The position numbers and the translations under genes are program-made. This document shows, piece by piece, positions 1 to 64,000 of a stretch of 64,000 nucleotides of DNA. Origin of the DNA: Candidatus Methylacidiphilales bacterium (GTDB lineage Bacteria; Pseudomonadota; Gammaproteobacteria; JASGCS01). The stretch spans positions 1 to 64,000 of the forward strand of contig JASGCS010000004.1 in NCBI GenBank assembly GCA_030054035.1, given 5' to 3'. Below the pieces are notes generated by a model that did no database searches, was not told the DNA's origin, and worked only from the letters and a program-made list of their open reading frames with translations. How positions within the stretch are numbered: the first letter of the stretch is position 1; each line of letters begins with the position of its first letter.

Positions 1-1086
1 AAGTTATACACTATGGACAATCCTTTTACTCAAGGCGCCACTCCTAACTTGCAAGCATTAGCTACCAGTCAAACCGCAACCGTTATAAGGGTACCGGTTA
101 TAACGATCACTTCCCAACCATCTACAGCAATCTTCACCCATAACCAAACTCCTAATCCCTTGAGCGTTGTTGCTACATCAGAAAATCTACCAGCAGGGTT
201 CACCATTTCTTATCAATGGCAATCACTCTCACCATTTACTAATAGGGATGATTATAGTAACATTCCTGGCGCTACTTCTGCGTCATACACTCCTCCTGCC
301 TCAAGTGTGGATAGCTACATACTCTATCGTGTAATCATTAGTGTTCTTGATAGTACTGCTACGCCTATAACCACTACCACCAGCGCACAAGTATCAGTTA
401 CTATTACTTCGCCTCTTACCCCAGTTACGATTAATCGCCAACCAGCTAGCGCAACTTACCTCCTTGGTCAGACTCGGCCACTACCAATTCCAATACCACT
501 ATTTGTAGAGTTCGCTACACCACCAGCAAACACCATGGTTACCTATCAATGGCAATCATCACTTGATCCTACCTTTGGATTTGTTAATATTCTTGGCGCA
601 ACTGCGCGGACACTCACCCTGCCTCCAATAACCGCACCTATCACAAAATACTATAGGGTTATTATCACTTCAAGACAAGCGGGCAGGCTTGCTAGTGTTA
701 CCAGTGCTGTTGCTGCTATTACAGCTACTACCGTACCTGACCTCACCATACTTCCAGTCATCACGATACAGCCAGAGAGAGCCATTCAAGTAAAATCAGC
801 GAATAGCCGATTTACCATAACAACTTCTGCTACCTGTCCTAACTACGCCACCGTATCATACCGATATCAGTATTCCAAAACTGGCAAGGCATGGTCTTGG
901 AAATTGCTTTCTACGAGTGCTGTCGGTACACTTACGACGCAACCATCAAGCTTCGCACCATACTACAAAAATACCATACCAAATCCACTCTATATGAGAG
1001 TTCGTGTATTTTGTCTTTACAACTTGCCCAATGGTGCTCCAATCTATACGAATATATATAGCACCGTAACTACGATTAGATACTAA
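1..1086 (+). CDS. Ig-like-repeat surface protein, 3' part only
   Basis: The reading frame is open from the first base, so this is the C-terminal part of a longer gene. About 361 residues are visible. Three tandem modules of roughly 110 residues can be aligned by eye. Each begins with a VITI/VTIN strand followed by xQP; the first two have a YQWQS core, a GAT segment and a YRVII closing strand, and the third is divergent (YRYQYS). This pattern is typical of bacterial Ig-like repeats in extracellular adhesins. The protein is rich in Thr, Ser and Pro with almost no Cys. Codon use favours C-ending codons (ACC, ATC, CCA), unlike the AT-rich housekeeping neighbours but like the 5' part of the giant exoprotein at 10809. 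The end lies 2 bp from the converging rsmJ stop. A surface or secreted role is inferred; no specific function can be named. Confidence 0.6.
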   Translation, partial: KLYTMDNPFTQGATPNLQALATSQTATVIRVPVITITSQPSTAIFTHNQTPNPLSVVATSENLPAGFTISYQWQSLSPFTNRDDYSNIPGATSASYTPPASSVDSYILYRVIISVLDSTATPITTTTSAQVSVTITSPLTPVTINRQPASATYLLGQTRPLPIPIPLFVEFATPPANTMVTYQWQSSLDPTFGFVNILGATARTLTLPPITAPITKYYRVIITSRQAGRLASVTSAVAAITATTVPDLTILPVITIQPERAIQVKSANSRFTITTSATCPNYATVSYRYQYSKTGKAWSWKLLSTSAVGTLTTQPSSFAPYYKNTIPNPLYMRVRVFCLYNLPNGAPIYTNIYSTVTTIRY

Positions 1087-1088
1087 AT

Positions 1089-1823
1089 CTATCTGATATA
1101 GACATCATATCTTGTGGTAGTTCCTGTATAAGACACTGTCGGTGTTTTTTGGGCTAGATATGGAGCTTTTCTTGGCCTTTTAATTACTATTCTTTTTATT
1201 CTTGTTTGCAATGATGCTAGTAAAAGTTGATTGGCATTGTCTTCAAGTGTCGCGGTTAGTTGTTGAAGTAATTGTGCATGTCCTTGACTTTTTGCACTCG
1301 TTTCTTTTTTATGGTACATGGGGTCAAGATAAAAGATGTCATTGGTCTGAGCTAGATCATGCATGTGATATTGACAATTATCTTCTATCAGCTGCACTTG
1401 GTTATTTTTACAAGTTAGCTTTAGAGCATAAGCAATTGCTGGATGTTGTTCAATAAGGGTGAGTTTATAGCCCCATCTGAAAAAAATTGATGCATCGTTG
1501 GCAAAACCTGCACATAAATCAACAAGTTTGGTGCTGGTGTTTTTTGCAGAGTTCATTGCTCTAAAGAGAGGTTGCTTTTTAGAGGCGATATTGACTTTGG
1601 TATCATGCGCTCCAGTAATATCTAACCAATGGGTTAGTGATTCTACTTTGTCTTTTAGTATTGCTTTTTTTAAAATTTCTTTATTAATAAATCCTCTTTT
1701 CTCATTGGAGAGTATTAGGATAGGATCTTGGGGTGGGGTTTGCTGATATGGGATGAGTGAAAGTGATTCTGACGGGGTATCATCGCTGATGTAATCATTG
1801 GTGCAATAAAATCCTATATTCAT
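1089..1823 (-). CDS. rsmJ: 16S rRNA (guanine(1516)-N(2))-methyltransferase RsmJ
   Basis: RsmJ uses S-adenosylmethionine to methylate G1516 (E. coli numbering) of 16S rRNA in the small subunit. The 244-residue product matches the family length. Visible hallmarks are the SAM-binding strand-loop DLCAGFANDA, the catalytic segment YLDPMYH, the basic strand IKRPRKAPYLA, and the C-terminal TRYDVY. I chose the ATG at 1823 because it overlaps the TGA of the upstream dehydrogenase gene (ATGA) and gives a normal N terminus; a longer frame reaching 1901 would only add low-complexity residues. It is the last gene of the mreBCD transcription unit here, which is an unusual position. Family assignment is firm; the rRNA target is by family. 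Confidence 0.85.
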   Translation of the reverse strand: MNIGFYCTNDYISDDTPSESLSLIPYQQTPPQDPILILSNEKRGFINKEILKKAILKDKVESLTHWLDITGAHDTKVNIASKKQPLFRAMNSAKNTSTKLVDLCAGFANDASIFFRWGYKLTLIEQHPAIAYALKLTCKNNQVQLIEDNCQYHMHDLAQTNDIFYLDPMYHKKETSAKSQGHAQLLQQLTATLEDNANQLLLASLQTRIKRIVIKRPRKAPYLAQKTPTVSYTGTTTRYDVYIR

Positions 1824-2758
1824 TTGATGGTTTTTATGGCTCGTTTTACTTGTTCGGTCATGAGATCTACTAGTCGTTGCCTTGTAGCCAAAGGTATCCA
1901 AGCTACATGTGGAGTAATAATAAGATTTGGAAGTTTCAGGAGCAGGAGAGGGTGGTTTTGTGGAGGAGGCTCTTCGCTTAATACATCTAGCCCAGCTTTT
2001 ATTAAACCTTTATTGAGAGCACTTGCCAATGCCTTTTCATCAATTAAACCACCTCGCGAACAGTTAATTAAAATTGCACCTCTTTTCATGCTTTTAATCC
2101 TTTTCGCTGAAACTAATGTTTGGTTATATGCTGTCAATGGGCAATGTAAACTAATTATGTCGCAATGTTGGAACAGGTAATCCACACTCTTTCTTCCCTT
2201 TCTCTTATCGGAAATATCATCTCGCTGGGAAATAATTATTTTCATTGAGAATGCTTTTGCCAATCTTGCAACTCGTTTACCTATAGCGCCATAACCAATG
2301 ATACCAATAGTTTTTCCTGCGAGTGTTTCAATCGAAGGTTGAAATAAACAGAAATGTTTACTTTGACTCCAAGCCCCAGCTTGGAGTTTTTCTCTAAAGG
2401 TGATTAATTCTTGATGTAATGCAAGTGCCATCGAAAAAGCATGAATTGCTACTGAGTTTTGGCTATAATTTTTTACTGGCCAAACTCCTACACCATGTTT
2501 TTTACAATAATCAATGTCAATATTATTAGTGCCAGTGGCAAGCAAGCAAATATGTTTTAATTTTTTACAATGTGAAAGAGTTTCTTTATTCAATTGCACT
2601 TTGTTAGTAATGGCAATTTCAGCATTACGTAACCGAGGAATTACAAGGTCTGGAGATGTTTTTCCCCAGACAGTTAGTTTAGTAACAGAAGCTATCTTTG
2701 CAAGTGATACCCCTGTGCCGAGATTATTTTTATCTAAGAGTACCGCTGTAACGCGCAT
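1820..2758 (-). CDS. D-2-hydroxyacid dehydrogenase (hydroxypyruvate/glycerate reductase type)
   Basis: This NAD(P)-dependent enzyme of 312 residues interconverts a 2-oxoacid and a D-2-hydroxyacid. The Rossmann motif is GYGAIG at residues 155-160. The catalytic triad of the family is present: Arg235 in NCSRGG, Glu263 in SEEPPP, and His284 in TPHVAW. The length and the N terminus, beginning MRVTAVLLD, fit glycerate dehydrogenase/hydroxypyruvate reductase members. The substrate cannot be fixed from sequence. The start lies 29 bp inside the 3' end of mreD, and the stop overlaps the start of rsmJ, so it is translationally tied into the mre operon. In relatives the genes after mreD are usually mrdA and rodA, so its position is odd. 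Confidence 0.8.
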   Translation of the reverse strand: MRVTAVLLDKNNLGTGVSLAKIASVTKLTVWGKTSPDLVIPRLRNAEIAITNKVQLNKETLSHCKKLKHICLLATGTNNIDIDYCKKHGVGVWPVKNYSQNSVAIHAFSMALALHQELITFREKLQAGAWSQSKHFCLFQPSIETLAGKTIGIIGYGAIGKRVARLAKAFSMKIIISQRDDISDKRKGRKSVDYLFQHCDIISLHCPLTAYNQTLVSAKRIKSMKRGAILINCSRGGLIDEKALASALNKGLIKAGLDVLSEEPPPQNHPLLLLKLPNLIITPHVAWIPLATRQRLVDLMTEQVKRAIKTIK

Positions 2759-3287
2759 GAGTTGTGGTTGAAAGAATGAATTTGATTATTAAATATTCAA
2801 ATAGAATTGTAGCGAAAAAAGTCATGGGGATATATATTTCTAGTCTTTGCAGCGGAGGCAGTGGCAATAAAAAGAATGGGTAAATTAAAATTATAATTAA
2901 TCGCTCGGCGAGAATAACACAAAGTATTGAAATTATTTGAATTAACCTACCCAGCTTAGATAGTTGTAAAAGGAATCTACTCATAATTCCATATAATAAT
3001 AAATATACTAGTGAATGTAGTCCAATAGGATTTCCATAGAGTAAGTCAAGCACGATTCCAATAATCAACAATTCGAGACTAATATTATGGAGCGGAAATC
3101 TATACATATAAGCAAGTAACATGGCAAATGTCCAGTTAGGTATAAATGGTAAAAGTAACGTTGGTTTAGAAATCAATACGAGTACCATGCAGATAATTGT
3201 TATTGAGTTAAACTGTAGTTGGTAGTAGTGTCTAGTGAAAAAAACCTTCCACCATTGATTCAAATAGAAAATTGGTGCAAAAATCAT
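2730..3287 (-). CDS. mreD: Rod shape-determining membrane protein MreD
   Basis: MreD is a small inner-membrane protein of the elongasome that works with MreB and MreC in lateral wall synthesis. The 185-residue product has about five to six hydrophobic segments (for example residues 25-50, 65-90, 95-115 and 125-150) and the family-typical stretch LLYGNPIGLHSLVYLL. MreD is poorly conserved, so the call rests on topology, length and position directly behind mreC. Its start shares a base with the mreC stop (TAATG), implying coupled translation. The 3' end overlaps the following dehydrogenase gene by 29 bp. Confidence 0.8.
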   Translation of the reverse strand: MIFAPIFYLNQWWKVFFTRHYYQLQFNSITIICMVLVLISKPTLLLPFIPNWTFAMLLAYMYRFPLHNISLELLIIGIVLDLLYGNPIGLHSLVYLLLYGIMSRFLLQLSKLGRLIQIISILCVILAERLIIILIYPFFLLPLPPLQRLEIYIPMTFFATILFEYLIIKFILSTTTHARYSGTLR

Positions 3288-4114
3288 TAATTATGTAATA
3301 TTAATTTATTTTGGTATTCTAACCGACCAAGTGTTTTTGCTTCTGTAATAGTAGTTTTTCTCTCCTGATCATGGGTTATAGAAACTACCCGTGCGACTGG
3401 TATTCCTTTGGGGAAAATCCCGCCTATTCCAGAAGTCTCCAATAAATCACCAACACGAATATCTTCATCTGCTCTTACAAAATCTATGGCAATATTTTTC
3501 CCAAAACCTTTTCCTCGGGTAGTGGCGAGCAGACCATTTCTTGAAATGCGCACAGGTACCGATAGTAAAGGATCAGTTATTAGTGCCACTAGTGATGTTT
3601 GTTTGTACACCTCACTAACAATTCCAATTAAACCAAGTGTATCAGTTATCACTTTCCCTTTTAGTATCCCATTAATCTGACCTACATTGATAACGACTAA
3701 TTCTTGTTGATCGGTTAAAGAGATATTTGCATATTCGGTAATTAAAAATTCTTTGAAGTCTTTCTGTTTAGAAATTACATGCAGAGTGTATTGCAACTCT
3801 TCTAGTTCGTTTTTTGTTTGTTCTAGAGTTAGTAATTGTTTTTTTTGTAATTGAATTTCATGACGCAATGTTTGATTTATAATTTCTAGGTCATGGGCTG
3901 ATTGAAAGTAGTTTTTTACATTAAAGTAAAATCTAGAGGGAAAATCCAAAGTTACTGTAATCGGGAAAACGGCATAATCGATGACAAACGAGCGAATAGA
4001 TTTAGAGAATTGCAATGAAGCGTCGCTCACAATTAATACTATCGAAAGTATTAAGCAATACACATACCGAGATCGAAGTGCGATACCGGAACCCTGTGAA
4101 ATAATATCAATCAC
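3287..4114 (-). CDS. mreC: Rod shape-determining protein MreC
   Basis: MreC is a bitopic periplasmic scaffold linking MreB to the wall-synthesis enzymes. The 275-residue product has one N-terminal membrane helix (about residues 15-33), a coiled-coil stretch (about 70-120, with LRHEIQLQKKQLLTLEQ) and the beta-rich MreC core, visible in GLIGIVSEVYKQTSLVALITD and in DLLETSGIGGIFPKGIPVA. It starts 7 bp after the mreB stop and overlaps mreD by one base. No anomalies beyond strong AT-driven divergence. Confidence 0.92.
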   Translation of the reverse strand: MIDIISQGSGIALRSRYVYCLILSIVLIVSDASLQFSKSIRSFVIDYAVFPITVTLDFPSRFYFNVKNYFQSAHDLEIINQTLRHEIQLQKKQLLTLEQTKNELEELQYTLHVISKQKDFKEFLITEYANISLTDQQELVVINVGQINGILKGKVITDTLGLIGIVSEVYKQTSLVALITDPLLSVPVRISRNGLLATTRGKGFGKNIAIDFVRADEDIRVGDLLETSGIGGIFPKGIPVARVVSITHDQERKTTITEAKTLGRLEYQNKLILHN

Positions 4115-4121
4115 TGGCTAG

Positions 4122-5195
4122 TTAACTTAGGTTAACAAAATTACCACGGTTAATTTCGCTCATCTCAAGCACTAAACCACCTCCGCGCACGACGCAAGTG
4201 GTTGGATGTTGCGCCAAAATAACTGTTAAATTAGTTGCTGAAGCTACATATTGTGCTAATCCACGTAATTGACTACCACCACCAGTTAGTACTAATCCGT
4301 TGTTTGAGATATCAGCTGCCAATTCTGGAGGGGTTTGCTCAAGGGCGTCTTTTATTGCTTGAACAATTTTATTAATTTCGGGTATTATCGCCTCTTTAAC
4401 CTCATCATTTGAAATTTTAAAACTTTCTGGTATTCCGTCTCTTATACTAACTCCTTTTCCTTCAAAGTGAGAAAGTTTTACACCGCTCATATCACCTATG
4501 GTTAGTTTTATATCCTCAGCGGTCACATCACCAATAATTATATTGCGTTTGTTTTTTATATAGTTAATAATTGCCTTATCAAATTTCTCTGAACCAATAC
4601 GAATTGAATTGGCGTATACAATACCGTTCATTGACATAACCGCGACATCTGCTGTGCCCCCGCCTATATCAAGAACCATTGACCCAGTTGCCCGATCAAT
4701 GGGCAAATTAGTTCCAACTGCCGCTGCGATGGGTTCATCTATGAGATAAACAGACCTCGCCCCTACGCTAGATGCAATATCTCTAATTGCTCTTCGTTCA
4801 ACTTGATTAGCCCCACATGGGACAGTAATGAGAATACGCGGTAATCTTAGATATCTAGCACCAATTGATTTAACCATAAAATGTTTTAACATAGCTTCCG
4901 CTAGGGTAAAATCTGAAATTACTCCATCCCGAATTGGCCGGGCTACTCTAGTTTTTTCGGGAGTGCGACCAACCATTTTTTTTGCTTCTAAGCCAACTGC
5001 AATAATGTTTTCTTGTTGACTATAACGATCTTGTTGTACGGCAATCAAGGATGGTTCTTCTAGAACTATACCTCGTTCACGCTCATAAATGAGTGTGTTG
5101 GTTGTGCCAATATTAATCGACAAGTCGCAACCAATAAATGCGCTAAATTTTGATAGTAATCCGAGCAAAATAGTATAAAATTGGAATAGTAACAT
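4122..5195 (-). CDS. mreB: Actin-like rod-shape protein MreB
   Basis: MreB forms ATP-dependent filaments on the inner membrane face that direct lateral wall growth. The actin-fold motifs are present: phosphate 1 loop LSINIGTTNTLIY, phosphate 2 VLDIGGGTADVAV, and the adenosine motif LVLTGGGSQLRGL. The 357-residue product is slightly longer than usual. Its N terminus carries a strongly hydrophobic extension, MLLFQFYTILLGLL, before the phosphate 1 strand, whereas E. coli MreB has only about 11 residues there. A TATAAT on the minus strand sits just one base before the annotated ATG, so the true start may be the in-frame TTG at 5168. The gene heads the mreBCD-dehydrogenase-rsmJ unit, and only 15 bp separate it from divergent gatC. 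Confidence 0.92.
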   Translation of the reverse strand: MLLFQFYTILLGLLSKFSAFIGCDLSINIGTTNTLIYERERGIVLEEPSLIAVQQDRYSQQENIIAVGLEAKKMVGRTPEKTRVARPIRDGVISDFTLAEAMLKHFMVKSIGARYLRLPRILITVPCGANQVERRAIRDIASSVGARSVYLIDEPIAAAVGTNLPIDRATGSMVLDIGGGTADVAVMSMNGIVYANSIRIGSEKFDKAIINYIKNKRNIIIGDVTAEDIKLTIGDMSGVKLSHFEGKGVSIRDGIPESFKISNDEVKEAIIPEINKIVQAIKDALEQTPPELAADISNNGLVLTGGGSQLRGLAQYVASATNLTVILAQHPTTCVVRGGGLVLEMSEINRGNFVNLS

Positions 5196-5202
5196 TATTA
5201 TA
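5196..5202. promoter_or_regulatory. Overlapping divergent -10 elements between mreB and gatC
   Basis: The whole intergenic gap is 15 bp of A/T-rich sequence. The plus strand reads TATTAT at 5196-5201, nine bases before the gatC ATG. The minus strand reads TATAAT at 5202-5197, one base before the mreB ATG. No Shine-Dalgarno site fits on either side. The simplest reading is one shared AT core firing both ways, with a nearly leaderless gatC transcript. Inferred from sequence only. Confidence 0.45.
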
Positions 5203-5210
5203 TATCACAT

Positions 5211-5489
5211 ATGAACGAACATGATTTAGATAAATTATTAAATTTGTCAAAACTAGCTATTACTTTAGAAGAAAGAAAGCTCATGATTAGGCATTTTGAA
5301 CTATTATTAGAGCATTTACAGACTATCGCAGGTGAGCATGTTACCCACACCAATCACTCAGTTTCCACGCCGATTTCCAAAGAACAGTTAAGACCAGATG
5401 TTGTGACTCACTTACCCATTTCACAGATAACAACGCTTACCCATCTTCATAATCACAAATTCACTGTACCAAGAGTAATAGATGAATAG
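5211..5489 (+). CDS. gatC: Asp-tRNA(Asn)/Glu-tRNA(Gln) amidotransferase subunit C
   Basis: GatC is the small belt subunit that wraps around GatA and GatB in the GatCAB amidotransferase. The 92-residue product has the typical N-terminal helix (DLDKLLNLSKLAITLEERK) and the C-terminal tail ending in FTVPRVIDE, where the family has a conserved VP.V motif. It heads the gatCAB operon and overlaps gatA by 8 bp (ATGAATAG). Divergent mreB begins 15 bp away. No leader with a ribosome binding site is visible. Confidence 0.9.
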   Translation: MNEHDLDKLLNLSKLAITLEERKLMIRHFELLLEHLQTIAGEHVTHTNHSVSTPISKEQLRPDVVTHLPISQITTLTHLHNHKFTVPRVIDE

Positions 5490-6954
5490 TCCATTACATA
5501 CCCTTTCTATCACAGCGTTAGCTACGCTCCTTAATGAGAAAAAAATTAGTTCATATGAACTATGTGAGCACCTATTGAAGCGCATTGAGCAATTTGAATC
5601 TTCAGAAAATAAACTCAACTGTTTTATCAGTTTACAGAAAGAAAAAGCTTTAGCGTGCGCTACGAAAATTGATAACCAAAGATCAAATGGGACCCATCAA
5701 AAATATTCAGGAATTCCAATTGCACATAAAGATATTTTCTGCACATCGGGCGTACCGACTACTTGTGGATCAAAGATGTTACAAAATTTTACACCGCCAT
5801 ATTCAGCAACCGTGGTTGAACGATTAGAAAACCAAGGTATTATTTCAATAGGTAAATGTAATATGGATGAGTTTGCTATGGGCTCTTCCAATGAGACGAG
5901 TGCTTTCGGTTCTGTACACAATCCATGGGATCGAACAAAAGTTCCGGGAGGGTCATCTGGGGGGTCAGCTGCGTCGGTAAGCGCGTGCTATGTTCCTGCC
6001 ACCACTGCAACTGATACTGGGGGCTCGATAAGACAACCGGCTGCTCTTTGTGGAGTTACTGGAATCAAACCAAGTTATGGTAGGGTGTCTAGATTCGGTC
6101 AAATTGCATTTGCTTCAAGTTTAGATCAAGCCGGTATAATTGCACGAACTGCCGAAGACTGTGCGATTTTATTATCCATGATTGCCGGTAAAGATTCCCA
6201 AGACCACACCACTAGCTCTGCGACCGTACCAATTTTTGAGCAATCTTTGGACCAACCTCTGCAAGGTAAGAAAATAGGTGTGGTTAGATCATACATTAAT
6301 CAACTACCAAATAATCTAGCAATTCCTATTGAAGTTGCTTTAAAGCAGTTTGAATTACTTGGAGCTACTTTGGTAGATGTGGATTTATCAAACCATCATC
6401 TAGCTATTTCAGTGTATCAGATTATTGCATCAGCAGAGTGTTCTTCAAATCTATCAAGGTATGATGGAATTCGATTCGGGCATAGAACAGAGCAAGCATC
6501 AACATTTGAAGAATTAATTGTCAATAGCCGAAGTGAAGGGTTTGGGATTGAAGTAAAGCGTAGAATTCTACTTGGCACCTTTGTGCTTTCAAGTGAGTGT
6601 TTTGACGCCTATTATCTGACGGCAAAACAATTACAAGAGAATATTCGCCAAGATTACAATCGAGTTTTTGCAGAAGTAGATTTAATTATTGCCCCCACAT
6701 CTCCATGTTTACCTTTTTCATTAGGTGAAAAAGTAAAATCCCCAATGGATATGTATCTTGCCGATGCGTTTACTGTCTCTGTAAATCTGGCTGAGTTACC
6801 TGCTATGTCCATACCAGTAGGGCAAAGCAACAATTTACCAGTTGGGTTACAGTTGATTGCACCAATGTTTCAAGAAGCAATGCTACTTGCCTTCGCTCAT
6901 CAATTTCAGCAACACACCGAGCATCATACCGTTATACCTACACCATACTTATGA
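5482..6954 (+). CDS. gatA: Asp-tRNA(Asn)/Glu-tRNA(Gln) amidotransferase subunit A
   Basis: GatA is the glutaminase subunit: it releases ammonia from glutamine for transamidation of mischarged tRNA in GatB. The 490-residue product shows the amidase-signature triad: Lys83 in AHKDIF, cis-Ser158 in GGSSGGSA, and nucleophile Ser182 in TDTGGSIRQPA. Length is standard for the family. It overlaps gatC by 8 bp and gatB by 4 bp (ATGA), so the three subunits are translationally coupled. The presence of GatCAB implies the indirect route to Gln-tRNA and/or Asn-tRNA in this organism; which one cannot be decided without the tRNA synthetase complement. Confidence 0.96.
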   Translation: MNSPLHTLSITALATLLNEKKISSYELCEHLLKRIEQFESSENKLNCFISLQKEKALACATKIDNQRSNGTHQKYSGIPIAHKDIFCTSGVPTTCGSKMLQNFTPPYSATVVERLENQGIISIGKCNMDEFAMGSSNETSAFGSVHNPWDRTKVPGGSSGGSAASVSACYVPATTATDTGGSIRQPAALCGVTGIKPSYGRVSRFGQIAFASSLDQAGIIARTAEDCAILLSMIAGKDSQDHTTSSATVPIFEQSLDQPLQGKKIGVVRSYINQLPNNLAIPIEVALKQFELLGATLVDVDLSNHHLAISVYQIIASAECSSNLSRYDGIRFGHRTEQASTFEELIVNSRSEGFGIEVKRRILLGTFVLSSECFDAYYLTAKQLQENIRQDYNRVFAEVDLIIAPTSPCLPFSLGEKVKSPMDMYLADAFTVSVNLAELPAMSIPVGQSNNLPVGLQLIAPMFQEAMLLAFAHQFQQHTEHHTVIPTPYL

Positions 6955-8387
6955 CCACATACGATATTGTCATTGGACTAGAAGTGCATGTACAACTTAA
7001 CACAAAGAGTAAGCTTTTTAGTGGTGCAGCAAATCAGTTTGGAAATAAATCTAATCATTCTGTTGAGCTTGTTGATTTGGGCTTGCCCGGCACATTGCCA
7101 ATTGTAAATCGAGAAGCCGTCTCAAAGGCAATTCTTTTTGGGTTAGCGGTCAATGCTACAATTCAAAAAAATTGTTATTTTGAGAGAAAAAATTATTTTT
7201 ATCCTGATTTACCAAAGGGATACCAAATATCTCAAAATCAAAATCCAATTGTTTTAGGTGGCGCAATAAATAATGTAACCTTAGTACGAGCACATCTTGA
7301 AGAAGATGCAGGAAAATTAATCCATACACCCCAACATTCTGAAGTTGACCTCAACCGAGCTGGCGCACCATTATTGGAAATAGTTACTGAGCCAGTTATT
7401 TCCTCAGCTAAAGAAGCGAGCGCTTTTTTAACTACATTACACAGTCTGGTAAAAGATCTCGGTATATCGGATGCTTCTATGCATGAAGGTCAGTTTAGAT
7501 GCGATGTTAATATCTCACTTAGAAAGAGTGCCCAGGACCCTCTCGGTACTCGAGTTGAGATAAAGAATATTAATTCATTTAAATTTGTTGAAGAGGCGAT
7601 TGAGGTGGAATACCAACGCCAATATGAATTATTACAAAATAACAAACCAGTTCTCCAAGAGACGAGGTTATATGATTCAGAAAATTTCCAAACCAGAGCT
7701 ATGCGATCAAAGGAAATGGCGAACGATTATCGTTACTTCCCCGATCCTGATATTCCGACTTTTTGTATTGATAGTGTATGGATAGATGAGATCGCTCAAA
7801 TGTTGCCACAAAGCCAGGATCAAAAATATCTAATCCTGACATCATTTCAACTGAATCAGGACGATGTCACATATTTTATTAAATCAAAAGAAAGTTATGA
7901 TTTTCTCATCAAAACTATGCAATCATTACCTGTCTCTGAAGCTAAACTTGTGGTTTCTGTAATTAGACAAGAGATAGCGAGATACTCCAACCAGCACCAG
8001 GTTTCAATACAAAATCAAGCACTGCAACCAAATCTTGTGGTATTATTAGTAAAAGCAATACAACAAAAACTACTTTCAAATACAGAAATGAGAGAAGCTA
8101 TTAAGCAAATATATGAATCCACTGCTGGGGATCCGGAATTGCAAATTAAACAGGCGATTACCAATGCTAAAGAAAAAGCCCTATCCTCTAAGCAAATTCC
8201 GATAGAAAATCTAATTGAAGATCTGTTTATTTCCTATCCTGATCAGCATGCCCAACTTATCGCTGGTAAAATTAAAGTCGTTTCATTTTTTGTTGGAAAA
8301 GTAATGAGCTTGACAAAAGGGGCGCTAGACCCTGCGATAATTTCGGATAAAATATCAAAACACTTACCGTATGACCAGAACAGTTAA
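6951..8387 (+). CDS. gatB: Asp-tRNA(Asn)/Glu-tRNA(Gln) amidotransferase subunit B
   Basis: GatB binds the mischarged tRNA, activates the Glu/Asp side chain with ATP and transfers ammonia supplied by GatA. The 478-residue product begins with the family signature DIVIGLEVHVQLNTKSKLF, contains YPDLPKGYQISQ and the metal/ATP site region HLEEDAGKL, and ends with a YqeY-like helical domain (about residues 330-475). It overlaps gatA by 4 bp and the following unknown gene by 17 bp, so four genes run without a gap. Confidence 0.96.
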   Translation: MTTYDIVIGLEVHVQLNTKSKLFSGAANQFGNKSNHSVELVDLGLPGTLPIVNREAVSKAILFGLAVNATIQKNCYFERKNYFYPDLPKGYQISQNQNPIVLGGAINNVTLVRAHLEEDAGKLIHTPQHSEVDLNRAGAPLLEIVTEPVISSAKEASAFLTTLHSLVKDLGISDASMHEGQFRCDVNISLRKSAQDPLGTRVEIKNINSFKFVEEAIEVEYQRQYELLQNNKPVLQETRLYDSENFQTRAMRSKEMANDYRYFPDPDIPTFCIDSVWIDEIAQMLPQSQDQKYLILTSFQLNQDDVTYFIKSKESYDFLIKTMQSLPVSEAKLVVSVIRQEIARYSNQHQVSIQNQALQPNLVVLLVKAIQQKLLSNTEMREAIKQIYESTAGDPELQIKQAITNAKEKALSSKQIPIENLIEDLFISYPDQHAQLIAGKIKVVSFFVGKVMSLTKGALDPAIISDKISKHLPYDQNS

Positions 8388-9804
8388 AATATTGTTTATT
8401 TTGTTGAGTAGTTTATTTTCATTCTGTAATTTTGCAGAAGAAAGTCAGGATAAGTATTTTTCCTTTAATTCGTATCTTGGTGTGGTTGATAGTAGTAATA
8501 AAGATAAGTTACAAAAGCATCTATCAGTGTATTTGCAAGTGGTAAAAAATTACAAAAGTGAATCCCCAATAAAATCTAACCAAACCATCTTACAACTAGT
8601 CAAAGCAGGAAATAATTTAATTTACGGATACGCACTTGAAAAAGAAACTAAAAACGCTAACGATGTGTTTTCTAATTTATTAGAAGCGACAAAAAATAAC
8701 ACTAATCCTGAAATCAATCTTATCCTACAAAAAGCAAAAAGTAATCTATGCATTGCTTACATTTATTCTGATGATTTAAAAAATACAAAGGTAGTCTTTG
8801 ATCAATTAACTCAATTCGTGATTAATTCTGAATCACAGTTTAATGATACTATTAACAGACAAAAATTATTGCTATTATTTTATGAACCATCATTTCGTTA
8901 TATTAATATGATTTTGCAAAATGGAAATTACCAAGAAGCAAAAAAAATATACGAAACCATGGTTAAACTTTCTCGTAATTTGGATTTGGATTCTTTTGAA
9001 GTTTCTGCAGACCTGACTTTCTATCAGGTGATTGCACAGTTCCTGTTATTAAAAAATAGTTACAAAAATACCACTGAAGAGTTCTATGACCACTATAGAG
9101 AAGTGATAGAGCTAGCAAAAAAAGCTCAAACACTAAATTATGAAAACGAACCAGATTTCTTTAAGATTAGAATGCAATCGCTACTATATATTAGTGAGCG
9201 TAAAGAATTATCGCAAAAAATTATTAAAATGTTAACTCAAGAAACATCTGATCTACTACCGTTAGTTAATAATACTGAAGATAGTGCTTGGTTAAATAAA
9301 ATAGCGGAACGAATGGATGCGGAAACTCAAAAGATTAATGCAAAATTATCCCAACCCCCAGTACAAAAACCTCTACAAAAATCTCAACCAAAACCTCAAG
9401 AGAAAGCTTCACCTCCAGCGGTCTCAGTCTCGCCCCCAACTTCATCAACCAGTTCAAGTAAAACAGTAAATAATATATTGTTACAAATTAGATCAATAAC
9501 TTTATCTGGTCTTGAGTTAACTCAATTAACTATTGGAGAGTTAGATGATCTGTATGCACTTTTAGTTAATCAGATTAAAAATGTTAATGATAGCGACCCT
9601 CAAGCGGAGTCAAATGCATTATTGCAGTTACGAGCTATTTCATTGATAATTGATTATTATTATATAAATAGCAAAATTCAAGATTCAAGAAAATACTATA
9701 TGGAATTAAAAAACATAGCTCAACGAGCATCGTTTATGAAGTATAAAAAACTAAGTACTTTTACTGGGCAAATAAAAAAATACCAAAATTTATTTGGGTG
9801 GTAA
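8371..9804 (+). CDS. Unknown exported protein with Pro-rich linker
   Basis: I do not recognise this 477-residue protein. It starts with a convincing signal peptide (basic MTRTVK, hydrophobic ILFILLSSLFSF, likely cleavage after FA at about residue 22). Residues 25-310 are predicted all-helical with repeated hydrophobic/aromatic spacing that could be degenerate TPR-like pairs. Residues 325-370 form a Pro/Gln/Ser-rich linker (PPVQKPLQKSQPKPQEKASPP). A second helical domain follows to the end, with LRAISLIIDYYYINSKIQ. The gene overlaps gatB by 17 bp and ends 19 bp before bioB. A periplasmic scaffold or TPR-type role is only a guess. Its codon use is very AT-rich, like its neighbours. Confidence 0.6.
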   Translation: MTRTVKILFILLSSLFSFCNFAEESQDKYFSFNSYLGVVDSSNKDKLQKHLSVYLQVVKNYKSESPIKSNQTILQLVKAGNNLIYGYALEKETKNANDVFSNLLEATKNNTNPEINLILQKAKSNLCIAYIYSDDLKNTKVVFDQLTQFVINSESQFNDTINRQKLLLLFYEPSFRYINMILQNGNYQEAKKIYETMVKLSRNLDLDSFEVSADLTFYQVIAQFLLLKNSYKNTTEEFYDHYREVIELAKKAQTLNYENEPDFFKIRMQSLLYISERKELSQKIIKMLTQETSDLLPLVNNTEDSAWLNKIAERMDAETQKINAKLSQPPVQKPLQKSQPKPQEKASPPAVSVSPPTSSTSSSKTVNNILLQIRSITLSGLELTQLTIGELDDLYALLVNQIKNVNDSDPQAESNALLQLRAISLIIDYYYINSKIQDSRKYYMELKNIAQRASFMKYKKLSTFTGQIKKYQNLFGW

Positions 9805-9811
9805 TATACTC

Positions 9812-9817
9812 TATAAT
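9812..9817 (+). promoter_or_regulatory. -10 element of a predicted leaderless bioB transcript
   Basis: A perfect TATAAT ends six bases before the bioB ATG at 9824, so the normal start point of transcription would coincide with the A of the start codon. No -35 hexamer of note is seen at 16-18 bp upstream. No Shine-Dalgarno site fits. It lies just after the stop of the upstream gene. Confidence 0.55.
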
Positions 9818-9823
9818 GTTGCA

Positions 9824-10750
9824 ATGGATAAAAATATCACACCCCAACACATCCTATCGCTATACCGATTACCTCTTAACCAATTGATTTGGCAGGCAGG
9901 TGATGTGCTAAGAAAATATTTTGATTCAGATAAAATTCAAAAAAGTACTCTCTGTAATATTAAAACTGGTGGATGCCCTGAGGATTGTGGTTATTGTGGG
10001 CAAAGCGCACATTGGAAAAATGTAAAGATCACTAAAGAGAAATTAATATCAATTGAAGAGCTTACTAAACAATGTCAAGAAGCAAAGAATAACGGAGCTG
10101 ATAGGTTTTGCATTGCAGCTGCTTGGAGAACTCCTCCAAAGGATGATTTTAATAAAGTACTAGACATGATAAGCACAATACATAGTTTCGGTCTTGAAAG
10201 TTGCGCAACCTTAGGTATGCTAACTGAGCAACAAGCAACTGCATTAGCTGGAGTTGGTCTTAGCTATTACAATCATAATTTAGACACCTCTCGTGAGTAC
10301 TATCCTAAGGTTGTTTCCACAAGAACCTATGAGCAGCGTTTGGAAACCTTAGCCAATGCACGCAGTAAAGGAATAAAACTATGCTGTGGTGGGATTATTG
10401 GAATGGGTGAAACTAGAGACGATAGATGTGGCCTTTTATTTGAACTTTTCAAATTACAACCAGAATCAGTTCCTATAAATCAATTGGTAGGTGTACCTGG
10501 AACACCACTTGGCACATCAGAGAAATTAGATCACATTGAATTTATTCGTACCATTGCTATTGCAAGAATTTTAATGCCAAATTCATGGGTAAGAATTTCA
10601 GCGGGTAGAGATACCATGAACGATGAATTACAAATGTTATGTTTTCTTGCAGGAGCCAATTCATTGTTTATTGGAGATAAACTACTTACCGTATCAAATG
10701 CTTCACTGCAACATGATAAAGAACTGCTCAGTGCTCTAGTTGGCACTTAA
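9824..10750 (+). CDS. bioB: Biotin synthase BioB
   Basis: BioB is a radical-SAM enzyme that inserts sulfur into dethiobiotin to make biotin. The 4Fe-4S motif CPEDCGYC is present at about residues 46-53. Other family blocks are also visible: YNHNLDTSREYY, CCGGIIGMGE, PINQLVGVPGTPL and VRISAGRDTM, whose Arg coordinates the 2Fe-2S cluster. The 308-residue length is normal. The frame extends upstream to 9794, but the ATG at 9824 is preferred because it follows a TATAAT by six bases and matches the family N terminus. No other biotin genes are nearby. The GG before the cluster motif (usually GA) is a minor difference. Confidence 0.94.
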   Translation: MDKNITPQHILSLYRLPLNQLIWQAGDVLRKYFDSDKIQKSTLCNIKTGGCPEDCGYCGQSAHWKNVKITKEKLISIEELTKQCQEAKNNGADRFCIAAAWRTPPKDDFNKVLDMISTIHSFGLESCATLGMLTEQQATALAGVGLSYYNHNLDTSREYYPKVVSTRTYEQRLETLANARSKGIKLCCGGIIGMGETRDDRCGLLFELFKLQPESVPINQLVGVPGTPLGTSEKLDHIEFIRTIAIARILMPNSWVRISAGRDTMNDELQMLCFLAGANSLFIGDKLLTVSNASLQHDKELLSALVGT

Positions 10751-10795
10751 TTTATTTTTGTATACATGGTAAAATAAGCCTGAAGTTTACTGGAG
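10747..10795 (+). promoter_or_regulatory. Promoter and ribosome binding site of the giant exoprotein gene
   Basis: A -35-like TTAATT (10747-10752), a 17 bp spacer and a -10 TAAAAT (10770-10775) precede a leader of roughly 27 nt that carries GGAG at 10792-10795. The GGAG is 13 nt before the preferred ATG at 10809 and 4 nt before a possible TTG at 10800. Unlike most operon heads in this window, this gene has a real leader. Confidence 0.45.
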
Positions 10796-10808
10796 TAAAT
10801 TGTATTTT

Positions 10809-13800
10809 ATGAAAAAGTTTTTTTGTGTATTTTTATGTCCTGCGCTGTTTAGTTTTATCGTCTCTACTGCATCATTAAGTTTAGCCTCACCCCAGCTATC
10901 GTCTATCCAAGATGGCCAAGCCACCGTTAGTCAATCCCCTAACACCACCACCATCAATCAAACCTCATCTGCTACCACTATTACCTGGAACTCATTTAAT
11001 GTACAGGCCAACGAACAAGTAATCTTTAACCAACCCTCTACGACAGCTATTGCTATTAACCATATCCTAGATAGCAACCCTTCCCAGATATTTGGTTCTA
11101 TCTCAGCTAATGGCAGAATCATTCTCTTAAACCCACAAGGCTTCTACTTCGGAGCCAACTCATCTGTTTCAGCAAACACCTTCATTGCAGCATCCACTAG
11201 CTTAACCAATACCATCTACAACCCAACCACCAATACCCTCACCATCATCAATCCCACCATCCTTAACAACTCCATTCAAGCCCTCGGACAAATCTCCACC
11301 ACAAAAACTCAACTCATCGCCAAAACTATCACCCAACAAGGAACCATCTCCTCCACCCCCCATGGCTCCATCTCAATCAGAGCCACAAATAACATCACCA
11401 TTCAAGGAACCATCACCTCACCACAAGGCACCATAGATATCTTCGCCACCAATGGCACCGCCACTGCAACCCCAACCGCATCAATCTCCACCACCACTGC
11501 TAACTACGACTCAAATCAACCAGCAGGATTTATAGAATTTTCAGGTAAAACCATTGACCTACAAGCCCAGCCCTTCACCCTCAACTCCCAAGATACCCTA
11601 CTCTTAGATCCTGACTATATATCCATCGTTGGAGGAACCCAACTAGCTCCCTGTCCTGATGCTGCAAATCAATGCGGATTTGATTCAGGAAGTCAAATCA
11701 CTGACACCACCGATACCAATGGTCTTGGTGTAGATGGGCTAGGAACAACATATATCTACGAAGATACTCTAGAGGATGTTTCATCAGGCACTATTTCACT
11801 CTCCGCACTTAAAGGTATTTCAATGACTGGCACCTTTACTTCAGGACTTAACTTATCTTCAAATGTAAGCCTATCTTTAACTACTACTTGTACTAGTTCT
11901 GTATGCACAGGCACCAATGACAATATAACTATTTCTCAAACAATTACAACACAAGGTTCTGGGTCTGTTTCTGTGACTTCTAAGTCCAATATTGCGATCT
12001 CTAGCAATATAAATTCAAGTACAAGTATTTCACTAAGCACTCAGAATGGTCGAGATATTTCAATTAGTGGAAATTTACAGTCAGCTACCACAATGACAAT
12101 AATTTCTAAAGGATTAATAAAATCTACAGGTACTTTTACTTCTGGTAATGCATTAATAATCTCTTCTATATCAGATAGGATTGATATTGATGGGTCAGTG
12201 TCAAGCGCAAACACCTTATCGATTTCTGCTGCGAAAAATATTACCCTAGGTGCGAGTGTTAGAGGTACAACTTCGGTTGTAATTGATGCTGGAAGCGCAA
12301 TGCCAGATCAGAATATTTTGATACGAATTATAGGTGAATTTACCAACACTGAGACGGGTGTAAATATTACTGCTATCTCTCATCCAGATTTTAGCTCAAC
12401 CATTTCTTTTGGAGCAAGTTTAAATGTTAAGTCGTTAACTCTAAGCTCAGACTATCTCACTTTTGCTAAGTCAAGTAGTATAACCACTACCGCTAATGGA
12501 GCTATCAACCTAACCACTAAAGAAAGCATTGGTTCAGATACAAATCCAATTACTATAGTTCAAGCCGCATCAACCAGTAATCTTATTGCAAATAGTACTT
12601 TAGGTGATATTTATCTACAATCATCCTCAGGCTCATTGACACTAGGAAATATCACAGCAACAAAAGTTTCTATTAAAACTCCTGATCAAAATAGTATTAT
12701 AGTAAAAGGTGTTATTTCTGCAAGTAATTCAATAACTTTACGCTCAGGTAATATTACATCAGACAATGGAAAAATAAACTCACCTTCTATTACTATTTCT
12801 GCACTGACTGGCTCAATAGGGTCTGCTACCAATTCGCTTGGGCTTTCTAACGGGATTACCTACACTGCAACACAAGGGAGTTTTACCACTTTAACTTTAA
12901 TGGCAAATAGCAATATGTATTATCTTTCAAGAAATGATGCTGTTATTAATTTACTTGAGAATATTCCAATCACAGCGACTGTAATCAATTTAACTCAAGA
13001 GGGAGATAATAATATCACCATTGCAAATGCAATTGCTAGAGAGAGCGCCTCATTAACATTGCAGGCTAAAAGTATTTTAGCAGACAATGGAAAAATTATA
13101 GTCAATGGGTCAATTAATGCAAAAAATATAAAACTTGTAGCGGCTGGAGGAATTGAATTTGCCAGCGGGGTGAATTTAACAGCCGAATCTTATGAGATTG
13201 ATTTTTCTAAAGGAGATTTTGGAAGTGATGTAAATCCAATTACCCTGGTTAAACCTGCTACGTTTGCAAACACCCAAACCCTAACAATTTTCTCAAGAAG
13301 TAGTGTTTATTCTGAAGGAAGCGTTTATCTTACGAGTCTACAGGATATCGTAATAAATTCAATTGCCACAAATACTACTGGAACATGCGCACCAGCACCA
13401 GCACCCTGTAGCGGAGTAACCATTCAAATTAAAGCACCAGCAATCAGAGGTGTTGAGACGATATCTATTCGAGCAAATAGTAAATTGAAATTAATTGCCA
13501 CTACTGGCTCAATCGGAACAATTGAGAGTCCAGTGGCTATTTCATTTACCGACACAATTTCAGATACCAATTTGTTATTGCAGGCAGATGCTGGTTCGGT
13601 GTATTTAAAACATGCCAGCAATGTAATACAATTATTAGAAGGAAAATTTTCAATTGCCGAGACAGGGGTAATTTCACTAGAGCAAACTTCGGGTGATTTG
13701 AGTATTGCTAATGAAATATCTATAATTTATCGACTAAGACTAAAAGCATCTAACGGAAGCATTGTTAATTCTCTTGGCACAAGTATTAGTGCGAGCGCGA

Positions 13801-16800
13801 TTGAATTGATCGCACAGGGAACTGATAAAAATATCGGAACTATCGTTCGACCTTTTACATTATCAATTAGAAGTAGCCCTGATACTCAATTTACAAATAG
13901 TAATTTAATCTTAACTAGCAGTCGGTCAATTTATCTTGTTGGCGATAAAGTTACTGATTACTTAAAAGGGTTGATAACATGGAGCACTAGTGGCTTGCTT
14001 CATCTGAAACAAAATTCAGCAATTCATTTCTCAGAAAATATTTCAGTGGCTAATCCGATTGAATTTAATAGCCTTTCTGCAATCACTATTGGGCCAAATA
14101 TATCTTTGACAGTCGGAAGTCTTACTTTAACAGCCGGTGGTATGATTGGATCAAGCGCACAAAAGATCGCGATTTTAAAAACATCTGTCAATACAATTGA
14201 TGTGGTTACTTTTAGTGCAAGCGCGTCAGGAGGGATATTTATCTCCAGTACTGGAGCCATACAGCTTGGCAATATCACTGAAAATAGCACAGACACAACT
14301 TCAATTGACATTTCTGCGACTGTAATAACCAAAACAGCTAGTTCTGTTATTTCAAAAGGAGCGACAAGTATAAAATTATCTCTAACGGCCACCAGTGGCT
14401 CAATTGGTACGGCAAGTAATCCAATTAAAATTACTGGTGATATTGGGAGCTCCAATTTTTTCGCATCCGCCATCACAAATGAAAGTGGAGTTTATTTAGA
14501 AACAGAATCCAATGTTCTCTCAGTCCTACTCCCACTTTTTTCCATTAGTGATGCAAGCCTCGGGATAAAATTATCTCCATCTGGTACGCTTTCTTTGACT
14601 CAGTCAATGGGGGATATTACACTAGCTGCGCCAATTAAGATTTTAGAACAAAAACTTAAATTATTCAGATTGGTTGCTTCAAAAGGGAGCATAATAACTT
14701 CACTTCCTTTCGATGCTACTACTACTAGTCCCTTTATAGAAGTTCCAGAATTGTATTTACAGGCTTTAGGTGATAGTATGTCTCCTACTGCTAGTCTAGG
14801 TAATATTGGTAGTGAATTAAATCCATTTTATATAAAAACCAAACTCGCTAGTACTGCAACCCTGTTAACTGGATCTACAGGATCAATTTATTTAATTAAT
14901 GATAATTCTTCTAATTTACTTAATTATCTCAATGCAGCGATTACCCCTGGTTCATCTGGAAATCTACGCCTGATCGCTAGTAGTGGAAACATCTCACTTA
15001 CCGCAAACATATCTAGAACTTCTGGATTAATTCTTGAGGCAAAATCGGGCTCAATCATAACGCAAGCAAATATCTCAATAACCACTAATGCAAATTTACA
15101 ACTAATCTCGGCAGGCTCAATCGGATCTTCAAGTTTACCTATTAGGATCAGTCAAAGTGCGAGTACTTCGGTGTATTCTGCCAATGCCAAGGCTGGAGAT
15201 ATTTACACACAAGGAGTAACCGCTTTAAATCTTGGCACTATTGAAAACGGTGTCCCAACTACTCCTGCAAATGCGTCAAGCACAATCAATATCATAGCCC
15301 CAAACATTACTATGCAAACCACAGGCATGTTTAAAATCCCAATAAATACTAATCTTTTGTTAGAGGCAACCGTAGGTTCACTGGGTGCGTCCGCGACTTC
15401 TCCATTAATATTTGATTCTTTTGCTAGTGTAGTTTCCTCAACCAATCTCATCCTCAAGGCAAGTAAAGGGTCGGTATATTTGCAACATAAAAATGACGCC
15501 TCCACTTTGCTTAATGGTGAAATTGTTCTAAGTAGTTCTGGCACTTTAGCGATACTTCAGAAAGATGGAGTTTTTTTAATTAAACCCACAGCTACTACTA
15601 GATTGAATATATTAATTCCACTTTCATTTACTGGTACAGTAGTTTTTAACGCACTTGCAGGAAATTTAACTTTAAGCCATGAATCTAACAACTACGCAAG
15701 AATTGACTTGCCTAATTCAAAAATTACTCTCATTGCTGGCGGGTCGAATTCTGTAACTTCTAGTTCAGTTGAGAATCATGTAAAGGCATCGGTTATTACC
15801 TTAACCGCAAATGGTGGTTCTGTCGGAAGCATTGAAAACCCAATTACTGTGATCCCATGGAGTGGTAATAATGAGGCTACCGTAACAGCTACGAACCTAA
15901 TTATCTCGGCAAGTACAACAGCAGGTTCAATTGGATTGGCAAGCATGTCAAATGCCCTAGGTCTTCGCAACGCATCATTAACGTATGATACAAGTTATGA
16001 TAGTTCAAATTTTAGTCTCGGAACATTATCTTTAGTTCAGTTAACTGGAGATATTATTATTAACTCACTAGTAACGGTACCAACACACTTTGGACTGCGT
16101 GCCATTTCCGGCTCTATACTTTCAAGAGAAAATACCTATGCAATTGATATTCAATCACCAACCCTATCCCTCGTTGTTGACAATGTAGATAAAACGATAG
16201 GTGAGCAAACAAGCCCAATTAAAATTGATCAAAGATTTGGATTTTTTAATGGAAAGGCAAAACAGATTTATCTTAGCGCAGTTTCCAGTTTAACCTTAGG
16301 AGAGGTGCAGAGCAATCACCTTAATGGAACTATCAGAATCACTGCACAAAGAATTTATGGCAAACCAGATGCGAATTCGGTAAATATTTCTGGAAGTGGT
16401 GTATCTATTACTCTCACCGCAACTAATGGTTCAATTGGAACTTTTTCACTCCCAGTATCTATTTCTCAGAACCCAGCTTCACTTCAATTGAACGCTAGTG
16501 TAGGGTCGGTGTATATCAGCCAAAATCAACTGAATGCGAATAGCTTACCTGCAAACCTTGGTGTGACTATTGCAGATGGAGGCTGGTTCGGATATTCAAC
16601 GCTAGAAAATGGAGATTTGGATGTTGCACTTTTATTGCGATCTTATAGTTTGAATAGTGCTAACAAACTTAGCTTGCATGCTAAGAATGGAAGTATTATT
16701 GATTCACTTAGCTCATTACTTAGTGCAAATTCTCTAACACTGATTGCAAGTGGTTCAATTGGTTCTGCAAGCGCCCCTATTGAAATTCGCACAGATAAAA

Positions 16801-19703
16801 CTGAATGGGATAGCAATTCTCTGTCAACAAGTGTTGGCGCATCGAGTGATACTTACCTTAAGGCAAATAAATCAGGTGTGTTGCTTGCTTCACACTCATT
16901 TTCAAGTACCGGAGTCTTTTCCTTAACACAAACCAGTGGGAATATCACCATACCGTTCCCAATTTTCTCTTCAGGAACTCTCATTCTTTATGCTAATTCA
17001 CCTAGCGCTACAATTGTAGCATTAAGTGGCGCTTCTCTAAGTGCAAGTAGTATTCAGCTACGAACAGATGGCGGTGATATTGGAACTTTAAGTGCTAGAA
17101 TTTTAGTCTATGGAATTAGCGCCTCAAATGATATTTTTAATAGTTTTACCGCCACAACTACAGGCACAGTCTATTTAGCTAGAGATGGGGTTTCAACTTT
17201 GCTTTGTGCTTCAGCAGGAGCATCTTCCGCTCCATGCTCTGGATCGTCTTCATATAATATTGCCGATGCTACATCGGCAAGCACAGATGTCTCATCATCA
17301 TGCGGGGCGACAACGACAACTCCAATAACGATTAATATCACAGGCGATATTACTAATCGAACTGGCTGTACCATAATAGGTAATGGAGTTATATCACTTA
17401 CTTCAACAGGTAATATTGGAAGTCAAGAGCGCCCAATTATTTTGGATAGAAGTATAACTTCAGTAACAATATCCGCTGGTAGTAATGGTTCAATTTATCT
17501 TCAGTGTGGTGATGGTTGTGCCTCCACACTATTAACTAGTTCAGCTTTTGCTTCACTTCTCAGTGGGAACCAATTGTTTATAACCCAAACCACTGGAAAT
17601 ATTCTTTTATCATCTTTAACAGCGGTTTATAAATTAAATTTAATTGCGCTTGGAGTGAATGCCACTATTTCAAGTACGAGTATTATAAGTGTCCCAGCGC
17701 TTACTCTCAGCGCGCCATACGGAGGAGTAGGTTCTTCAACTACTAACTTTATAATCTCTTGTGGGAGTTCATGTACTAGTTGGACCTCAAGCACGTTATC
17801 TATACAAACCTCACAAAATGGTTTTATTTCTCTAAAAAGTTCAAATCAAGGACTAGATCTAGCAACCATAAAAGGTTTTTATAATGGGACGCTAAGTTTA
17901 TTTAAAGATAGCGGTGATTTTAATATCACTAACTCTCTTAATTATCCTGAGGCCGCAATAAATCTTAGAGTGGAGTATGTTGGCTCATTGAATGGAAAAT
18001 TAACCATGGCTGATGGTATTTACATTGTTGCTAGATCACTTTCATTGTATTCCAGTTCTGCGATTGGGTTGTATTCTTACGATATTACTGGTGCTGTAAT
18101 TTCTACGCAAAATAGTCCGATTAGAATTGAAGTGGGATATTTTCGCACAGATCCATTTAAAGAAGATGGTGCTGTTAAATTGCAGGTGGCTAGCACTCAA
18201 GGGGATGCAAACGCAACCAGTGATATTTTTATTAAAGCGATAAATCAATTTAATATTAATTCTGCAACTCCATTAGTGATTCATTCGCTCGTAACCCCAC
18301 CCTCAGTTTCTACCAGTAATGATTTATATATTGATGCAGCATCTTTACTATTTAGCGGAACGCTCACTACTTCAAAATCACTCTCCATAACAGGATATAG
18401 AGTTTTTATCCGATCTGAGGCACCTTTGATAGATAAAGAGTTAGCCATCTCAACAGGTTTTTCAAGTGTCACAATTTTTAACTCTATTCATTTTCGTGTT
18501 GAAGCACTTGGATCATCCGAATTGATTTCGTTTGGCATTGGAACTCTTACCAGCCAACAAATATTATTAGAAACAAGTTTTGGAAGTGCATCCCCGTCAT
18601 CAATAATTATATCAAGATATGGTCCATATGTAAACGGTGTTGCTCCGACACTAACAACTTTTAGCAATGTGGTCGTGCCACATTGTATTGCCAATGTGCT
18701 CATCGCAATTTGCTCTCCTAATGGTACGGTTGGAACTGCGACTAACCCAATTGTTTTATTTTCTAGTGGCTCATCTACAGAGTCTATTGGTTTACGAGAA
18801 TTGACAACCAGATTTGTCAGTAAAAATGCTATTTATCTCTCTAGCTATAGCACAAATAATTTTAATTATTTATTTAGTAATTCTAATGCTACAAACGGAG
18901 TTTTGGATTCGGTTAGACTTGGCTCACTACTCGCGGGGGCTTATTTTACCAATGGAAACAGTAAAGATAACTGCTGTATTTTAGACTTTACCTATTTGAT
19001 CGCAACACCAGTAAGTGGGAATTATGTCCCAACCTGGGGGTATATTGCTTTTCTTGATACGGGAATTAATCAAACTACAATGGGTACGAACTATCTCAAA
19101 TTACAAATAAGGGCGACATATTCTGAAACTTCTACTTCTACTCTAAGCGGGCAAACAGTTGTTGCAATGGGTGATAATCGTTTTGCGCAGGTAAGTGTTG
19201 TGAGTAAATCAGGTGCTGTGATTATAGCTAATAATCTAGCAATTGAGGCGAGTGGCTCAATTGGTGGATATGTTGAACAGCCCGGACTAATTAATTCTAC
19301 ATACTATCTAATTAAAAGCCCGGAAAGCCAATTAAAATTTGCTAGTGTATCGACACTAAACTTGCGTTCAACCTATGGATTTATATATGCTAAAAACAAC
19401 TCTAATGTAAATCCAGATACAATAGTTGCAAGTGCAGGATATTTAAAAAATTACTATCGCGATAATCAACCAATCATACCCACTGGCATAGTTGAGATTT
19501 TTACCAATGATAATACACTATCATTGTATCAACCTTTAAAATTCACCTACCCAGCATCTCCAAAAAAGAAATATCCATTTGAAAAAAATGGTACCCTTGC
19601 AGAGCTTTTTTATTTGATTTTTGACAATATATTAGGTGTTGACTGTAAGAAAAATAATGTATTTTCTCGATTATTTAAACCATTGTGTTATTCACCAATT
19701 TAG
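10809..19703 (+). CDS. Giant two-partner-secretion (TpsA/filamentous hemagglutinin-like) exoprotein
   Basis: This protein of about 2964 residues starts with a signal peptide (MKKFFCVFLCPALFSFIV, cleavage near LAS/PQ). A TPS secretion domain follows at about residues 30-300, with the hallmark ILDSNPSQIFGSI (86-98) and LLNPQGFYFG (106-115) blocks; such domains are exported by an outer-membrane TpsB pore. From about residue 570 onward roughly twenty copies of a motif like GSIGTxxNPI recur about every 100-130 residues, alternating with GSVYLxxxxxxxLL segments, consistent with a long beta-helix shaft. The extreme C terminus holds two Cys, 2946 and 2960, near the end, reminiscent of the HMW1 anchor loop. 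No TpsB gene lies in the window. The TPS domain is C-rich and the rest AT-rich. I prefer the ATG at 10809 over a TTG nine bases upstream because it starts the signal peptide. An adhesin role is inferred. Confidence 0.88.
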   Translation: MKKFFCVFLCPALFSFIVSTASLSLASPQLSSIQDGQATVSQSPNTTTINQTSSATTITWNSFNVQANEQVIFNQPSTTAIAINHILDSNPSQIFGSISANGRIILLNPQGFYFGANSSVSANTFIAASTSLTNTIYNPTTNTLTIINPTILNNSIQALGQISTTKTQLIAKTITQQGTISSTPHGSISIRATNNITIQGTITSPQGTIDIFATNGTATATPTASISTTTANYDSNQPAGFIEFSGKTIDLQAQPFTLNSQDTLLLDPDYISIVGGTQLAPCPDAANQCGFDSGSQITDTTDTNGLGVDGLGTTYIYEDTLEDVSSGTISLSALKGISMTGTFTSGLNLSSNVSLSLTTTCTSSVCTGTNDNITISQTITTQGSGSVSVTSKSNIAISSNINSSTSISLSTQNGRDISISGNLQSATTMTIISKGLIKSTGTFTSGNALIISSISDRIDIDGSVSSANTLSISAAKNITLGASVRGTTSVVIDAGSAMPDQNILIRIIGEFTNTETGVNITAISHPDFSSTISFGASLNVKSLTLSSDYLTFAKSSSITTTANGAINLTTKESIGSDTNPITIVQAASTSNLIANSTLGDIYLQSSSGSLTLGNITATKVSIKTPDQNSIIVKGVISASNSITLRSGNITSDNGKINSPSITISALTGSIGSATNSLGLSNGITYTATQGSFTTLTLMANSNMYYLSRNDAVINLLENIPITATVINLTQEGDNNITIANAIARESASLTLQAKSILADNGKIIVNGSINAKNIKLVAAGGIEFASGVNLTAESYEIDFSKGDFGSDVNPITLVKPATFANTQTLTIFSRSSVYSEGSVYLTSLQDIVINSIATNTTGTCAPAPAPCSGVTIQIKAPAIRGVETISIRANSKLKLIATTGSIGTIESPVAISFTDTISDTNLLLQADAGSVYLKHASNVIQLLEGKFSIAETGVISLEQTSGDLSIANEISIIYRLRLKASNGSIVNSLGTSISASAIELIAQGTDKNIGTIVRPFTLSIRSSPDTQFTNSNLILTSSRSIYLVGDKVTDYLKGLITWSTSGLLHLKQNSAIHFSENISVANPIEFNSLSAITIGPNISLTVGSLTLTAGGMIGSSAQKIAILKTSVNTIDVVTFSASASGGIFISSTGAIQLGNITENSTDTTSIDISATVITKTASSVISKGATSIKLSLTATSGSIGTASNPIKITGDIGSSNFFASAITNESGVYLETESNVLSVLLPLFSISDASLGIKLSPSGTLSLTQSMGDITLAAPIKILEQKLKLFRLVASKGSIITSLPFDATTTSPFIEVPELYLQALGDSMSPTASLGNIGSELNPFYIKTKLASTATLLTGSTGSIYLINDNSSNLLNYLNAAITPGSSGNLRLIASSGNISLTANISRTSGLILEAKSGSIITQANISITTNANLQLISAGSIGSSSLPIRISQSASTSVYSANAKAGDIYTQGVTALNLGTIENGVPTTPANASSTINIIAPNITMQTTGMFKIPINTNLLLEATVGSLGASATSPLIFDSFASVVSSTNLILKASKGSVYLQHKNDASTLLNGEIVLSSSGTLAILQKDGVFLIKPTATTRLNILIPLSFTGTVVFNALAGNLTLSHESNNYARIDLPNSKITLIAGGSNSVTSSSVENHVKASVITLTANGGSVGSIENPITVIPWSGNNEATVTATNLIISASTTAGSIGLASMSNALGLRNASLTYDTSYDSSNFSLGTLSLVQLTGDIIINSLVTVPTHFGLRAISGSILSRENTYAIDIQSPTLSLVVDNVDKTIGEQTSPIKIDQRFGFFNGKAKQIYLSAVSSLTLGEVQSNHLNGTIRITAQRIYGKPDANSVNISGSGVSITLTATNGSIGTFSLPVSISQNPASLQLNASVGSVYISQNQLNANSLPANLGVTIADGGWFGYSTLENGDLDVALLLRSYSLNSANKLSLHAKNGSIIDSLSSLLSANSLTLIASGSIGSASAPIEIRTDKTEWDSNSLSTSVGASSDTYLKANKSGVLLASHSFSSTGVFSLTQTSGNITIPFPIFSSGTLILYANSPSATIVALSGASLSASSIQLRTDGGDIGTLSARILVYGISASNDIFNSFTATTTGTVYLARDGVSTLLCASAGASSAPCSGSSSYNIADATSASTDVSSSCGATTTTPITINITGDITNRTGCTIIGNGVISLTSTGNIGSQERPIILDRSITSVTISAGSNGSIYLQCGDGCASTLLTSSAFASLLSGNQLFITQTTGNILLSSLTAVYKLNLIALGVNATISSTSIISVPALTLSAPYGGVGSSTTNFIISCGSSCTSWTSSTLSIQTSQNGFISLKSSNQGLDLATIKGFYNGTLSLFKDSGDFNITNSLNYPEAAINLRVEYVGSLNGKLTMADGIYIVARSLSLYSSSAIGLYSYDITGAVISTQNSPIRIEVGYFRTDPFKEDGAVKLQVASTQGDANATSDIFIKAINQFNINSATPLVIHSLVTPPSVSTSNDLYIDAASLLFSGTLTTSKSLSITGYRVFIRSEAPLIDKELAISTGFSSVTIFNSIHFRVEALGSSELISFGIGTLTSQQILLETSFGSASPSSIIISRYGPYVNGVAPTLTTFSNVVVPHCIANVLIAICSPNGTVGTATNPIVLFSSGSSTESIGLRELTTRFVSKNAIYLSSYSTNNFNYLFSNSNATNGVLDSVRLGSLLAGAYFTNGNSKDNCCILDFTYLIATPVSGNYVPTWGYIAFLDTGINQTTMGTNYLKLQIRATYSETSTSTLSGQTVVAMGDNRFAQVSVVSKSGAVIIANNLAIEASGSIGGYVEQPGLINSTYYLIKSPESQLKFASVSTLNLRSTYGFIYAKNNSNVNPDTIVASAGYLKNYYRDNQPIIPTGIVEIFTNDNTLSLYQPLKFTYPASPKKKYPFEKNGTLAELFYLIFDNILGVDCKKNNVFSRLFKPLCYSPI
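12525..19290 (+). repeat. Degenerate protein repeat array inside the giant exoprotein
   Basis: About twenty-one copies of a motif close to G-S-I-G-(S/T)-x-x-x-P-I recur, starting near 12529, 12808, 13215, 13508, 13838, 14138, 14398, 14803, 15115, 15376, 15818, 15925, 16195, 16428, 16753, 17073, 17413, 17721, 18058, 18723 and 19255. Many copies are followed within 30-60 residues by a GS(V/I)YL block and a Leu-Leu pair, then by a block ending in G-(D/N)-I. The copies are diverged at DNA level, so this is an old protein-level repeat rather than a recent duplication. Confidence 0.75.
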
Positions 19704-22330
19704 CCAGTGTTGCGCAAGGCTAATGCCACACCATGAATACTAACGAGCAGCATGGTAGTTAAGGTTTGATCATCAGGTTTTGATTGTAGGCGCTTCATAG
19801 TTTCTAATTGAAGATAGTTTATCGCATCAATAAATGGAAGTCGGTAATTAATGGTATGTTGCAGAGCTTGATTGTCCTGCAATTTATTTTTTGATCCGGT
19901 TATCATAATAATCATCTTGTTGGTTTGATGCCATTCTGCTTCAATCTGTTGCCAAATCTCATCTGCCGTATTTCTATCTTGCATTAATCCAGCGTATAAT
20001 TTTGCTATTGAAAGATTAGTTTTTGACATAGTCATATTCGCATTAGAAATTATCATTTTAAAAAAATCCCACTGTTCCCACATTAATCTGAGTGTGGGTA
20101 GTCCAAATTGCTTTTTAGCTTCTACCAAACCGCTACCAAGTCCATACCAGCCAGGTAGGGCGACTCGAGACTGTGCCCAGGCAAAAACCCATGGAATCGC
20201 ACGAATGTTAGACATGCTTAAGGTTTGTCCTCGTGCTACTGGTCGTGATCCAAGGTTTAATTTGCTTATTACATTTAAAGGGGTAGTGTTAATTACATAG
20301 TTAAAAAATTCTTTATGCTCATGAACGAGTGCTCGATAGGAATTTTCGCTGTGCTGAGCAATGGTATCCGCAATAGAATAAAAACGATCGGTTTCTGATC
20401 TAGCCCGAGCAAAGCGAGGAGGGCAGAATTGAGATTCAACTACCGAGGCTACAACTGTAGCTAGCGTATTAAATGCTACAGAACTGTGGTTGTATTTTGA
20501 AGAAATCACTTCGCCTTGTTCGGTGTAGCGAATACGCCCATCCACGGTATTGCTAGGTTGTGCTTTAATTGCTTGATGAGTTGGACCACCCCCTCTACTT
20601 GTGCTACCCCCTCTGCCGTGGAAAAATCGTGTGGCTATACCGAACTCACCTTTTATTACTTTATGGATTTTTCTAGAGGCTTGAAATATGCTATGATTGC
20701 TCATAAATATTCCACCATCTTTATTGCTATCTGAATAGCCGAGCATAATTTCTATACTTGGAGGTAGAGCAAAATTATTTTCTTTTATTCTTGTTAAGTA
20801 TTCCTGTAAAATTATGTCTGATTTATTTAGAGAGGCAATTGATTCAAAGAGTGGTACAACCATCCGAATGTGGCTATCTACACTTTTAGTTGGGTTAGTA
20901 ACACAAAGTAATGCCAGAAGTTGATACAGATCAAGCGCTGATTCACAGTTGCTTATAATGTATGATTGAAAAATATGATCACCATATTGTTGTTGTAATT
21001 TCCCAATCGTTTTAAAAATAGTAATCTCTTTTACTAAGGACTGTTCGCTACCTTCAGGTAGGTCAATTTGCCGAGGGTTTTTGAGTATAGTAGTTAGAAA
21101 AGCAAAACGCTCTGTGATTGAAAGTTTAAGATAGTCACATCCTAGCTTGAGAGCAATTGCCACTAATAATGTTTGGTGTTCCTTGGCTGACTGCCGGATA
21201 TCAATAGTAGCTAAGTGTAGGCCGAAAACTTTTGTTGTGTGTAATATCGGCTTAACCCATTGTCTTGCGAGCGTAGAAAGCCTGTTTTCAATTAGCGATT
21301 GATAGATTATTTCTAAATCTTTATAAAGTTCAGTGCCACTGCAATAAATATTATTATTGACTTTATTTACTATAGTTGCTATGGCGAGGCGATAGGGTTC
21401 TTGGGTATGGTGTATTTCAGTGTCTGGACTGTTTTTAATCAAACTTTGCAGTGGATTATTTATTTTTAACTCTTGACTACTAATTGGTAATTCATCATAC
21501 AGATTATGCAACATGGAAAGATATCTCTTTCGCATGAGTGAGTGATTTTGTTCTACGGCAAATTCTAAATCACCAGCAGTCACATTTGGGTTCCCGTCTC
21601 TATCACCACCTTGCCAATGACCAAACTGTAAAAATGGAACATTAATGGTTGTTTTAAATGTTCGTTCGATGTGAGAATAGAGATTTGGAATTACAGAAAA
21701 TAAGGTTAACTCGTACCAATGTAATACATTATTTATTTCATTTTTTACAGTTAAAGGATGCACTCTGGTAAATTTGGTATTCCATAGCATAGTAATGCAG
21801 GCTTTTAATAAGCCAATTCTTTCAAAATCATCACTACGCAGAGATTTTGTTGTTCTACCTAGCAAGGTTTCTCGTAACATCTGTTCGCAGTGCATAATAC
21901 TCACTCGTTGCACTTCGGTAGGATGGGCTGTGAATACAGGAGAAATAGTAGCACGATCAAAAAAATTACCGATTTGATTAAGTGAAATCCTCTTGCTAAG
22001 ATTTTTTGCTACAGTACCAATTACATCATTATTGTCATACTCAAATCGAATCCTCGTTACATCTTCACAGACATTAGCCAGCAATGAAAAAATATTAAAG
22101 GCATGCATCACGGTTTCAAGTTCATCATCCGATAATGTAGACAATTTTTTAATTAAGGTTCGCTGTTTGCGCGCATTGAAAACTTGTGTAATGGCAATGC
22201 AATCTTTGCGTAATGACTCAATGATTACATAGAGTGCTTTGCCTTCTGATTCTAAAATATGGTTGCCAAGCAACGTACCTAAAAAAACTATATCATGGTG
22301 AAATTGCGCAAAGGCTGATTTAGGTTTCAC
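19700..22330 (-). CDS. ppc: Phosphoenolpyruvate carboxylase
   Basis: PEPC adds bicarbonate to PEP to make oxaloacetate, the anaplerotic feed to the TCA cycle. The 876-residue product carries the family signatures: VFTAHPTEVQR with the catalytic His, GGDRDGNPNV, LATIDIRQSAKEH, the glycine-rich FHGRGGSTSRGGGPTHQAI, and the C-terminal ALRNTG that binds aspartate in regulated enzymes. Length is normal. It follows lpdA by 11 bp, so it is probably co-transcribed with the pyruvate dehydrogenase genes, which places both exits of the PEP/pyruvate node under one promoter. Its stop codon overlaps that of the converging exoprotein gene. Confidence 0.96.
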   Translation of the reverse strand: MKPKSAFAQFHHDIVFLGTLLGNHILESEGKALYVIIESLRKDCIAITQVFNARKQRTLIKKLSTLSDDELETVMHAFNIFSLLANVCEDVTRIRFEYDNNDVIGTVAKNLSKRISLNQIGNFFDRATISPVFTAHPTEVQRVSIMHCEQMLRETLLGRTTKSLRSDDFERIGLLKACITMLWNTKFTRVHPLTVKNEINNVLHWYELTLFSVIPNLYSHIERTFKTTINVPFLQFGHWQGGDRDGNPNVTAGDLEFAVEQNHSLMRKRYLSMLHNLYDELPISSQELKINNPLQSLIKNSPDTEIHHTQEPYRLAIATIVNKVNNNIYCSGTELYKDLEIIYQSLIENRLSTLARQWVKPILHTTKVFGLHLATIDIRQSAKEHQTLLVAIALKLGCDYLKLSITERFAFLTTILKNPRQIDLPEGSEQSLVKEITIFKTIGKLQQQYGDHIFQSYIISNCESALDLYQLLALLCVTNPTKSVDSHIRMVVPLFESIASLNKSDIILQEYLTRIKENNFALPPSIEIMLGYSDSNKDGGIFMSNHSIFQASRKIHKVIKGEFGIATRFFHGRGGSTSRGGGPTHQAIKAQPSNTVDGRIRYTEQGEVISSKYNHSSVAFNTLATVVASVVESQFCPPRFARARSETDRFYSIADTIAQHSENSYRALVHEHKEFFNYVINTTPLNVISKLNLGSRPVARGQTLSMSNIRAIPWVFAWAQSRVALPGWYGLGSGLVEAKKQFGLPTLRLMWEQWDFFKMIISNANMTMSKTNLSIAKLYAGLMQDRNTADEIWQQIEAEWHQTNKMIIMITGSKNKLQDNQALQHTINYRLPFIDAINYLQLETMKRLQSKPDDQTLTTMLLVSIHGVALALRNTG

Positions 22331-22341
22331 AAGTTTAGCGG

Positions 22342-23745
22342 TTATTTTTTATTAAGATATAAGTCTGTGATAGTACCAGCAACCATCTCTGCGCTATAAG
22401 AAGTTGTTTCTGATAATGTTGGGTGAGGATGAATGGTGTGTGTGAGATCATGTATGTCCGCCCCCATCTCTATTGCTAACATAGCTTCAGCAATAAGTTC
22501 ACCAGCGTTTTTACCGCAAATCTGCATTCCCATGATCCTCTTAGTATCTGGCTCTACGATTATTTTTGTAATACCCGATGCTGCACCAACAGCCAACGCT
22601 CTACCGCTGGCTTGCCAAGGAAACGACTGGGTAAGGTACGGGAGATTTTTTAGTTTGGCTTCTTTTTCTGTGATACCACACCATGCAATTTCAGGATCTG
22701 TGTAAGCAACCGAAGGAATGGTCCTAACATCAAAATAGGATTTTTTTCCTGCAATTGTTTCTGCAGCTATCTTTGCTTCATGGCTGGCTTTATGCGCAAG
22801 CATTGGTTGCCCTTTAACATCTCCAATTGAATAAATATGTTTGGCATTAGTCTGCATTTGATCGTTAGATGGAATAAATCCTTTTTCATTGCGAAAAACC
22901 TGAGCTAGCTCAGGCGATATGTTTGAGTTTGGTGTTCTGCCTACCGCAACAAGTACAGAAGCAAAGCTTTGTTCTTCAGTTTTGTTAGTTTCATTATGAG
23001 TTAGTTTTGCCATCACAGCGTGATCGGTTGGGGCGCAAGAAGTTACCGAAGTGTTAAGCTTTAGTTGAACCTGCTTATTCATTAGAGAGGTCATTAATGG
23101 CTTAGAGATCTCCGCATCTACCTGGGGAAGTAAGGTTGGTAGAAATTCTGCTACAGACACTTTTGTGCCAAGTGATGAATAAATACAGGCCATTTCTAAT
23201 CCGATAATTCCTCCACCAATAATTAACAAAGATTCTGGAATGCGCTTAGGAGATAAAGCGCTGGTTGAATCAAAAATAAGCGAATGCGAAGGTAGATGTG
23301 GAAGTGTTGCGCTTGATGAACCAGTTGCAATAATACAGTTTTCAAATGTGATGGTACTATTATTGCTAAGCGTAAGAGTATGTGAATCTTTAAATGTAGC
23401 TCGGGCCATGATTGTCTTGACATTGCGTTTTTTTGCCAAAGAAGTTAAACCGGATGTTAGTTGTTTAATTATTGAATCTTTCCACTCTATCAATGAATGT
23501 ATATCAATGCTTGGCTCCGAGAACACCACGCCATGTTTTGAAAGTGTTTTGGTCTCACTTATTATTTCCGCAACATGGAGGAGCGCCTTACTAGGTATAC
23601 AACCGACATTAAGACAGACTCCCCCAAGAACGGGGCTGTCATCAATGAGCGCAACGGTTAAACCCAAATCAGCACATCTGAATGCTGCGGTATATCCTCC
23701 TGGACCAGCGCCAATCACCGCAACTTGGAAATGGTTATTTTCCAT
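22342..23745 (-). CDS. lpdA: Dihydrolipoyl dehydrogenase (E3)
   Basis: E3 reoxidises dihydrolipoyl groups of the pyruvate dehydrogenase complex with FAD and NAD. The 467-residue product has the FAD site GAGPGGYTAAFR, the redox-active disulfide GGVCLNVGCIPSK, the NAD site IIGGGIIGLE, and the C-terminal active-site His-Glu segment HTIHPHPTLSE. There is no fused N-terminal lipoyl domain, unlike some betaproteobacterial E3 proteins. Its start lies 11 bp inside the aceF 3' end, and it probably serves the adjacent E1/E2. Confidence 0.96.
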   Translation of the reverse strand: MENNHFQVAVIGAGPGGYTAAFRCADLGLTVALIDDSPVLGGVCLNVGCIPSKALLHVAEIISETKTLSKHGVVFSEPSIDIHSLIEWKDSIIKQLTSGLTSLAKKRNVKTIMARATFKDSHTLTLSNNSTITFENCIIATGSSSATLPHLPSHSLIFDSTSALSPKRIPESLLIIGGGIIGLEMACIYSSLGTKVSVAEFLPTLLPQVDAEISKPLMTSLMNKQVQLKLNTSVTSCAPTDHAVMAKLTHNETNKTEEQSFASVLVAVGRTPNSNISPELAQVFRNEKGFIPSNDQMQTNAKHIYSIGDVKGQPMLAHKASHEAKIAAETIAGKKSYFDVRTIPSVAYTDPEIAWCGITEKEAKLKNLPYLTQSFPWQASGRALAVGAASGITKIIVEPDTKRIMGMQICGKNAGELIAEAMLAIEMGADIHDLTHTIHPHPTLSETTSYSAEMVAGTITDLYLNKK

Positions 23746-25171
23746 GTTTTTTTCTTTTGGTAGGTTTCTTTTTAGATTTGGTTTTATTTGAAGTTGGATT
23801 GATCATAGATTGTATGAATTTTTTTAAAGTTTGATTTTTGTCTTCACCTTCAATGAATAACCAAGGTTGTTCAATACAATTTGCCAAAGCTGATGTAAAT
23901 TTTGCCGCCAATGCTCCGTCTATAACTCGGTGATCATATGATAGTGATAAGGGGAGGTAGGTTTGGTTGGCCAAAGTTCCGTTATCTAGAAGAGTTAATG
24001 TATTAAAAGATTTTGAGATTCCTAAAATCGCAACTTCAGGAGGGTTGATTATTGGTGTAAAAAATTTACCACCAATTCCGCCCAATGAAGAAATCGTAAA
24101 AGAGGCGCCCTTAAGATCTTGAGGAGAAAGTTTTCTTGCCCGAGCTTTTGCGCTAATCTCTAGTAATTCAATAGCAATTTGTTTAATTGATTTTTTATCA
24201 CAGTCTTTAATTACTGGCACAGTTAATCCCTGCTCAGTATCAACTGCAATTCCTATGTGATAGTAATTCTTAAAAGTAAGATTGGTTAGGTCGTTACTCA
24301 ATGATGCATTTAGTCTCGGGAATTGTTTAAGACAGTTAACTGCTGATTTTATTAGTAATGTAAGAAAAGTAACTTTTATATTTTCTTTTTTGTATTCATT
24401 ATTAAAGTATTCACGCAAAGAATTGAGGGTGTCAATTCTTGCTTCTTCAAACTGAGTCACATGTGGTATGGTGGTCCAGGATCTCAGCATGGATTTGGCG
24501 GTGAGTTGATTTATTGAAGTAAGCTTCTCAATGTGAATTGGCCCAAACTGAGAAAAATCTATTTCTGGTGCAAGAGGCAGAGCCTGATTAGTTGAAGGAT
24601 TGTTAATTGCGATTTTTACATAGTTAGTTAAATCATTATGAAGAATACGATTATTGGCTCCAGTCCCCTTAACTTGCATTAAGTTAATCCCTAGCTCCCT
24701 GGCAAGTTTTCTAACACTTGGTGATGCGTGGGCAAGCACTATTTGTGAAGATGTTAGTTGCTGTAGTAAGTTACTTTGAGGTGGGGCTACATCAGTTGTA
24801 GTAGAGGATTGTCTTGTGGTTGTAACAGAGGGAGTGGGTGTGTTGAGTGAAGGTGGTGTGGGTGGTGTGGGTGTAGGTGGTGTGGGTGGTGTGGGTGTAG
24901 GTGGTGTGGGTGTAGGTGAAGAAGATGCACTAAGTTGAATTTTAACAAAAGGTGTGCCGGTTGATACCTTATCCCCTTTTTTTATAAGTAAATCAACTAA
25001 GATTCCTGCGCAAGGTGAGGGGATTTCCATGGCTGCTTTTTCAGATTCTAGAGTTAGAATGGTCTGATCATTTGCTAGGGTATCTCCAACTTTTACTAAT
25101 AGTTCAATTACTTCAACATCTTTAAAATCTCCTAGGTTAGGAATATTAAAAGTTTGAATATCTCCACTCAT
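23735..25171 (-). CDS. aceF: Dihydrolipoamide acetyltransferase (E2 of pyruvate dehydrogenase)
   Basis: E2 forms the core of the pyruvate dehydrogenase complex and transfers acetyl groups to CoA. The 478-residue product has one lipoyl domain (residues 1-80, lipoyl Lys in ESEKAAMEI), a Pro/Thr linker (about 85-135), a peripheral-subunit-binding domain (SVRKLARELGINLMQVKG) and the catalytic domain with SYDHRVIDGA near the C terminus. Many E2 proteins have two or three lipoyl domains, so this is a minimal form. The linker is encoded by a perfect short tandem repeat. A Lys-rich tail (TKSKKKPTKRKK) ends the protein. The gene follows aceE by 8 bp. Confidence 0.95.
   Translation of the reverse strand: MSGDIQTFNIPNLGDFKDVEVIELLVKVGDTLANDQTILTLESEKAAMEIPSPCAGILVDLLIKKGDKVSTGTPFVKIQLSASSSPTPTPPTPTPPTPPTPTPPTPPSLNTPTPSVTTTRQSSTTTDVAPPQSNLLQQLTSSQIVLAHASPSVRKLARELGINLMQVKGTGANNRILHNDLTNYVKIAINNPSTNQALPLAPEIDFSQFGPIHIEKLTSINQLTAKSMLRSWTTIPHVTQFEEARIDTLNSLREYFNNEYKKENIKVTFLTLLIKSAVNCLKQFPRLNASLSNDLTNLTFKNYYHIGIAVDTEQGLTVPVIKDCDKKSIKQIAIELLEISAKARARKLSPQDLKGASFTISSLGGIGGKFFTPIINPPEVAILGISKSFNTLTLLDNGTLANQTYLPLSLSYDHRVIDGALAAKFTSALANCIEQPWLFIEGEDKNQTLKKFIQSMINPTSNKTKSKKKPTKRKKHGK
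24852..24914 (-). repeat. In-frame 24 bp tandem repeat in the aceF linker
   Basis: On the plus strand, two perfect 24 bp copies (24852-24875 and 24876-24899) are followed by a 15 bp partial copy (24900-24914) that lacks a 9 bp sub-unit. Every unit is a multiple of three, so copy-number change keeps the frame and only alters the length of the Pro-Thr linker between the lipoyl and binding domains. The G/T-only strand is conspicuous in this AT-rich region. Confidence 0.85.
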
Positions 25172-25179
25172 TATGTCGT

Positions 25180-27837
25180 TTATCGTTTTATAGGGTTAAT
25201 TCGTTGTGAGTCTATTTTTAGTAAAGTTCTGGCTCTCAGTAGCTCAGATTGAGGAAATTGACCTTGTTGGGCCAGGACAGCTAACGTATAGTAGGCAATG
25301 TAGTATCGATTTACTTCAAAAAAATCACGCAAGGAAGCCCTTGTATCTGATCGACCAAAGCCATCTGTGCCAAGACTGTAATATGGCAACGGCAGGAATT
25401 CACGCATTTGCTCTGAGTGAGCTTTAACATAATCAGATGCAGAAACTATAATTCCTCTTTGGTTGGAAAAAATAGTAGAAAGGTGTGAGATTTTTTTGTC
25501 TAGTTCGGGATTAAGTAAATTATACCTTGCGCAATCCTGCGCTTCTCTTACCGCTTCTGAAATACTCGGAGCGCTGTAGATAGAAGCAGATAAATTAAAT
25601 TCTTTTCTTAAGATATCTGAGGCGCGTATCACTTCATTTAGAATAGCTCCCGAACCAATCAAATGAATATCGTTTGTTCCCTTTTGGTATGAATAAATAC
25701 CTTTAATAATATGTTCATCTATAGCAGGTTGTGTTGGTTTAGATGGGTGACGATAATTTTCATTCATAACGGTAATGTAGTAGAAGTGATCTAGATTGTT
25801 AATTAACATTTGCCTAAGGCCATGCTGCAGAATAATCGCAAGCTCATAAGAAAAAGCGGGATCGTATGAATGGCAATTTGGAACTGCTGATGACAATAAA
25901 TGACTATGACCATCTTGATGTTGTAGACCCTCACCCGCTAAGGTTGTTTTGCCTGCGGTACCCCCAATTAAAAATCCTCTAGAGCGCATGTCTCCTGAGG
26001 CCCAGACTAAATCACCAATTCGTTGCATGCCAAACATTGAATAAAAAATATAAAACGGTATCATTGGATGATGATGAGTGCTATAGGCAGTAGCGGCAGC
26101 TATCCATGAGCTCATTGCTCCAGCTTCACAAATCCCTTCTTCTAAGATTTGACCAGCTAAATCTTCTCGGTAGTACATTATTTGATCTTTATCTTGTGGA
26201 GTGTACAATTGCCCGACACTTGAATAAATTCCTAACTGTCTAAATAAACCTTCCATCCCGAATGTTCTTGCTTCATCTGGAATTATTGGTACGATCTCTT
26301 GTGAGATGGACTTATCTCGTAATAAAGCGGTCAGAATCCTAACAAAAACCATTGTAGTTGATAGCTCCTTTTCACCAGTAGATTCAAAGAAGGGAGAGAA
26401 AACTTCTATGGGGGGAAGGGTAAAAATTTTTTTCTTAGTTGTACGAGTTGGTAAAAAACCTCCAAGTACTCTGCGACGCTCAAATAGATATTGCATTTCA
26501 GGAGTCTGATCTTGAGGTTTGCAGTATTCAAGATTTTTTACTTGTTCGTCCGTTAATGGAATATCAAACCGATCTCTAAATTTTACCAAATCATTAAAAT
26601 CCATTTTCTTTTGTTGGTGAGTTCGGTTTTGACCTTCCCCAGCACTGCCCATGCCATATCCCTTAACTGTTTTAGCTAAGATTACGGTAGGCTGTCCTTG
26701 ATGTTGCACTGCTGATTGATACGCGGCAAAAACTTTATGCGGATCATGACCGCCACGATTTAAACCCCATATTTCACTATCAGTCATATGGGAAACACGA
26801 GCTTTTAATTCTGAGTATTTACCAAAAAAATTATCACGCACAAATGCCCCGTCTTGAGATTTGTAATTTTGGTAGTCACCGTCTACTGCTTCTTCCATCC
26901 GTTTTAACAATAGCCCGTCGCTGTCTGAATTAATGAGGGGATCCCATTTTGAACCCCAAATTACTTTGATAACATTCCACCCAGCCCCTCTAAACACTCT
27001 CTCAAGTTCTTGAATGATTTTGCCATTACCACGAACAGGACCATCTAATCGTTGTAAATTGCAATTAATCACAAAAACAAGATTGTCTAGCCGCTCTCTT
27101 CCTGCGAGTGAAATGGCACCAAGTGATTCTGGTTCGTCACATTCTCCATCGCCTAAAAATGCCCATACTTTTCGATTTTGTAAAGGTACTAGATTTCTGT
27201 CATTAAGATACTTCATAAAGCGTGCTTGATAAATTGCCATGATTGGACCGAGGCCCATTGAAACAGTAGGAAATTGCCAAAAATCTTTCATAAGCCATGG
27301 ATGAGGGTAAGAAGATAGGCCTTGACCCGACACCTCTCGTCTGAAGTTATCTAATTGAAGGGCGGAGATTCTTCCCTCAAGAAATGCCCTGGCATAAATA
27401 CCAGGTGAGGCATGTCCTTGAAAGTAGATAAGATCACCTAACTGATTATCATTAGTTGCTCGCCAAAAATGATTAAAACCAACTTCATATAAGGTAGCGC
27501 TTGATGCAAATGTTGCAATATGTCCACCAAGTTCTGAAGATTCCTTATTTGCTTTAACTACCATGGCAGTTGCATTCCATCTAATTAAGGATCTGATTTT
27601 TCTCTCTAGATAATAATCACCAGATGCTGCCACTTGTTTATCTTGTGCTATGGTGTTTAAATATGGGGTATTTGAAGAGAAAGGGGTGTGTAATCCTTTC
27701 CTACGCGCGTTTAATAATAGATTGTTCAGTAAACCTTCAGCTTTAGTGGCACCTTCTATCTGAAGTACTGCATTGAAAGCATTGACCCATTCTTCAATTT
27801 CTTGAGGGTCATTATCCTGAAAATTATTATCGCTCAT
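25180..27837 (-). CDS. aceE: Pyruvate dehydrogenase E1 component (homodimeric type)
   Basis: E1 decarboxylates pyruvate with thiamine diphosphate and acetylates the lipoyl group of E2. The 885-residue product matches the AceE family over its length. The TPP-binding motif runs from GDGECDEPES to NCNLQRLDGPVRGNG; the substrate segment YFQGHASPGIYARAFLEGR and IYYSMFG-like block YIFYSMFGMQRIGD are also present. The start ATG at 27837 has a TATAAT eight bases upstream and no ribosome binding site, suggesting a leaderless transcript for the aceE-aceF-lpdA-ppc operon. It diverges from argG. Confidence 0.96.
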   Translation of the reverse strand: MSDNNFQDNDPQEIEEWVNAFNAVLQIEGATKAEGLLNNLLLNARRKGLHTPFSSNTPYLNTIAQDKQVAASGDYYLERKIRSLIRWNATAMVVKANKESSELGGHIATFASSATLYEVGFNHFWRATNDNQLGDLIYFQGHASPGIYARAFLEGRISALQLDNFRREVSGQGLSSYPHPWLMKDFWQFPTVSMGLGPIMAIYQARFMKYLNDRNLVPLQNRKVWAFLGDGECDEPESLGAISLAGRERLDNLVFVINCNLQRLDGPVRGNGKIIQELERVFRGAGWNVIKVIWGSKWDPLINSDSDGLLLKRMEEAVDGDYQNYKSQDGAFVRDNFFGKYSELKARVSHMTDSEIWGLNRGGHDPHKVFAAYQSAVQHQGQPTVILAKTVKGYGMGSAGEGQNRTHQQKKMDFNDLVKFRDRFDIPLTDEQVKNLEYCKPQDQTPEMQYLFERRRVLGGFLPTRTTKKKIFTLPPIEVFSPFFESTGEKELSTTMVFVRILTALLRDKSISQEIVPIIPDEARTFGMEGLFRQLGIYSSVGQLYTPQDKDQIMYYREDLAGQILEEGICEAGAMSSWIAAATAYSTHHHPMIPFYIFYSMFGMQRIGDLVWASGDMRSRGFLIGGTAGKTTLAGEGLQHQDGHSHLLSSAVPNCHSYDPAFSYELAIILQHGLRQMLINNLDHFYYITVMNENYRHPSKPTQPAIDEHIIKGIYSYQKGTNDIHLIGSGAILNEVIRASDILRKEFNLSASIYSAPSISEAVREAQDCARYNLLNPELDKKISHLSTIFSNQRGIIVSASDYVKAHSEQMREFLPLPYYSLGTDGFGRSDTRASLRDFFEVNRYYIAYYTLAVLAQQGQFPQSELLRARTLLKIDSQRINPIKR

Positions 27838-27845
27838 ATCGTTAT

Positions 27846-27855
27846 ATTATATAAT
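27846..27855. promoter_or_regulatory. Overlapping divergent -10 elements for aceE and argG
   Basis: The 41 bp gap holds a near-palindromic AT core. The minus strand reads TATAAT at 27851-27846, eight bases before the aceE ATG. The plus strand reads TATAAT at 27850-27855, 23 bases before the argG ATG, leaving a leader of about 17 nt. Two perfect -10 hexamers sharing two bases suggest a bidirectional promoter that cannot load polymerase both ways at once. Confidence 0.55.
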
Positions 27856-27878
27856 GTGCTGGAAATAAATAATTACAT

Positions 27879-29084
27879 ATGAAAAAACCATTAGTTGTAC
27901 TAGCTTATTCAGGGGGATTGGATACTTCAATTATCTTGAAGTGGTTACAGGAGGAGCGAAATGCCGATGTCATTTGTTTTACTGCCGATATTGGACAGGG
28001 CGAAGAAGTAGAGCCAGCGAGAGCAAAAGCGTTAGCGTTAAATGCGAAAGAAGTAATCATTGAAAATCTGCAAGAGATTTTTGTAAAAGAATTTGTTTTC
28101 CCTATGTTTCGCGCCAACGCACTTTACGAAGGCGAGTATTTGCTCGGCACTTCCATTGCCCGTCCATTAATCGCACAACGACTGGTGGAAATTGCTAAAG
28201 AAAAGGGCGCTGATGCAATTAGCCATGGCGCGACTGGAAAAGGCAATGATCAAATTAGATTTGAATTAAGTGCTTATTCACTTCATCCAGATATTGCCAT
28301 AATCGCACCTTGGCGAGAATGGAATCTCTCCTCACGAACTGCATTGTTAGAATACGCAAAACGGCACGCCATACCAATTAGCCAAACCAACAACAAACCC
28401 CCATACTCAATGGATGCAAATTTACTTCATATTTCATATGAAGGAGGTATTCTTGAAGATGCTTGGCAAAAGCCAGAAGAATCTATGTGGCGAAGAACTA
28501 CTTCACTTAATCAATGCCCAACTAATGCAGATGAGATCACTATTCAATTTGAGAATGGTGATCCAGTTGCGATAAATGGAAAAATCATGAGCCCAGCAAA
28601 TCTATTAACAGAACTAAATAGAATCGCAGGGTTGCACTGTATCGGAAGAGTTGACATTGTTGAGAATCGTTATATTGGACTCAAATCTCGTGGGTGTTAT
28701 GAAACTCCAGGTGGCACGGTATTATTTAGAGCTAGAAGAGCATTAGAATCTATAGTGTTGGATCGTGAAGAAATGCATCTGAAAGATGATTTACAGAGTA
28801 GGTATGCGCGATTAGTTTATAATGGTTACTGGTTTAGTCCTGAGCGTACTATGTTGCAGAAGTTAATTGACACCTGTGCGCAGAAAGTAGAAGGTGAGGT
28901 TAGATTAGAATTATTCCGTGGGTCGGTTATGATCAATGGGAGAAGGAGTAATAGCTCTTTATATCAAGCAACCCTAAGCTCATTTGAGGATGATAAAGGA
29001 AGTTTTGATCAAAAGGATGCGAGTGGATTTATCACTTTACAATCTATCAGATTAAAGACATATAGTTCAAGAAAAAAAGTATAA
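27879..29084 (+). CDS. argG: Argininosuccinate synthase
   Basis: ArgG condenses citrulline and aspartate with ATP to form argininosuccinate, the penultimate step of arginine synthesis. The 401-residue product is the common short type, with the PP-loop [15 protein letters not shown] at the N terminus, the [13 protein letters not shown] block, [14 protein letters not shown] and the C-terminal [15 protein letters not shown]. It is followed by a porin-like gene 12 bp downstream. The leader lacks a good Shine-Dalgarno site; a weak GGAA lies about 14 nt upstream. Confidence 0.97.
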
Positions 29085-29089
29085 AGGAG
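29083..29089 (+). promoter_or_regulatory. Strong Shine-Dalgarno site before the TorF-like gene
   Basis: AAAGGAG ends seven bases before the ATG at 29097 and overlaps the end of argG. It is one of the few textbook ribosome binding sites in the window and fixes the start of the downstream gene. Confidence 0.7.
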
Positions 29090-29096
29090 TTTTTAA

Positions 29097-29873
29097 ATGA
29101 AAAAAACAATTATTGCATTAATAATCTATTGGTTGGGAATAGGGGTAGCAAATAGTGCGGACCTCTTTGTGCCTGCACTCCCCAAAGAAGGCTCAATTAT
29201 ATTTGCCATTGAACGAGATTATTATTATAGAGGCTTCACCCGATCCAATAAGAAAAACAGCACAGAATTTACCTTTGCCTATCAAACTTCTGATTATTTT
29301 AAAATTTCTACGCAAATTAAATCAGTTGACTTTCCTTTTGATCCTCTTAAAAAAAGAAAAGCTAACTATCAAATTAATTCATCACTAGGTTTTGATTTTG
29401 ATTTCCCTGAGGAACATGTTAGGTTTGATTTCGGAACTAATTTTTATAATTACCCTGGCTCAGCTTCTGCGTTGCAGAAAAAATATGATTATCAGGAAGT
29501 CTATGCGTTACTTACATTAGGTACGGTTCAGTATAATGTATCAATCGCAACTTTTCTTTCAGATGATTACTTTAATAGTAACGGAAAATCAAGTTACTAT
29601 CAACTCGGACTAAATATTAATATCGCTAGAGGACTAGATTTTTTAGTTAGTGGTTCGCGATTTACATTACATGAAAGGGATTTGGCGAACTTTACAGGAG
29701 TGGTATCTTCTACTACCAATTACGACCTTTATGAACTTGGGTTGTATATGGGGCTTCCAGAATTTAATATCGTCGCAGGTTATTCAAGAGTTGGCTTGAG
29801 TGAAAAGTTTTGTCCTATCTATAATGGGTGTAAAGATAAATTTAATTTTAAACTAACCGTTGCACTGGACTAG
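29097..29873 (+). CDS. TorF-family putative outer-membrane porin
   Basis: The 258-residue product has a signal peptide (MKKTIIALIIYWLGIGVANS/A) and then alternating hydrophobic-polar strands typical of an outer-membrane beta barrel. Family-like features are the early DYYYRGFTRSNKK segment (the family has YRFRGxSxS), repeated Y/F-rich strands, and a late Cys pair in FCPIYNGCKDKF before a terminal strand ending in VALD. TorF-type proteins are annotated as putative porins of unknown substrate. A strong AAAGGAG site seven bases upstream sets the start. It probably shares a transcript with argG, though the link is not functional. Confidence 0.65.
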   Translation: MKKTIIALIIYWLGIGVANSADLFVPALPKEGSIIFAIERDYYYRGFTRSNKKNSTEFTFAYQTSDYFKISTQIKSVDFPFDPLKKRKANYQINSSLGFDFDFPEEHVRFDFGTNFYNYPGSASALQKKYDYQEVYALLTLGTVQYNVSIATFLSDDYFNSNGKSSYYQLGLNINIARGLDFLVSGSRFTLHERDLANFTGVVSSTTNYDLYELGLYMGLPEFNIVAGYSRVGLSEKFCPIYNGCKDKFNFKLTVALD

Positions 29874-29879
29874 ATAGTT

Positions 29880-30632
29880 TTATTTTGCAATAAAAACTAA
29901 TTCAAGCTTTCCTTTTTTCCAACGCTCAATTCTCATTGGTAGGTAGTTCTGCTCCGCATTAAGGGTAACTACTACTATTTGATTTCCTTTTTGCATTTGG
30001 ATAACTGGATTTGGTGTGGCTACTGAGGTGGTGGTGGAATTGGTAGCTATCGTTTCAATTACCTCACCTTTAGAGTCAATTAATGTGTAGCTTTTTTGGT
30101 CTATAAAATTATTAGTCGCAAAATCAAGTCCAACTTGTAATAACCAAGTATTTTCGTCAAGGGCACCTATATTGCTGATTTCTTTAATGATTTCGGTCTG
30201 CTGTGGAGTATTTGCATCTTGAGGGTTAGTAGTAGTAATAGTAACTGTTGAGTTGGGATTAAAAATCAATTCGTAATTAACTCCAGTCGGTGTCTTATCT
30301 AGTAAGGTTTCTAACGTATATGTATTAATTAAAATTTGGTTTTTTTCATTGAGTTTAAATTGTACTATTTCTCGTAGGTTGTATTTTAATAAGGATCGCG
30401 CTAAACCTGAGACCACCAGTGTTGAAGTTCTCACCCAGGTATTTTTTTCTTTTTTGAGTTCTAGTTGAAAGTTGCCAATGGAAAAATTATTATAGTAAAC
30501 AGAATAAGTAAGTGAAGTTGGGGTAAGGCTAAGAGGAGCTGCAACCGACTGATTGTAGTACAGTAGCATCAAAATCGTGAAGATTATTCCAGTGTGGGAA
30601 AGTAAATGTTGATATCGTTTCACTGCAGTCAT
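29880..30632 (-). CDS. DUF3108-family exported protein
   Basis: This 250-residue protein has a signal peptide (MTAVKRYQHLL, hydrophobic GIIFTILMLLYY, cleavage after VAA near residue 32) and then a beta-rich DUF3108-like domain: YSVYYNNFSIGNFQLEL, an SGLARSLLKYNLREIVQF block and a closing YLPMRIERWKKGKLELV strand. DUF3108 proteins commonly follow purN in betaproteobacteria, which supports the call; their role in the periplasm or outer membrane is unknown. The start needed for the full signal peptide lies 104 bp inside purN in another frame. It converges on the TorF-like gene with a 6 bp gap. Confidence 0.7.
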   Translation of the reverse strand: MTAVKRYQHLLSHTGIIFTILMLLYYNQSVAAPLSLTPTSLTYSVYYNNFSIGNFQLELKKEKNTWVRTSTLVVSGLARSLLKYNLREIVQFKLNEKNQILINTYTLETLLDKTPTGVNYELIFNPNSTVTITTTNPQDANTPQQTEIIKEISNIGALDENTWLLQVGLDFATNNFIDQKSYTLIDSKGEVIETIATNSTTTSVATPNPVIQMQKGNQIVVVTLNAEQNYLPMRIERWKKGKLELVFIAK

Positions 30633-31230
30633 ATATGTTCTTTATTATACCAGCCTCCACTTTGATTTTTTTTGTAGCAATGAGCTCTAGTACTCGTGGA
30701 TAGAGTTGCCATTCTGATTTTTTTACTCGTAAGGCTAAGCGTTCTGGATTGTCTTCTGGCTCAACTGGAACAATTGCTTGAGCGATAATAGGACCATCAT
30801 CTAACTTTGCGTTGACTAGATGTATGGTGCTACCGTGGATTTTATCTCTCGCTGCTAATGCTTTTTCGTGGGTATGTAGACCTGGATATAATGGAAGCAG
30901 AGAAGGGTGCATATTAATAATTGTATCTTTGAATTCGGATAGTAAGGGTTCAGTAATAATACGCATAAAACCCGCGAGTACAACCCAATCAAGAGAAAAA
31001 GGTTTCAACAAGTCGCGTAGTTTTTTTGAATACTCTTTTCTACAAGTAGTAGAAGTGTAGGGAAGTGTGATGGTCCGCAAACCTACCGAAGTAGCGTATT
31101 GCAGTCCCCTGGCAGATTCGTTGCTACTAAGCACTACCTCAATTGAAGCCTGCAATTGCTTATGTAAGATCGCATGATGAATGGCAGCTAGATTACTCCC
31201 ATTTCCAGATATAAGCACGGCAATGCGCAT
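30529..31230 (-). CDS. purN: Phosphoribosylglycinamide formyltransferase PurN
   Basis: PurN transfers a formyl group from 10-formyl-THF to GAR in purine synthesis. The 233-residue product begins MRIAVLISGNGSNLAAI, contains the catalytic block NMHPSLLPLYPGLHTHEKA (with the active His), HGSTIHLVNAKLDDGPIIAQ (active Asp) and a normal core. The start is the second of two adjacent ATG codons, 12 bases after the purM stop; upstream in-frame codons include a TTG. The C terminus runs some 20 residues longer than E. coli PurN and overlaps the signal-peptide region of the next gene by 104 bp. Confidence 0.94.
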   Translation of the reverse strand: MRIAVLISGNGSNLAAIHHAILHKQLQASIEVVLSSNESARGLQYATSVGLRTITLPYTSTTCRKEYSKKLRDLLKPFSLDWVVLAGFMRIITEPLLSEFKDTIINMHPSLLPLYPGLHTHEKALAARDKIHGSTIHLVNAKLDDGPIIAQAIVPVEPEDNPERLALRVKKSEWQLYPRVLELIATKKIKVEAGIIKNIYDCSETISTFTFPHWNNLHDFDATVLQSVGCSSS

Positions 31231-31242
31231 CATAACCAATGG

Positions 31243-32280
31243 CTATTCTTTCCAAAGCACATGGGGCTCGCAGTTAGATTGCCCTTTTTTGATTGTTCCA
31301 ATATGCCAAGCAAAATCACTTTGTGATTTGTTTAACTGATCTAGCAATAATTGCCCATCATCCTTTGCAATAATAAGAATCATCCCGACTCCTTGATTAA
31401 ATACCTCATCCATTTCTTGCCTAGAAATTTTCCCAACTTGCTGTAACCATAAAAAAATCTCTGGCACATTCCAGTTGCGTTCCAATTCAGCATAATACCC
31501 AGAAGGAATTGATCGTGGTAGGTTGCCTACAATTCCACCACCAGTTATATGAGCTAAGCCATGAAATTCAAAGCGAGGAAAAAGTGGTAATAGATGTGGT
31601 ATATAAATAGTTGTCGGCCTAAGCAAATCTTGAATTTGCGTAGCAGTTGCTGGATGTTGGTTTAAGATGGAACGAACGAGACTAAAACCATTTGAATGTA
31701 GCCCATTTGAACGTAATGCTATGCACCAGTCACCTTCTTGACATTTATGCGCACCTAACACTGCATTTCTCTCTACCGCTCCAACCGCGAAGCCAGCTAA
31801 ATCAATTTTGCCGGCACTATAAAGTCCAGGCATTTCCGCGGTCTCACCACCAAGCAACGCACAACCCGAAACGCGACAATGAGTTGCGATAGAGCTAAGA
31901 ATGCGTTTTGCTTTCTCTAATTCTAGAGTACCGCAACTAAAATAATCTAAGAAAAATAATGGCTCTGCTCCACAAACGATGATATCGTTAACACACATGG
32001 CAACAAGGTCCGCACCAAGACATTCTAATTGATCATGTTCTAGTGCTAAGAGTAGTTTAGTCCCAACTCCATCGGTGCTTGAAACCAATAAAGGATCTTT
32101 AAAAGCAGTTTGTTTTAAGTCAAATATGCCAGCAAAATTACCTACCTCTCCCATAACACCTTTGCGATGGGTACTGGCAAAAATTGGGCTAAGCTGTTTA
32201 ATTAAACTATCGCCTTTTTCAAGGTCAACTCCGCTGCGCTGATATTGGGAACTTGAAATATTATTCTTAGTGGAATCCAT
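31243..32280 (-). CDS. purM: Phosphoribosylformylglycinamidine cyclo-ligase PurM
   Basis: PurM closes the imidazole ring to give AIR in purine synthesis, directly ahead of PurN on the transcript although not in the pathway. The 345-residue product shows the family blocks YQRSGVDLEKGD, FAGIFDL, STDGVGTKLLLA, GGETAEMPGLY, AHITGGGIVGNLPR and NQGVGMI. A TAAAAT lies nine bases before the ATG, so the purM-purN-DUF3108 transcript may be nearly leaderless. It diverges from hda across a 27 bp gap. Confidence 0.97.
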   Translation of the reverse strand: MDSTKNNISSSQYQRSGVDLEKGDSLIKQLSPIFASTHRKGVMGEVGNFAGIFDLKQTAFKDPLLVSSTDGVGTKLLLALEHDQLECLGADLVAMCVNDIIVCGAEPLFFLDYFSCGTLELEKAKRILSSIATHCRVSGCALLGGETAEMPGLYSAGKIDLAGFAVGAVERNAVLGAHKCQEGDWCIALRSNGLHSNGFSLVRSILNQHPATATQIQDLLRPTTIYIPHLLPLFPRFEFHGLAHITGGGIVGNLPRSIPSGYYAELERNWNVPEIFLWLQQVGKISRQEMDEVFNQGVGMILIIAKDDGQLLLDQLNKSQSDFAWHIGTIKKGQSNCEPHVLWKE

Positions 32281-32289
32281 AGCGTTACT

Positions 32290-32299
32290 ATTTTATAAT
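32290..32299. promoter_or_regulatory. Overlapping divergent -10 elements for purM and hda
   Basis: In a 27 bp gap the plus strand carries TATAAT at 32294-32299, eight bases before the hda ATG, and the minus strand carries TAAAAT at 32295-32290, nine bases before the purM ATG. Both imply start points within a few bases of the start codons. No Shine-Dalgarno sites are present. Confidence 0.55.
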
Positions 32300-32307
32300 A
32301 CAGTGAG

Positions 32308-33027
32308 ATGAAATCAAATAACCAATTAATGCTTGATGTTACGATATCTGACTTATTTAGTTTTGACACATTTTACATTGAAGATAGAAATGTGTGGGTT
32401 ATTGAGCAGTTAAAAGCAGCGTTACTTGACTTGAGGCGATCCGAGTACTATTTATACACCATTGTGGGTGAAAGTGGTAGTGGAAAAACTCATGTGTGTA
32501 ATTCGTTAATTCAATTTGCGCAATTTAGAAATATTCCAATAACAAGCATTAATGCTAACCTTCTAGTTGGGGAGAGGCCAGGAATAGATGGGGCGATTCT
32601 CCCCCCTGCAAGAAATGGCGTGTTACTTATTGACGATGCTCATCTGCTTACCAATAACCAGGCGCTTGAAAAACTGCTATTTTTCTTAATAGAAGAAGGC
32701 AATGAAACTAATTACCCAACTATTCTCTTTCTGAAAGACTGGCAAGCCTCATTAGGTGATATTACCAGTAGAATTACTTCAAATTGTATTTTAGAACTTC
32801 ATGCACTCTCTGATTCCACTCTCGCCACAGTAATAAAAAAACGCTGTAACTATAAAGGGTTATTGATTTCAGATCAAACCGTAGAGTATATGTTAAAGCA
32901 CCTTCCAAGGGATGGGAAAAATATGCAATTTGTTTTAACTGCTTTAGACGCGTTAAGTTTGGTTCAGGGAAAAAAAACAATAACAATACCGCTAGTAAAA
33001 TCACTGATTTATTCTAAAAAGGCATAA
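32308..33027 (+). CDS. hda: DnaA-homolog regulator Hda
   Basis: Hda works with the sliding clamp to trigger ATP hydrolysis on DnaA after initiation, preventing re-replication. The 239-residue product is an AAA+ domain alone. It has a clamp-binding-like motif QLMLDV at residues 6-11, Walker A GESGSGKTH at 54-62, Walker B LLIDDAH and an arginine-bearing sensor region (SRI). The DnaA DNA-binding domain is absent, which separates it from DnaA itself. Position beside purM is conserved in many proteobacteria and supports the call. The start follows a TATAAT by eight bases. Confidence 0.9.
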   Translation: MKSNNQLMLDVTISDLFSFDTFYIEDRNVWVIEQLKAALLDLRRSEYYLYTIVGESGSGKTHVCNSLIQFAQFRNIPITSINANLLVGERPGIDGAILPPARNGVLLIDDAHLLTNNQALEKLLFFLIEEGNETNYPTILFLKDWQASLGDITSRITSNCILELHALSDSTLATVIKKRCNYKGLLISDQTVEYMLKHLPRDGKNMQFVLTALDALSLVQGKKTITIPLVKSLIYSKKA

Positions 33028-33036
33028 TAAATTTGT

Positions 33037-33042
33037 TATACT
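33037..33042 (+). promoter_or_regulatory. -10 element of a predicted leaderless GTG-start transcript
   Basis: TATACT at 33037-33042 ends six bases before the GTG at 33049. The expected transcription start is the G of that start codon. It lies immediately after the hda stop, so the downstream gene can be expressed on its own. Confidence 0.5.
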
Positions 33043-33048
33043 GTTACC

Positions 33049-33480
33049 GTGGCTAAAGTAATTATTAGTATATTGTGTGTTTTGGTGACTGCGGGTCTGG
33101 TAAACGCTCAGAAAGTCTATAAATGGAAAGAAAATGGTGTAATTCACTATGGTCCAACCTTACCCCAGGGACAAGTTGACCTAAATGCCGATATCTTTGA
33201 AAAAAATAAAATTCAAGGTAATGTGGAAACTCCTACCCAAAGTTCTGTAACTAATGAAACAAAAACTAATTCAAATACAGAGGTTGATCCTCTCAAGATT
33301 GAGTTAGAAAAAGCACAAAAAGAAATCTGTAATGAGCTTAAGAAAAAGGCAAAAAATCTTAGTAGCAATTCCCGTATTTTTAATATTGATGAAGCGGGAA
33401 AGCGATCTTATCTTTCCAAGGATCAAAAAGCTAAAGAGCTAGAAGATGTGCAGAATACAATTTCTTCTGATTGTAAATAA
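33049..33480 (+). CDS. DUF4124 domain exported protein
   Basis: The 143-residue product starts at GTG, with a signal peptide (VAKVIISILCVLVTAGLVNA) followed directly by the DUF4124 core QKVYKWKENGVIHYGPTLP, where the family consensus is YKWxDxxGxxHYSDxPP. The rest (about residues 55-143) is charged and predicted helical, with KIELEKAQKEICNELKKKAK. DUF4124 proteins are small periplasmic proteins of unknown role. No other in-frame start would keep the signal peptide. It converges on wrbA with a 2 bp gap. Confidence 0.8.
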   Translation: MAKVIISILCVLVTAGLVNAQKVYKWKENGVIHYGPTLPQGQVDLNADIFEKNKIQGNVETPTQSSVTNETKTNSNTEVDPLKIELEKAQKEICNELKKKAKNLSSNSRIFNIDEAGKRSYLSKDQKAKELEDVQNTISSDCK

Positions 33481-33482
33481 AA

Positions 33483-34019
33483 TTATTTAAGCTTATTAGA
33501 AATCTCAGAAAGCCTCTTGCCTGATTTTTGAGCTAGCTCAATTTCAATAGATGTGAGTTTTTTCTTACCCATGGCAGTAGGTCCATAGGGTGTGCCACCT
33601 TGGGAGGTTGTTGCAAGCCCACTAAAAGTATAAGGGGTTCCAACAATAATCATACCGTGATGAAGCAGAGGCACCATCATGGAAAGCAAAACGCTTTCCT
33701 GTCCTCCATGAATTGAGTCAGAGCTTGAAAACACCATTGCGGGTTTAGATACTAAGCTACCATTCAGCCATAATTCAGAAGTGGTTTCTAAAAAACTTTT
33801 TAAAGGTGAGGCGATTGCTCCAAAGTAGGATGGACTTCCAAGTGCAAGACCACTACAGTTTGCAAGATCAGAAATAGCTACTTGGGGCACTTCATCTGTT
33901 TCAGAAACCGTCCTTACTCTTGATTCAATTGGTCCTAAATCTATCCCTCGTGCGATATGAGAGGCAAGTTCAGCGGTTTTGCCATGTCGACTATGATAAA
34001 GAACAAGGATATAACTCAT
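33483..34019 (-). CDS. wrbA: WrbA-type flavodoxin-like NAD(P)H:quinone oxidoreductase
   Basis: The 178-residue product fits the WrbA family: FMN phosphate-binding loop YHSRHGKTAELA at residues 8-19, GSPSYFGAIASPLKSFLE, and the C-terminal signature GTPYGPTAMGKKKLTSIE. WrbA enzymes reduce quinones by two electrons and avoid semiquinone formation. The chain is somewhat shorter than E. coli WrbA (198). It starts 4 bp after the DUF3570 gene and is the last gene of the minus-strand operon that begins with the GspE/PilB-like ATPase. Confidence 0.88.
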   Translation of the reverse strand: MSYILVLYHSRHGKTAELASHIARGIDLGPIESRVRTVSETDEVPQVAISDLANCSGLALGSPSYFGAIASPLKSFLETTSELWLNGSLVSKPAMVFSSSDSIHGGQESVLLSMMVPLLHHGMIIVGTPYTFSGLATTSQGGTPYGPTAMGKKKLTSIEIELAQKSGKRLSEISNKLK

Positions 34020-34023
34020 GGTA

Positions 34024-35334
34024 TCAGTCTAATTTAAAATTCACACGAATCAATATTGTAGAAAGGTCTGGGACTAGTTTTACCTTTCGCAGCTCACCAA
34101 ATTTATTTTTTGGTTCTGAAATTGCTTGTTGATAGGTCTCAATACCAATGGAAAATTTATCTTCATCAAACCCTAGCTCTAATCCTAATGTGGTAGCGGT
34201 AAATTTACCAATACGATAATCTGCAGAAGCGTAACATTGTAAGCACCCTTGAATGCTCTGCAGTTGATTTTCAGAAAGAAACGGGCGATAAAAATCAGCG
34301 GAACCTTGTTGATAGTAACGAATGTGAGGTTTAATCCATATCGTATCATTTAAATAAATGATAATATCAGTGTCAAAGGTGCTAGATTTTATCCCCCAGC
34401 TATTTTCTAAAGCGCGAATTCCAAATGAAAACACCCCTTTTCCAACTGCCTTTTTATACCCTAGGTACACTGACTGGGTGATTTTAGAATCAGGTCTACT
34501 TTCATAGATTACGACTGCATGCTCAGGGGAATGTTTGAGTAATCTACCAGTATTTTCTTCAACGATTGAAATTACTTTATATGGATCGGTAAGGTAACCT
34601 TGCTGGTTACCATAAGAATATAAAAATGTTATAAATGAACTTGTATCTACTATTTGAGAAAAACCAATTAAAAAATCAAAAACCTCTTTTTTTTGAGTTC
34701 GGGAAAGGATTGGCTGTTCGCTGATCGCTGCAAGGACTTTTTGAATAACTAAAGGTTTTGGAGTGAATAGTTCAGAAATAATAGTATCGTTATTAATTGA
34801 CACACCGAGATCAAATGTGGTGTTTTTTTGATTAAACGGTATGCTGATGGAAGTACTAAGTCCAAGCGAAATATAATCTAGCTCTCTTGATCCGCTCGCA
34901 GTGACGCTATAAGATGCATTTGAATCTTCATATCCATATGAGACAGCACCAGCAACACGAAGTTCTTTGTAGTCTGGGAGCACGGGCAGGGAGTTAGGTC
35001 GGATTACATCACCCTTACCTGAGGGGCTAGTAATAGTAATATTTTCTAAACTTACGATTTGACCATTTGGAGATGCTCCGGTGAGAATGTCACCGAGTGC
35101 CTTAAAACCAATTGTCTCGTTAGTATCAATAAAATATGTACCCTTAAAAGTTGATTGAAGAATTTGCAGTCTACCCGCTTCTTTATAGTATAAAAAATCA
35201 CCATCAAAACTCCAGGTTTCTGCCTCACCTACTTCAGTGAATCCTTGGGCTCCATAAAGAGTTAGCACCGCAGTGGTCAGTGTTGATGCTATGGTTTCCG
35301 ATTTCGGTGCAAGAGATAGTTTATTTTTGTTCAT
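34024..35334 (-). CDS. DUF3570-family outer-membrane beta-barrel protein
   Basis: About 436 residues. Evidence for DUF3570 is the block DILTGASPNGQI, the early FLYYKEAGRLQIL strand and a C-terminal barrel-like half with Y-rich strands and SADYRIGKFTATTLGLELG. Members are outer-membrane proteins of unknown function, often placed in a set with a TlpA-like thioredoxin, a DUF4266 lipoprotein and ApbE. Here the TlpA gene precedes it directly, but no DUF4266 or ApbE gene is present. I chose the ATG at 35334; an upstream ATG at 35379 would overlap the thioredoxin gene by 59 bp. The N terminus has a short hydrophobic stretch (TIASTLTTAVLTLYGAQG) but a poor basic region for a signal peptide. Confidence 0.72.
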   Translation of the reverse strand: MNKNKLSLAPKSETIASTLTTAVLTLYGAQGFTEVGEAETWSFDGDFLYYKEAGRLQILQSTFKGTYFIDTNETIGFKALGDILTGASPNGQIVSLENITITSPSGKGDVIRPNSLPVLPDYKELRVAGAVSYGYEDSNASYSVTASGSRELDYISLGLSTSISIPFNQKNTTFDLGVSINNDTIISELFTPKPLVIQKVLAAISEQPILSRTQKKEVFDFLIGFSQIVDTSSFITFLYSYGNQQGYLTDPYKVISIVEENTGRLLKHSPEHAVVIYESRPDSKITQSVYLGYKKAVGKGVFSFGIRALENSWGIKSSTFDTDIIIYLNDTIWIKPHIRYYQQGSADFYRPFLSENQLQSIQGCLQCYASADYRIGKFTATTLGLELGFDEDKFSIGIETYQQAISEPKNKFGELRKVKLVPDLSTILIRVNFKLD

Positions 35335-35797
35335 TGCTAGGCAGGGGCTTGGTAAGATAGTTTTTAATTTCTTGCTCAATTTTATGTCCTGATTTTAGAG
35401 TAAATCCATTATGTCTGGCAATAATTTCTCCTTTACTATTTAGTAAAAAACTGGTTGGCAATGTTTCAACCTCAAATTTTTTACTAGTTGCAGCATCTAT
35501 TCCGTCATCAATAATGGTAAATGAAATCTTATGCTTTTTAAGAAAGGCAGCTTTAGCTTCAGGATCTTCATCCATGTTAACTGCAACAATTCGTAGGCCT
35601 TTACTTTGATAGGACATATTCATTTTTTCCATCCAAGGAAAAGAAGTTGCACAAGGTGAACACCAGGATGCCCAAAAATCAAGGTAAGTCAACTCTGCGC
35701 CTTTAGTCAAATCGTGATTAGGTAGAACTGTTTGTTGCGCTTGTGCTGAACATAATAAAGCGCAGAAACCAATGAGAATAACACTACGATAATTCAT
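35321..35797 (-). CDS. TlpA-like periplasmic thioredoxin
   Basis: The 158-residue product has a signal peptide (MNYRSVILIGFCALLCSAQA) and a thioredoxin fold with active site WCSPC in LDFWASWCSPCATSFPW, and the cis-Pro loop ETLPTSFLL. It is a thiol-disulfide reductase or oxidase of the TlpA/ResA group acting in the periplasm. It overlaps proS by 14 bp and the DUF3570 gene by 14 bp. In related bacteria this thioredoxin type accompanies DUF3570, suggesting it serves that system rather than cytochrome c maturation. Confidence 0.88.
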   Translation of the reverse strand: MNYRSVILIGFCALLCSAQAQQTVLPNHDLTKGAELTYLDFWASWCSPCATSFPWMEKMNMSYQSKGLRIVAVNMDEDPEAKAAFLKKHKISFTIIDDGIDAATSKKFEVETLPTSFLLNSKGEIIARHNGFTLKSGHKIEQEIKNYLTKPLPSNEQK

Positions 35798-37058
35798 TAA
35801 TAATTTGTTCTATAATTGAAGGGGCGTCTGTGGTGGTGGCATGTATGGTTTCATTCCGTTGTCGGATTTTAATCTCAACTTGGTTTTGCGCCAAACCTCT
35901 TTCTCCTATTATAACGCATAACGGTATCCCTATTAATTCTAGATCATGTAACATTACTCCGACCCGCAACCCCCGATCATCAAGAGCCACTCTTAAGGAT
36001 TGCTTCTGAAGAGTCTGATATAATTGATTGCCAGCTTGCGTTACATTAGATGATTGTTGAGGATTGATAAGTGCGATCACTACATGGAATGGCGCAAGAG
36101 AAGGATTCCAAATTATTCCCTTAGCGTCGTGATTTTGTTCAATTGCAGATGCACAGATTCTACTTACCCCAATACCGTAACAGCCCATGGTTGGAGTGAT
36201 TGTTTGTTGCGATGAGTTTGTTAAGGTAAAAGAGAATGATTTACAATAGGTATCTCCAAGTTTAAAAACATGACCAACTTCAATACCTCTAGTGATAGTG
36301 AGAGGGAGACCATCGCTAGTGTGGTGAGTGCTTGGGTCGTCAATTTGAAAGTGAGGTAGCAGTTCAATATTAAATGCTCTCCCGTTATTTTCAGCCAGAA
36401 TGTCTTCTCCCGTATTGGCTAAGACATGAAACTCATGCGAACTTGTGCCCCCAATCGCACCATTGTCAGCCTCAACCATGGCAAAGTTTAGCTGACATCG
36501 TTTAAAAATTGAGTGGTAAGCCCGTACCATATCTTGGTAGGTTAGTTCTAAGGAGTTTGCGTCAAGGTGGAACGAATAGGCATCTTTCATGAGAAACTCA
36601 CGAGCCCGCATTATTCCAAAGCGAGGACGAATTTCATCTCGAAATTTAGTGTGGATTTGGTAAAAACAAATAGGAAGTTGTGCAGCGCTCTGTATGGTTG
36701 AAGCGGCGATACTGGTTATAACTTCTTCATGAGTAGGGCCTAAGCAATGTTCATGTTCATTTCTATCTTTAAAAGTAACCAATTCTGGACCATATTTATT
36801 AAAACGACCACTTTCCTTCCAAAGTGAAGCTGGTTGGACTATAGGCATGGTTATTTCCAGAGCACCAATTGAATTCATTTCTTCTCGAACGATTGTAATT
36901 ACTCGCTGCAGTACCAGTTGCCCAAGCGGTAAAAAGCTATAAAGACCAAGACCTACCTTTTTAATCATGCCCGAACGAAGCATTAGTTGATGGCTGGGCA
37001 CCCCCGCATCACTAGGCACATCTCGTAATGTAAATAATGGAAAATTTGATAGTTTCAT
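35784..37058 (-). CDS. proS: Prolyl-tRNA synthetase, short form without the insertion domain
   Basis: ProRS charges tRNA(Pro). The class II motifs are visible: motif 1 around MPIVQPASLW, motif 2 RDEIRPRFGIMRAREFLMKD, motif 3 GCYGIGVSR, and the anticodon-binding domain with VALDDRGLRVGVMLHDLELIGIP. The product has only 424 residues, against about 570 for the E. coli type. The editing (INS) domain that normally sits between SHEF (207-210) and RGIEVGH (257-263) is replaced by a linker of about 40 residues. This layout is known in alphaproteobacterial ProRS and is unusual for a betaproteobacterium. The gene directly abuts the upstream ATPase gene. Confidence 0.95.
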   Translation of the reverse strand: MKLSNFPLFTLRDVPSDAGVPSHQLMLRSGMIKKVGLGLYSFLPLGQLVLQRVITIVREEMNSIGALEITMPIVQPASLWKESGRFNKYGPELVTFKDRNEHEHCLGPTHEEVITSIAASTIQSAAQLPICFYQIHTKFRDEIRPRFGIMRAREFLMKDAYSFHLDANSLELTYQDMVRAYHSIFKRCQLNFAMVEADNGAIGGTSSHEFHVLANTGEDILAENNGRAFNIELLPHFQIDDPSTHHTSDGLPLTITRGIEVGHVFKLGDTYCKSFSFTLTNSSQQTITPTMGCYGIGVSRICASAIEQNHDAKGIIWNPSLAPFHVVIALINPQQSSNVTQAGNQLYQTLQKQSLRVALDDRGLRVGVMLHDLELIGIPLCVIIGERGLAQNQVEIKIRQRNETIHATTTDAPSIIEQIINELS

Positions 37059-38849
37059 TTATGAGAGTAATTCAGGTGTAGAACTTGCCACTTCTTCAAA
37101 AGTAGTCTCGCCCGCAAAAACTCGTTTTGCACCTGCAATACGAAGTGGGACAAGTCCTTTTGTTTTTGCGTGATGACTAATAGCATCTGAATTAGCGTTT
37201 TGACTAATTAAAGCTTTAATTTCTTTATCAATTACTAATAATTCAAATATACCTGCTCTTCCACTAAAACCTTGATTGCGACAAAATTTACAACCCACAG
37301 GCTGGTATACTCGATCAGGTTTTGTCATTTTAAAAGGATGAATAAAAGAATCCCAAACTTCTTGAGGGAGCGTTTCATCAGATGGTTTTTTGCATTGAAC
37401 ACATAGTAACCTTACTAATCGCATGGCCAACACACCCCGTAGGGTGTTGGTAATCACATAATTCGGTAATTGTAAGTCTCGTAATCTTGTAATTGCAGTC
37501 ACCGAGTCATTGGTATGTAGCGTGGATAACACGAGATGCCCTGTTAATGAAGCCTGTGCGGCAATTTCCGCTGCCTCTCTATCTCTTATTTCTCCGACCA
37601 TAATTATATCTGGATCTTGACGAAGTAAAGTTTTAATGCCACTGGCAAAATCGACATTTATCTTAGGGTTTACTTGCATTTGATTAAAATCGTCGTCAAT
37701 TAATTCTATGGGATCTTCTATGGTACTCACATTTACTTCAGATGTTGCAATAGATTTTAGTGTTGTGTAAAGCATGGTCGTTTTACCTGAACCAGTAGGT
37801 CCGGTGACCAGAACGATGCCATTTTCGGTGTGGATTAATTTTTCCCACATGGCAAAATCTTTTGCGGATAAACCAAGGTGGTTTAAGCCTAAATGGAGTA
37901 CTTCTGGATCAAAAATTCTGAGCACAATTTTTTCTCCAAATGCTGTAGGCATTGAAGATGCTCTAAATTCAACTTCTTGATTTTTCTGTGTAAGGATTTT
38001 AATCCTGCCATCTTGGGGCCTCCTTCTTTCAGCGACATCCATCCGTGCAATAATTTTTATTCTACTGATAATTGGAATAGCTACATTTGCTGGGAGCACA
38101 TGAATTTTATTTAAAATCCCATCAATTCTAAATCTAATCGTGCATGTTTTTCGGTGTGGTTCAAGATGGATATCGCTTGCTTTAAGAGAAATAGCATGAT
38201 GGAGAAGCCAATCAACAAGAGAGATAATCGCTTGGTCTTCGTCACTAAAATTTTTATCACCTATTTTAGTTAATTGCTCAAAGTTTTGAATATCAAAGGT
38301 TGCATGTGATGTGTTCATACCTGATGCTACATGAATGGACTCTTGAAACTCATAAATATTTCTTATATGTGATCGCAGATCGTCACTGTTGACGAATAGT
38401 TTTTGGATTATTTTGTTTGGAAAAATACTCTCAATTTCCTGATCAAGGCTTGTGTCAAATGGTTCAGAAGTTGCAACCTTTACTGATTGGGTGTTCTCTT
38501 CAATAATAATTGCAGAAAAACTTTGTGCTTGATGTAATGAGAGTGAGCTTGATACTAAGTCTGCATCTAGTGTAATGGGGTTTATAGTGTGAAATGTTAG
38601 TTTGTATTTATTTGCGCACCAACAACTGATAAACTCTGTATCTAATCTTTGTAAACTATCCTTTGCATGGGGCCAGGCTTTACTCCCAAGCGCACCGATA
38701 GCACCGAGATTTCGTACCATGGTGTCAGAAATTAATCGGTAGGATAATTGCGCCGAATCTTTGCTGATAATGCCGTCTTCTAGCAATCCATCTATTATTA
38801 CTGCAAGAGGAATCTTATTTCCTGTTCCAGATTTTAATATTTTATCCAT
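37059..38849 (-). CDS. GspE/PilB-type secretion or pilus assembly ATPase
   Basis: This 596-residue ATPase powers either type II secretion or type IV pilus extension. It has an N-terminal MshEN-like region (about residues 1-190), Arg-rich catalytic region MDVAERRRPQDGRI, Walker A GPTGSGKTT, Asp box TIEDPIE, Walker B and His box GEIRDREAAEIAAQASLTGHL, and a four-Cys zinc module (CVQCKK and CKFCRNQGFSGRAGIFELL). FGEKIVLRIFDP leans slightly to the PilB side, but the two families cannot be separated safely here. No other pilus or secretion gene is in the window. A TTTACA/TATAAT promoter precedes it, with the ATG eight bases after the -10. Confidence 0.88.
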   Translation of the reverse strand: MDKILKSGTGNKIPLAVIIDGLLEDGIISKDSAQLSYRLISDTMVRNLGAIGALGSKAWPHAKDSLQRLDTEFISCWCANKYKLTFHTINPITLDADLVSSSLSLHQAQSFSAIIIEENTQSVKVATSEPFDTSLDQEIESIFPNKIIQKLFVNSDDLRSHIRNIYEFQESIHVASGMNTSHATFDIQNFEQLTKIGDKNFSDEDQAIISLVDWLLHHAISLKASDIHLEPHRKTCTIRFRIDGILNKIHVLPANVAIPIISRIKIIARMDVAERRRPQDGRIKILTQKNQEVEFRASSMPTAFGEKIVLRIFDPEVLHLGLNHLGLSAKDFAMWEKLIHTENGIVLVTGPTGSGKTTMLYTTLKSIATSEVNVSTIEDPIELIDDDFNQMQVNPKINVDFASGIKTLLRQDPDIIMVGEIRDREAAEIAAQASLTGHLVLSTLHTNDSVTAITRLRDLQLPNYVITNTLRGVLAMRLVRLLCVQCKKPSDETLPQEVWDSFIHPFKMTKPDRVYQPVGCKFCRNQGFSGRAGIFELLVIDKEIKALISQNANSDAISHHAKTKGLVPLRIAGAKRVFAGETTFEEVASSTPELLS

Positions 38850-38857
38850 TGATATTC

Positions 38858-38885
38858 ATTATACCGTACTATGTAGTATTGTAAA
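38858..38885 (-). promoter_or_regulatory. Promoter of the GspE/PilB-proS operon, predicted leaderless
   Basis: On the minus strand a -35 TTTACA (38885-38880, five of six bases) is followed after 16 bp by a perfect -10 TATAAT (38863-38858). The start codon at 38849 is eight bases further on. It is the best complete promoter in the window and supports the reading that a start point falls at or next to the ATG. Confidence 0.6.
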
Positions 38886-38893
38886 ATTTTAGG

Positions 38894-38899
38894 TAAAAT
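38894..38899 (+). promoter_or_regulatory. -10 element of a predicted leaderless dapA transcript
   Basis: TAAAAT ends eight bases before the dapA ATG at 38908. No clear -35 and no Shine-Dalgarno site are seen. It faces away from the promoter of the minus-strand operon within the same 58 bp gap. Confidence 0.45.
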
Positions 38900-38907
38900 A
38901 GTCAAGA

Positions 38908-39792
38908 ATGTCAATACAGTTTATCAGTGGTAGCATTGTTGCCTTAGTTACTCCCATGCATGAAGATGGTTCCGTTGACTATGAATCTCTCTTGCAGCTA
39001 CTTGAGTTTCATAAAGTCTCAGGTACCAGTGCGGTAGTAATGGTGGGTACTACTGGAGAATCTGCAACCTTAGAATTTGATGAGCATATAGAGGTGATCA
39101 AATACTGTGTCCGAGCTAAAAAAATCCCTATCATAGCTGGCTGCGGTGCGAACTCTACCGCAGAGGCCGTAGCACTCACCAAGGCTGTAGCGAGTGAACA
39201 AATTCTTGCGACATTATCAGTGACTCCGTATTATAACAAACCTACTCAGCAAGGCATGATCATGCATTACACAGCTGTAGCCGATGCGTCTGAAGTACCG
39301 CTAATTCTTTATAATGTGCCTTCTCGCACCGGCGTTGATTTACTTCCAGAAACTGTAGTCACGCTTGCAAACCACCCTCATATTGTTGGTCTAAAGGAAG
39401 CAATCGGTGATATGGCAAGGATTGATACCCTGCGCCGAACCCTCCCTAATGATTTTTCTATAGTAAGTGGAGATGACGCAACATTTCTTGATTGCCTGCA
39501 GCATGGTGGAAATGGAGTTATTTCGGTTAGTGCAAATGTAGTTCCTAATATAATTGCAGAAATATGTAAGTTATGGTTTGCTGGGCAACACCAACAGGCC
39601 CGAGTCCTAGATTCTACTCTTGCTTCATTACATAAAGATTTATTTGTAGAATCTAACCCAATACCTGTAAAATGGGCACTGTACAAAATGAAAAAAATTA
39701 AAAATTATCTTCGGTTACCACTAACTCCACTTTCAGAAAAATATTTTTCAGCGGTATCTTCCGCCCTAAAACAAGCTGGGGTGCCTGAATGA
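38908..39792 (+). CDS. dapA: 4-hydroxy-tetrahydrodipicolinate synthase
   Basis: DapA condenses pyruvate with aspartate semialdehyde in lysine and diaminopimelate synthesis. The 294-residue product has the family blocks GSIVALVTPM, GTTGESATL, the catalytic Tyr segment ILYNVPSRTG, the Schiff-base Lys in VGLKEAIGD, and SGDDATFLD. It overlaps bamC by 4 bp (ATGA), the same pairing as in E. coli. Confidence 0.97.
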   Translation: MSIQFISGSIVALVTPMHEDGSVDYESLLQLLEFHKVSGTSAVVMVGTTGESATLEFDEHIEVIKYCVRAKKIPIIAGCGANSTAEAVALTKAVASEQILATLSVTPYYNKPTQQGMIMHYTAVADASEVPLILYNVPSRTGVDLLPETVVTLANHPHIVGLKEAIGDMARIDTLRRTLPNDFSIVSGDDATFLDCLQHGGNGVISVSANVVPNIIAEICKLWFAGQHQQARVLDSTLASLHKDLFVESNPIPVKWALYKMKKIKNYLRLPLTPLSEKYFSAVSSALKQAGVPE

Positions 39793-40868
39793 AGTATGAA
39801 ATTAAAAATCAGCGTACTTTGTTGAGCGCCTTGATTTTAGTAAGTGTTACTGGTTGCACTATACACACCCAAGATTTGGATATTACTAAACCTTACTATA
39901 TTGATAAAGGGCTAAGCTCAGAAAAAAAACTTGAATTCCCACCTGATTTATCAATTGAAGTTGCCAACGCGCTCAATTCACCTTCCACTGATCAATTAGA
40001 ATCTATTGACACACTCAAAATAAAGTACGGTCTTTTAGGAACTGTCCAAGAGTTGCAGTTGTCGTTTAATAGAAAAGAAAACGATACTTGGGTTGAGTTA
40101 AAGACTACCGCAGATACATTGATTCCCAGAATTAAAACTTTTTTTTCTAATGAGGGGCTTCAAAGCAAAACAATTAATGTACTCACTGGCTCCATCATAA
40201 CTGACTGGGTAGAAAATTTAAATCGTAATTACCCACAAGGAGTCTCAGATTCGTTTCAAGATATCTCAGACTGGTTACAAGGATCGCATAGAGATAGATA
40301 CCTTGTGTCTTTGCAACCGGCGACAAAAGCAGGGTTTATTGAACTGCGATTATTTCATGAAAGTCTTTTACTCACAGAAACGAACGAGCAGGTTCGTTGG
40401 TTGCCAATCCCCCCTAATGAGTTTTATCGTTTAGATATGTTAAAACGACTACTTCAATATTTAACTAATTCTAGTTTAAGTTCAGAATTACAACAAAATC
40501 TACGAGTAACTGGATTGGAAGGCCCGTTTCAGTTTGTGCAAAATGAATATGCTGAATCTTATCTGGTCATCCCAGACACACCAGCCCGGGTTATTACCTA
40601 TATGAAAAATGCATTACAAGAACAAAAAACTACGCTTAGCGTGGTTGATAAAGATACGTACGCGTTGCTTACCTTAACTCCTTGTGTTGCTGTACTTGAT
40701 GATGCAAGCCAATCTATTTCGGTATGTCACTTAAAAATCGCTTATTCACTCAGTAATTCCATAGTGGTTGCTACTGATAAAGACGAAAAAAATCTAGCTA
40801 TCTCAGCGAGTAGAAATTTTTTTAGAAGTATCGCCCAGCTGGTGATACATCAATCAACAAAAAATTAG
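39789..40868 (+). CDS. bamC: Outer-membrane assembly lipoprotein BamC
   Basis: BamC (NlpB) is a lipoprotein of the BAM complex that folds barrel proteins into the outer membrane. The 359-residue product has a lipoprotein signal with lipobox SVTGC (Cys23), a short unstructured lead and two helix-grip-like domains. Sequence conservation is low, so the name rests on the lipobox, length, the PPDLSIE segment typical of the N terminus and the position behind dapA. It converges on folE2 with a 2 bp gap. Confidence 0.82.
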   Translation: MKYEIKNQRTLLSALILVSVTGCTIHTQDLDITKPYYIDKGLSSEKKLEFPPDLSIEVANALNSPSTDQLESIDTLKIKYGLLGTVQELQLSFNRKENDTWVELKTTADTLIPRIKTFFSNEGLQSKTINVLTGSIITDWVENLNRNYPQGVSDSFQDISDWLQGSHRDRYLVSLQPATKAGFIELRLFHESLLLTETNEQVRWLPIPPNEFYRLDMLKRLLQYLTNSSLSSELQQNLRVTGLEGPFQFVQNEYAESYLVIPDTPARVITYMKNALQEQKTTLSVVDKDTYALLTLTPCVAVLDDASQSISVCHLKIAYSLSNSIVVATDKDEKNLAISASRNFFRSIAQLVIHQSTKN

Positions 40869-40870
40869 TA

Positions 40871-41644
40871 TTACCAAATAATCTTTGCATAGGCATTGTG
40901 GTTATGAATGGATTCAAAGTTTTCTGATTCAACTGAACCTGATTGTATTGATGGCATGACCTTAAGTGTACGGGCAATTTCTCTAACTAAATCTTCTACG
41001 AATTTTGGATGATCGTACGCGTACTCAGTTACATATTTTTCATCTTCTCGTTTGAGTACACCATATAACTGGCATGATGCTTGGCTCTCTGCTAGTTCAA
41101 TCAGTTTTGCAATTTCAAAGTTTTCTGAAACTTGTACAGATATTGTAATTAATGAGCGCTGATTATGTGCGCCATACTGAGATATTTTTTTTGAACATGG
41201 GCAAAGACTTGTAACTGGTATTCCGACTGAGAGGTTGTAGTATTGTTCTTTCTCTTGTTGAATTGCATGAATGGCTACTTTGTAATCCATCATTGAGTGT
41301 TTTTTACTTACTGGTGCCAATTTCTGGGTAAAATAATTAAAGCTGATATAGATTTCGGCTTTGGGAGACTGTAATGACTCCCTTATTTTTTTAACGAGTT
41401 GCTTAATAGAATTATAATGTAAATCTTGAGATGCTTCAGTGGCAATTTCAACAAACCTGGACATGTGAGTTCCGCGTTCATCTTCTGGTAAAGTAACAAA
41501 AACTTTAAACATACCTTCTACATGCTGAGTTCCTAGACTGTCGCTGTAGCGTATCGGTAGTAATAACTCTGTGATACCTACTTGTTGAATGGTTAAGGCA
41601 ATATGACTTTGTTGAGATTGTATATCAGGGATTGTGTTATTCAT
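40871..41644 (-). CDS. folE2: GTP cyclohydrolase I type B FolE2
   Basis: FolE2 converts GTP to dihydroneopterin triphosphate, the first step of folate synthesis, and is the metal-flexible alternative to zinc-dependent FolE. The 257-residue product begins MNNTIPDIQSQ as in the family, and has the metal/substrate blocks HMSRFVEI, TSLCPCSKKISQYGAHNQRS (metal Cys) and HNHNAY-like SIHNHNAYAKI at the end. The ATG at 41644 is preferred to upstream codons inside dxs. A TATAAT on the minus strand (41660-41655) spans the dxs stop, ten bases before this ATG, so folE2 may also have its own promoter. Confidence 0.94.
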   Translation of the reverse strand: MNNTIPDIQSQQSHIALTIQQVGITELLLPIRYSDSLGTQHVEGMFKVFVTLPEDERGTHMSRFVEIATEASQDLHYNSIKQLVKKIRESLQSPKAEIYISFNYFTQKLAPVSKKHSMMDYKVAIHAIQQEKEQYYNLSVGIPVTSLCPCSKKISQYGAHNQRSLITISVQVSENFEIAKLIELAESQASCQLYGVLKREDEKYVTEYAYDHPKFVEDLVREIARTLKVMPSIQSGSVESENFESIHNHNAYAKIIW

Positions 41645-41654
41645 ACGTTTAAAT

Positions 41655-41660
41655 ATTATA
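41655..41660 (-). promoter_or_regulatory. -10-like element spanning the dxs stop, upstream of folE2
   Basis: The minus strand reads TATAAT at 41660-41655, and its first bases are part of the dxs stop codon. The folE2 ATG lies ten bases later. This would give a leader of only about three bases. It could also be chance at the end of an AT-rich gene. Confidence 0.35.
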
Positions 41661-43509
41661 CATGGGAAAACCACTCGGTAATTCTGGTGGCAATACTTGC
41701 CTCATCTAAGCTGATTGATGCGTACAGTGCTGATGGCTCTCCATGTTCAATTATAGTTTCCGGGATACCTAAACATAATAAGTTTACCTTGTTTTGCTGC
41801 TGCGAAAAATAAGCACCCACCATAGTACCTGCACCAGCTTCAACTACATGGTCTTCAAGTGTGACAAAATAAGAATGTGATTTTATCAAGCTATCAAGCA
41901 AAGCAGTATTAAGAGGTTTAACAAAGCGCATATCTACAAGTGTCGCGCCTAAGTTTTGCGCGAGAGCCAGGCAATGATGTGTTAATGGCCCGAATCCTAA
42001 TATTGCAAGTTTGCTTCCTTCGCAGAGTAGTCGTGAGGTGCCTAGTTCAAATGATTCAGAGTTTTCACTAGGGATTTTCCCAATTCCACTACCTCTGGGG
42101 TATCTGACAAATGCTGGGCCTGGGTGCTTAAAACCAGTGGTAAGACATTTCCAACACTCTTCCTCATCTGATGGAGTCATGATTAGGGTATTTGGAAGTG
42201 GGAGTAAAAAACCGATATCGTAAATTCCATGGTGGGTCGCGCCATCACCACCAACCAATCCAGCGCGATCAATGGCAAAAAGAACATTATGATTTTGTAA
42301 CAAGATATCATGCAAACATTGATCGTATCCCCTCTGTAAAAATGTTGAGTAAATTGCAACTACAGGTAATAGCCCTTGGCTAGCCATACCACCAGCTAAA
42401 GTAATGGCGTGCTGTTCTGCGATACCAACATCAAAGAGTCGGTCAGGAAACTTTGTGGCAAAAGATCGCAGGCCAGAACCTTCAATCATTGCTGGAGTGA
42501 TTACGACTAGCGTTTGCTCTACCGTTGCTACGTACTGTAACCACTGTGCAAAAATATCAGAAAAAGTTTTTTTCCCAGTTTCTTTACTTAACCCTATTTC
42601 TTGATTGAAAGGTTTTACCCCATGATAGTGGATTGGATCTTGTTCAGCTAATTTATACCCATGTCCTTTTTTAGTTACCACATGAAGTACTGCCACTGAT
42701 TTTGTCTCAGCTAGAGACTGGAGGCTTTGAATCAATTGTGATAATGAATGACCGTCAATTGGACCTCTGTAATCAAATCCAAGTGAGGTGAATAGATTAT
42801 GGGGCTGAAGTAGTTTTAGTGCTTGCTCATCAAATTTTTTAGCTACCGCTTTTATTTGTGGGTGACTTTCTAATATTGAATGTCCCTTTATTCGCACATC
42901 ATGGTAGAAACTAGAGATTGTATTCATGGATTTATGCAATGCTCCAACATTATGTGAGATTGACATATTATTATCGTTTTGAATGATAAGTATATTTTCT
43001 TGTAAGATCCCTGCATGATTGAGTGCCTCAAATGCCATGCCTGCGGTCAAACCACCATCTCCAATAATCACAATTACTTTTTGATTTTTACCTAATCTTC
43101 GTAAAGCAATTGCCATTCCCAGACCTGCACTTATTGAAGTGCCAGCATGCCCAACATCGAATGTGTCATAGATACTCTCACTTTTTTTAGGAAATCCAGA
43201 AATACCCTTAAATGAACGAATGCTTGCGAGAGCAGATTTTCTTCCAGTTAATATTTTGTGGATGTAACTTTGATGCCCGACATCCCAGACTAGTATATCT
43301 TCTGGAGTATTAAAAACAAAATGCACCGCAACCGTTAATTCTAGCGCCCCTAAGCTAGAGGCGAGATGTCCACCGCTTTTTGAAACTGAGTGGATTAAAA
43401 ATTCTTTTAGTTCATGACAAAGTGTTGTGAGTTCTTCAAGTGATAGTTTTTTGAGATCACTTGGAGCGTGTATGGTGTCTAATAACGGAGTGCTTAACGG
43501 CGATGACAT
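41656..43509 (-). CDS. dxs: 1-deoxy-D-xylulose-5-phosphate synthase
   Basis: DXS condenses pyruvate and glyceraldehyde 3-phosphate with TPP, opening the MEP isoprenoid pathway. The 617-residue product shows GGHLASSLGALELTVA, the TPP site GDGGLTAGMAFEALNHAG with NDNNMSISHNVG, the catalytic Glu in DVGIAEQHAITLAGG, and DRAGLVGGDGATHHG. It overlaps ispA by 16 bp, so the first enzyme and the prenyl chain elongation enzyme of the same pathway are coupled. Confidence 0.97.
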   Translation of the reverse strand: MSSPLSTPLLDTIHAPSDLKKLSLEELTTLCHELKEFLIHSVSKSGGHLASSLGALELTVAVHFVFNTPEDILVWDVGHQSYIHKILTGRKSALASIRSFKGISGFPKKSESIYDTFDVGHAGTSISAGLGMAIALRRLGKNQKVIVIIGDGGLTAGMAFEALNHAGILQENILIIQNDNNMSISHNVGALHKSMNTISSFYHDVRIKGHSILESHPQIKAVAKKFDEQALKLLQPHNLFTSLGFDYRGPIDGHSLSQLIQSLQSLAETKSVAVLHVVTKKGHGYKLAEQDPIHYHGVKPFNQEIGLSKETGKKTFSDIFAQWLQYVATVEQTLVVITPAMIEGSGLRSFATKFPDRLFDVGIAEQHAITLAGGMASQGLLPVVAIYSTFLQRGYDQCLHDILLQNHNVLFAIDRAGLVGGDGATHHGIYDIGFLLPLPNTLIMTPSDEEECWKCLTTGFKHPGPAFVRYPRGSGIGKIPSENSESFELGTSRLLCEGSKLAILGFGPLTHHCLALAQNLGATLVDMRFVKPLNTALLDSLIKSHSYFVTLEDHVVEAGAGTMVGAYFSQQQNKVNLLCLGIPETIIEHGEPSALYASISLDEASIATRITEWFSHV

Positions 43510-44309
43510 GTTATTTTGTTATGTAATTCAGCAAGTATCGAATCAATCAGTGAATTATTTTTCCCAATTTGGTAATACGCTTCACTAACTTGACCGTATT
43601 GAATTTCAACTTCTTGTATAAGATCACTTGAAGCGTTATCTTCAAAGTCATCTAAGGTTTGATAAAACAGTCCAAACGTTTTGGTAAAAGATACCAGAGA
43701 ATTTTTAATCAGTGATGGTGATCGCAAGTCCAGTAAGCACAGGGGTAATGTTGCGCAACCATTAAAAAGCATCGCAGTTTTTAATTCATGGCAGTATGTT
43801 TGCTCTTCTTTGCTGCGATCTTGGGGAAATAAATCTAACATTTGACCATAGATCATACCCTGCACCCCACTGATTGTTACTAATTCTTGTAAACAAGCGG
43901 TGATTTGTGCGTGGCTTAACGTATCGCTCATACAAATACTTTGGTATGCCAAAGATTGTAGGGCATCACCTGCAAGTACTGCTGTGGCTTCGTTAAATTG
44001 TTTGTGACAAGAAAATTTTCCTCTTCGATAATCATCATTGTCTATTGCAGGAAGGTCGTCATGTATCAATGAATATGCATGAATTGATTCAAGTGCAATT
44101 GCAAGTGGAATGATTGACACATGGTTGATTTCTAGGATCTCTCCAATCGCAAAACAAAGTTTCGCTCTAACATATTTCCCACCAATCCCACTATAAAGTA
44201 TTGCTTGGCTCAGTATTGGGTGGGTTTTTTGCCCACTTAAAAATGAATTATATAAATTAGAAAACCAATCGTTAAAATTACTATAGGCTTTTGTTGGAAT
44301 TTGTGGCAT
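43494..44309 (-). CDS. ispA: Farnesyl diphosphate synthase (polyprenyl synthetase)
   Basis: IspA joins IPP to DMAPP and GPP to give farnesyl diphosphate. The 271-residue product has the first Asp-rich motif in HDDLPAIDNDDYRRG, the second in QTLDDFEDN, and the GGKYVRAKL entry motif. It is somewhat shorter than E. coli IspA (299), the trimming being mainly at the C terminus. I chose the ATG at 44309; an in-frame TTG lies two codons earlier. It overlaps xseB by 29 bp and dxs by 16 bp, the conserved xseB-ispA-dxs order. Confidence 0.93.
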   Translation of the reverse strand: MPQIPTKAYSNFNDWFSNLYNSFLSGQKTHPILSQAILYSGIGGKYVRAKLCFAIGEILEINHVSIIPLAIALESIHAYSLIHDDLPAIDNDDYRRGKFSCHKQFNEATAVLAGDALQSLAYQSICMSDTLSHAQITACLQELVTISGVQGMIYGQMLDLFPQDRSKEEQTYCHELKTAMLFNGCATLPLCLLDLRSPSLIKNSLVSFTKTFGLFYQTLDDFEDNASSDLIQEVEIQYGQVSEAYYQIGKNNSLIDSILAELHNKITCHRR

Positions 44310-44502
44310 TGTCAATATGGGTCAATTTTAATTTAGCCTGTTCAAGCATAGTTGTTAATTGTTTTGATAGTACCATGCCTTGCTCATAGGTTTGCATCGC
44401 CTCCTCAAATGGGAGCCCATCTTGTTCTAGTTGCCTTACGCAGGATTCAAGTTCTTGCATTAAAGAATTAAAGCTTTTATTTTTTTGTACTTTATTTGAC
44501 AT
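44281..44502 (-). CDS. xseB: Exodeoxyribonuclease VII small subunit
   Basis: XseB forms the small subunit of exonuclease VII, which degrades single-stranded DNA. The 73-residue product has the family core SLMQELESCVRQLEQDGLPFEEAMQTYEQGM (only key residues matter: LE.CV..LE, LPFEEAM..YE.G). It precedes ispA, as is common in proteobacteria. The large subunit gene xseA is not in the window. Confidence 0.93.
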   Translation of the reverse strand: MSNKVQKNKSFNSLMQELESCVRQLEQDGLPFEEAMQTYEQGMVLSKQLTTMLEQAKLKLTHIDNATNSNKSL

Positions 44503-44509
44503 GTATAAG

Positions 44510-45841
44510 CTATTGTAATAAGGTAAGTAAATCTTGAATTTTTTCTACCCCTACTATTTTAATACGAGATTGACTGGATAATCGCTCAACATGCATTGCA
44601 GGAACTGCAGCATGGGTAAATCCGTGTTGCTGGGCTTCTTGGATACGATCGCTTAGTGCAGTAACCGATCGTATTTCTCCTAATAAGCCAACTTCTCCAC
44701 ACACTATCATATGTTGTGGAAACGGAGTTCGGGTGAATGCGGAAATCAAAGCGCAAAGAATTGCCGCATCGATCGCACAATCGGTGATAGAAATTCCTCC
44801 AACTGCATTTACAAATACATCATGACCAGCGAGCGCTACCGTGCTATGTCTTGCTAACACTGCTATCAACATGGGAATACGAGATACATCAATTCCTTGT
44901 CCGTAGCGTTTTGGATACTCGCCATAACTTACATCTACGAGCGCTTGTATTTCCACTAACAATGTTCTTCTTCCTGTCCTAATCGCGGTTGCCACAGAAC
45001 CTGCCATTGGGCTGGAATGTTTTCCTAGGAACAATTCAGATGGATTACGAACATCTTCAATGCCAAGCTCGGTCATAACAAAAACACCTATTTCATGAAC
45101 TGTGCCAAATCTATTTTTTATTGCGCGAAGAATCCTATATTGATTTTGATCGTCACCTTCAAATTGCAAAACTGTATCAACTAAATGTTCTAACACTCGA
45201 GGTCCTGCAAGCACTCCATCTTTTGTAACATGCCCAACAATCAAAATAGTACATCCAGACTCTTTTGCAAAACGAACTAATTGAGATGCGCACTCGCGCA
45301 CTTGTGATACAGTACCGGCTTGACTTCCAACACTGGCGCTTCGAACCGTTTGAATCGAATCTATCACGAGAATATCTAATGAACGCTCTTTCGCCTCCTG
45401 AAGAACTGATTCAATATCAATGGTGCTTATAAACAATAGTCCATTATTATCTAACTTCATTCGAGAGTGTCTTGATAATACCTGTTCAAGCGATTCTTCG
45501 CCACTTGCGTACATAGATTTTTTATCAATTGCTAGACCATTGGCGATTGAGAGTAGTAGCGTTGATTTTCCAATCCCTGGGTCCCCCCCAATGAGCGTAA
45601 CCGATGCAGGCATTAATCCTCCTCCTACGACACGATCAAATTCACTATGGCGACTATCGTATCTAGGTTTTGGTGCATGGTCAACTTGGGATAGTGATAC
45701 CACAGAGTAGGGTTGGGTTAACTCTGACGTTGCGGTTTGGATACTGTTCCACGCACCACAGTGTGTACATTGACCCAACCATTGCGGAAACGCGCTACCA
45801 CAATCCTGACACACGAATTGTGGTTTAGTTTTTTTTGCCAT
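44510..45841 (-). CDS. radA: DNA repair protein RadA
   Basis: RadA is a RecA-like branch-migration ATPase in recombinational repair. The 443-residue product has the N-terminal zinc finger (CQDCG and CTHCGAW), Walker A GGDPGIGKSTLL, the RadA-specific KNRFGTVHEIG motif and a C-terminal Lon-like domain (AGHDVFVNAVGGISI). The start lies 17 bp inside the corC/hlyC-like gene. Length is normal. Confidence 0.96.
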   Translation of the reverse strand: MAKKTKPQFVCQDCGSAFPQWLGQCTHCGAWNSIQTATSELTQPYSVVSLSQVDHAPKPRYDSRHSEFDRVVGGGLMPASVTLIGGDPGIGKSTLLLSIANGLAIDKKSMYASGEESLEQVLSRHSRMKLDNNGLLFISTIDIESVLQEAKERSLDILVIDSIQTVRSASVGSQAGTVSQVRECASQLVRFAKESGCTILIVGHVTKDGVLAGPRVLEHLVDTVLQFEGDDQNQYRILRAIKNRFGTVHEIGVFVMTELGIEDVRNPSELFLGKHSSPMAGSVATAIRTGRRTLLVEIQALVDVSYGEYPKRYGQGIDVSRIPMLIAVLARHSTVALAGHDVFVNAVGGISITDCAIDAAILCALISAFTRTPFPQHMIVCGEVGLLGEIRSVTALSDRIQEAQQHGFTHAAVPAMHVERLSSQSRIKIVGVEKIQDLLTLLQ

Positions 45842-47126
45842 CGCTAGTATCTTGAGTTTTTGCTAAGGTTAGTCTTGCCCACAGTACCATGGTTGAATTT
45901 TTCTTTGTAACCTCAATATCGAATGATTTTTCTCGCAGCACGGTGCCTACCGTTGGAATTTCATTTACTTTATTCAAAATATAACCATTAAAAGTTTTGA
46001 CTTGTTGTGTGTTGAATGTAATAGGAAGATAGCGATTTAGCATGCGAAGCGATGTTGATCCATGAATGAGATACTGAAAAGGCGACTCTTCGACTATTTT
46101 TTTTCCAATCCCAACCATATGCCCGTCGGTGTGAGAGCCAATCATCTCTTCTAAAATATTATCAATGGTGACTAATCCAATGGTATTTCCTAGTTCATCC
46201 AATACCAATGCCATAGGTTGATGAGTTAGTTGAAATTGATTTAGTTGTTGTTGTAAAGAGTTTCCTTCTTGGGTGTATAAAACTTTATCAATAGCTGTGA
46301 TAAATGTTTCTTGGCTTAGTCGTTCACCTAACGCTAACTCTAAAAGATGGCGTGAACGAACAACTCCCAAGGTTTGTGAATAATCTTCCCTAAAAACCGG
46401 CAGGATGCTATGGGAGGCGGTTTGAATAGACCGTTTGATTTCTGACCAAGGACGCGAGCAGTCAATTGCTTCGATCTCTTGTCTCGGGATCATAATTTCT
46501 TCTACATTGATTTGTTCCAAGTCAAGTATTGTCGTGAGCATCTGTTGGTGTTTTTTATGTAGCACTGAATCAGGCATTGTTATCAAAGATTTAATCTCAT
46601 CTTTATTTAGGAACTCCCTTCCTTTATCTCTAGGTCTAGTGAGTGCTCGGATAGGAAGCAATATGATGTTGGTAGCAAGACCTAAAAACCATATTATCGG
46701 TGACAGGATTTTAATTAGAGGTATGCATAAAAAAGCACTCGGTGGGGCGAGATGGTCTGCGTATTCTGTCCCGAGAGTTTTAGGGGCAATCTCAACCACA
46801 ATTAAACTAACAATGGTTAATAAAAAAATTAATTCATAAAGATATTTCGGACCAAGATAATTAATGGTTATGATGGTAACTAAGGTGGCCGCGATATTAT
46901 TGAGAAAGCTGTTTCCAAGTAGCAATAGGCTTAACAATTTATCGGGTTTTTTAATTAAGGATTCTACTGCCTTAGCCTGAAGAGAGCCTTGCCTGGCAAG
47001 GTGGTGCATTCTGTAACGATTAACTGCTAATAAACTTGCTTCTGCAATTGAAAAGAAAATTAGTAGTACCATAATGCATAAGAAAATTGCAATTGCTACG
47101 AAGGGGTTTTGAATAACTTGATCCAT
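45825..47126 (-). CDS. HlyC/CorC-family (DUF21-CBS) membrane transporter
   Basis: The 433-residue product has an N-terminal DUF21/CNNM membrane region (about residues 1-175, with helices around 10-30, 60-85, 90-110 and 130-155), a CBS pair (about 195-330, including IMIPRQEIEAI and LVLDELGNTIGLVTIDNILEEMIG) and a C-terminal CorC_HlyC domain (FQYLIHGSTSLRMLN to the end). Members are linked to magnesium or cobalt efflux, but the substrate here is not known. It starts 18 bp after the CcsA-like gene. Confidence 0.88.
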   Translation of the reverse strand: MDQVIQNPFVAIAIFLCIMVLLIFFSIAEASLLAVNRYRMHHLARQGSLQAKAVESLIKKPDKLLSLLLLGNSFLNNIAATLVTIITINYLGPKYLYELIFLLTIVSLIVVEIAPKTLGTEYADHLAPPSAFLCIPLIKILSPIIWFLGLATNIILLPIRALTRPRDKGREFLNKDEIKSLITMPDSVLHKKHQQMLTTILDLEQINVEEIMIPRQEIEAIDCSRPWSEIKRSIQTASHSILPVFREDYSQTLGVVRSRHLLELALGERLSQETFITAIDKVLYTQEGNSLQQQLNQFQLTHQPMALVLDELGNTIGLVTIDNILEEMIGSHTDGHMVGIGKKIVEESPFQYLIHGSTSLRMLNRYLPITFNTQQVKTFNGYILNKVNEIPTVGTVLREKSFDIEVTKKNSTMVLWARLTLAKTQDTSDGKKN

Positions 47127-47144
47127 TGGTTATATCACTCTAAT

Positions 47145-47978
47145 TTAAATACTTATTACCTTGCTGCCTAAAAAACCCAACAATGAACTACCACTTGCGA
47201 CCGCGCACCATTTCCACAAGGCTTTAGGGGGTATAGCTTTTTTCCACCGTACTAGCACTACTACAGCTATTATGAACCAGCTTATGATAGTAAAAAATAT
47301 TTTTTGGGATAACGTGAATGTGCTTAGCCTAGTTACACCTTCCAGTAACCCAATTGCTATAGTGATAGTGAGAAACACAAAGCTAATAACTAATAAACCA
47401 AAAACCAATTGATGAATTTGTTCAAAGCTTGGAAATCCAAATTCACGGCGAGGGTTTGTGATTGTACTGCTTCTAATTGAGTGGTCTATATAAGACAAAA
47501 CAAAAGACATACAGGTTGCGAATAGTAAAAAAGAGATGGCAAAGAGCGCACTGGTAATATGAAATATTAAAAATGGAGTGAATTGTAATGAATGAGGAAT
47601 GTCGACTAGTATAAAAGGCACTACAATGATTAGCATATTAAGCGGAATAAGTAGTAATGCTATTTGAGGGATGGGGATTAAAAATGAAACCACAAGCCAT
47701 AACCATGACATACCAAGCATGGTATAGTTAAGCGAAAGAGCAAAATCAAAAATATAGTATTCACCAAAGATTATTTGAACACAAATAACTAAGGAGTGAA
47801 AAATTAAAGTTAACAACATTACCCCATGAAACCAACGTGAATTGCTAACTATAACATTTCGAGGATTAGAGCTAACAATCGCACGCTTGACTGTTATGGT
47901 GCCAGCGATAATACTAACACTGTAACAAACCATGCTCATGGCAGTTAACAGTAATACCAATGGATTGAATTGAATCAT
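47145..47978 (-). CDS. CcsA/HemX-like inner-membrane cytochrome assembly protein (YpjD type)
   Basis: The 277-residue product has about eight hydrophobic helices and matches the CcsA/YpjD membrane family (CcmC-like heme handling fold). Position beside the CorC-type gene is common in betaproteobacteria. The heme-handling tryptophan-rich segment of true CcsA is weak here (MSWLWLVVSFLIP), so a direct role in cytochrome c maturation is uncertain. The ATG at 47978 shares a base with the upstream stop (TAATG); an earlier in-frame TTG is less likely. Confidence 0.72.
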   Translation of the reverse strand: MIQFNPLVLLLTAMSMVCYSVSIIAGTITVKRAIVSSNPRNVIVSNSRWFHGVMLLTLIFHSLVICVQIIFGEYYIFDFALSLNYTMLGMSWLWLVVSFLIPIPQIALLLIPLNMLIIVVPFILVDIPHSLQFTPFLIFHITSALFAISFLLFATCMSFVLSYIDHSIRSSTITNPRREFGFPSFEQIHQLVFGLLVISFVFLTITIAIGLLEGVTRLSTFTLSQKIFFTIISWFIIAVVVLVRWKKAIPPKALWKWCAVASGSSLLGFLGSKVISI

Positions 47979-48757
47979 TACCAACTTATGGTTTGATAGG
48001 GGGAAAGCTTTATAGCGATTTTAGTAGTAAGTGAGTGGCAAAGTTCTTGCAAAATGAGTGCTTCTTGCCCCACACGAGTATGAGTTATGTAGACGGGAAG
48101 TTCTGCTAATAATTTAGTATTAATTTCTGAAGCAAGAACTGAAGGGCAGTAGTGTTTTGAGATGTTGGCAAGTTCAAGTTGATCGTTTGGGAATGTACAT
48201 TCCACAATAATCGTCGTGATAGATGGATCTTTGTTGATCAAATTCCAGATAGAGTCGTTTGCGGCCGTGTCACCTGAAAATAATAAACTTTTGCCTTGTT
48301 GATTAGTGACATGAATTGCTGCAGCGGGAACGGAATGATTGACTGGATGCAGCGAAAATGCGTGATAATCAATTTCAATGATTTGATTAAAATCAAGTGG
48401 ATAAAATTTAACCACTGGCTCATCTGAATGAGGTATGGTGGAAAAATCTGGCCAAATTATATTATTTAGTAAATGGGTTTTTATTGCATTAATTGTTTCA
48501 GGTAGTGCGTAAACTTGTAGTGGTTTTTTAAGATATACTTCGAAGTTTAAATCAATTAGTAAGGGTAAAAATAAGATGTGGTCAAGATGGGAGTGAGTAA
48601 GGATTACGGTAGTTATTTTTCTCAAAGACTCAAGTGGGAGTTTTTCAAGACCACTGCCACAGTCAAGTAATACCTGCTCATCAATACACAAACAAGAAGT
48701 GTTCCCGCCATCTTTACAAAACCCACTAGAACAGCCTAGCACTTCAATTTTAGACAT
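47978..48757 (-). CDS. MBL-fold cyclic-nucleotide phosphodiesterase-like hydrolase
   Basis: The 259-residue product has the metallo-beta-lactamase motif HSHLDH in ILTHSHLDHILFLPLLID, a later LLFSGDTAAND metal site and ITHTRVGQE. The blocks NIIWPDFSTIP and the N terminus VLGCSSGFCKDGGNTSCLCID resemble class II 3',5'-cyclic nucleotide phosphodiesterases rather than RNase Z. Hydrolysis of cAMP is therefore the best guess, but a related phosphodiester is possible. It heads an eight-gene minus-strand operon (to folE2). TAAAAT lies seven bases before the ATG. Confidence 0.72.
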   Translation of the reverse strand: MSKIEVLGCSSGFCKDGGNTSCLCIDEQVLLDCGSGLEKLPLESLRKITTVILTHSHLDHILFLPLLIDLNFEVYLKKPLQVYALPETINAIKTHLLNNIIWPDFSTIPHSDEPVVKFYPLDFNQIIEIDYHAFSLHPVNHSVPAAAIHVTNQQGKSLLFSGDTAANDSIWNLINKDPSITTIIVECTFPNDQLELANISKHYCPSVLASEINTKLLAELPVYITHTRVGQEALILQELCHSLTTKIAIKLSPYQTISW

Positions 48758-48764
48758 AGCCTTT

Positions 48765-48770
48765 ATTTTA
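48765..48770 (-). promoter_or_regulatory. -10 element before the phosphodiesterase-like gene
   Basis: The minus strand reads TAAAAT at 48770-48765, seven bases before the ATG at 48757. The predicted transcript would be leaderless. It would drive the long operon that runs down to folE2. Confidence 0.45.
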
Positions 48771-48872
48771 GTGGTAAAAAGCTCATAAAAATGCTTTTTA
48801 TATGATTTAGGGCCAGCAGCGATAATGTATGGATTATTGGAGCGGCTTATTATAAAACCATGAAAAATAGTG

Positions 48873-48878
48873 TATACT
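48873..48878 (+). promoter_or_regulatory. -10 element of the rpsP operon
   Basis: TATACT at 48873-48878 lies 16 bases before the rpsP ATG, giving a leader of about ten bases with no Shine-Dalgarno site. A weak TTATAA sits 17 bp further upstream. The rest of the 137 bp gap between the divergent genes holds only a short AT hairpin (48775-48800). Confidence 0.45.
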
Positions 48879-48894
48879 ATGCAACATAAAAGAT

Positions 48895-49137
48895 ATGGTT
48901 AAAGTTAGACTTTCAAGATGGGGTAAGAAAAATCGTGCATTTTACAAGATTGTGGTTACCGATCATCGCAGACCTAGAGATAGTGGGTATATTGAGTCCA
49001 TCGGATATTACAATCCTTACGCTACAGAGAGCGAGCAATTATTACAACTTGATCAAGAAAAACTTGATTATTGGAAAGGAAAAGGCGCTCAGGTGAGCAG
49101 TAGGCTTAAAGCCCTTTTGAAGAAAAAAGCGTCGTAA
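48895..49137 (+). CDS. rpsP: 30S ribosomal protein S16
   Basis: S16 is a small-subunit assembly protein. The 80-residue product starts MVKVRLSRWGKKNRAFYKIV and has the conserved VTDHRRPRDSGYIESIGYYNP core; length is normal. It opens the rpsP-trmD-rplS cluster, from which rimM is missing. The short leader carries no Shine-Dalgarno site, unusual for a ribosomal protein gene. Confidence 0.97.
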   Translation: MVKVRLSRWGKKNRAFYKIVVTDHRRPRDSGYIESIGYYNPYATESEQLLQLDQEKLDYWKGKGAQVSSRLKALLKKKAS

Positions 49138-49177
49138 ACGCAAAGAGAACTAGTAACTAAAAACAAACTAAAAAAAT

Positions 49178-49930
49178 ATGAAAATTGGGGTAGTAGCCTT
49201 GTTCCCTGAATTGGTAAATCAGGTATTTAATTTTGGCGTTAACCGAAGGGCTAGGCAATTACCGGATTTTTCAATTGAATTTATTGATCTTCGTGAATAT
49301 GGTTTGGGTCCGCACAAAAAAATTGATGACTCACCTTTTGGAGGTGGTAGTGGGATGGTGCTACAGTTTGAGCCATTGGCTAATTGCATAAGAGCTTTGC
49401 GCGCTAAACTACCTAAGGCTAAAGTACTACTTAGTTCAGCTTCTGGCGTACCTCTCAAGCAATCACTTGTTAAGGAGTTTGCACAAGAAAGTGAGTTGAT
49501 TTTGGTGGCCGGAAGGTATGAAGGTGTTGATGAGCGGCTAGTGCACCGAGAAGTGGATCTAGAGTTCAGTGTTGGAGAGTATATATTGAGCGGAGGAGAG
49601 TTAGCACTTATGGTTCTACTAGACTCTTTAATGAGATTGCTACCAGGAGTATTGGGAAATCAAGAATCATTAGCTCTAGAATCGTACAGTGATTCTCTAC
49701 TCGAATATCCGCAATATACCAGACCTCAAGAAATTGAAAATCTTAGAGTGCCAGAGGTTCTGCTGAAAGGCAACCATTCAGAGATTAATCAATGGAGAAG
49801 AGAGCAAATGTTAAAAAAAACATTACAAAGAAACCCAGCACTACTTAAATCTTGCATTATGTCCGCACAAGACCAAGCATATCTTAGTAGTTTAGGTTAT
49901 AATCAAAAACAGTACGGAGAAACATCATGA
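49178..49930 (+). CDS. trmD: tRNA (guanine-N1)-methyltransferase TrmD
   Basis: TrmD methylates G37 next to the anticodon to prevent frameshifting. The 250-residue product has the SPOUT knot signatures GRYEGVDERL and FSVGEYILSGGELA, and the DDSPFGGGSGMVLQFEPL loop. It starts only 40 bp after rpsP, where rimM would normally lie. It overlaps rplS by 4 bp. No ribosome binding site is obvious before the ATG. Confidence 0.97.
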   Translation: MKIGVVALFPELVNQVFNFGVNRRARQLPDFSIEFIDLREYGLGPHKKIDDSPFGGGSGMVLQFEPLANCIRALRAKLPKAKVLLSSASGVPLKQSLVKEFAQESELILVAGRYEGVDERLVHREVDLEFSVGEYILSGGELALMVLLDSLMRLLPGVLGNQESLALESYSDSLLEYPQYTRPQEIENLRVPEVLLKGNHSEINQWRREQMLKKTLQRNPALLKSCIMSAQDQAYLSSLGYNQKQYGETS

Positions 49931-50295
49931 GAAATAAATCTATTACCGCAGTGGAAGCCCCACACCTAAGAGAAGTACCAACGAATATAAGACCCGGCGA
50001 TGTGCTAGAGGTTATCATGAAGATTCAGGAAGGCGGCAAAGAACGTTTGCAAACCTTTGAAGGTATATTGATTGGATATAAACACAGGGGTATTGCGACC
50101 TCAATACTGCTTAGAAAACATTCACACGATGAAGGAGTTGAACGAAGAATTTTTGTTCACAGTCCTCTCGTCCATAGCATTAAACGATTAAAGCGAGGAA
50201 TTGTTCGCAGAGCTAAACTATACTATCTCAGAGAGCGAGAAGGAAAAGCAGCTAGAATTAAGGAAAAGTTTGAAAGTAAAAGTAGTAGCGTGTAA
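49927..50295 (+). CDS. rplS: 50S ribosomal protein L19
   Basis: L19 sits at the 30S-50S interface. The 122-residue product has the conserved RPGDVLEVIMKIQEGGKERLQTFEG and the C-terminal RRAKLYYLREREGKAARIKEK. It overlaps trmD by 4 bp. The N terminus differs from the usual MNLIxxLE start but length is right. Confidence 0.96.
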   Translation: MRNKSITAVEAPHLREVPTNIRPGDVLEVIMKIQEGGKERLQTFEGILIGYKHRGIATSILLRKHSHDEGVERRIFVHSPLVHSIKRLKRGIVRRAKLYYLREREGKAARIKEKFESKSSSV

Positions 50296-50631
<336 letters not shown>

Positions 50632-50642
50632 AATTTAAAATA

Positions 50643-50659
50643 TAAAATCTTTATTGGAG
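50643..50659 (+). promoter_or_regulatory. -10-like element and ribosome binding site before pcnB
   Basis: TAAAAT (50643-50648) is followed by TTGGAG (GGAG at 50656-50659), which ends seven bases before the pcnB ATG at 50667. The ribosome binding site is clear; the promoter is a weak guess in a T/A-rich 35 bp gap. Confidence 0.4.
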
Positions 50660-50666
50660 TACTTTT

Positions 50667-52139
50667 ATGGAACTAAAAAAAAATATAATTGAATTTGATA
50701 CCCACGGTATCGCAAATGAACAAGTCTCTCAAAATACCATGACTATTTTGAATACTTTGCGTGATGCTGGTCATCAAGCCTACATCGTTGGTGGTGCAGT
50801 GCGAGATTTGCTCTTAGGAAAAAAACCGAAAGATTTTGATATAGTAACTTCAGCAAAGCCAGATCAAGTAAAGGCGCTTTTTAAGCGATGTGCCTTGATC
50901 GGTAAAAGATTTGTTTTAGCGCATGTCTATATTCAGGACCAGCAACCAACTGAAGTTTCTACTTTCAGAAAAACACCAAATGTTGACTTAGAAGAATCTA
51001 CCGATAACCATCAAGTAAATGAAGAAGGAAGAATTTTAAAGGGAAATTGTTACGGTGAAAGTATAGAAGATGATGTGGTGCATAGAGACTTTACTATTAA
51101 TGCACTGTACTATGATCCAATCGCAAATCAAATAGTTGATCTCGTTAACGGGTATCAAGATTGTATTGGGCGAAACATCGTTTTTATAAATCAAAATAAC
51201 ATAGAGAGCATCAAAGAGGATCCAGCGAGAATAATTCGTATCATTAGATTTTCCCAAGTGTTGCAATGTCCAATTAAACCAGAGCTTGAGAAATTAATAT
51301 CTGAACATGTGGCTCTATTGAACAATATTCCTCCTGCACGAAGAATGGTGGAGTTGGTCAAAATGTTTCATAGTGGCTACGGTGTGCAATCTTATGAACA
51401 ACTAGAAAAATATAAAATGATAGAGCTGTTGTTTGGCAATGTTACCCCAGCATTAGATCATGAAGAAGAACACCCCATTCGTAAATTTGTCAGAATAGGT
51501 TTAGAAAATACTGACGATAGGATTCTCAAAAAAAATCATACCAGCAAAGCATTTCTTATGGCAGTGCTGTATTGGCCTTACGCCATGGCACGAAGTGAGT
51601 ATTCACTTCCTCCAACTCAAAATTTACATTTAATTGGAAAGGAGCTGTTTGCTAGTTTTCTTCGAGGCCTACCTAAAGTCCATCAGGATATGTTGCTTAC
51701 CATTTGGAGTTTACAAAACAAGTTTCGCGAAACACTTCCTGAACAAATTCCTCAGTTTTGTCGTCAAAGGTATTTTAGAGCTGCCTATGATTTTTACGTT
51801 TTACGCGTTCAATCAGGATTAGAAAGCGAGCAAAAACTTGAACTATGGACCCAGTCACGCGATCAGTATGCTCCCGCAAATCAAGAAAATAAATTTGAGA
51901 GAGGAAGTCATGCCAGGAGACGGCCATTCGGCAACGGTAACAAACGATTTAAAAATAGAAAAAATGGTAGGGGTGGTAATAAATCTTCATCCTCTAACCC
52001 TAATAAAGTTTCTACCGATCAGCAATATTCCCAATCGGGTGAATTAGTGTACGATAAGTATAATTCCTTTGATTCATTTGAACCTGAAGCCGAAAAGACT
52101 ATAGTAACTTCTAATAAATTTAATTTATTAGACTCTTAA
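50667..52139 (+). CDS. pcnB: Poly(A) polymerase I
   Basis: PcnB adds 3' poly(A) tails that promote RNA decay. The 490-residue product has the nucleotidyltransferase site VGGAVRDLLLGKKPKDFDIVT with the catalytic Asp pair, DVVHRDFTINALYYDP, and the RNA-binding region EDPARIIRIIRFSQV. The C-terminal 100 residues are basic and low-complexity (RRRPFGNGNKRFKNRKNGRGG), as in proteobacterial PcnB, then acidic. Related tRNA nucleotidyltransferases lack this tail. A clear GGAG precedes the start. Confidence 0.94.
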   Translation: MELKKNIIEFDTHGIANEQVSQNTMTILNTLRDAGHQAYIVGGAVRDLLLGKKPKDFDIVTSAKPDQVKALFKRCALIGKRFVLAHVYIQDQQPTEVSTFRKTPNVDLEESTDNHQVNEEGRILKGNCYGESIEDDVVHRDFTINALYYDPIANQIVDLVNGYQDCIGRNIVFINQNNIESIKEDPARIIRIIRFSQVLQCPIKPELEKLISEHVALLNNIPPARRMVELVKMFHSGYGVQSYEQLEKYKMIELLFGNVTPALDHEEEHPIRKFVRIGLENTDDRILKKNHTSKAFLMAVLYWPYAMARSEYSLPPTQNLHLIGKELFASFLRGLPKVHQDMLLTIWSLQNKFRETLPEQIPQFCRQRYFRAAYDFYVLRVQSGLESEQKLELWTQSRDQYAPANQENKFERGSHARRRPFGNGNKRFKNRKNGRGGNKSSSSNPNKVSTDQQYSQSGELVYDKYNSFDSFEPEAEKTIVTSNKFNLLDS

Positions 52140-52160
52140 ATTGTTCTTAGCGACAACGTA

Positions 52161-53378
52161 ATGCTACAAAATAAAAAAAAGCCACTACGAAAGTATCGCA
52201 TGCTCGACTTGACTCACATGCTCTCGGGGCCGTTTGGTGCCATGATTCTTGCTGATCTTGGTGTGGAAACAATCAAAGTTGAACCGCTTCAAGGAGAAGG
52301 GACAAGGGTTTTGTTGGCAAATGATAAAAAAAATTCCCATCGTGGACTTGGCGCTTATTTTTTAACATTGAATAGAAATAAACGCACTATTTCAATAGAC
52401 CTTAAGCATAAAGAGGGGTTAGCTTTATTTTATAAATTAGTAAAAAAATCAGATGTGGTATTGAGCAATTTTGGACCAACGGTTCCTGAAAAGTTAAAAA
52501 TTGATTACGCGCATCTTAAAAAAATAAATCCAAAAATCATAACATGCACTGTTACTGGCTTTGGTTCTGATGGCCCTGATTTTAATCGACCGGCTTTTGA
52601 CCAGGTTGCACAGGCAACTGGTGGGGGTATGAGTTTAACCGGTGTTGATGAATCTCAAATGTTACGCGCAGGTATTCCTATTGGGGATCTTGGGGGCGGC
52701 ATGTTTGCGGTGATGGGTATCATTACCGCTTTGTTAGAAAGAGAAGTGAGTAAGCGAGGGCAGCATGTTGATATCTCTATGTTAGATTGTCAAATTGCTA
52801 TGCTTAATTATATAGCTACCATGACTATGTTATCTGGAACAGACCAAAAACCTATTGGTAACAGTCACTTTGTCCATGTGCCATACAATAGTTATAATAC
52901 TAAAACTGGTCCCATCATCATTGCAGTCATTACCAATAATTTCTGGACTTCGCTTAAGCAGTTACTTAAAATACCTGAACTTGAGTCAAGTGCGTATGAT
53001 ACTCAACCGGGACGATTGCAGGATAAATCAAAAATCGACAAGCTTATTGAAAAACATTTATGTACCAATACTCGCGAACATTGGTTAACTAAACTTAAAG
53101 AAGCAAAAATTCCATGCGCGCCAATTAATACAATTTCACAAGCATTACAAGATCCTCAGGTTCAGCACCGTAATATGGTTGTTGACCTCATTGATAAAAA
53201 ATCATCAAAGGCTACCGTAAAGGTAACTGGAAATCCAATTAAATTTTCACGCACTCCTGCTGAAACTTTTAGCTTTCCACCTGATCTAGGTGAAGATACT
53301 GATTGGGTATTATCAACTATTCTTAAATTAAAAAAGTCTACTATTGCTAAATTAAAATCAACAAATGTGGTAAGGTAG
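52161..53378 (+). CDS. CaiB/BaiF-type (class III) CoA-transferase, copy 1
   Basis: Class III CoA-transferases move CoA between carboxylic acids through an Asp-bound anhydride. The 405-residue product has the entry block LDLTHMLSGPFGAMILADLGVETIKVEP, NRNKRTISIDLK, and the catalytic Asp176 in GIPIGDLGGGMFAVMG. The next gene, 8 bp on, encodes an HMG-CoA-lyase-family enzyme, the pairing expected of succinyl-CoA:hydroxymethylglutarate-type transferases. The true acid is unknown. It begins the plus-strand part of a catabolic island. Confidence 0.88.
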   Translation: MLQNKKKPLRKYRMLDLTHMLSGPFGAMILADLGVETIKVEPLQGEGTRVLLANDKKNSHRGLGAYFLTLNRNKRTISIDLKHKEGLALFYKLVKKSDVVLSNFGPTVPEKLKIDYAHLKKINPKIITCTVTGFGSDGPDFNRPAFDQVAQATGGGMSLTGVDESQMLRAGIPIGDLGGGMFAVMGIITALLEREVSKRGQHVDISMLDCQIAMLNYIATMTMLSGTDQKPIGNSHFVHVPYNSYNTKTGPIIIAVITNNFWTSLKQLLKIPELESSAYDTQPGRLQDKSKIDKLIEKHLCTNTREHWLTKLKEAKIPCAPINTISQALQDPQVQHRNMVVDLIDKKSSKATVKVTGNPIKFSRTPAETFSFPPDLGEDTDWVLSTILKLKKSTIAKLKSTNVVR

Positions 53379-53386
53379 TCATAGAC

Positions 53387-54313
53387 ATGCTACCAATACA
53401 AGCATTCATTAACGATGTCGGGCCCCGTGATGGACTACAAAGCCAGAGCGTTATCCTAAGCGTACCTGAGCGAAGGGAGTTAATTTCTTTAATTATTTCA
53501 ACTGGCATCAAACATATTGAGGTGGGTAGTTTTGTTTCAGCAACAGCAGTGCCGGCAATGGCGGGTACAGACCAAGTAATTGCACCTTTTTTAGTAGATA
53601 CTCAATATCCTCAAAATCAATTTTCGTTTTCAGTACTCATTCCTAATGTTCGTGGATTTCAGGCTGCCAAAACAGCACATGTTAAAAACATTAACTTTGT
53701 CATTTGTTCAACGGACACCATGAATCAAAAAAATGTGAGAAAAAATACTGATGAATTAGTTGCCGAACTTCAGCAGGTTTGTAGCCTCGCAGCAGAAGAT
53801 TCAATTACAATTAATGCGTATATATCTACTGCTTGGGATTGTCCTTTTGAAGGTGTGGTTTCGGCGCAGAAAATAGTCTCACTAGCGGAGCAATTGCTGA
53901 AGGCCGGAGTATCAAAAATAATTTTATCTGATTCAATCGGCTCCGCAGATCCCAAGCGAGTAAGGCAATTAGTATCTGAAGTCAAAACCCTTACTGCTGT
54001 TCACAATATTGGATGTCATTTTCATGATACGAGAAGTTTAGCCCTCGCCAATGTTTTTGCATCACTCGAGGAAGGGGTGACATGGTTTGATTCATCAATT
54101 GGCGGATTGGGTGGTTGTCCTTTTGCACCTGGTGCTTCAGGTAATCTTGCCACCGAAGATCTAGTCTTGTTGCTTGAACAACAAGGAATACATACTGGAG
54201 TAAATGCCTTAGCTTTGATACAGGCCATTGATACGATTCAAGCTAAGTTTGCAGTGAAATGTAACGGTGGAAAAACTTTTCAGTGGCAAAAATCAAAACT
54301 CTTAAAACAATGA
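53387..54313 (+). CDS. HMG-CoA lyase family enzyme, copy 1
   Basis: The family cleaves 3-hydroxy-3-methylglutaryl-CoA or similar acyl-CoAs (such as citramalyl-CoA) into acetyl-CoA and a keto product. The 308-residue TIM barrel has NDVGPRDGLQSQ (catalytic Arg/Asp), the metal His pair in GCHFHDTRSLALAN, and the active Cys loop GGCPFAPGASGNLATEDLV. It sits 8 bp after a CoA-transferase and overlaps the VOC gene by 4 bp (ATGA). Only 20-30 residues separate its C terminus from the shorter copy 2 at 57651. Confidence 0.88.
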   Translation: MLPIQAFINDVGPRDGLQSQSVILSVPERRELISLIISTGIKHIEVGSFVSATAVPAMAGTDQVIAPFLVDTQYPQNQFSFSVLIPNVRGFQAAKTAHVKNINFVICSTDTMNQKNVRKNTDELVAELQQVCSLAAEDSITINAYISTAWDCPFEGVVSAQKIVSLAEQLLKAGVSKIILSDSIGSADPKRVRQLVSEVKTLTAVHNIGCHFHDTRSLALANVFASLEEGVTWFDSSIGGLGGCPFAPGASGNLATEDLVLLLEQQGIHTGVNALALIQAIDTIQAKFAVKCNGGKTFQWQKSKLLKQ

Positions 54314-55236
54314 AACCCTATCTTGATGCCTGTATTTGTGTGCCTCACCAGGAAACACTTTCAAGCAATCTCGTAGAGCTTGGTTGGAGTATTTTAGAAT
54401 CAAACCCTGTTCCTAAATCTTATTGCGAGGGCTATCAAACTCAATTTCTCACCGAAACTATTTTTGTCTCTCCTCATCAGCCTTCGGGTAGAATTATTTT
54501 GTTGACCTGTGCAGAGCCAGCAACGCCAATGCAAAGCAAGATCGATCCCTATGAATATGGCGGGTGGTTTGATCTAGATATCCGTACCAAAGATAATTAT
54601 GCACTGCATTCTATAGTAACTTCTCAATTTGCTTGGAAGACCAATTGCCCACCGCAAGAGTGGGTATTTGGTCCTTTTCGAGTAGTGGAATTTCTCAGTT
54701 GTAATGACTTTGGGCTTACCGTTGCCGCCATGCAGCGAGTAGATCCACCATTACCCAATCCTCCCCCAGGTCATTATGGAGATTTTTTTAACAGTTCATT
54801 CCTAGTTCCAGATGTAAAACCAGCAATAGATTTTTTTCAATCTGTACTTCAGTGTCAAGTTGTGCTTCATGAACATATTACTCTTGCTAATCATCCTTTG
54901 AGGAACGTGTTAGGAATTACCCGAGATGAAGATGCGGTATTAGAGCTTGTCTTACTCAAAGGAAGGGGCGGTTATATGGTTGAGCCAATTGCACTGCATC
55001 ACAGCAAACTCCCTAAAATTAATTACACCAGAAAAAGCAATACTTCGCCTCCATATCTTGGGCTCTATGCAATTAGAATTTATGAAGAAAATATTTCTGA
55101 AATAGAAAAACTTGCTTCCCAGCATTCATATATCAATCAGATTAAAAAAATAGAGAACGGATTGTTATTATTTACTGCAGACGATGCTTGGTTAGAGATT
55201 TATGATTCTTCAGTGTTTAATTCGGTTAGCTCATAG
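54310..55236 (+). CDS. VOC-superfamily (glyoxalase/dioxygenase fold) protein, two modules
   Basis: About 308 residues. The second half has the clear VOC pattern FLVPDVKPAIDFFQSVLQCQVVLHEH (key residues D..A..FF, VL), and the first half is a more diverged copy starting YLDACICVPHQETLSSNLVELGW. Metal ligands cannot be placed with certainty, so it could be a lyase, isomerase, dioxygenase or binding protein. The ATG at 54310 overlaps the lyase stop (ATGA), so I prefer it to an upstream codon at 54283. It probably acts on the same substrate pathway. The 3' end overlaps the converging gene by 37 bp. Confidence 0.68.
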   Translation: MKPYLDACICVPHQETLSSNLVELGWSILESNPVPKSYCEGYQTQFLTETIFVSPHQPSGRIILLTCAEPATPMQSKIDPYEYGGWFDLDIRTKDNYALHSIVTSQFAWKTNCPPQEWVFGPFRVVEFLSCNDFGLTVAAMQRVDPPLPNPPPGHYGDFFNSSFLVPDVKPAIDFFQSVLQCQVVLHEHITLANHPLRNVLGITRDEDAVLELVLLKGRGGYMVEPIALHHSKLPKINYTRKSNTSPPYLGLYAIRIYEENISEIEKLASQHSYINQIKKIENGLLLFTADDAWLEIYDSSVFNSVSS

Positions 55237-55922
55237 TACGTTTGCATATAACCACCAACTCCACCTTTTAGATACATTCGGTAGCGATCATTGGTAACCC
55301 ACATGTCATAGGGTGGGTGTTCTTCGGGCAAACCTCCTGCGCCAGTATCCTCAAGTCTGAAATGAAGCGATTCAAAGGTACCAGCTCCAACCTTGATGGT
55401 TTCTTTTCCGACTAATCGCAGCGAGAATTGGAGGGGAAATAACATAGGGCCAGTTGCTCCACGGTGATCTGGAGAGGTCAACATTATCGGAGTGCATGGT
55501 TGTTTACCTGGTTCCTCACCTTGATACAAAATAGTGAGCAACCCATCTCCAATAATTTGGTGTGCCACTAACCATGCAATTGGTTTGCTCAGCGCTATCT
55601 TCTGAGTCAGCACCCCATCGCGATGATGAAAGGTTTGGCAGTTGGCTTCCTGATCGGTAAAATACATAAAGCCGCAACCTTCAAATGTACCACCAACGGT
55701 TAGTCGCACAGAGCATTGCAAAGGTTTCCCAGTTTTACCATTATAGGCAATCATCACATCTCGTAATACTGAAGGAGCGTCATCTATCTCACTATGGGAA
55801 TGTAATACTATTACCCCATCTGCTTGTTCAGTTAATAAAAAATCTTCTCTACCGCGAATCGCATCTAACCTTTCAGGTTTTTTAGAAAGGTAAGTAATTC
55901 TCCCCCTCATTCGCTTAGTCAT
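55200..55922 (-). CDS. Unknown protein of the catabolic island, beta-rich
   Basis: I do not recognise this 240-residue protein. It has no signal peptide or membrane segment and looks beta-rich (for example ADGVIVLHSHSEIDD, LQCSVRLTVGGTFEGCGFMYF, ESLHFRLEDTG). The second half has a barrel-like ending YRMYLKGGVGGYMQTYYELTEL. It is coupled to the membrane protein upstream by a 4 bp overlap (ATGA) and overlaps the VOC gene at the 3' ends by 37 bp. A binding or cyclase-like lipocalin fold is possible, but this is a guess. Confidence 0.6.
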   Translation of the reverse strand: MTKRMRGRITYLSKKPERLDAIRGREDFLLTEQADGVIVLHSHSEIDDAPSVLRDVMIAYNGKTGKPLQCSVRLTVGGTFEGCGFMYFTDQEANCQTFHHRDGVLTQKIALSKPIAWLVAHQIIGDGLLTILYQGEEPGKQPCTPIMLTSPDHRGATGPMLFPLQFSLRLVGKETIKVGAGTFESLHFRLEDTGAGGLPEEHPPYDMWVTNDRYRMYLKGGVGGYMQTYYELTELNTEES

Positions 55923-56650
55923 ACATTAATAATATGCAAACCAAGTAGGACATTGAGTAGTATGCAAAACCAAATCCCATGCACTAGCGGTGTGGTTCGC
56001 TTTAAGCATTGGCTAATTCCAGCATTTGCAGTTTCAGATACAGGGTCGCTCACTAGTTGTTTTATATAGTTAGGAAAAGGCTTTAGTATGTAACGAATAC
56101 CAAGTCCACAAACAACAGTTATTGTGAATATCAGAATTTTTGCTGACATCCAGTACGAGAGCGGTTCAACTAAGGGTATCAACTGCTCAAAGGTATCAAA
56201 TACCTCATCCGAAGTATTTTGCAAACTTTTTTCTACAATTGCATTGTAGTAGAGCGAATACCCTACCCATAACCAGAGTAAGAATAAAATAAAAATTCTA
56301 AAGTAAATATCTATATCTCTAAGCAGTGCATGGAACGAATATTTTTCACCAAAATACACCCCCCCAACTAATCCCAACCACACAATCGTTGCTAGATAAA
56401 CTAACCCTATGGCAAAATCAGAAAGCAAAACCAATCCTACATATTCTGCGTAAAAAATACCAGAAAAAAACATCAATGGCATGGCAATTCGTGGTACTAG
56501 ATCTAATAACCAAGCAATTTTAATAACTGTTAATCTAGTCTCTAAAGATAAACTAGTATTTTTTATGAACTTGCTTGAATAATATACGCCAAGGTCAGTA
56601 CCTAACCAGTAGATTAGTGCTAAAATATGTAAAAGCAGGAGAAATTTCAT
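55919..56650 (-). CDS. Polytopic inner-membrane protein, CopD-like
   Basis: The 243-residue product has about six hydrophobic helices, beginning MKFLLLLHILALIYWLGTDLG, with later segments VGLVLLSDFAIGLVYLATIVWLG and IFILFLLWLWVGYS (helix around residues 125-145). His10 and a conserved-looking WLG/LDLVPRIAMP layout resemble CopD or DUF2269-type membrane proteins, some of which bind heme or copper. The ATG at 56650 gives a sensible N terminus; its start codon overlaps that of the divergent reductase within one CATG. TAAAAT lies ten bases upstream on the minus strand. Confidence 0.6.
   Translation of the reverse strand: MKFLLLLHILALIYWLGTDLGVYYSSKFIKNTSLSLETRLTVIKIAWLLDLVPRIAMPLMFFSGIFYAEYVGLVLLSDFAIGLVYLATIVWLGLVGGVYFGEKYSFHALLRDIDIYFRIFILFLLWLWVGYSLYYNAIVEKSLQNTSDEVFDTFEQLIPLVEPLSYWMSAKILIFTITVVCGLGIRYILKPFPNYIKQLVSDPVSETANAGISQCLKRTTPLVHGIWFCILLNVLLGLHIINV
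56621..56641 (+). promoter_or_regulatory. -10 element and Shine-Dalgarno site of the CurA-like gene
   Basis: TAAAAT (56621-56626) is followed by AGGAG (56637-56641), which ends seven bases before the ATG at 56649. Both lie inside the 5' coding region of the divergent membrane-protein gene. Confidence 0.55.
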
Positions 56651-57650
56651 GACCAGTTCTATTTTATCAGTAAAATGCACAAATATTCCTAATGATGTGC
56701 CTCAAGTGAGTGATTTTGCAGTAGAGGCTATTACATTACCGGACAATTTGACAGGCACCCTAGTTCAAATAAAATACCTTTCCATTGACCCTTTTTTAAG
56801 ATTAAGAATTAAAGGTAACCACCAAAGTGGCTCTATTCAAAAAGGCGAAATCATGAGCGGGCCTGGAATCGTAGAGTTGCTTGAAGATTCTGCTCAGCAT
56901 AAAAAGGGTACATTATTAATGGGACTTATCCCATGGCAAGAAAAAGCCAGAATTGATACCACTGCACTTAAACCCATACCCTCAATTGATCAACCTAGCC
57001 TTGCACTTGGTGTGTTAGGTATGCCTGGATTTACTGCATGGGTAGGAGTAAATAAACTTTTAACCACTAAGCATCTAACTGAAAAAGATGTCGTAGTCGT
57101 CTCAGCGGCTAGCGGTGTAGTTGGAAGTATGGTCGGTCATTTTATTCAATCAATGACTAACGCTAAAGTAATTGGTATTGCAGGGAGTGAGGAAAAATGT
57201 AATTGGGTTACTGGTACGCTAGGTTGGGATGGTTGTATCAATTATAAAACTACTGATCTAGGTATGGCGCTCAAACAACAGGCACAGCAAGGTATCTCGA
57301 TTTATTTTGATAATGTGGGAGGGTCGGTGCTCAACGCAGTAATGGAAAATCTTGCTGTGGGTGCGCAAGTGTTACTCTGTGGATTAGCACAGCAATATAA
57401 TATTTCAAAACCTATCGCACTTCACAATATTGGTGCCTTGATCGGGAGCAGAGCATCTATAAAGGGCATGATAATCTATGATCATGTTATGCACTATCCA
57501 GAATTTTATCAAGCGGTACTACCAGAGTACCATGCTGGAAAAATTAAATACAAAGAAACCAAACTAAAAGGAATTTCCTCTGCTATTGATGCCATGATCA
57601 CACAATTTAAAGGTGAGAACTTTGGCAAATTAATTATTGAAGTGGGTTAA
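56649..57650 (+). CDS. NADP-dependent alkenal/one oxidoreductase, CurA-like (MDR family)
   Basis: The 333-residue product fits zinc-free medium-chain reductases such as CurA and prostaglandin reductase types, which reduce conjugated double bonds with NADPH. It has YLSIDPFLRLRI, GLIPWQEKARI, GMPGFTAWVGVNKL, the cofactor loop SAASGVVGSMVGHF and YFDNVGGSVLNAVM. Substrate is not known; an alpha,beta-unsaturated acid derivative would suit the surrounding CoA-based pathway. A clear AGGAG precedes the start. The stop abuts that of the converging lyase gene without a gap. Confidence 0.86.
   Translation: MTSSILSVKCTNIPNDVPQVSDFAVEAITLPDNLTGTLVQIKYLSIDPFLRLRIKGNHQSGSIQKGEIMSGPGIVELLEDSAQHKKGTLLMGLIPWQEKARIDTTALKPIPSIDQPSLALGVLGMPGFTAWVGVNKLLTTKHLTEKDVVVVSAASGVVGSMVGHFIQSMTNAKVIGIAGSEEKCNWVTGTLGWDGCINYKTTDLGMALKQQAQQGISIYFDNVGGSVLNAVMENLAVGAQVLLCGLAQQYNISKPIALHNIGALIGSRASIKGMIIYDHVMHYPEFYQAVLPEYHAGKIKYKETKLKGISSAIDAMITQFKGENFGKLIIEVG
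56661..56666 (-). promoter_or_regulatory. -10 element of the CopD-like gene inside the divergent gene
   Basis: The minus strand reads TAAAAT at 56666-56661, ten bases before the ATG at 56650. It lies within the first codons of the plus-strand reductase gene, so the two transcripts overlap head to head. Confidence 0.4.
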
Positions 57651-58568
57651 TTATTTTTTTGGCAACCCTGCGTCTGCTAAAAATCCGTACAAGGGTTCCA
57701 TCGGAAGATATTTTTTAAGAATCGCACGAAGTGAGAGGAGTTTTGTGATATCAATTCCTGTTGCTACTCCCATTGATTCAAACATAAAGACCAAATCCTC
57801 GGTGACAATATTGCCTGAAGCTCCGGGAGCAAAGGGACAGCCCCCTAGTCCACCACAAGAGCTGTCAAAAACGGTTACCCCAACTTCATATGCTGCAAGC
57901 GCATTGGCTAAGCCAAGCCCCCTAGTATTGTGAAGATGGATGCTGCTCGCAGCATGTGCCCCAATATAGTAGCGCAGACTTTTCATCATCTCGCGAACTT
58001 GATTGGGATTGGCATAGCCGGTGGTATCTGCTACGCTCATATCGTGGATGCCTAATGAAATTAGTTTTGTCGCGATGTCCAATACCGCGCTTTGGGATAT
58101 GTCACCTTCAATAGTGCAACCAAAAGCAGTAGATAATCCCACCTCAAAGCTTGGCTTCGGATCTGGAAGTGAGTCTAATAAATTTTTGATCGCGACAATC
58201 TCGCTAAACATCTGCTCATGGGTTCGGTTTACATTTTTAATGCTATGGGTTTGTGAACAGGAAAAGGGAATTGAAATTTTGTCTGGTTGCTTTGCTAAGG
58301 CAAGGGTGGCACCTTTAAGATTAGGCACCAAGACAGCAAGTTTTGCCGCGCAGGTTTTTTTGCGCAATTGCTCTAGTAGCAATCCAGTATCAGCAAGTTG
58401 AGGTAATAACGTTGGTGAGACAAACGAGCCAACTTCAATATCAACGAATCCCGATTGTACTAATGCCTCTATCCAAGCTACTTTACCTTCAAGAGGCATT
58501 ATCGTAGATGCGTTTTGAAGCCCGTCGCGAGGACCGACTTCACTAATAATTACTGAATCAGATTTCAT
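57651..58568 (-). CDS. HMG-CoA lyase family enzyme, copy 2
   Basis: The 305-residue product has ISEVGPRDGLQNAS, the metal His pair in SSIHLHNTRGLGLAN, and the Cys loop GGCPFAPGASGNIVTEDLVF. It is a paralog of the enzyme at 53387 but clearly diverged, so the two probably take different hydroxyacyl-CoAs. It diverges from CoA-transferase copy 2 across a 32 bp gap. TATACC lies eight bases before the ATG, with no ribosome binding site. Leucine degradation or a methyl-branched dicarboxylate is the likely context. Confidence 0.88.
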   Translation of the reverse strand: MKSDSVIISEVGPRDGLQNASTIMPLEGKVAWIEALVQSGFVDIEVGSFVSPTLLPQLADTGLLLEQLRKKTCAAKLAVLVPNLKGATLALAKQPDKISIPFSCSQTHSIKNVNRTHEQMFSEIVAIKNLLDSLPDPKPSFEVGLSTAFGCTIEGDISQSAVLDIATKLISLGIHDMSVADTTGYANPNQVREMMKSLRYYIGAHAASSIHLHNTRGLGLANALAAYEVGVTVFDSSCGGLGGCPFAPGASGNIVTEDLVFMFESMGVATGIDITKLLSLRAILKKYLPMEPLYGFLADAGLPKK

Positions 58569-58576
58569 ATTATATA

Positions 58577-58584
58577 GGTATAAT
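58577..58584. promoter_or_regulatory. Overlapping divergent -10 elements between lyase 2 and CoA-transferase 2
   Basis: The plus strand reads TATAAT at 58579-58584, sixteen bases before the preferred ATG at 58601. The minus strand reads TATACC at 58582-58577, eight bases before the lyase ATG. The plus-strand hexamer covers an earlier ATG at 58583, which argues that the start at 58601 is the real one. Confidence 0.5.
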
Positions 58585-58600
58585 GATATATCATTTTAAT

Positions 58601-59797
58601 ATGAATCAGAATAATACATTTTCACTATTACGTGGAATTACCGTGGTTGAATATAGCCATATGGTAATGGGACCATGCTGTGGAGTAGTGCTTGCCGACC
58701 TCGGCGCGAGGGTGATAAAAGTAGAACCTATCAAAGGGGATAATACTAGAAGGCTGGCTGGATCTGGAGCAGGTTATTTTCCCATGTATAATCGCAATAA
58801 ACAAAGCCTTGCCATTGATGTAAATAAACCAGAAGGATTAACGCTACTAAAATCTCTAATTAAATCCAGTGATGTTTTTATTGAAAATTTCAGACCTCAG
58901 GCGCTTAACAAGTATGAGCTTGATTTTGACTCATTACATAAAAAACATCCAAGCCTGATTTATTTAAGTTTAAAAGGATTTCTTAGTGGAGCATATCAGA
59001 ACCGAACTGCGCTTGATGAAGTGGTGCAAATGTTTTCTGGCTTAGCGTATATGACTGGACTGCCCGAGCGACCAATGAGGGCAGGTACTTCAGTCGTAGA
59101 TATAACTGGTGCGTTGTTTGGAGTTATAGGCATCTTAGCCATGCTCGAGCAAAGAAAAAAAACCAACCTAGGAGGGCTGGTACAAAGTTCTTTATTTGAG
59201 ACAGCGGCTTTTCTGGTTGGGCAACATATTGCCCAATATGCCTCAAGCGAAAAACCATTGCAACCAATGTCAGTGCGCCAATCAGCATGGAGCATTTATG
59301 ATTTATTTGATTTAGCCGATGGTACAAAACTTTTTGTTGCGGTAGTGAGTGATACGCAATGGAAAATATTTTGTCAAGAATTCAATTTGCTTGAATTACT
59401 AAACGATCCATCCCTTGCTCAGAATAATCAGCGAGTAGAAAAACGAGATACAATTCTCCCAATCGTGCGACAAACATTTTTACGTATGGATAAAAATGAT
59501 CTTTTAAAAAAACTTGATACCTGTGGAGTGCCCTTTGCCCCAATCTTACAACCGAATCAATTATTACAAGATCAACATCTGCTCCAAGCTGGTCTTGTGC
59601 CAATTACACTCTCAGACGGCAATAACAAAGGTAAAGCTATTCAACTTCCAGCACTACCGATAGAAGTAAATGGTATGCGTTCTGGAATACATCATCAAGT
59701 CCCTACCATTGGTGAAGATAGTGATTCGGTATGCGCGTCGTTAGGTTACACTACTCAGGAAATAACTCAATTAAAACAACAGGGGGTAATCGCTTAA
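58601..59797 (+). CDS. CaiB/BaiF-type (class III) CoA-transferase, copy 2
   Basis: About 398 residues. It has LLRGITVVEYSHMVMGPCCG, LADLGARVIKVEP, NRNKQSLAIDVN and the catalytic Asp in GTSVVDITGALFGVIG. An in-frame ATG at 58583 lies within the probable -10 hexamer, so I prefer 58601. It is the first gene of a four-gene run (transferase, MFS, amidohydrolase, transferase) whose members overlap by 1 to 8 bp, and it faces away from lyase copy 2. The acid substrate is unknown. Confidence 0.87.
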   Translation: MNQNNTFSLLRGITVVEYSHMVMGPCCGVVLADLGARVIKVEPIKGDNTRRLAGSGAGYFPMYNRNKQSLAIDVNKPEGLTLLKSLIKSSDVFIENFRPQALNKYELDFDSLHKKHPSLIYLSLKGFLSGAYQNRTALDEVVQMFSGLAYMTGLPERPMRAGTSVVDITGALFGVIGILAMLEQRKKTNLGGLVQSSLFETAAFLVGQHIAQYASSEKPLQPMSVRQSAWSIYDLFDLADGTKLFVAVVSDTQWKIFCQEFNLLELLNDPSLAQNNQRVEKRDTILPIVRQTFLRMDKNDLLKKLDTCGVPFAPILQPNQLLQDQHLLQAGLVPITLSDGNNKGKAIQLPALPIEVNGMRSGIHHQVPTIGEDSDSVCASLGYTTQEITQLKQQGVIA

Positions 59798-61098
59798 TGA
59801 ATATTCAATTACAAAAATATCCAAATATTTGGTATGGATGGTTTCTTGTTACATGCCTAACATTTTCATATATCCTTTCTTATACCGATCGCTATGTGAT
59901 TTATTTACTTAATACTGCGATTAAAGCCGACTTGTTTTTAACTGATACTCAGATGGGATTGCTCATGGGTCCTGCGTTTGGAATTTTCTACGCTACCGCA
60001 GGTATTCCATTAGGAATATTGGCAGATAAAATGCGGCGGTTAACCTTAATTTCTATAGGCATGATGATTTGGAGTGCCGCGACCATTGCTTGTGGTATGG
60101 TGAAAACCTTCACAGATTTGTTTATCTCCAGAATGGTGGTTGGTGTTGGTGAGGCATGTTTGTCTCCAGCGGCGATTTCGCTCATCTCGGACTGTTTTCC
60201 AAAAGAAAAACGAGGACTTCCGATTGGAATATATTTTGCTGCACTTTCCTTTGGTGCAGGGATTTCAAATTTAATCTTTGGCCCTATTCTAGAATATTCT
60301 AAAAGCCATAACAGTATTCCAATCTTTGGCGAGGTAACCTACTGGCAATTAACATTTATAATTGTAGGCTTGCCGGGAATAGTATTTGCTTTAATGTTAT
60401 TAATTCTCAAAGAGCCAAAGCGAATTTCCGAAGCAAACGACAAAGCATTATCCACTAGTTTTTGGCAAATCAGTAAACAATTTTTCTCTAAAGACTGGAC
60501 GGTGATGATTACTTTTTATCTTACCTTTGGTATGATGACCATAATCGCGTATGGTCACGCGTGGTCACCGGCATTATTTGAAAAAATCCATGGTTGGGAT
60601 AGAGCATACTATGCCAAAATAAATGGAATAGTCTTACTTGCCACTGCACCATTGTGTACGATATTTTTTGGATGGCTTTCGGATCGGCTCATGAAAAAAC
60701 ACGGCAACCTAGTGCCCATGCGAATGGCACTCCTCTCATTTACGGTAATGGTACTAAGCGGAGTAATTGGACCCATTATTCCTAATGCCTATGGTTGTTT
60801 TATTGTGCTCACCCTAAGCACTATCGCAATTGCTGGAATGACTGCAGTAGGCCCTAACGCACTGATACAAATTGTTCCAGCTAATTTGCGTGGAGTAAGT
60901 TCGGCATTTTATTTTATGACTATAAGTATGACTGGATTGTTTTTGGGCCCACCGACGATTGGTTTTGTTAATGATACATTTTTCCACTCTTTAGATGTAT
61001 CAATGTCATTTACATTTCTGTTCTATGCAGTGCCATTTTCTGTTATTGCTGCCATTGCTTATAAACTATATATTAAAAAATTAGCCACTATCCAATGA
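59797..61098 (+). CDS. MFS transporter, spinster-like
   Basis: The 433-residue product has about twelve membrane helices and the MFS signature between helices 2 and 3 (GIPLGILADKMRR). The helix 1 to 2 region DRYVIYLLNTAIKADLFLTDTQMGLLMG (key residues DR, IK.DL.L.D.Q.GLL) is typical of spinster-like carriers, often found in catabolic islands for terpenoids, steroids or carboxylates. It probably imports the substrate of the adjacent CoA-transferases. The ATG shares a base with the upstream stop (TAATG). The amidohydrolase gene overlaps its 3' end by 4 bp. Confidence 0.88.
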   Translation: MNIQLQKYPNIWYGWFLVTCLTFSYILSYTDRYVIYLLNTAIKADLFLTDTQMGLLMGPAFGIFYATAGIPLGILADKMRRLTLISIGMMIWSAATIACGMVKTFTDLFISRMVVGVGEACLSPAAISLISDCFPKEKRGLPIGIYFAALSFGAGISNLIFGPILEYSKSHNSIPIFGEVTYWQLTFIIVGLPGIVFALMLLILKEPKRISEANDKALSTSFWQISKQFFSKDWTVMITFYLTFGMMTIIAYGHAWSPALFEKIHGWDRAYYAKINGIVLLATAPLCTIFFGWLSDRLMKKHGNLVPMRMALLSFTVMVLSGVIGPIIPNAYGCFIVLTLSTIAIAGMTAVGPNALIQIVPANLRGVSSAFYFMTISMTGLFLGPPTIGFVNDTFFHSLDVSMSFTFLFYAVPFSVIAAIAYKLYIKKLATIQ

Positions 61099-61967
61099 TT
61101 AAGGCCATAGATTGTGTTGTAAATATTTGGACTACAGAAGCACTAGCGGTTAGACCGAGCTGGACGAACACCTTTTTTATTGACAAGATGAAAGGTAAAC
61201 ATAACGATATTGGCATCTCATTAGAAACCATGCTCTCGGAAATGGATAGTGCCAATATTGAAGTTGCTTTTTTAGTGGCGGCAAAGTCTGGAAGACTAGG
61301 GCTCCCTGGTAGTTACCACATGCCTTTAGAAATAGTGGCAGAAGCATGTAAAAAATATCCTCATAGATTGTTTGGGTTATGTGGCATTGACCCTACCCAA
61401 GGTATGCAAGGAGTGCGAGCATTAGAATACGCAGTAACCAAACTAGGATTTATCGGCGCACATCTGTATCCGCATTGGTTTGAGTTACCTCCAGACCATG
61501 CTAAATATTATCCTTTTTACTCCAAGTGCATAGAGCTTGATATTCCCATTCAAATCCAAGTTGGCCAATCTCTCATCTACGCCAAAGAGCAGAGACTAAG
61601 ATCAGTCGGTAAACCTATTAGCTTAGATTCGGTTGCATGTGATCTACCCGAATTAAAAATTATTGGCAGTCATGTCGGTATACCATGGCATGAAGAAATG
61701 ATTGCTATGGCTTGGAAACATGAAAATATTTTTATTGCCACTGATGCGCATAGCCCTAAATATTGGCCACCTTCAGTTACACGGTACATTAATAGTTTTG
61801 GTAAGGATAAAGCCCTGTTTGCCACTGACTTTCCTGTATTACGATTTGCCCGAACCAGAGAAGAGATTGAGCAACTCAACCTTAAACCAGAAGTGCAACT
61901 TAAATTTCTTAGAAATAATGCCATCAGGCTTTATAAACTAGATCAAAAAGGCATTACCTATGCCTAA
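61095..61967 (+). CDS. Amidohydrolase family 2 protein
   Basis: The 290-residue product fits the amidohydrolase_2 (ACMSD-like) barrel: GLCGIDPTQGMQGVRALEYAV, GAHLYPHWFELPPD, the His in IIGSHVGIPWHEEMI, and the late Asp in ALFATDFPVLRFARTREEI. The usual HxH at strand 1 is not obvious here (IDCVVNIW), so metal binding may be altered and the activity (decarboxylase, hydrolase or lactonase) is uncertain. It is translationally coupled to the MFS gene (ATGA) and to CoA-transferase copy 3 (8 bp overlap). Confidence 0.75.
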   Translation: MIKAIDCVVNIWTTEALAVRPSWTNTFFIDKMKGKHNDIGISLETMLSEMDSANIEVAFLVAAKSGRLGLPGSYHMPLEIVAEACKKYPHRLFGLCGIDPTQGMQGVRALEYAVTKLGFIGAHLYPHWFELPPDHAKYYPFYSKCIELDIPIQIQVGQSLIYAKEQRLRSVGKPISLDSVACDLPELKIIGSHVGIPWHEEMIAMAWKHENIFIATDAHSPKYWPPSVTRYINSFGKDKALFATDFPVLRFARTREEIEQLNLKPEVQLKFLRNNAIRLYKLDQKGITYA

Positions 61968-63168
61968 AGCTCTAGAAGGTATCAAAGTATTAGAATTAAC
62001 TTCCGTAGTGCTCGGCCCCTACGCGTGCCAACTACTCGGGGATTTGGGTGCAGACATTATTAAAGTAGAGCCACCCAGTGGCGATACCAACCGATACCTT
62101 GGAGCATACAAACAAACTCCTTCAATGTCAGCTCTGTTTATGAGTTGCAATCGCAATAAACGAAGTATCGTCATTGATCTCAAACATCCAGAAGCAAAAG
62201 CAATCCTAGAGGACCTGGCCAGACATTGTGATGTGTTCATCCACAATTTTAGGCCTCAAGCTATGAAAAAACTTGGCCTTAGTTATCAAGACATCAAAAA
62301 AGTAAATAACAAAATCATTTACTGCGGCAGTTATGGATATAGTATCCAAGGACCCTATGGAGAGAAAGGTGCGCTTGATGATTCAATCCAGGCTGCCAGT
62401 GGTATCGCAATGGCAATGGCAATGAATACCCCTGACCAGCAACCGGCATATCTTCCCACCGTAATCGCAGATAAAACCACAGGGCTTATGGTCGCCCAAT
62501 CAGTACTCGCGGCACTGTTTTACCGAGAACGACATGGACATGGTCAAGAAATAGAAGTGCCGATGTTTGAAACCACGGTCTCCTACCTAATGATTGAACA
62601 TCAGTGGGGTATGTGCTTTGATCCCCCACTCGGCGAAGCAGGGTATTCCAGAATTCTAAGTAAAAATAGGAAACCCTATAAAACTAAAGATGGTTATCTA
62701 GCGGTGCTTCCCTATTGGGACAATCACTGGGGACTCTTCTGCGACATAGCCAACCGTGAAGATTTAACCACCAATCCTAAGTTCAACACCATGAAAGCAA
62801 GAGTAGATAACATTGATGAAACTTGCAAGCATATAGAAGATATTATTAAAACCAAAACTACTCAAGACTGGCTAGATGCATTTAAGCCAACTAATATTCC
62901 CCACATGATCGTTAACACATTCCAGGATCTATTCAGTGATCCTCATCTCACCCAGAGCAACTACTGGATTACCAAACAACACCAAAGCGAAGGTTCATTA
63001 CGATTTGCCAAACCACCAGCAAACTTTTCGCACACTCCATCGCAGATTGATAAGCTCCCCCCGCATCTCGGAGAACATACAGAAGAAATTCTACAAGAAA
63101 TCGGCTATCCTGACGCCACCATTCAGGATCTAATTACAAAAAAAGTTTGCAAAAAAGCCAAGCTTTGA
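61960..63168 (+). CDS. CaiB/BaiF-type (class III) CoA-transferase, copy 3
   Basis: The 402-residue product has GIKVLELTSVVLGPYACQLLGDLGAD, IKVEPPSGDTNR, SCNRNKRSIVIDLKHP and the catalytic Asp in PTVIADKTTGLMVAQ. It is the most typical of the three copies for this part of the family. It overlaps the amidohydrolase by 8 bp and ends the run. A hairpin spans its stop codon. The presence of two transferases in one transcript suggests two acids, or one acid and a CoA donor pool, feed the same route. Confidence 0.88.
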   Translation: MPKALEGIKVLELTSVVLGPYACQLLGDLGADIIKVEPPSGDTNRYLGAYKQTPSMSALFMSCNRNKRSIVIDLKHPEAKAILEDLARHCDVFIHNFRPQAMKKLGLSYQDIKKVNNKIIYCGSYGYSIQGPYGEKGALDDSIQAASGIAMAMAMNTPDQQPAYLPTVIADKTTGLMVAQSVLAALFYRERHGHGQEIEVPMFETTVSYLMIEHQWGMCFDPPLGEAGYSRILSKNRKPYKTKDGYLAVLPYWDNHWGLFCDIANREDLTTNPKFNTMKARVDNIDETCKHIEDIIKTKTTQDWLDAFKPTNIPHMIVNTFQDLFSDPHLTQSNYWITKQHQSEGSLRFAKPPANFSHTPSQIDKLPPHLGEHTEEILQEIGYPDATIQDLITKKVCKKAKL

Positions 63169-63191
63169 CATGGGTAGCAACGCTTGGCTTT
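63154..63191. terminator. Candidate bidirectional hairpin terminator
   Basis: AAAGCCAAGC (63154-63163) and GCTTGGCTTT (63182-63191) form a ten-base stem around an 18-base loop. The loop contains the stop codon of CoA-transferase copy 3. It lies between two converging genes, and the flanking A and T runs are short, so it is a modest terminator in either direction. It is the only clear hairpin at a convergent junction in this window. Confidence 0.5.
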
Positions 63192-63200
63192 GATGATAGG

Positions 63201-64000
63201 TTAGTGGTAAGAAACTAAATTAAGCTCAACGAGATCTAAAACAACCTTAGAAACTTTTTCAATAATCGGCACTGCGGCATTTGCCCAGCTTACATTAAAG
63301 GTGTCTGTGTGATAATCTCTTTTTGTAATGATGTTTTTACCAAGGACTGCCTTTAACTGATAATTCATTCTATATTCCCAAGTATATACCGCATAACTAA
63401 TTTTACTCTTGTGGTCAATCTGCATATAGATAGTGTCTGGGCTTTTACCTTTAGGCAATTCACTCACATAGGTGATATTCTTGTAGCCATTCCCACTCAG
63501 TACATTTGCAATTTTTTCATCAAAACTTTTCTTAAGTTGATTAACTGATTGGCTTACATCAAAGGAGTACCAATTACCCGTACCTGATCCAACATCATTC
63601 AAAAATATTACTATTTTTACTTGCCCTTTAATATTTTTGAGTTCCTTATTAGCCTGATTTTTAAGAGGGTAGAGACTGGCTGCGTCTGTCAAGGTAGTAG
63701 TGGAGTTTTTGACAAGTTGCTCATAGAGCTTTTTGTGATCACTTAATAAATCCTTATCATATTTGATAACTCTTAGGTAATCTGCTAGACACAGGAGTGC
63801 GTTTGAAAAACATGTATTTTGATCATCCTTATATTTTGAAATTCTTTCAAAAGTAGTAACTACCGTATCAATTACATTATTTTTTACCACTGTTGCGTCA
63901 ACACTCGCTAAAACAAAGTAGTCATCCCCATCATTACCTACCACATACTTTTCAAACTGTACTGCAGGATAGACAAACTGCTCTAGATCATCGCTACTAA
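63201..64000 (-). CDS. Unknown protein, C-terminal part
   Basis: The frame is open to the right edge, so this is the 3' part of a longer gene; about 265 residues are visible. I do not recognise it. It is soluble-looking, mixed alpha/beta, with many Lys and Asp, a Cys pair (TCFSNALLCLADYL) and a Y-rich beta stretch (DTIYMQIDHKSKISYAVYTWEYRMNYQ). The visible end ILDLVELNLVSYH-like tail (VVLDLVELNLVSYH) has no membrane anchor. The N terminus, and so any signal peptide, lies outside the window. It converges on the CoA-transferase island and is separated by the hairpin. Confidence 0.5.
   Translation of the reverse strand, partial: SSDDLEQFVYPAVQFEKYVVGNDGDDYFVLASVDATVVKNNVIDTVVTTFERISKYKDDQNTCFSNALLCLADYLRVIKYDKDLLSDHKKLYEQLVKNSTTTLTDAASLYPLKNQANKELKNIKGQVKIVIFLNDVGSGTGNWYSFDVSQSVNQLKKSFDEKIANVLSGNGYKNITYVSELPKGKSPDTIYMQIDHKSKISYAVYTWEYRMNYQLKAVLGKNIITKRDYHTDTFNVSWANAAVPIIEKVSKVVLDLVELNLVSYH

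Follow-up and report, generated by a model that had tools for sequence, protein, structure and literature searches.

A C-rich, G-poor secretion-head module probably exchanged among giant exoprotein genes of one gammaproteobacterial genome

Why should the DNA of the secretion domain of a giant exoprotein have a base composition of its own, and does a boundary that follows a domain border mean that the domain has been exchanged among paralogs? The window analyzed here is the first 64,000 nucleotides of one contig (C4:1-64000) of a Candidatus Methylacidiphilales bacterium genome, known from one short-read-like assembly of 1,716,532 bp in 16 contigs. It carries a TpsA-type gene encoding 2,964 aa from the ATG at 10809, or 2,967 aa from the TTG at 10800, with a stop codon ending at 19703; the frame from 10800-19703 is open end to end. 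The features on which the analysis relies are as follows.

10809-19703, + strand: giant TpsA-type exoprotein gene, intact (open reading frame; Pfam PF05860 TPS match at aa 36-235, 68.3 bits against a cut-off of 33.5)
10809-10883, + strand: probable signal peptide, T-rich, different from those of other heads (putative cleavage site, judged from the sequence)
10882-11621, + strand: shared TPS-head module (nearly identical to the ends of contigs C5 and C6; contigs C15, C10, C3 and C1 have ends inside it)
10884-11603, + strand: C-rich, G-poor composition block (two-breakpoint maximum-likelihood fit)
11566-11598, - strand: predicted G-quadruplex motif with five G-tracts, on the template strand (regular-expression match)
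11622-19700, + strand: shaft of ordinary composition, with no high-identity sharing with the other module genes (composition and flank comparison)

The mature head has a confident predicted fold over residues 1 to ~200, and its nearest solved structures, both by sequence and by fold (Foldseek top matches), are the secretion domains of EtpA, HxuA and HMW1. Where TpsA exoproteins carry a long repetitive beta-helical shaft, this protein has a stretch rich in Ser, Thr, Ile and Leu. A whole-protein Pfam run matched neither that shaft nor any C-terminal domain, the place where a CdiA-type protein of contact-dependent inhibition would have a toxin domain, with its immunity gene alongside. The C-termini of the C4, C2b, C15 and C3 exoproteins are alike in having two cysteines and a hydrophobic stretch, and this common tail is possibly a surface anchor. 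The gene lies between a Radical_SAM/BATS protein gene upstream and a PEP carboxylase gene downstream, with no adjoining tpsB, a common though not invariable neighbor of tpsA genes.

A first-pass annotation had described a C-rich, G-poor block at 10.88-11.8 kb. The block is real, but its 3′ end falls at about 11.60-11.72 kb rather than at 11.8 kb. The example then given, positions 11221-11280 with about 27 C, 1 G and 47% GC, is accurate (exactly 27 C, 1 G and 46.7% GC). Over the module (10882-11621) C makes up 36% and G 10% of the coding strand, with 46.1% GC and a GC skew of –0.57, and in codons 100-199 of the gene the third-position frequencies of C and G (C3 and G3) are 0.58 and 0.00. The upstream signal-peptide region (10800-10881) has T at 0.52 and C at 0.12. 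In 300-bp windows the skew moves from +0.13 (10550-10849) to –0.66 (11150-11449) and then to –0.15 (11600-11899) and –0.05 (11900-12199). The 27-35% GC first proposed for the DNA just downstream is too low: most 300-bp windows there have 32-41% GC, and the shaft (11722-19700) averages 37.2% with a skew of –0.04. The two-breakpoint fit gained 66.5 log units for a block at 10884-11603, and the fits within 3 log units of the best start at 10854-10932 and end at 11588-11720, which places the 5′ edge within ~80 bp and the 3′ edge within ~130 bp. A gradual change had been expected to speak against exchange; the shift is sharp. In a sample of 699,386 bp (41% of the genome), the four lowest-skew windows among 16,841 coding windows of 300 nt all lie within the block, though the composition windows overlap and are thus non-independent, and the tests were picked after inspection of the data. 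Codon choice follows the same pattern, with ACC for Thr in 76% of module codons versus 24% in the background, ATC for Ile in 62% versus 18%, and CTC for Leu in 43% versus 9%.

The same annotation held that the exchange idea would fall if the genome had no other TpsA genes. We found 13 PF05860 matches in the genome; two further head starts, at contig ends C15_L and C10_R, are truncated too early for the model to match them. In a BLAST comparison of 13 exoprotein genes, the C4 module is 99.3% identical to the end of contig C5 (441/444 bp) and 99.4% identical to the end of contig C6 (309/311 bp), versus ~67-78% DNA identity, over the aligning parts, for the remaining heads of the genome. The five SNPs that separate C4 from C5 and C6 are spread along the module, and no mosaic conversion tracts were seen among them. 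A whole-genome DNA search placed pieces of the module at the ends of C1, C3, C5, C6, C10 and C15. Among the 32 contig ends, C5_L, C6_R, C15_L and C10_R enter the module, C10_L, C3_L and C1_R leave it, and C8_R starts just beyond it. Terminal words of at least 55 nt are common to C15_L and C10_R and to C3_L and C1_R, as expected of a repeat collapsed in a short-read assembly. Of the module, C15 and C10 show the first ~45 bp only and C3 and C1 the last ~55 bp only, and the assembly holds no complete second copy.

At both edges the genes part company. Five heads have unlike 5′ flanks, with identity starting at 10882 (10904 for C5), and C15 and C10 have ~10 bp more upstream identity than the other heads. 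At the 3′ edge, C3 and C1 diverge right after 11621, while C10 is 84% identical over a piece that reaches 11800. The edges of identity (10882/11621) coincide with those of composition (10884/11603). From the module exits, open frames run to a stop for 8,212 codons on C3, 4,441 on C10 and 1,834 on C1; the first is a 5′-incomplete exoprotein frame (L032 and L153, C3:2 onward). Many contig breaks of this genome lie inside TpsA or other exoprotein genes, and the 13 matched heads probably understate the TpsA repertoire. Near-identical heads were also sought in other genomes, where 30 of 37 matches had loci and were compared. The one near-identical pair, in genome G052 (97.9%), belongs to loci alike over 2,555 bp and was set aside as a gene duplicate, without skew. 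The same genome, which belongs to the same class as ours, also encodes a TPS-headed open frame of 29,206 aa at G052:C1:290030 (L140).

Our preferred reading, which we hold to be probable, is that the block encodes a single TPS head, the TpsB-docking part, whose DNA has spread in nearly identical form by recombination among several giant exoprotein genes. Near-identity over 311-444 bp points to exchange of the head among at least three genes (those of C4, C5 and C6), and the contig ends indicate that it is probably common to at least five, in which case the C15, C10, C3 and C1 copies would be near-identical throughout. Upstream region, signal peptide and shaft would remain particular to each gene. 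Exchange would reach as far as homology does, to the signal-peptide junction or close to it on the 5′ side and to a little beyond the TPS domain on the 3′ side. The boundary in composition would then be that of the module, with a C-rich, G-poor head set on a shaft of host composition. The likeness of the heads would stem from recombination rather than from selection on the DNA, through gene conversion or recent spread; the five SNPs fit recent copying without ongoing conversion as well as they fit continuing conversion. An assembly artefact, in which a collapsed repeat was wrongly joined to the TpsA gene, would agree with the breaking of contigs elsewhere in the module, but we consider it very improbable: C4 differs from C5 and C6 at five spread positions, no stop interrupts the frame anywhere in the gene, and a wrong join would itself require several near-identical copies. 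The earlier proposal of head exchange or gene conversion among paralogs is well supported by near-identical DNA, different signals and shafts, and edges at or near the domain border.

Published work places TpsB recognition in the TPS domain (PMC5422565, PMC10449530). With a head in common, different shafts could share one transporter. The genome holds two ShlB-type matches, both on contigs other than C4: a clear TpsB of 583 aa on C12 with ShlB, POTRA_2 and POTRA_3 domains, and a weaker second candidate on C11. All heads would, on our reading, use the same TpsB. Such an arrangement has precedents, as N. meningitidis TpsB2, Bordetella FhaC and Burkholderia BcpB each serve several TpsA proteins, and here as in those systems TpsA heads outnumber TpsB genes (PMC10449530). 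They differ in that 13 TPS matches here face two ShlB-type matches, none adjoining the TpsA gene, and the pairing is putative. N. meningitidis also offers a close likeness for the exchange, since its TpsA proteins are modular, with a conserved N-terminal region of ~500 aa that includes the TPS domain (>98% identical among aligned TpsA) and a variable remainder, and recombination occurs within TpsA genes (PMC3848433). There, however, the variation is at the 3′ end and comes from truncated tpsC cassettes without TPS domains (PMC3848433), whereas here a head-only module is common to different large genes of one genome, and silent cassettes were not seen among them. The sections of that paper on which we draw make no mention of a base-composition block in the meningococcal TpsA genes (PMC3848433), and an open-access literature search turned up no paper that we recognized as describing such a head composition. 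Exchange of TpsA heads is of a known general kind; the DNA signature is unusual, and its origin is not accounted for by exchange.

The step from a composition of its own to exchange, as first argued, is weaker than the exchange itself. The same C-rich, G-poor composition occurs in shaft repeats of the TpsA genes C7a, C15 and C7b and in the non-repeat gene epmB. It is lacking in C16, the closest divergent head (56% aa identity), where C3 is 0.10-0.13 over the first 300 codons, so C-richness is not needed for a TPS head. Using a crude filter for exoprotein-like frames (S+T+N >27%, at least 300 aa; 882 windows, 29 ORFs), we found C3 of 0.300 and G3 of 0.052 in windows well matched by another part of the set (n=129), versus 0.150 and 0.087 in windows with no match (n=714). 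Twelve ORFs had at least the two windows of each kind needed for a per-ORF test (17 did not); repeated windows had higher C3 than unrepeated ones in 12/12 and lower G3 in 10/12, though the effect on C3 was small in several, being 0.02 in C2b, C15 and C10. There was no such trend in 2,691 windows outside the filter (Spearman –0.003). This, together with Sel1-type repeats that are not C-rich, led us to reject a generic repeat effect. One run of Sel1-like repeat genes (L080 at ~4.9-9.7 kb, on C5) has similar N-termini and is not C-rich. The highest C3–G3 values among sampled ORFs belong to two exoprotein fragments, L059:3-1490 on C13 (0.41) and L067:3-1322 on C7 (0.43), which share a ~59-residue repeat (..LQGNLALIGA..), are both cut off by the end of a contig and may belong to a single gene.

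Outside the exoproteins, C3–G3 reaches 0.2 in only 4 of 449 ORFs of at least 150 aa. The strongest is epmB (L080:3854-4807; C5:43853-44806), with C3 of 0.44 and G3 of 0.06, which scores 368.9 bits against the EpmB NCBIfam model, just under the cut-off of 369.3. Its skew stops at the gene bounds, adjacent ORFs are ordinary, and no close copy was found among the top repeats of the genome sample. It is C-rich though non-repeated, and recombination is therefore not required for the composition. A weaker form of the composition is seen in tyrS (L071:294-1559) and a PQQ-dehydrogenase-like ORF (L056:280-1332).

Several general explanations for the C-richness could be set aside. Codon adaptation to high expression is contradicted by low C3 in ribosomal and elongation-factor genes, and C3 exceeds 5 × G3 in 0/32 TPS heads from other genomes, so it is not a general property of the domain (36 loci were entered, 32 gave a tblastn match, and two pairs among the 32 are the same place; the closest genomes compared are of the same class only). 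Replication-strand position alone does not suffice, given that third-position skew in neighboring genes is mostly within ±0.3 and that C7a, C7b and C7c differ on one contig and strand. GC-biased gene conversion is unlikely because it should enrich both bases, G no less than C. The same ribosomal and elsewhere-head results leave the earlier suggestion of codons selected for export without positive support. A wider form of selection, on codons or mRNA, would have an unstructured mRNA ease export or a Rho-utilization-like tract stop transcription when translation fails. The predicted folding energy of the module RNA (–91.8 kcal/mol versus a mean of –118.9, sd 8.6, in 60 host-codon recodings), its YC dimers (16.9 per 78 nt versus 7.1 in the shaft) and an encoded Rho RNA-binding domain agree with it. 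Any G-poor RNA yields such folding and YC values, however, and the low C3 of ribosomal genes, the related C16 head that is not C-rich and the 0/32 heads elsewhere all count against it; we judge it improbable, slightly more so than a direct role of the DNA in exchange, discussed below. Somewhat unlikely, but to be taken more seriously, is that the head and the exoprotein repeats are relics of a differently composed source or a past mutational regime that are drifting hostward, older shafts having already drifted. In six C-rich arrays, 40 one-copy third-base changes took C away and 17 introduced it (p=0.003), so this is not the composition at which mutation would now settle; a count on three arrays, two of them overlapping with those six, gave 18 losses versus 6 gains. 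At 135 identical residues the third-base comparison with C16 gave T>C 33 against C>T 4 (with A>C 17, C>A 5, G>A 7 and A>G 0). Yet no donor was found, and a scan of genome contigs with the head gave no relative; conversion or selection could be replenishing C that raw mutation takes away; and epmB has homologs 40-52% identical across the class, among the matches listed, with no sign of foreign origin.

The strand-asymmetric DNA might itself promote exchange, with template-strand G-runs and a G-quadruplex near the 3′ border forming a recombination-prone tract. On its coding strand the module shows 18 C-runs (24.3/kb) and not one G-run, the G-runs being on the template strand; the shaft counts are 37 and 44 in 7,979 bp, and non-exoprotein ORFs have 4.83 C-runs and 5.65 G-runs per kb. 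The 18 C-runs exceed the 13.9 of a synonymous-swap null (P=0.026), and strongly asymmetric 740-bp windows number 63/1,317 in exoproteins versus 9/5,252 elsewhere. The predicted G-quadruplex stops 23 bp short of the point where shared identity ends on the 3′ side. C1, C3, C4 and C10 have its 28-base core unaltered and in the same place, the core has no other genome match at up to 3 mismatches, and copies of the motif make up four of the six canonical motifs of the 699-kb sample. There are precedents for such a role, a proposed one in Borrelia vls and a demonstrated one near gonococcal pilE, and run density, GC and skew are comparable in vls (PMC11499132, PMC3585125, PMC3547852); the higher C3 of repeated windows in all 12 testable exoprotein ORFs also favors it. 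The motif itself is only suggestive, as it is expected in 4-6% of shuffles given the C-richness (206/5,000 codon shuffles and 295/5,000 synonymous swaps of the module), and its position was noticed post hoc. Some repeats of 85-94% identity (C2b) are not C-rich, and the non-repeat epmB has 16.8 C-runs/kb and no G-runs. We regard a direct role of the DNA as improbable. The idea of preferred RecA pairing sequences was dropped after a search for them gave no result.

In Borrelia vls cassettes, which belong to a surface-protein family that undergoes gene conversion, the coding strand carries 21-27 G-runs/kb and its complement almost none, GC is 49% versus 28.6%, and the skew is +0.52 (PMC11499132, PMC3585125). 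The segment described here is like them in its raised GC, extreme strand skew and one-strand G-runs, but its polarity is opposite, with the G-runs on the template strand, and the protein is unrelated. In vls there is one expression site and a silent array, whereas the genes here are intact and dispersed; no expression site with promoterless silent cassettes was found, the module exits being long open frames and the head starts having their own flanks. Gonococcal pilE, also a surface-protein gene that recombines, has a G-quadruplex motif close by and needs it for recombination (PMC3547852), while the motif here is a predicted one within a coding region. The head and many exoprotein repeats might be an independently evolved mirror image of the vls signature, carrying one-strand G-runs that favor exchange and a G-quadruplex near the 3′ border. 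We give this little credence and treat the parallel as a lead, not proof.

What the locus indicates is an interchangeable docking head on several giant exoproteins of one small genome. Any explanation of its composition must also cover epmB, a built-in counter-example in the same genome. The module offers a second, unrelated test case for the idea, raised in the cited literature only for Borrelia vls (PMC11499132, PMC3585125), that G-run-rich asymmetric DNA aids surface-gene recombination. If the parallel is true, strand-asymmetric G-runs would mark surface-protein DNA that recombines in general, whatever the coding strand or the protein.
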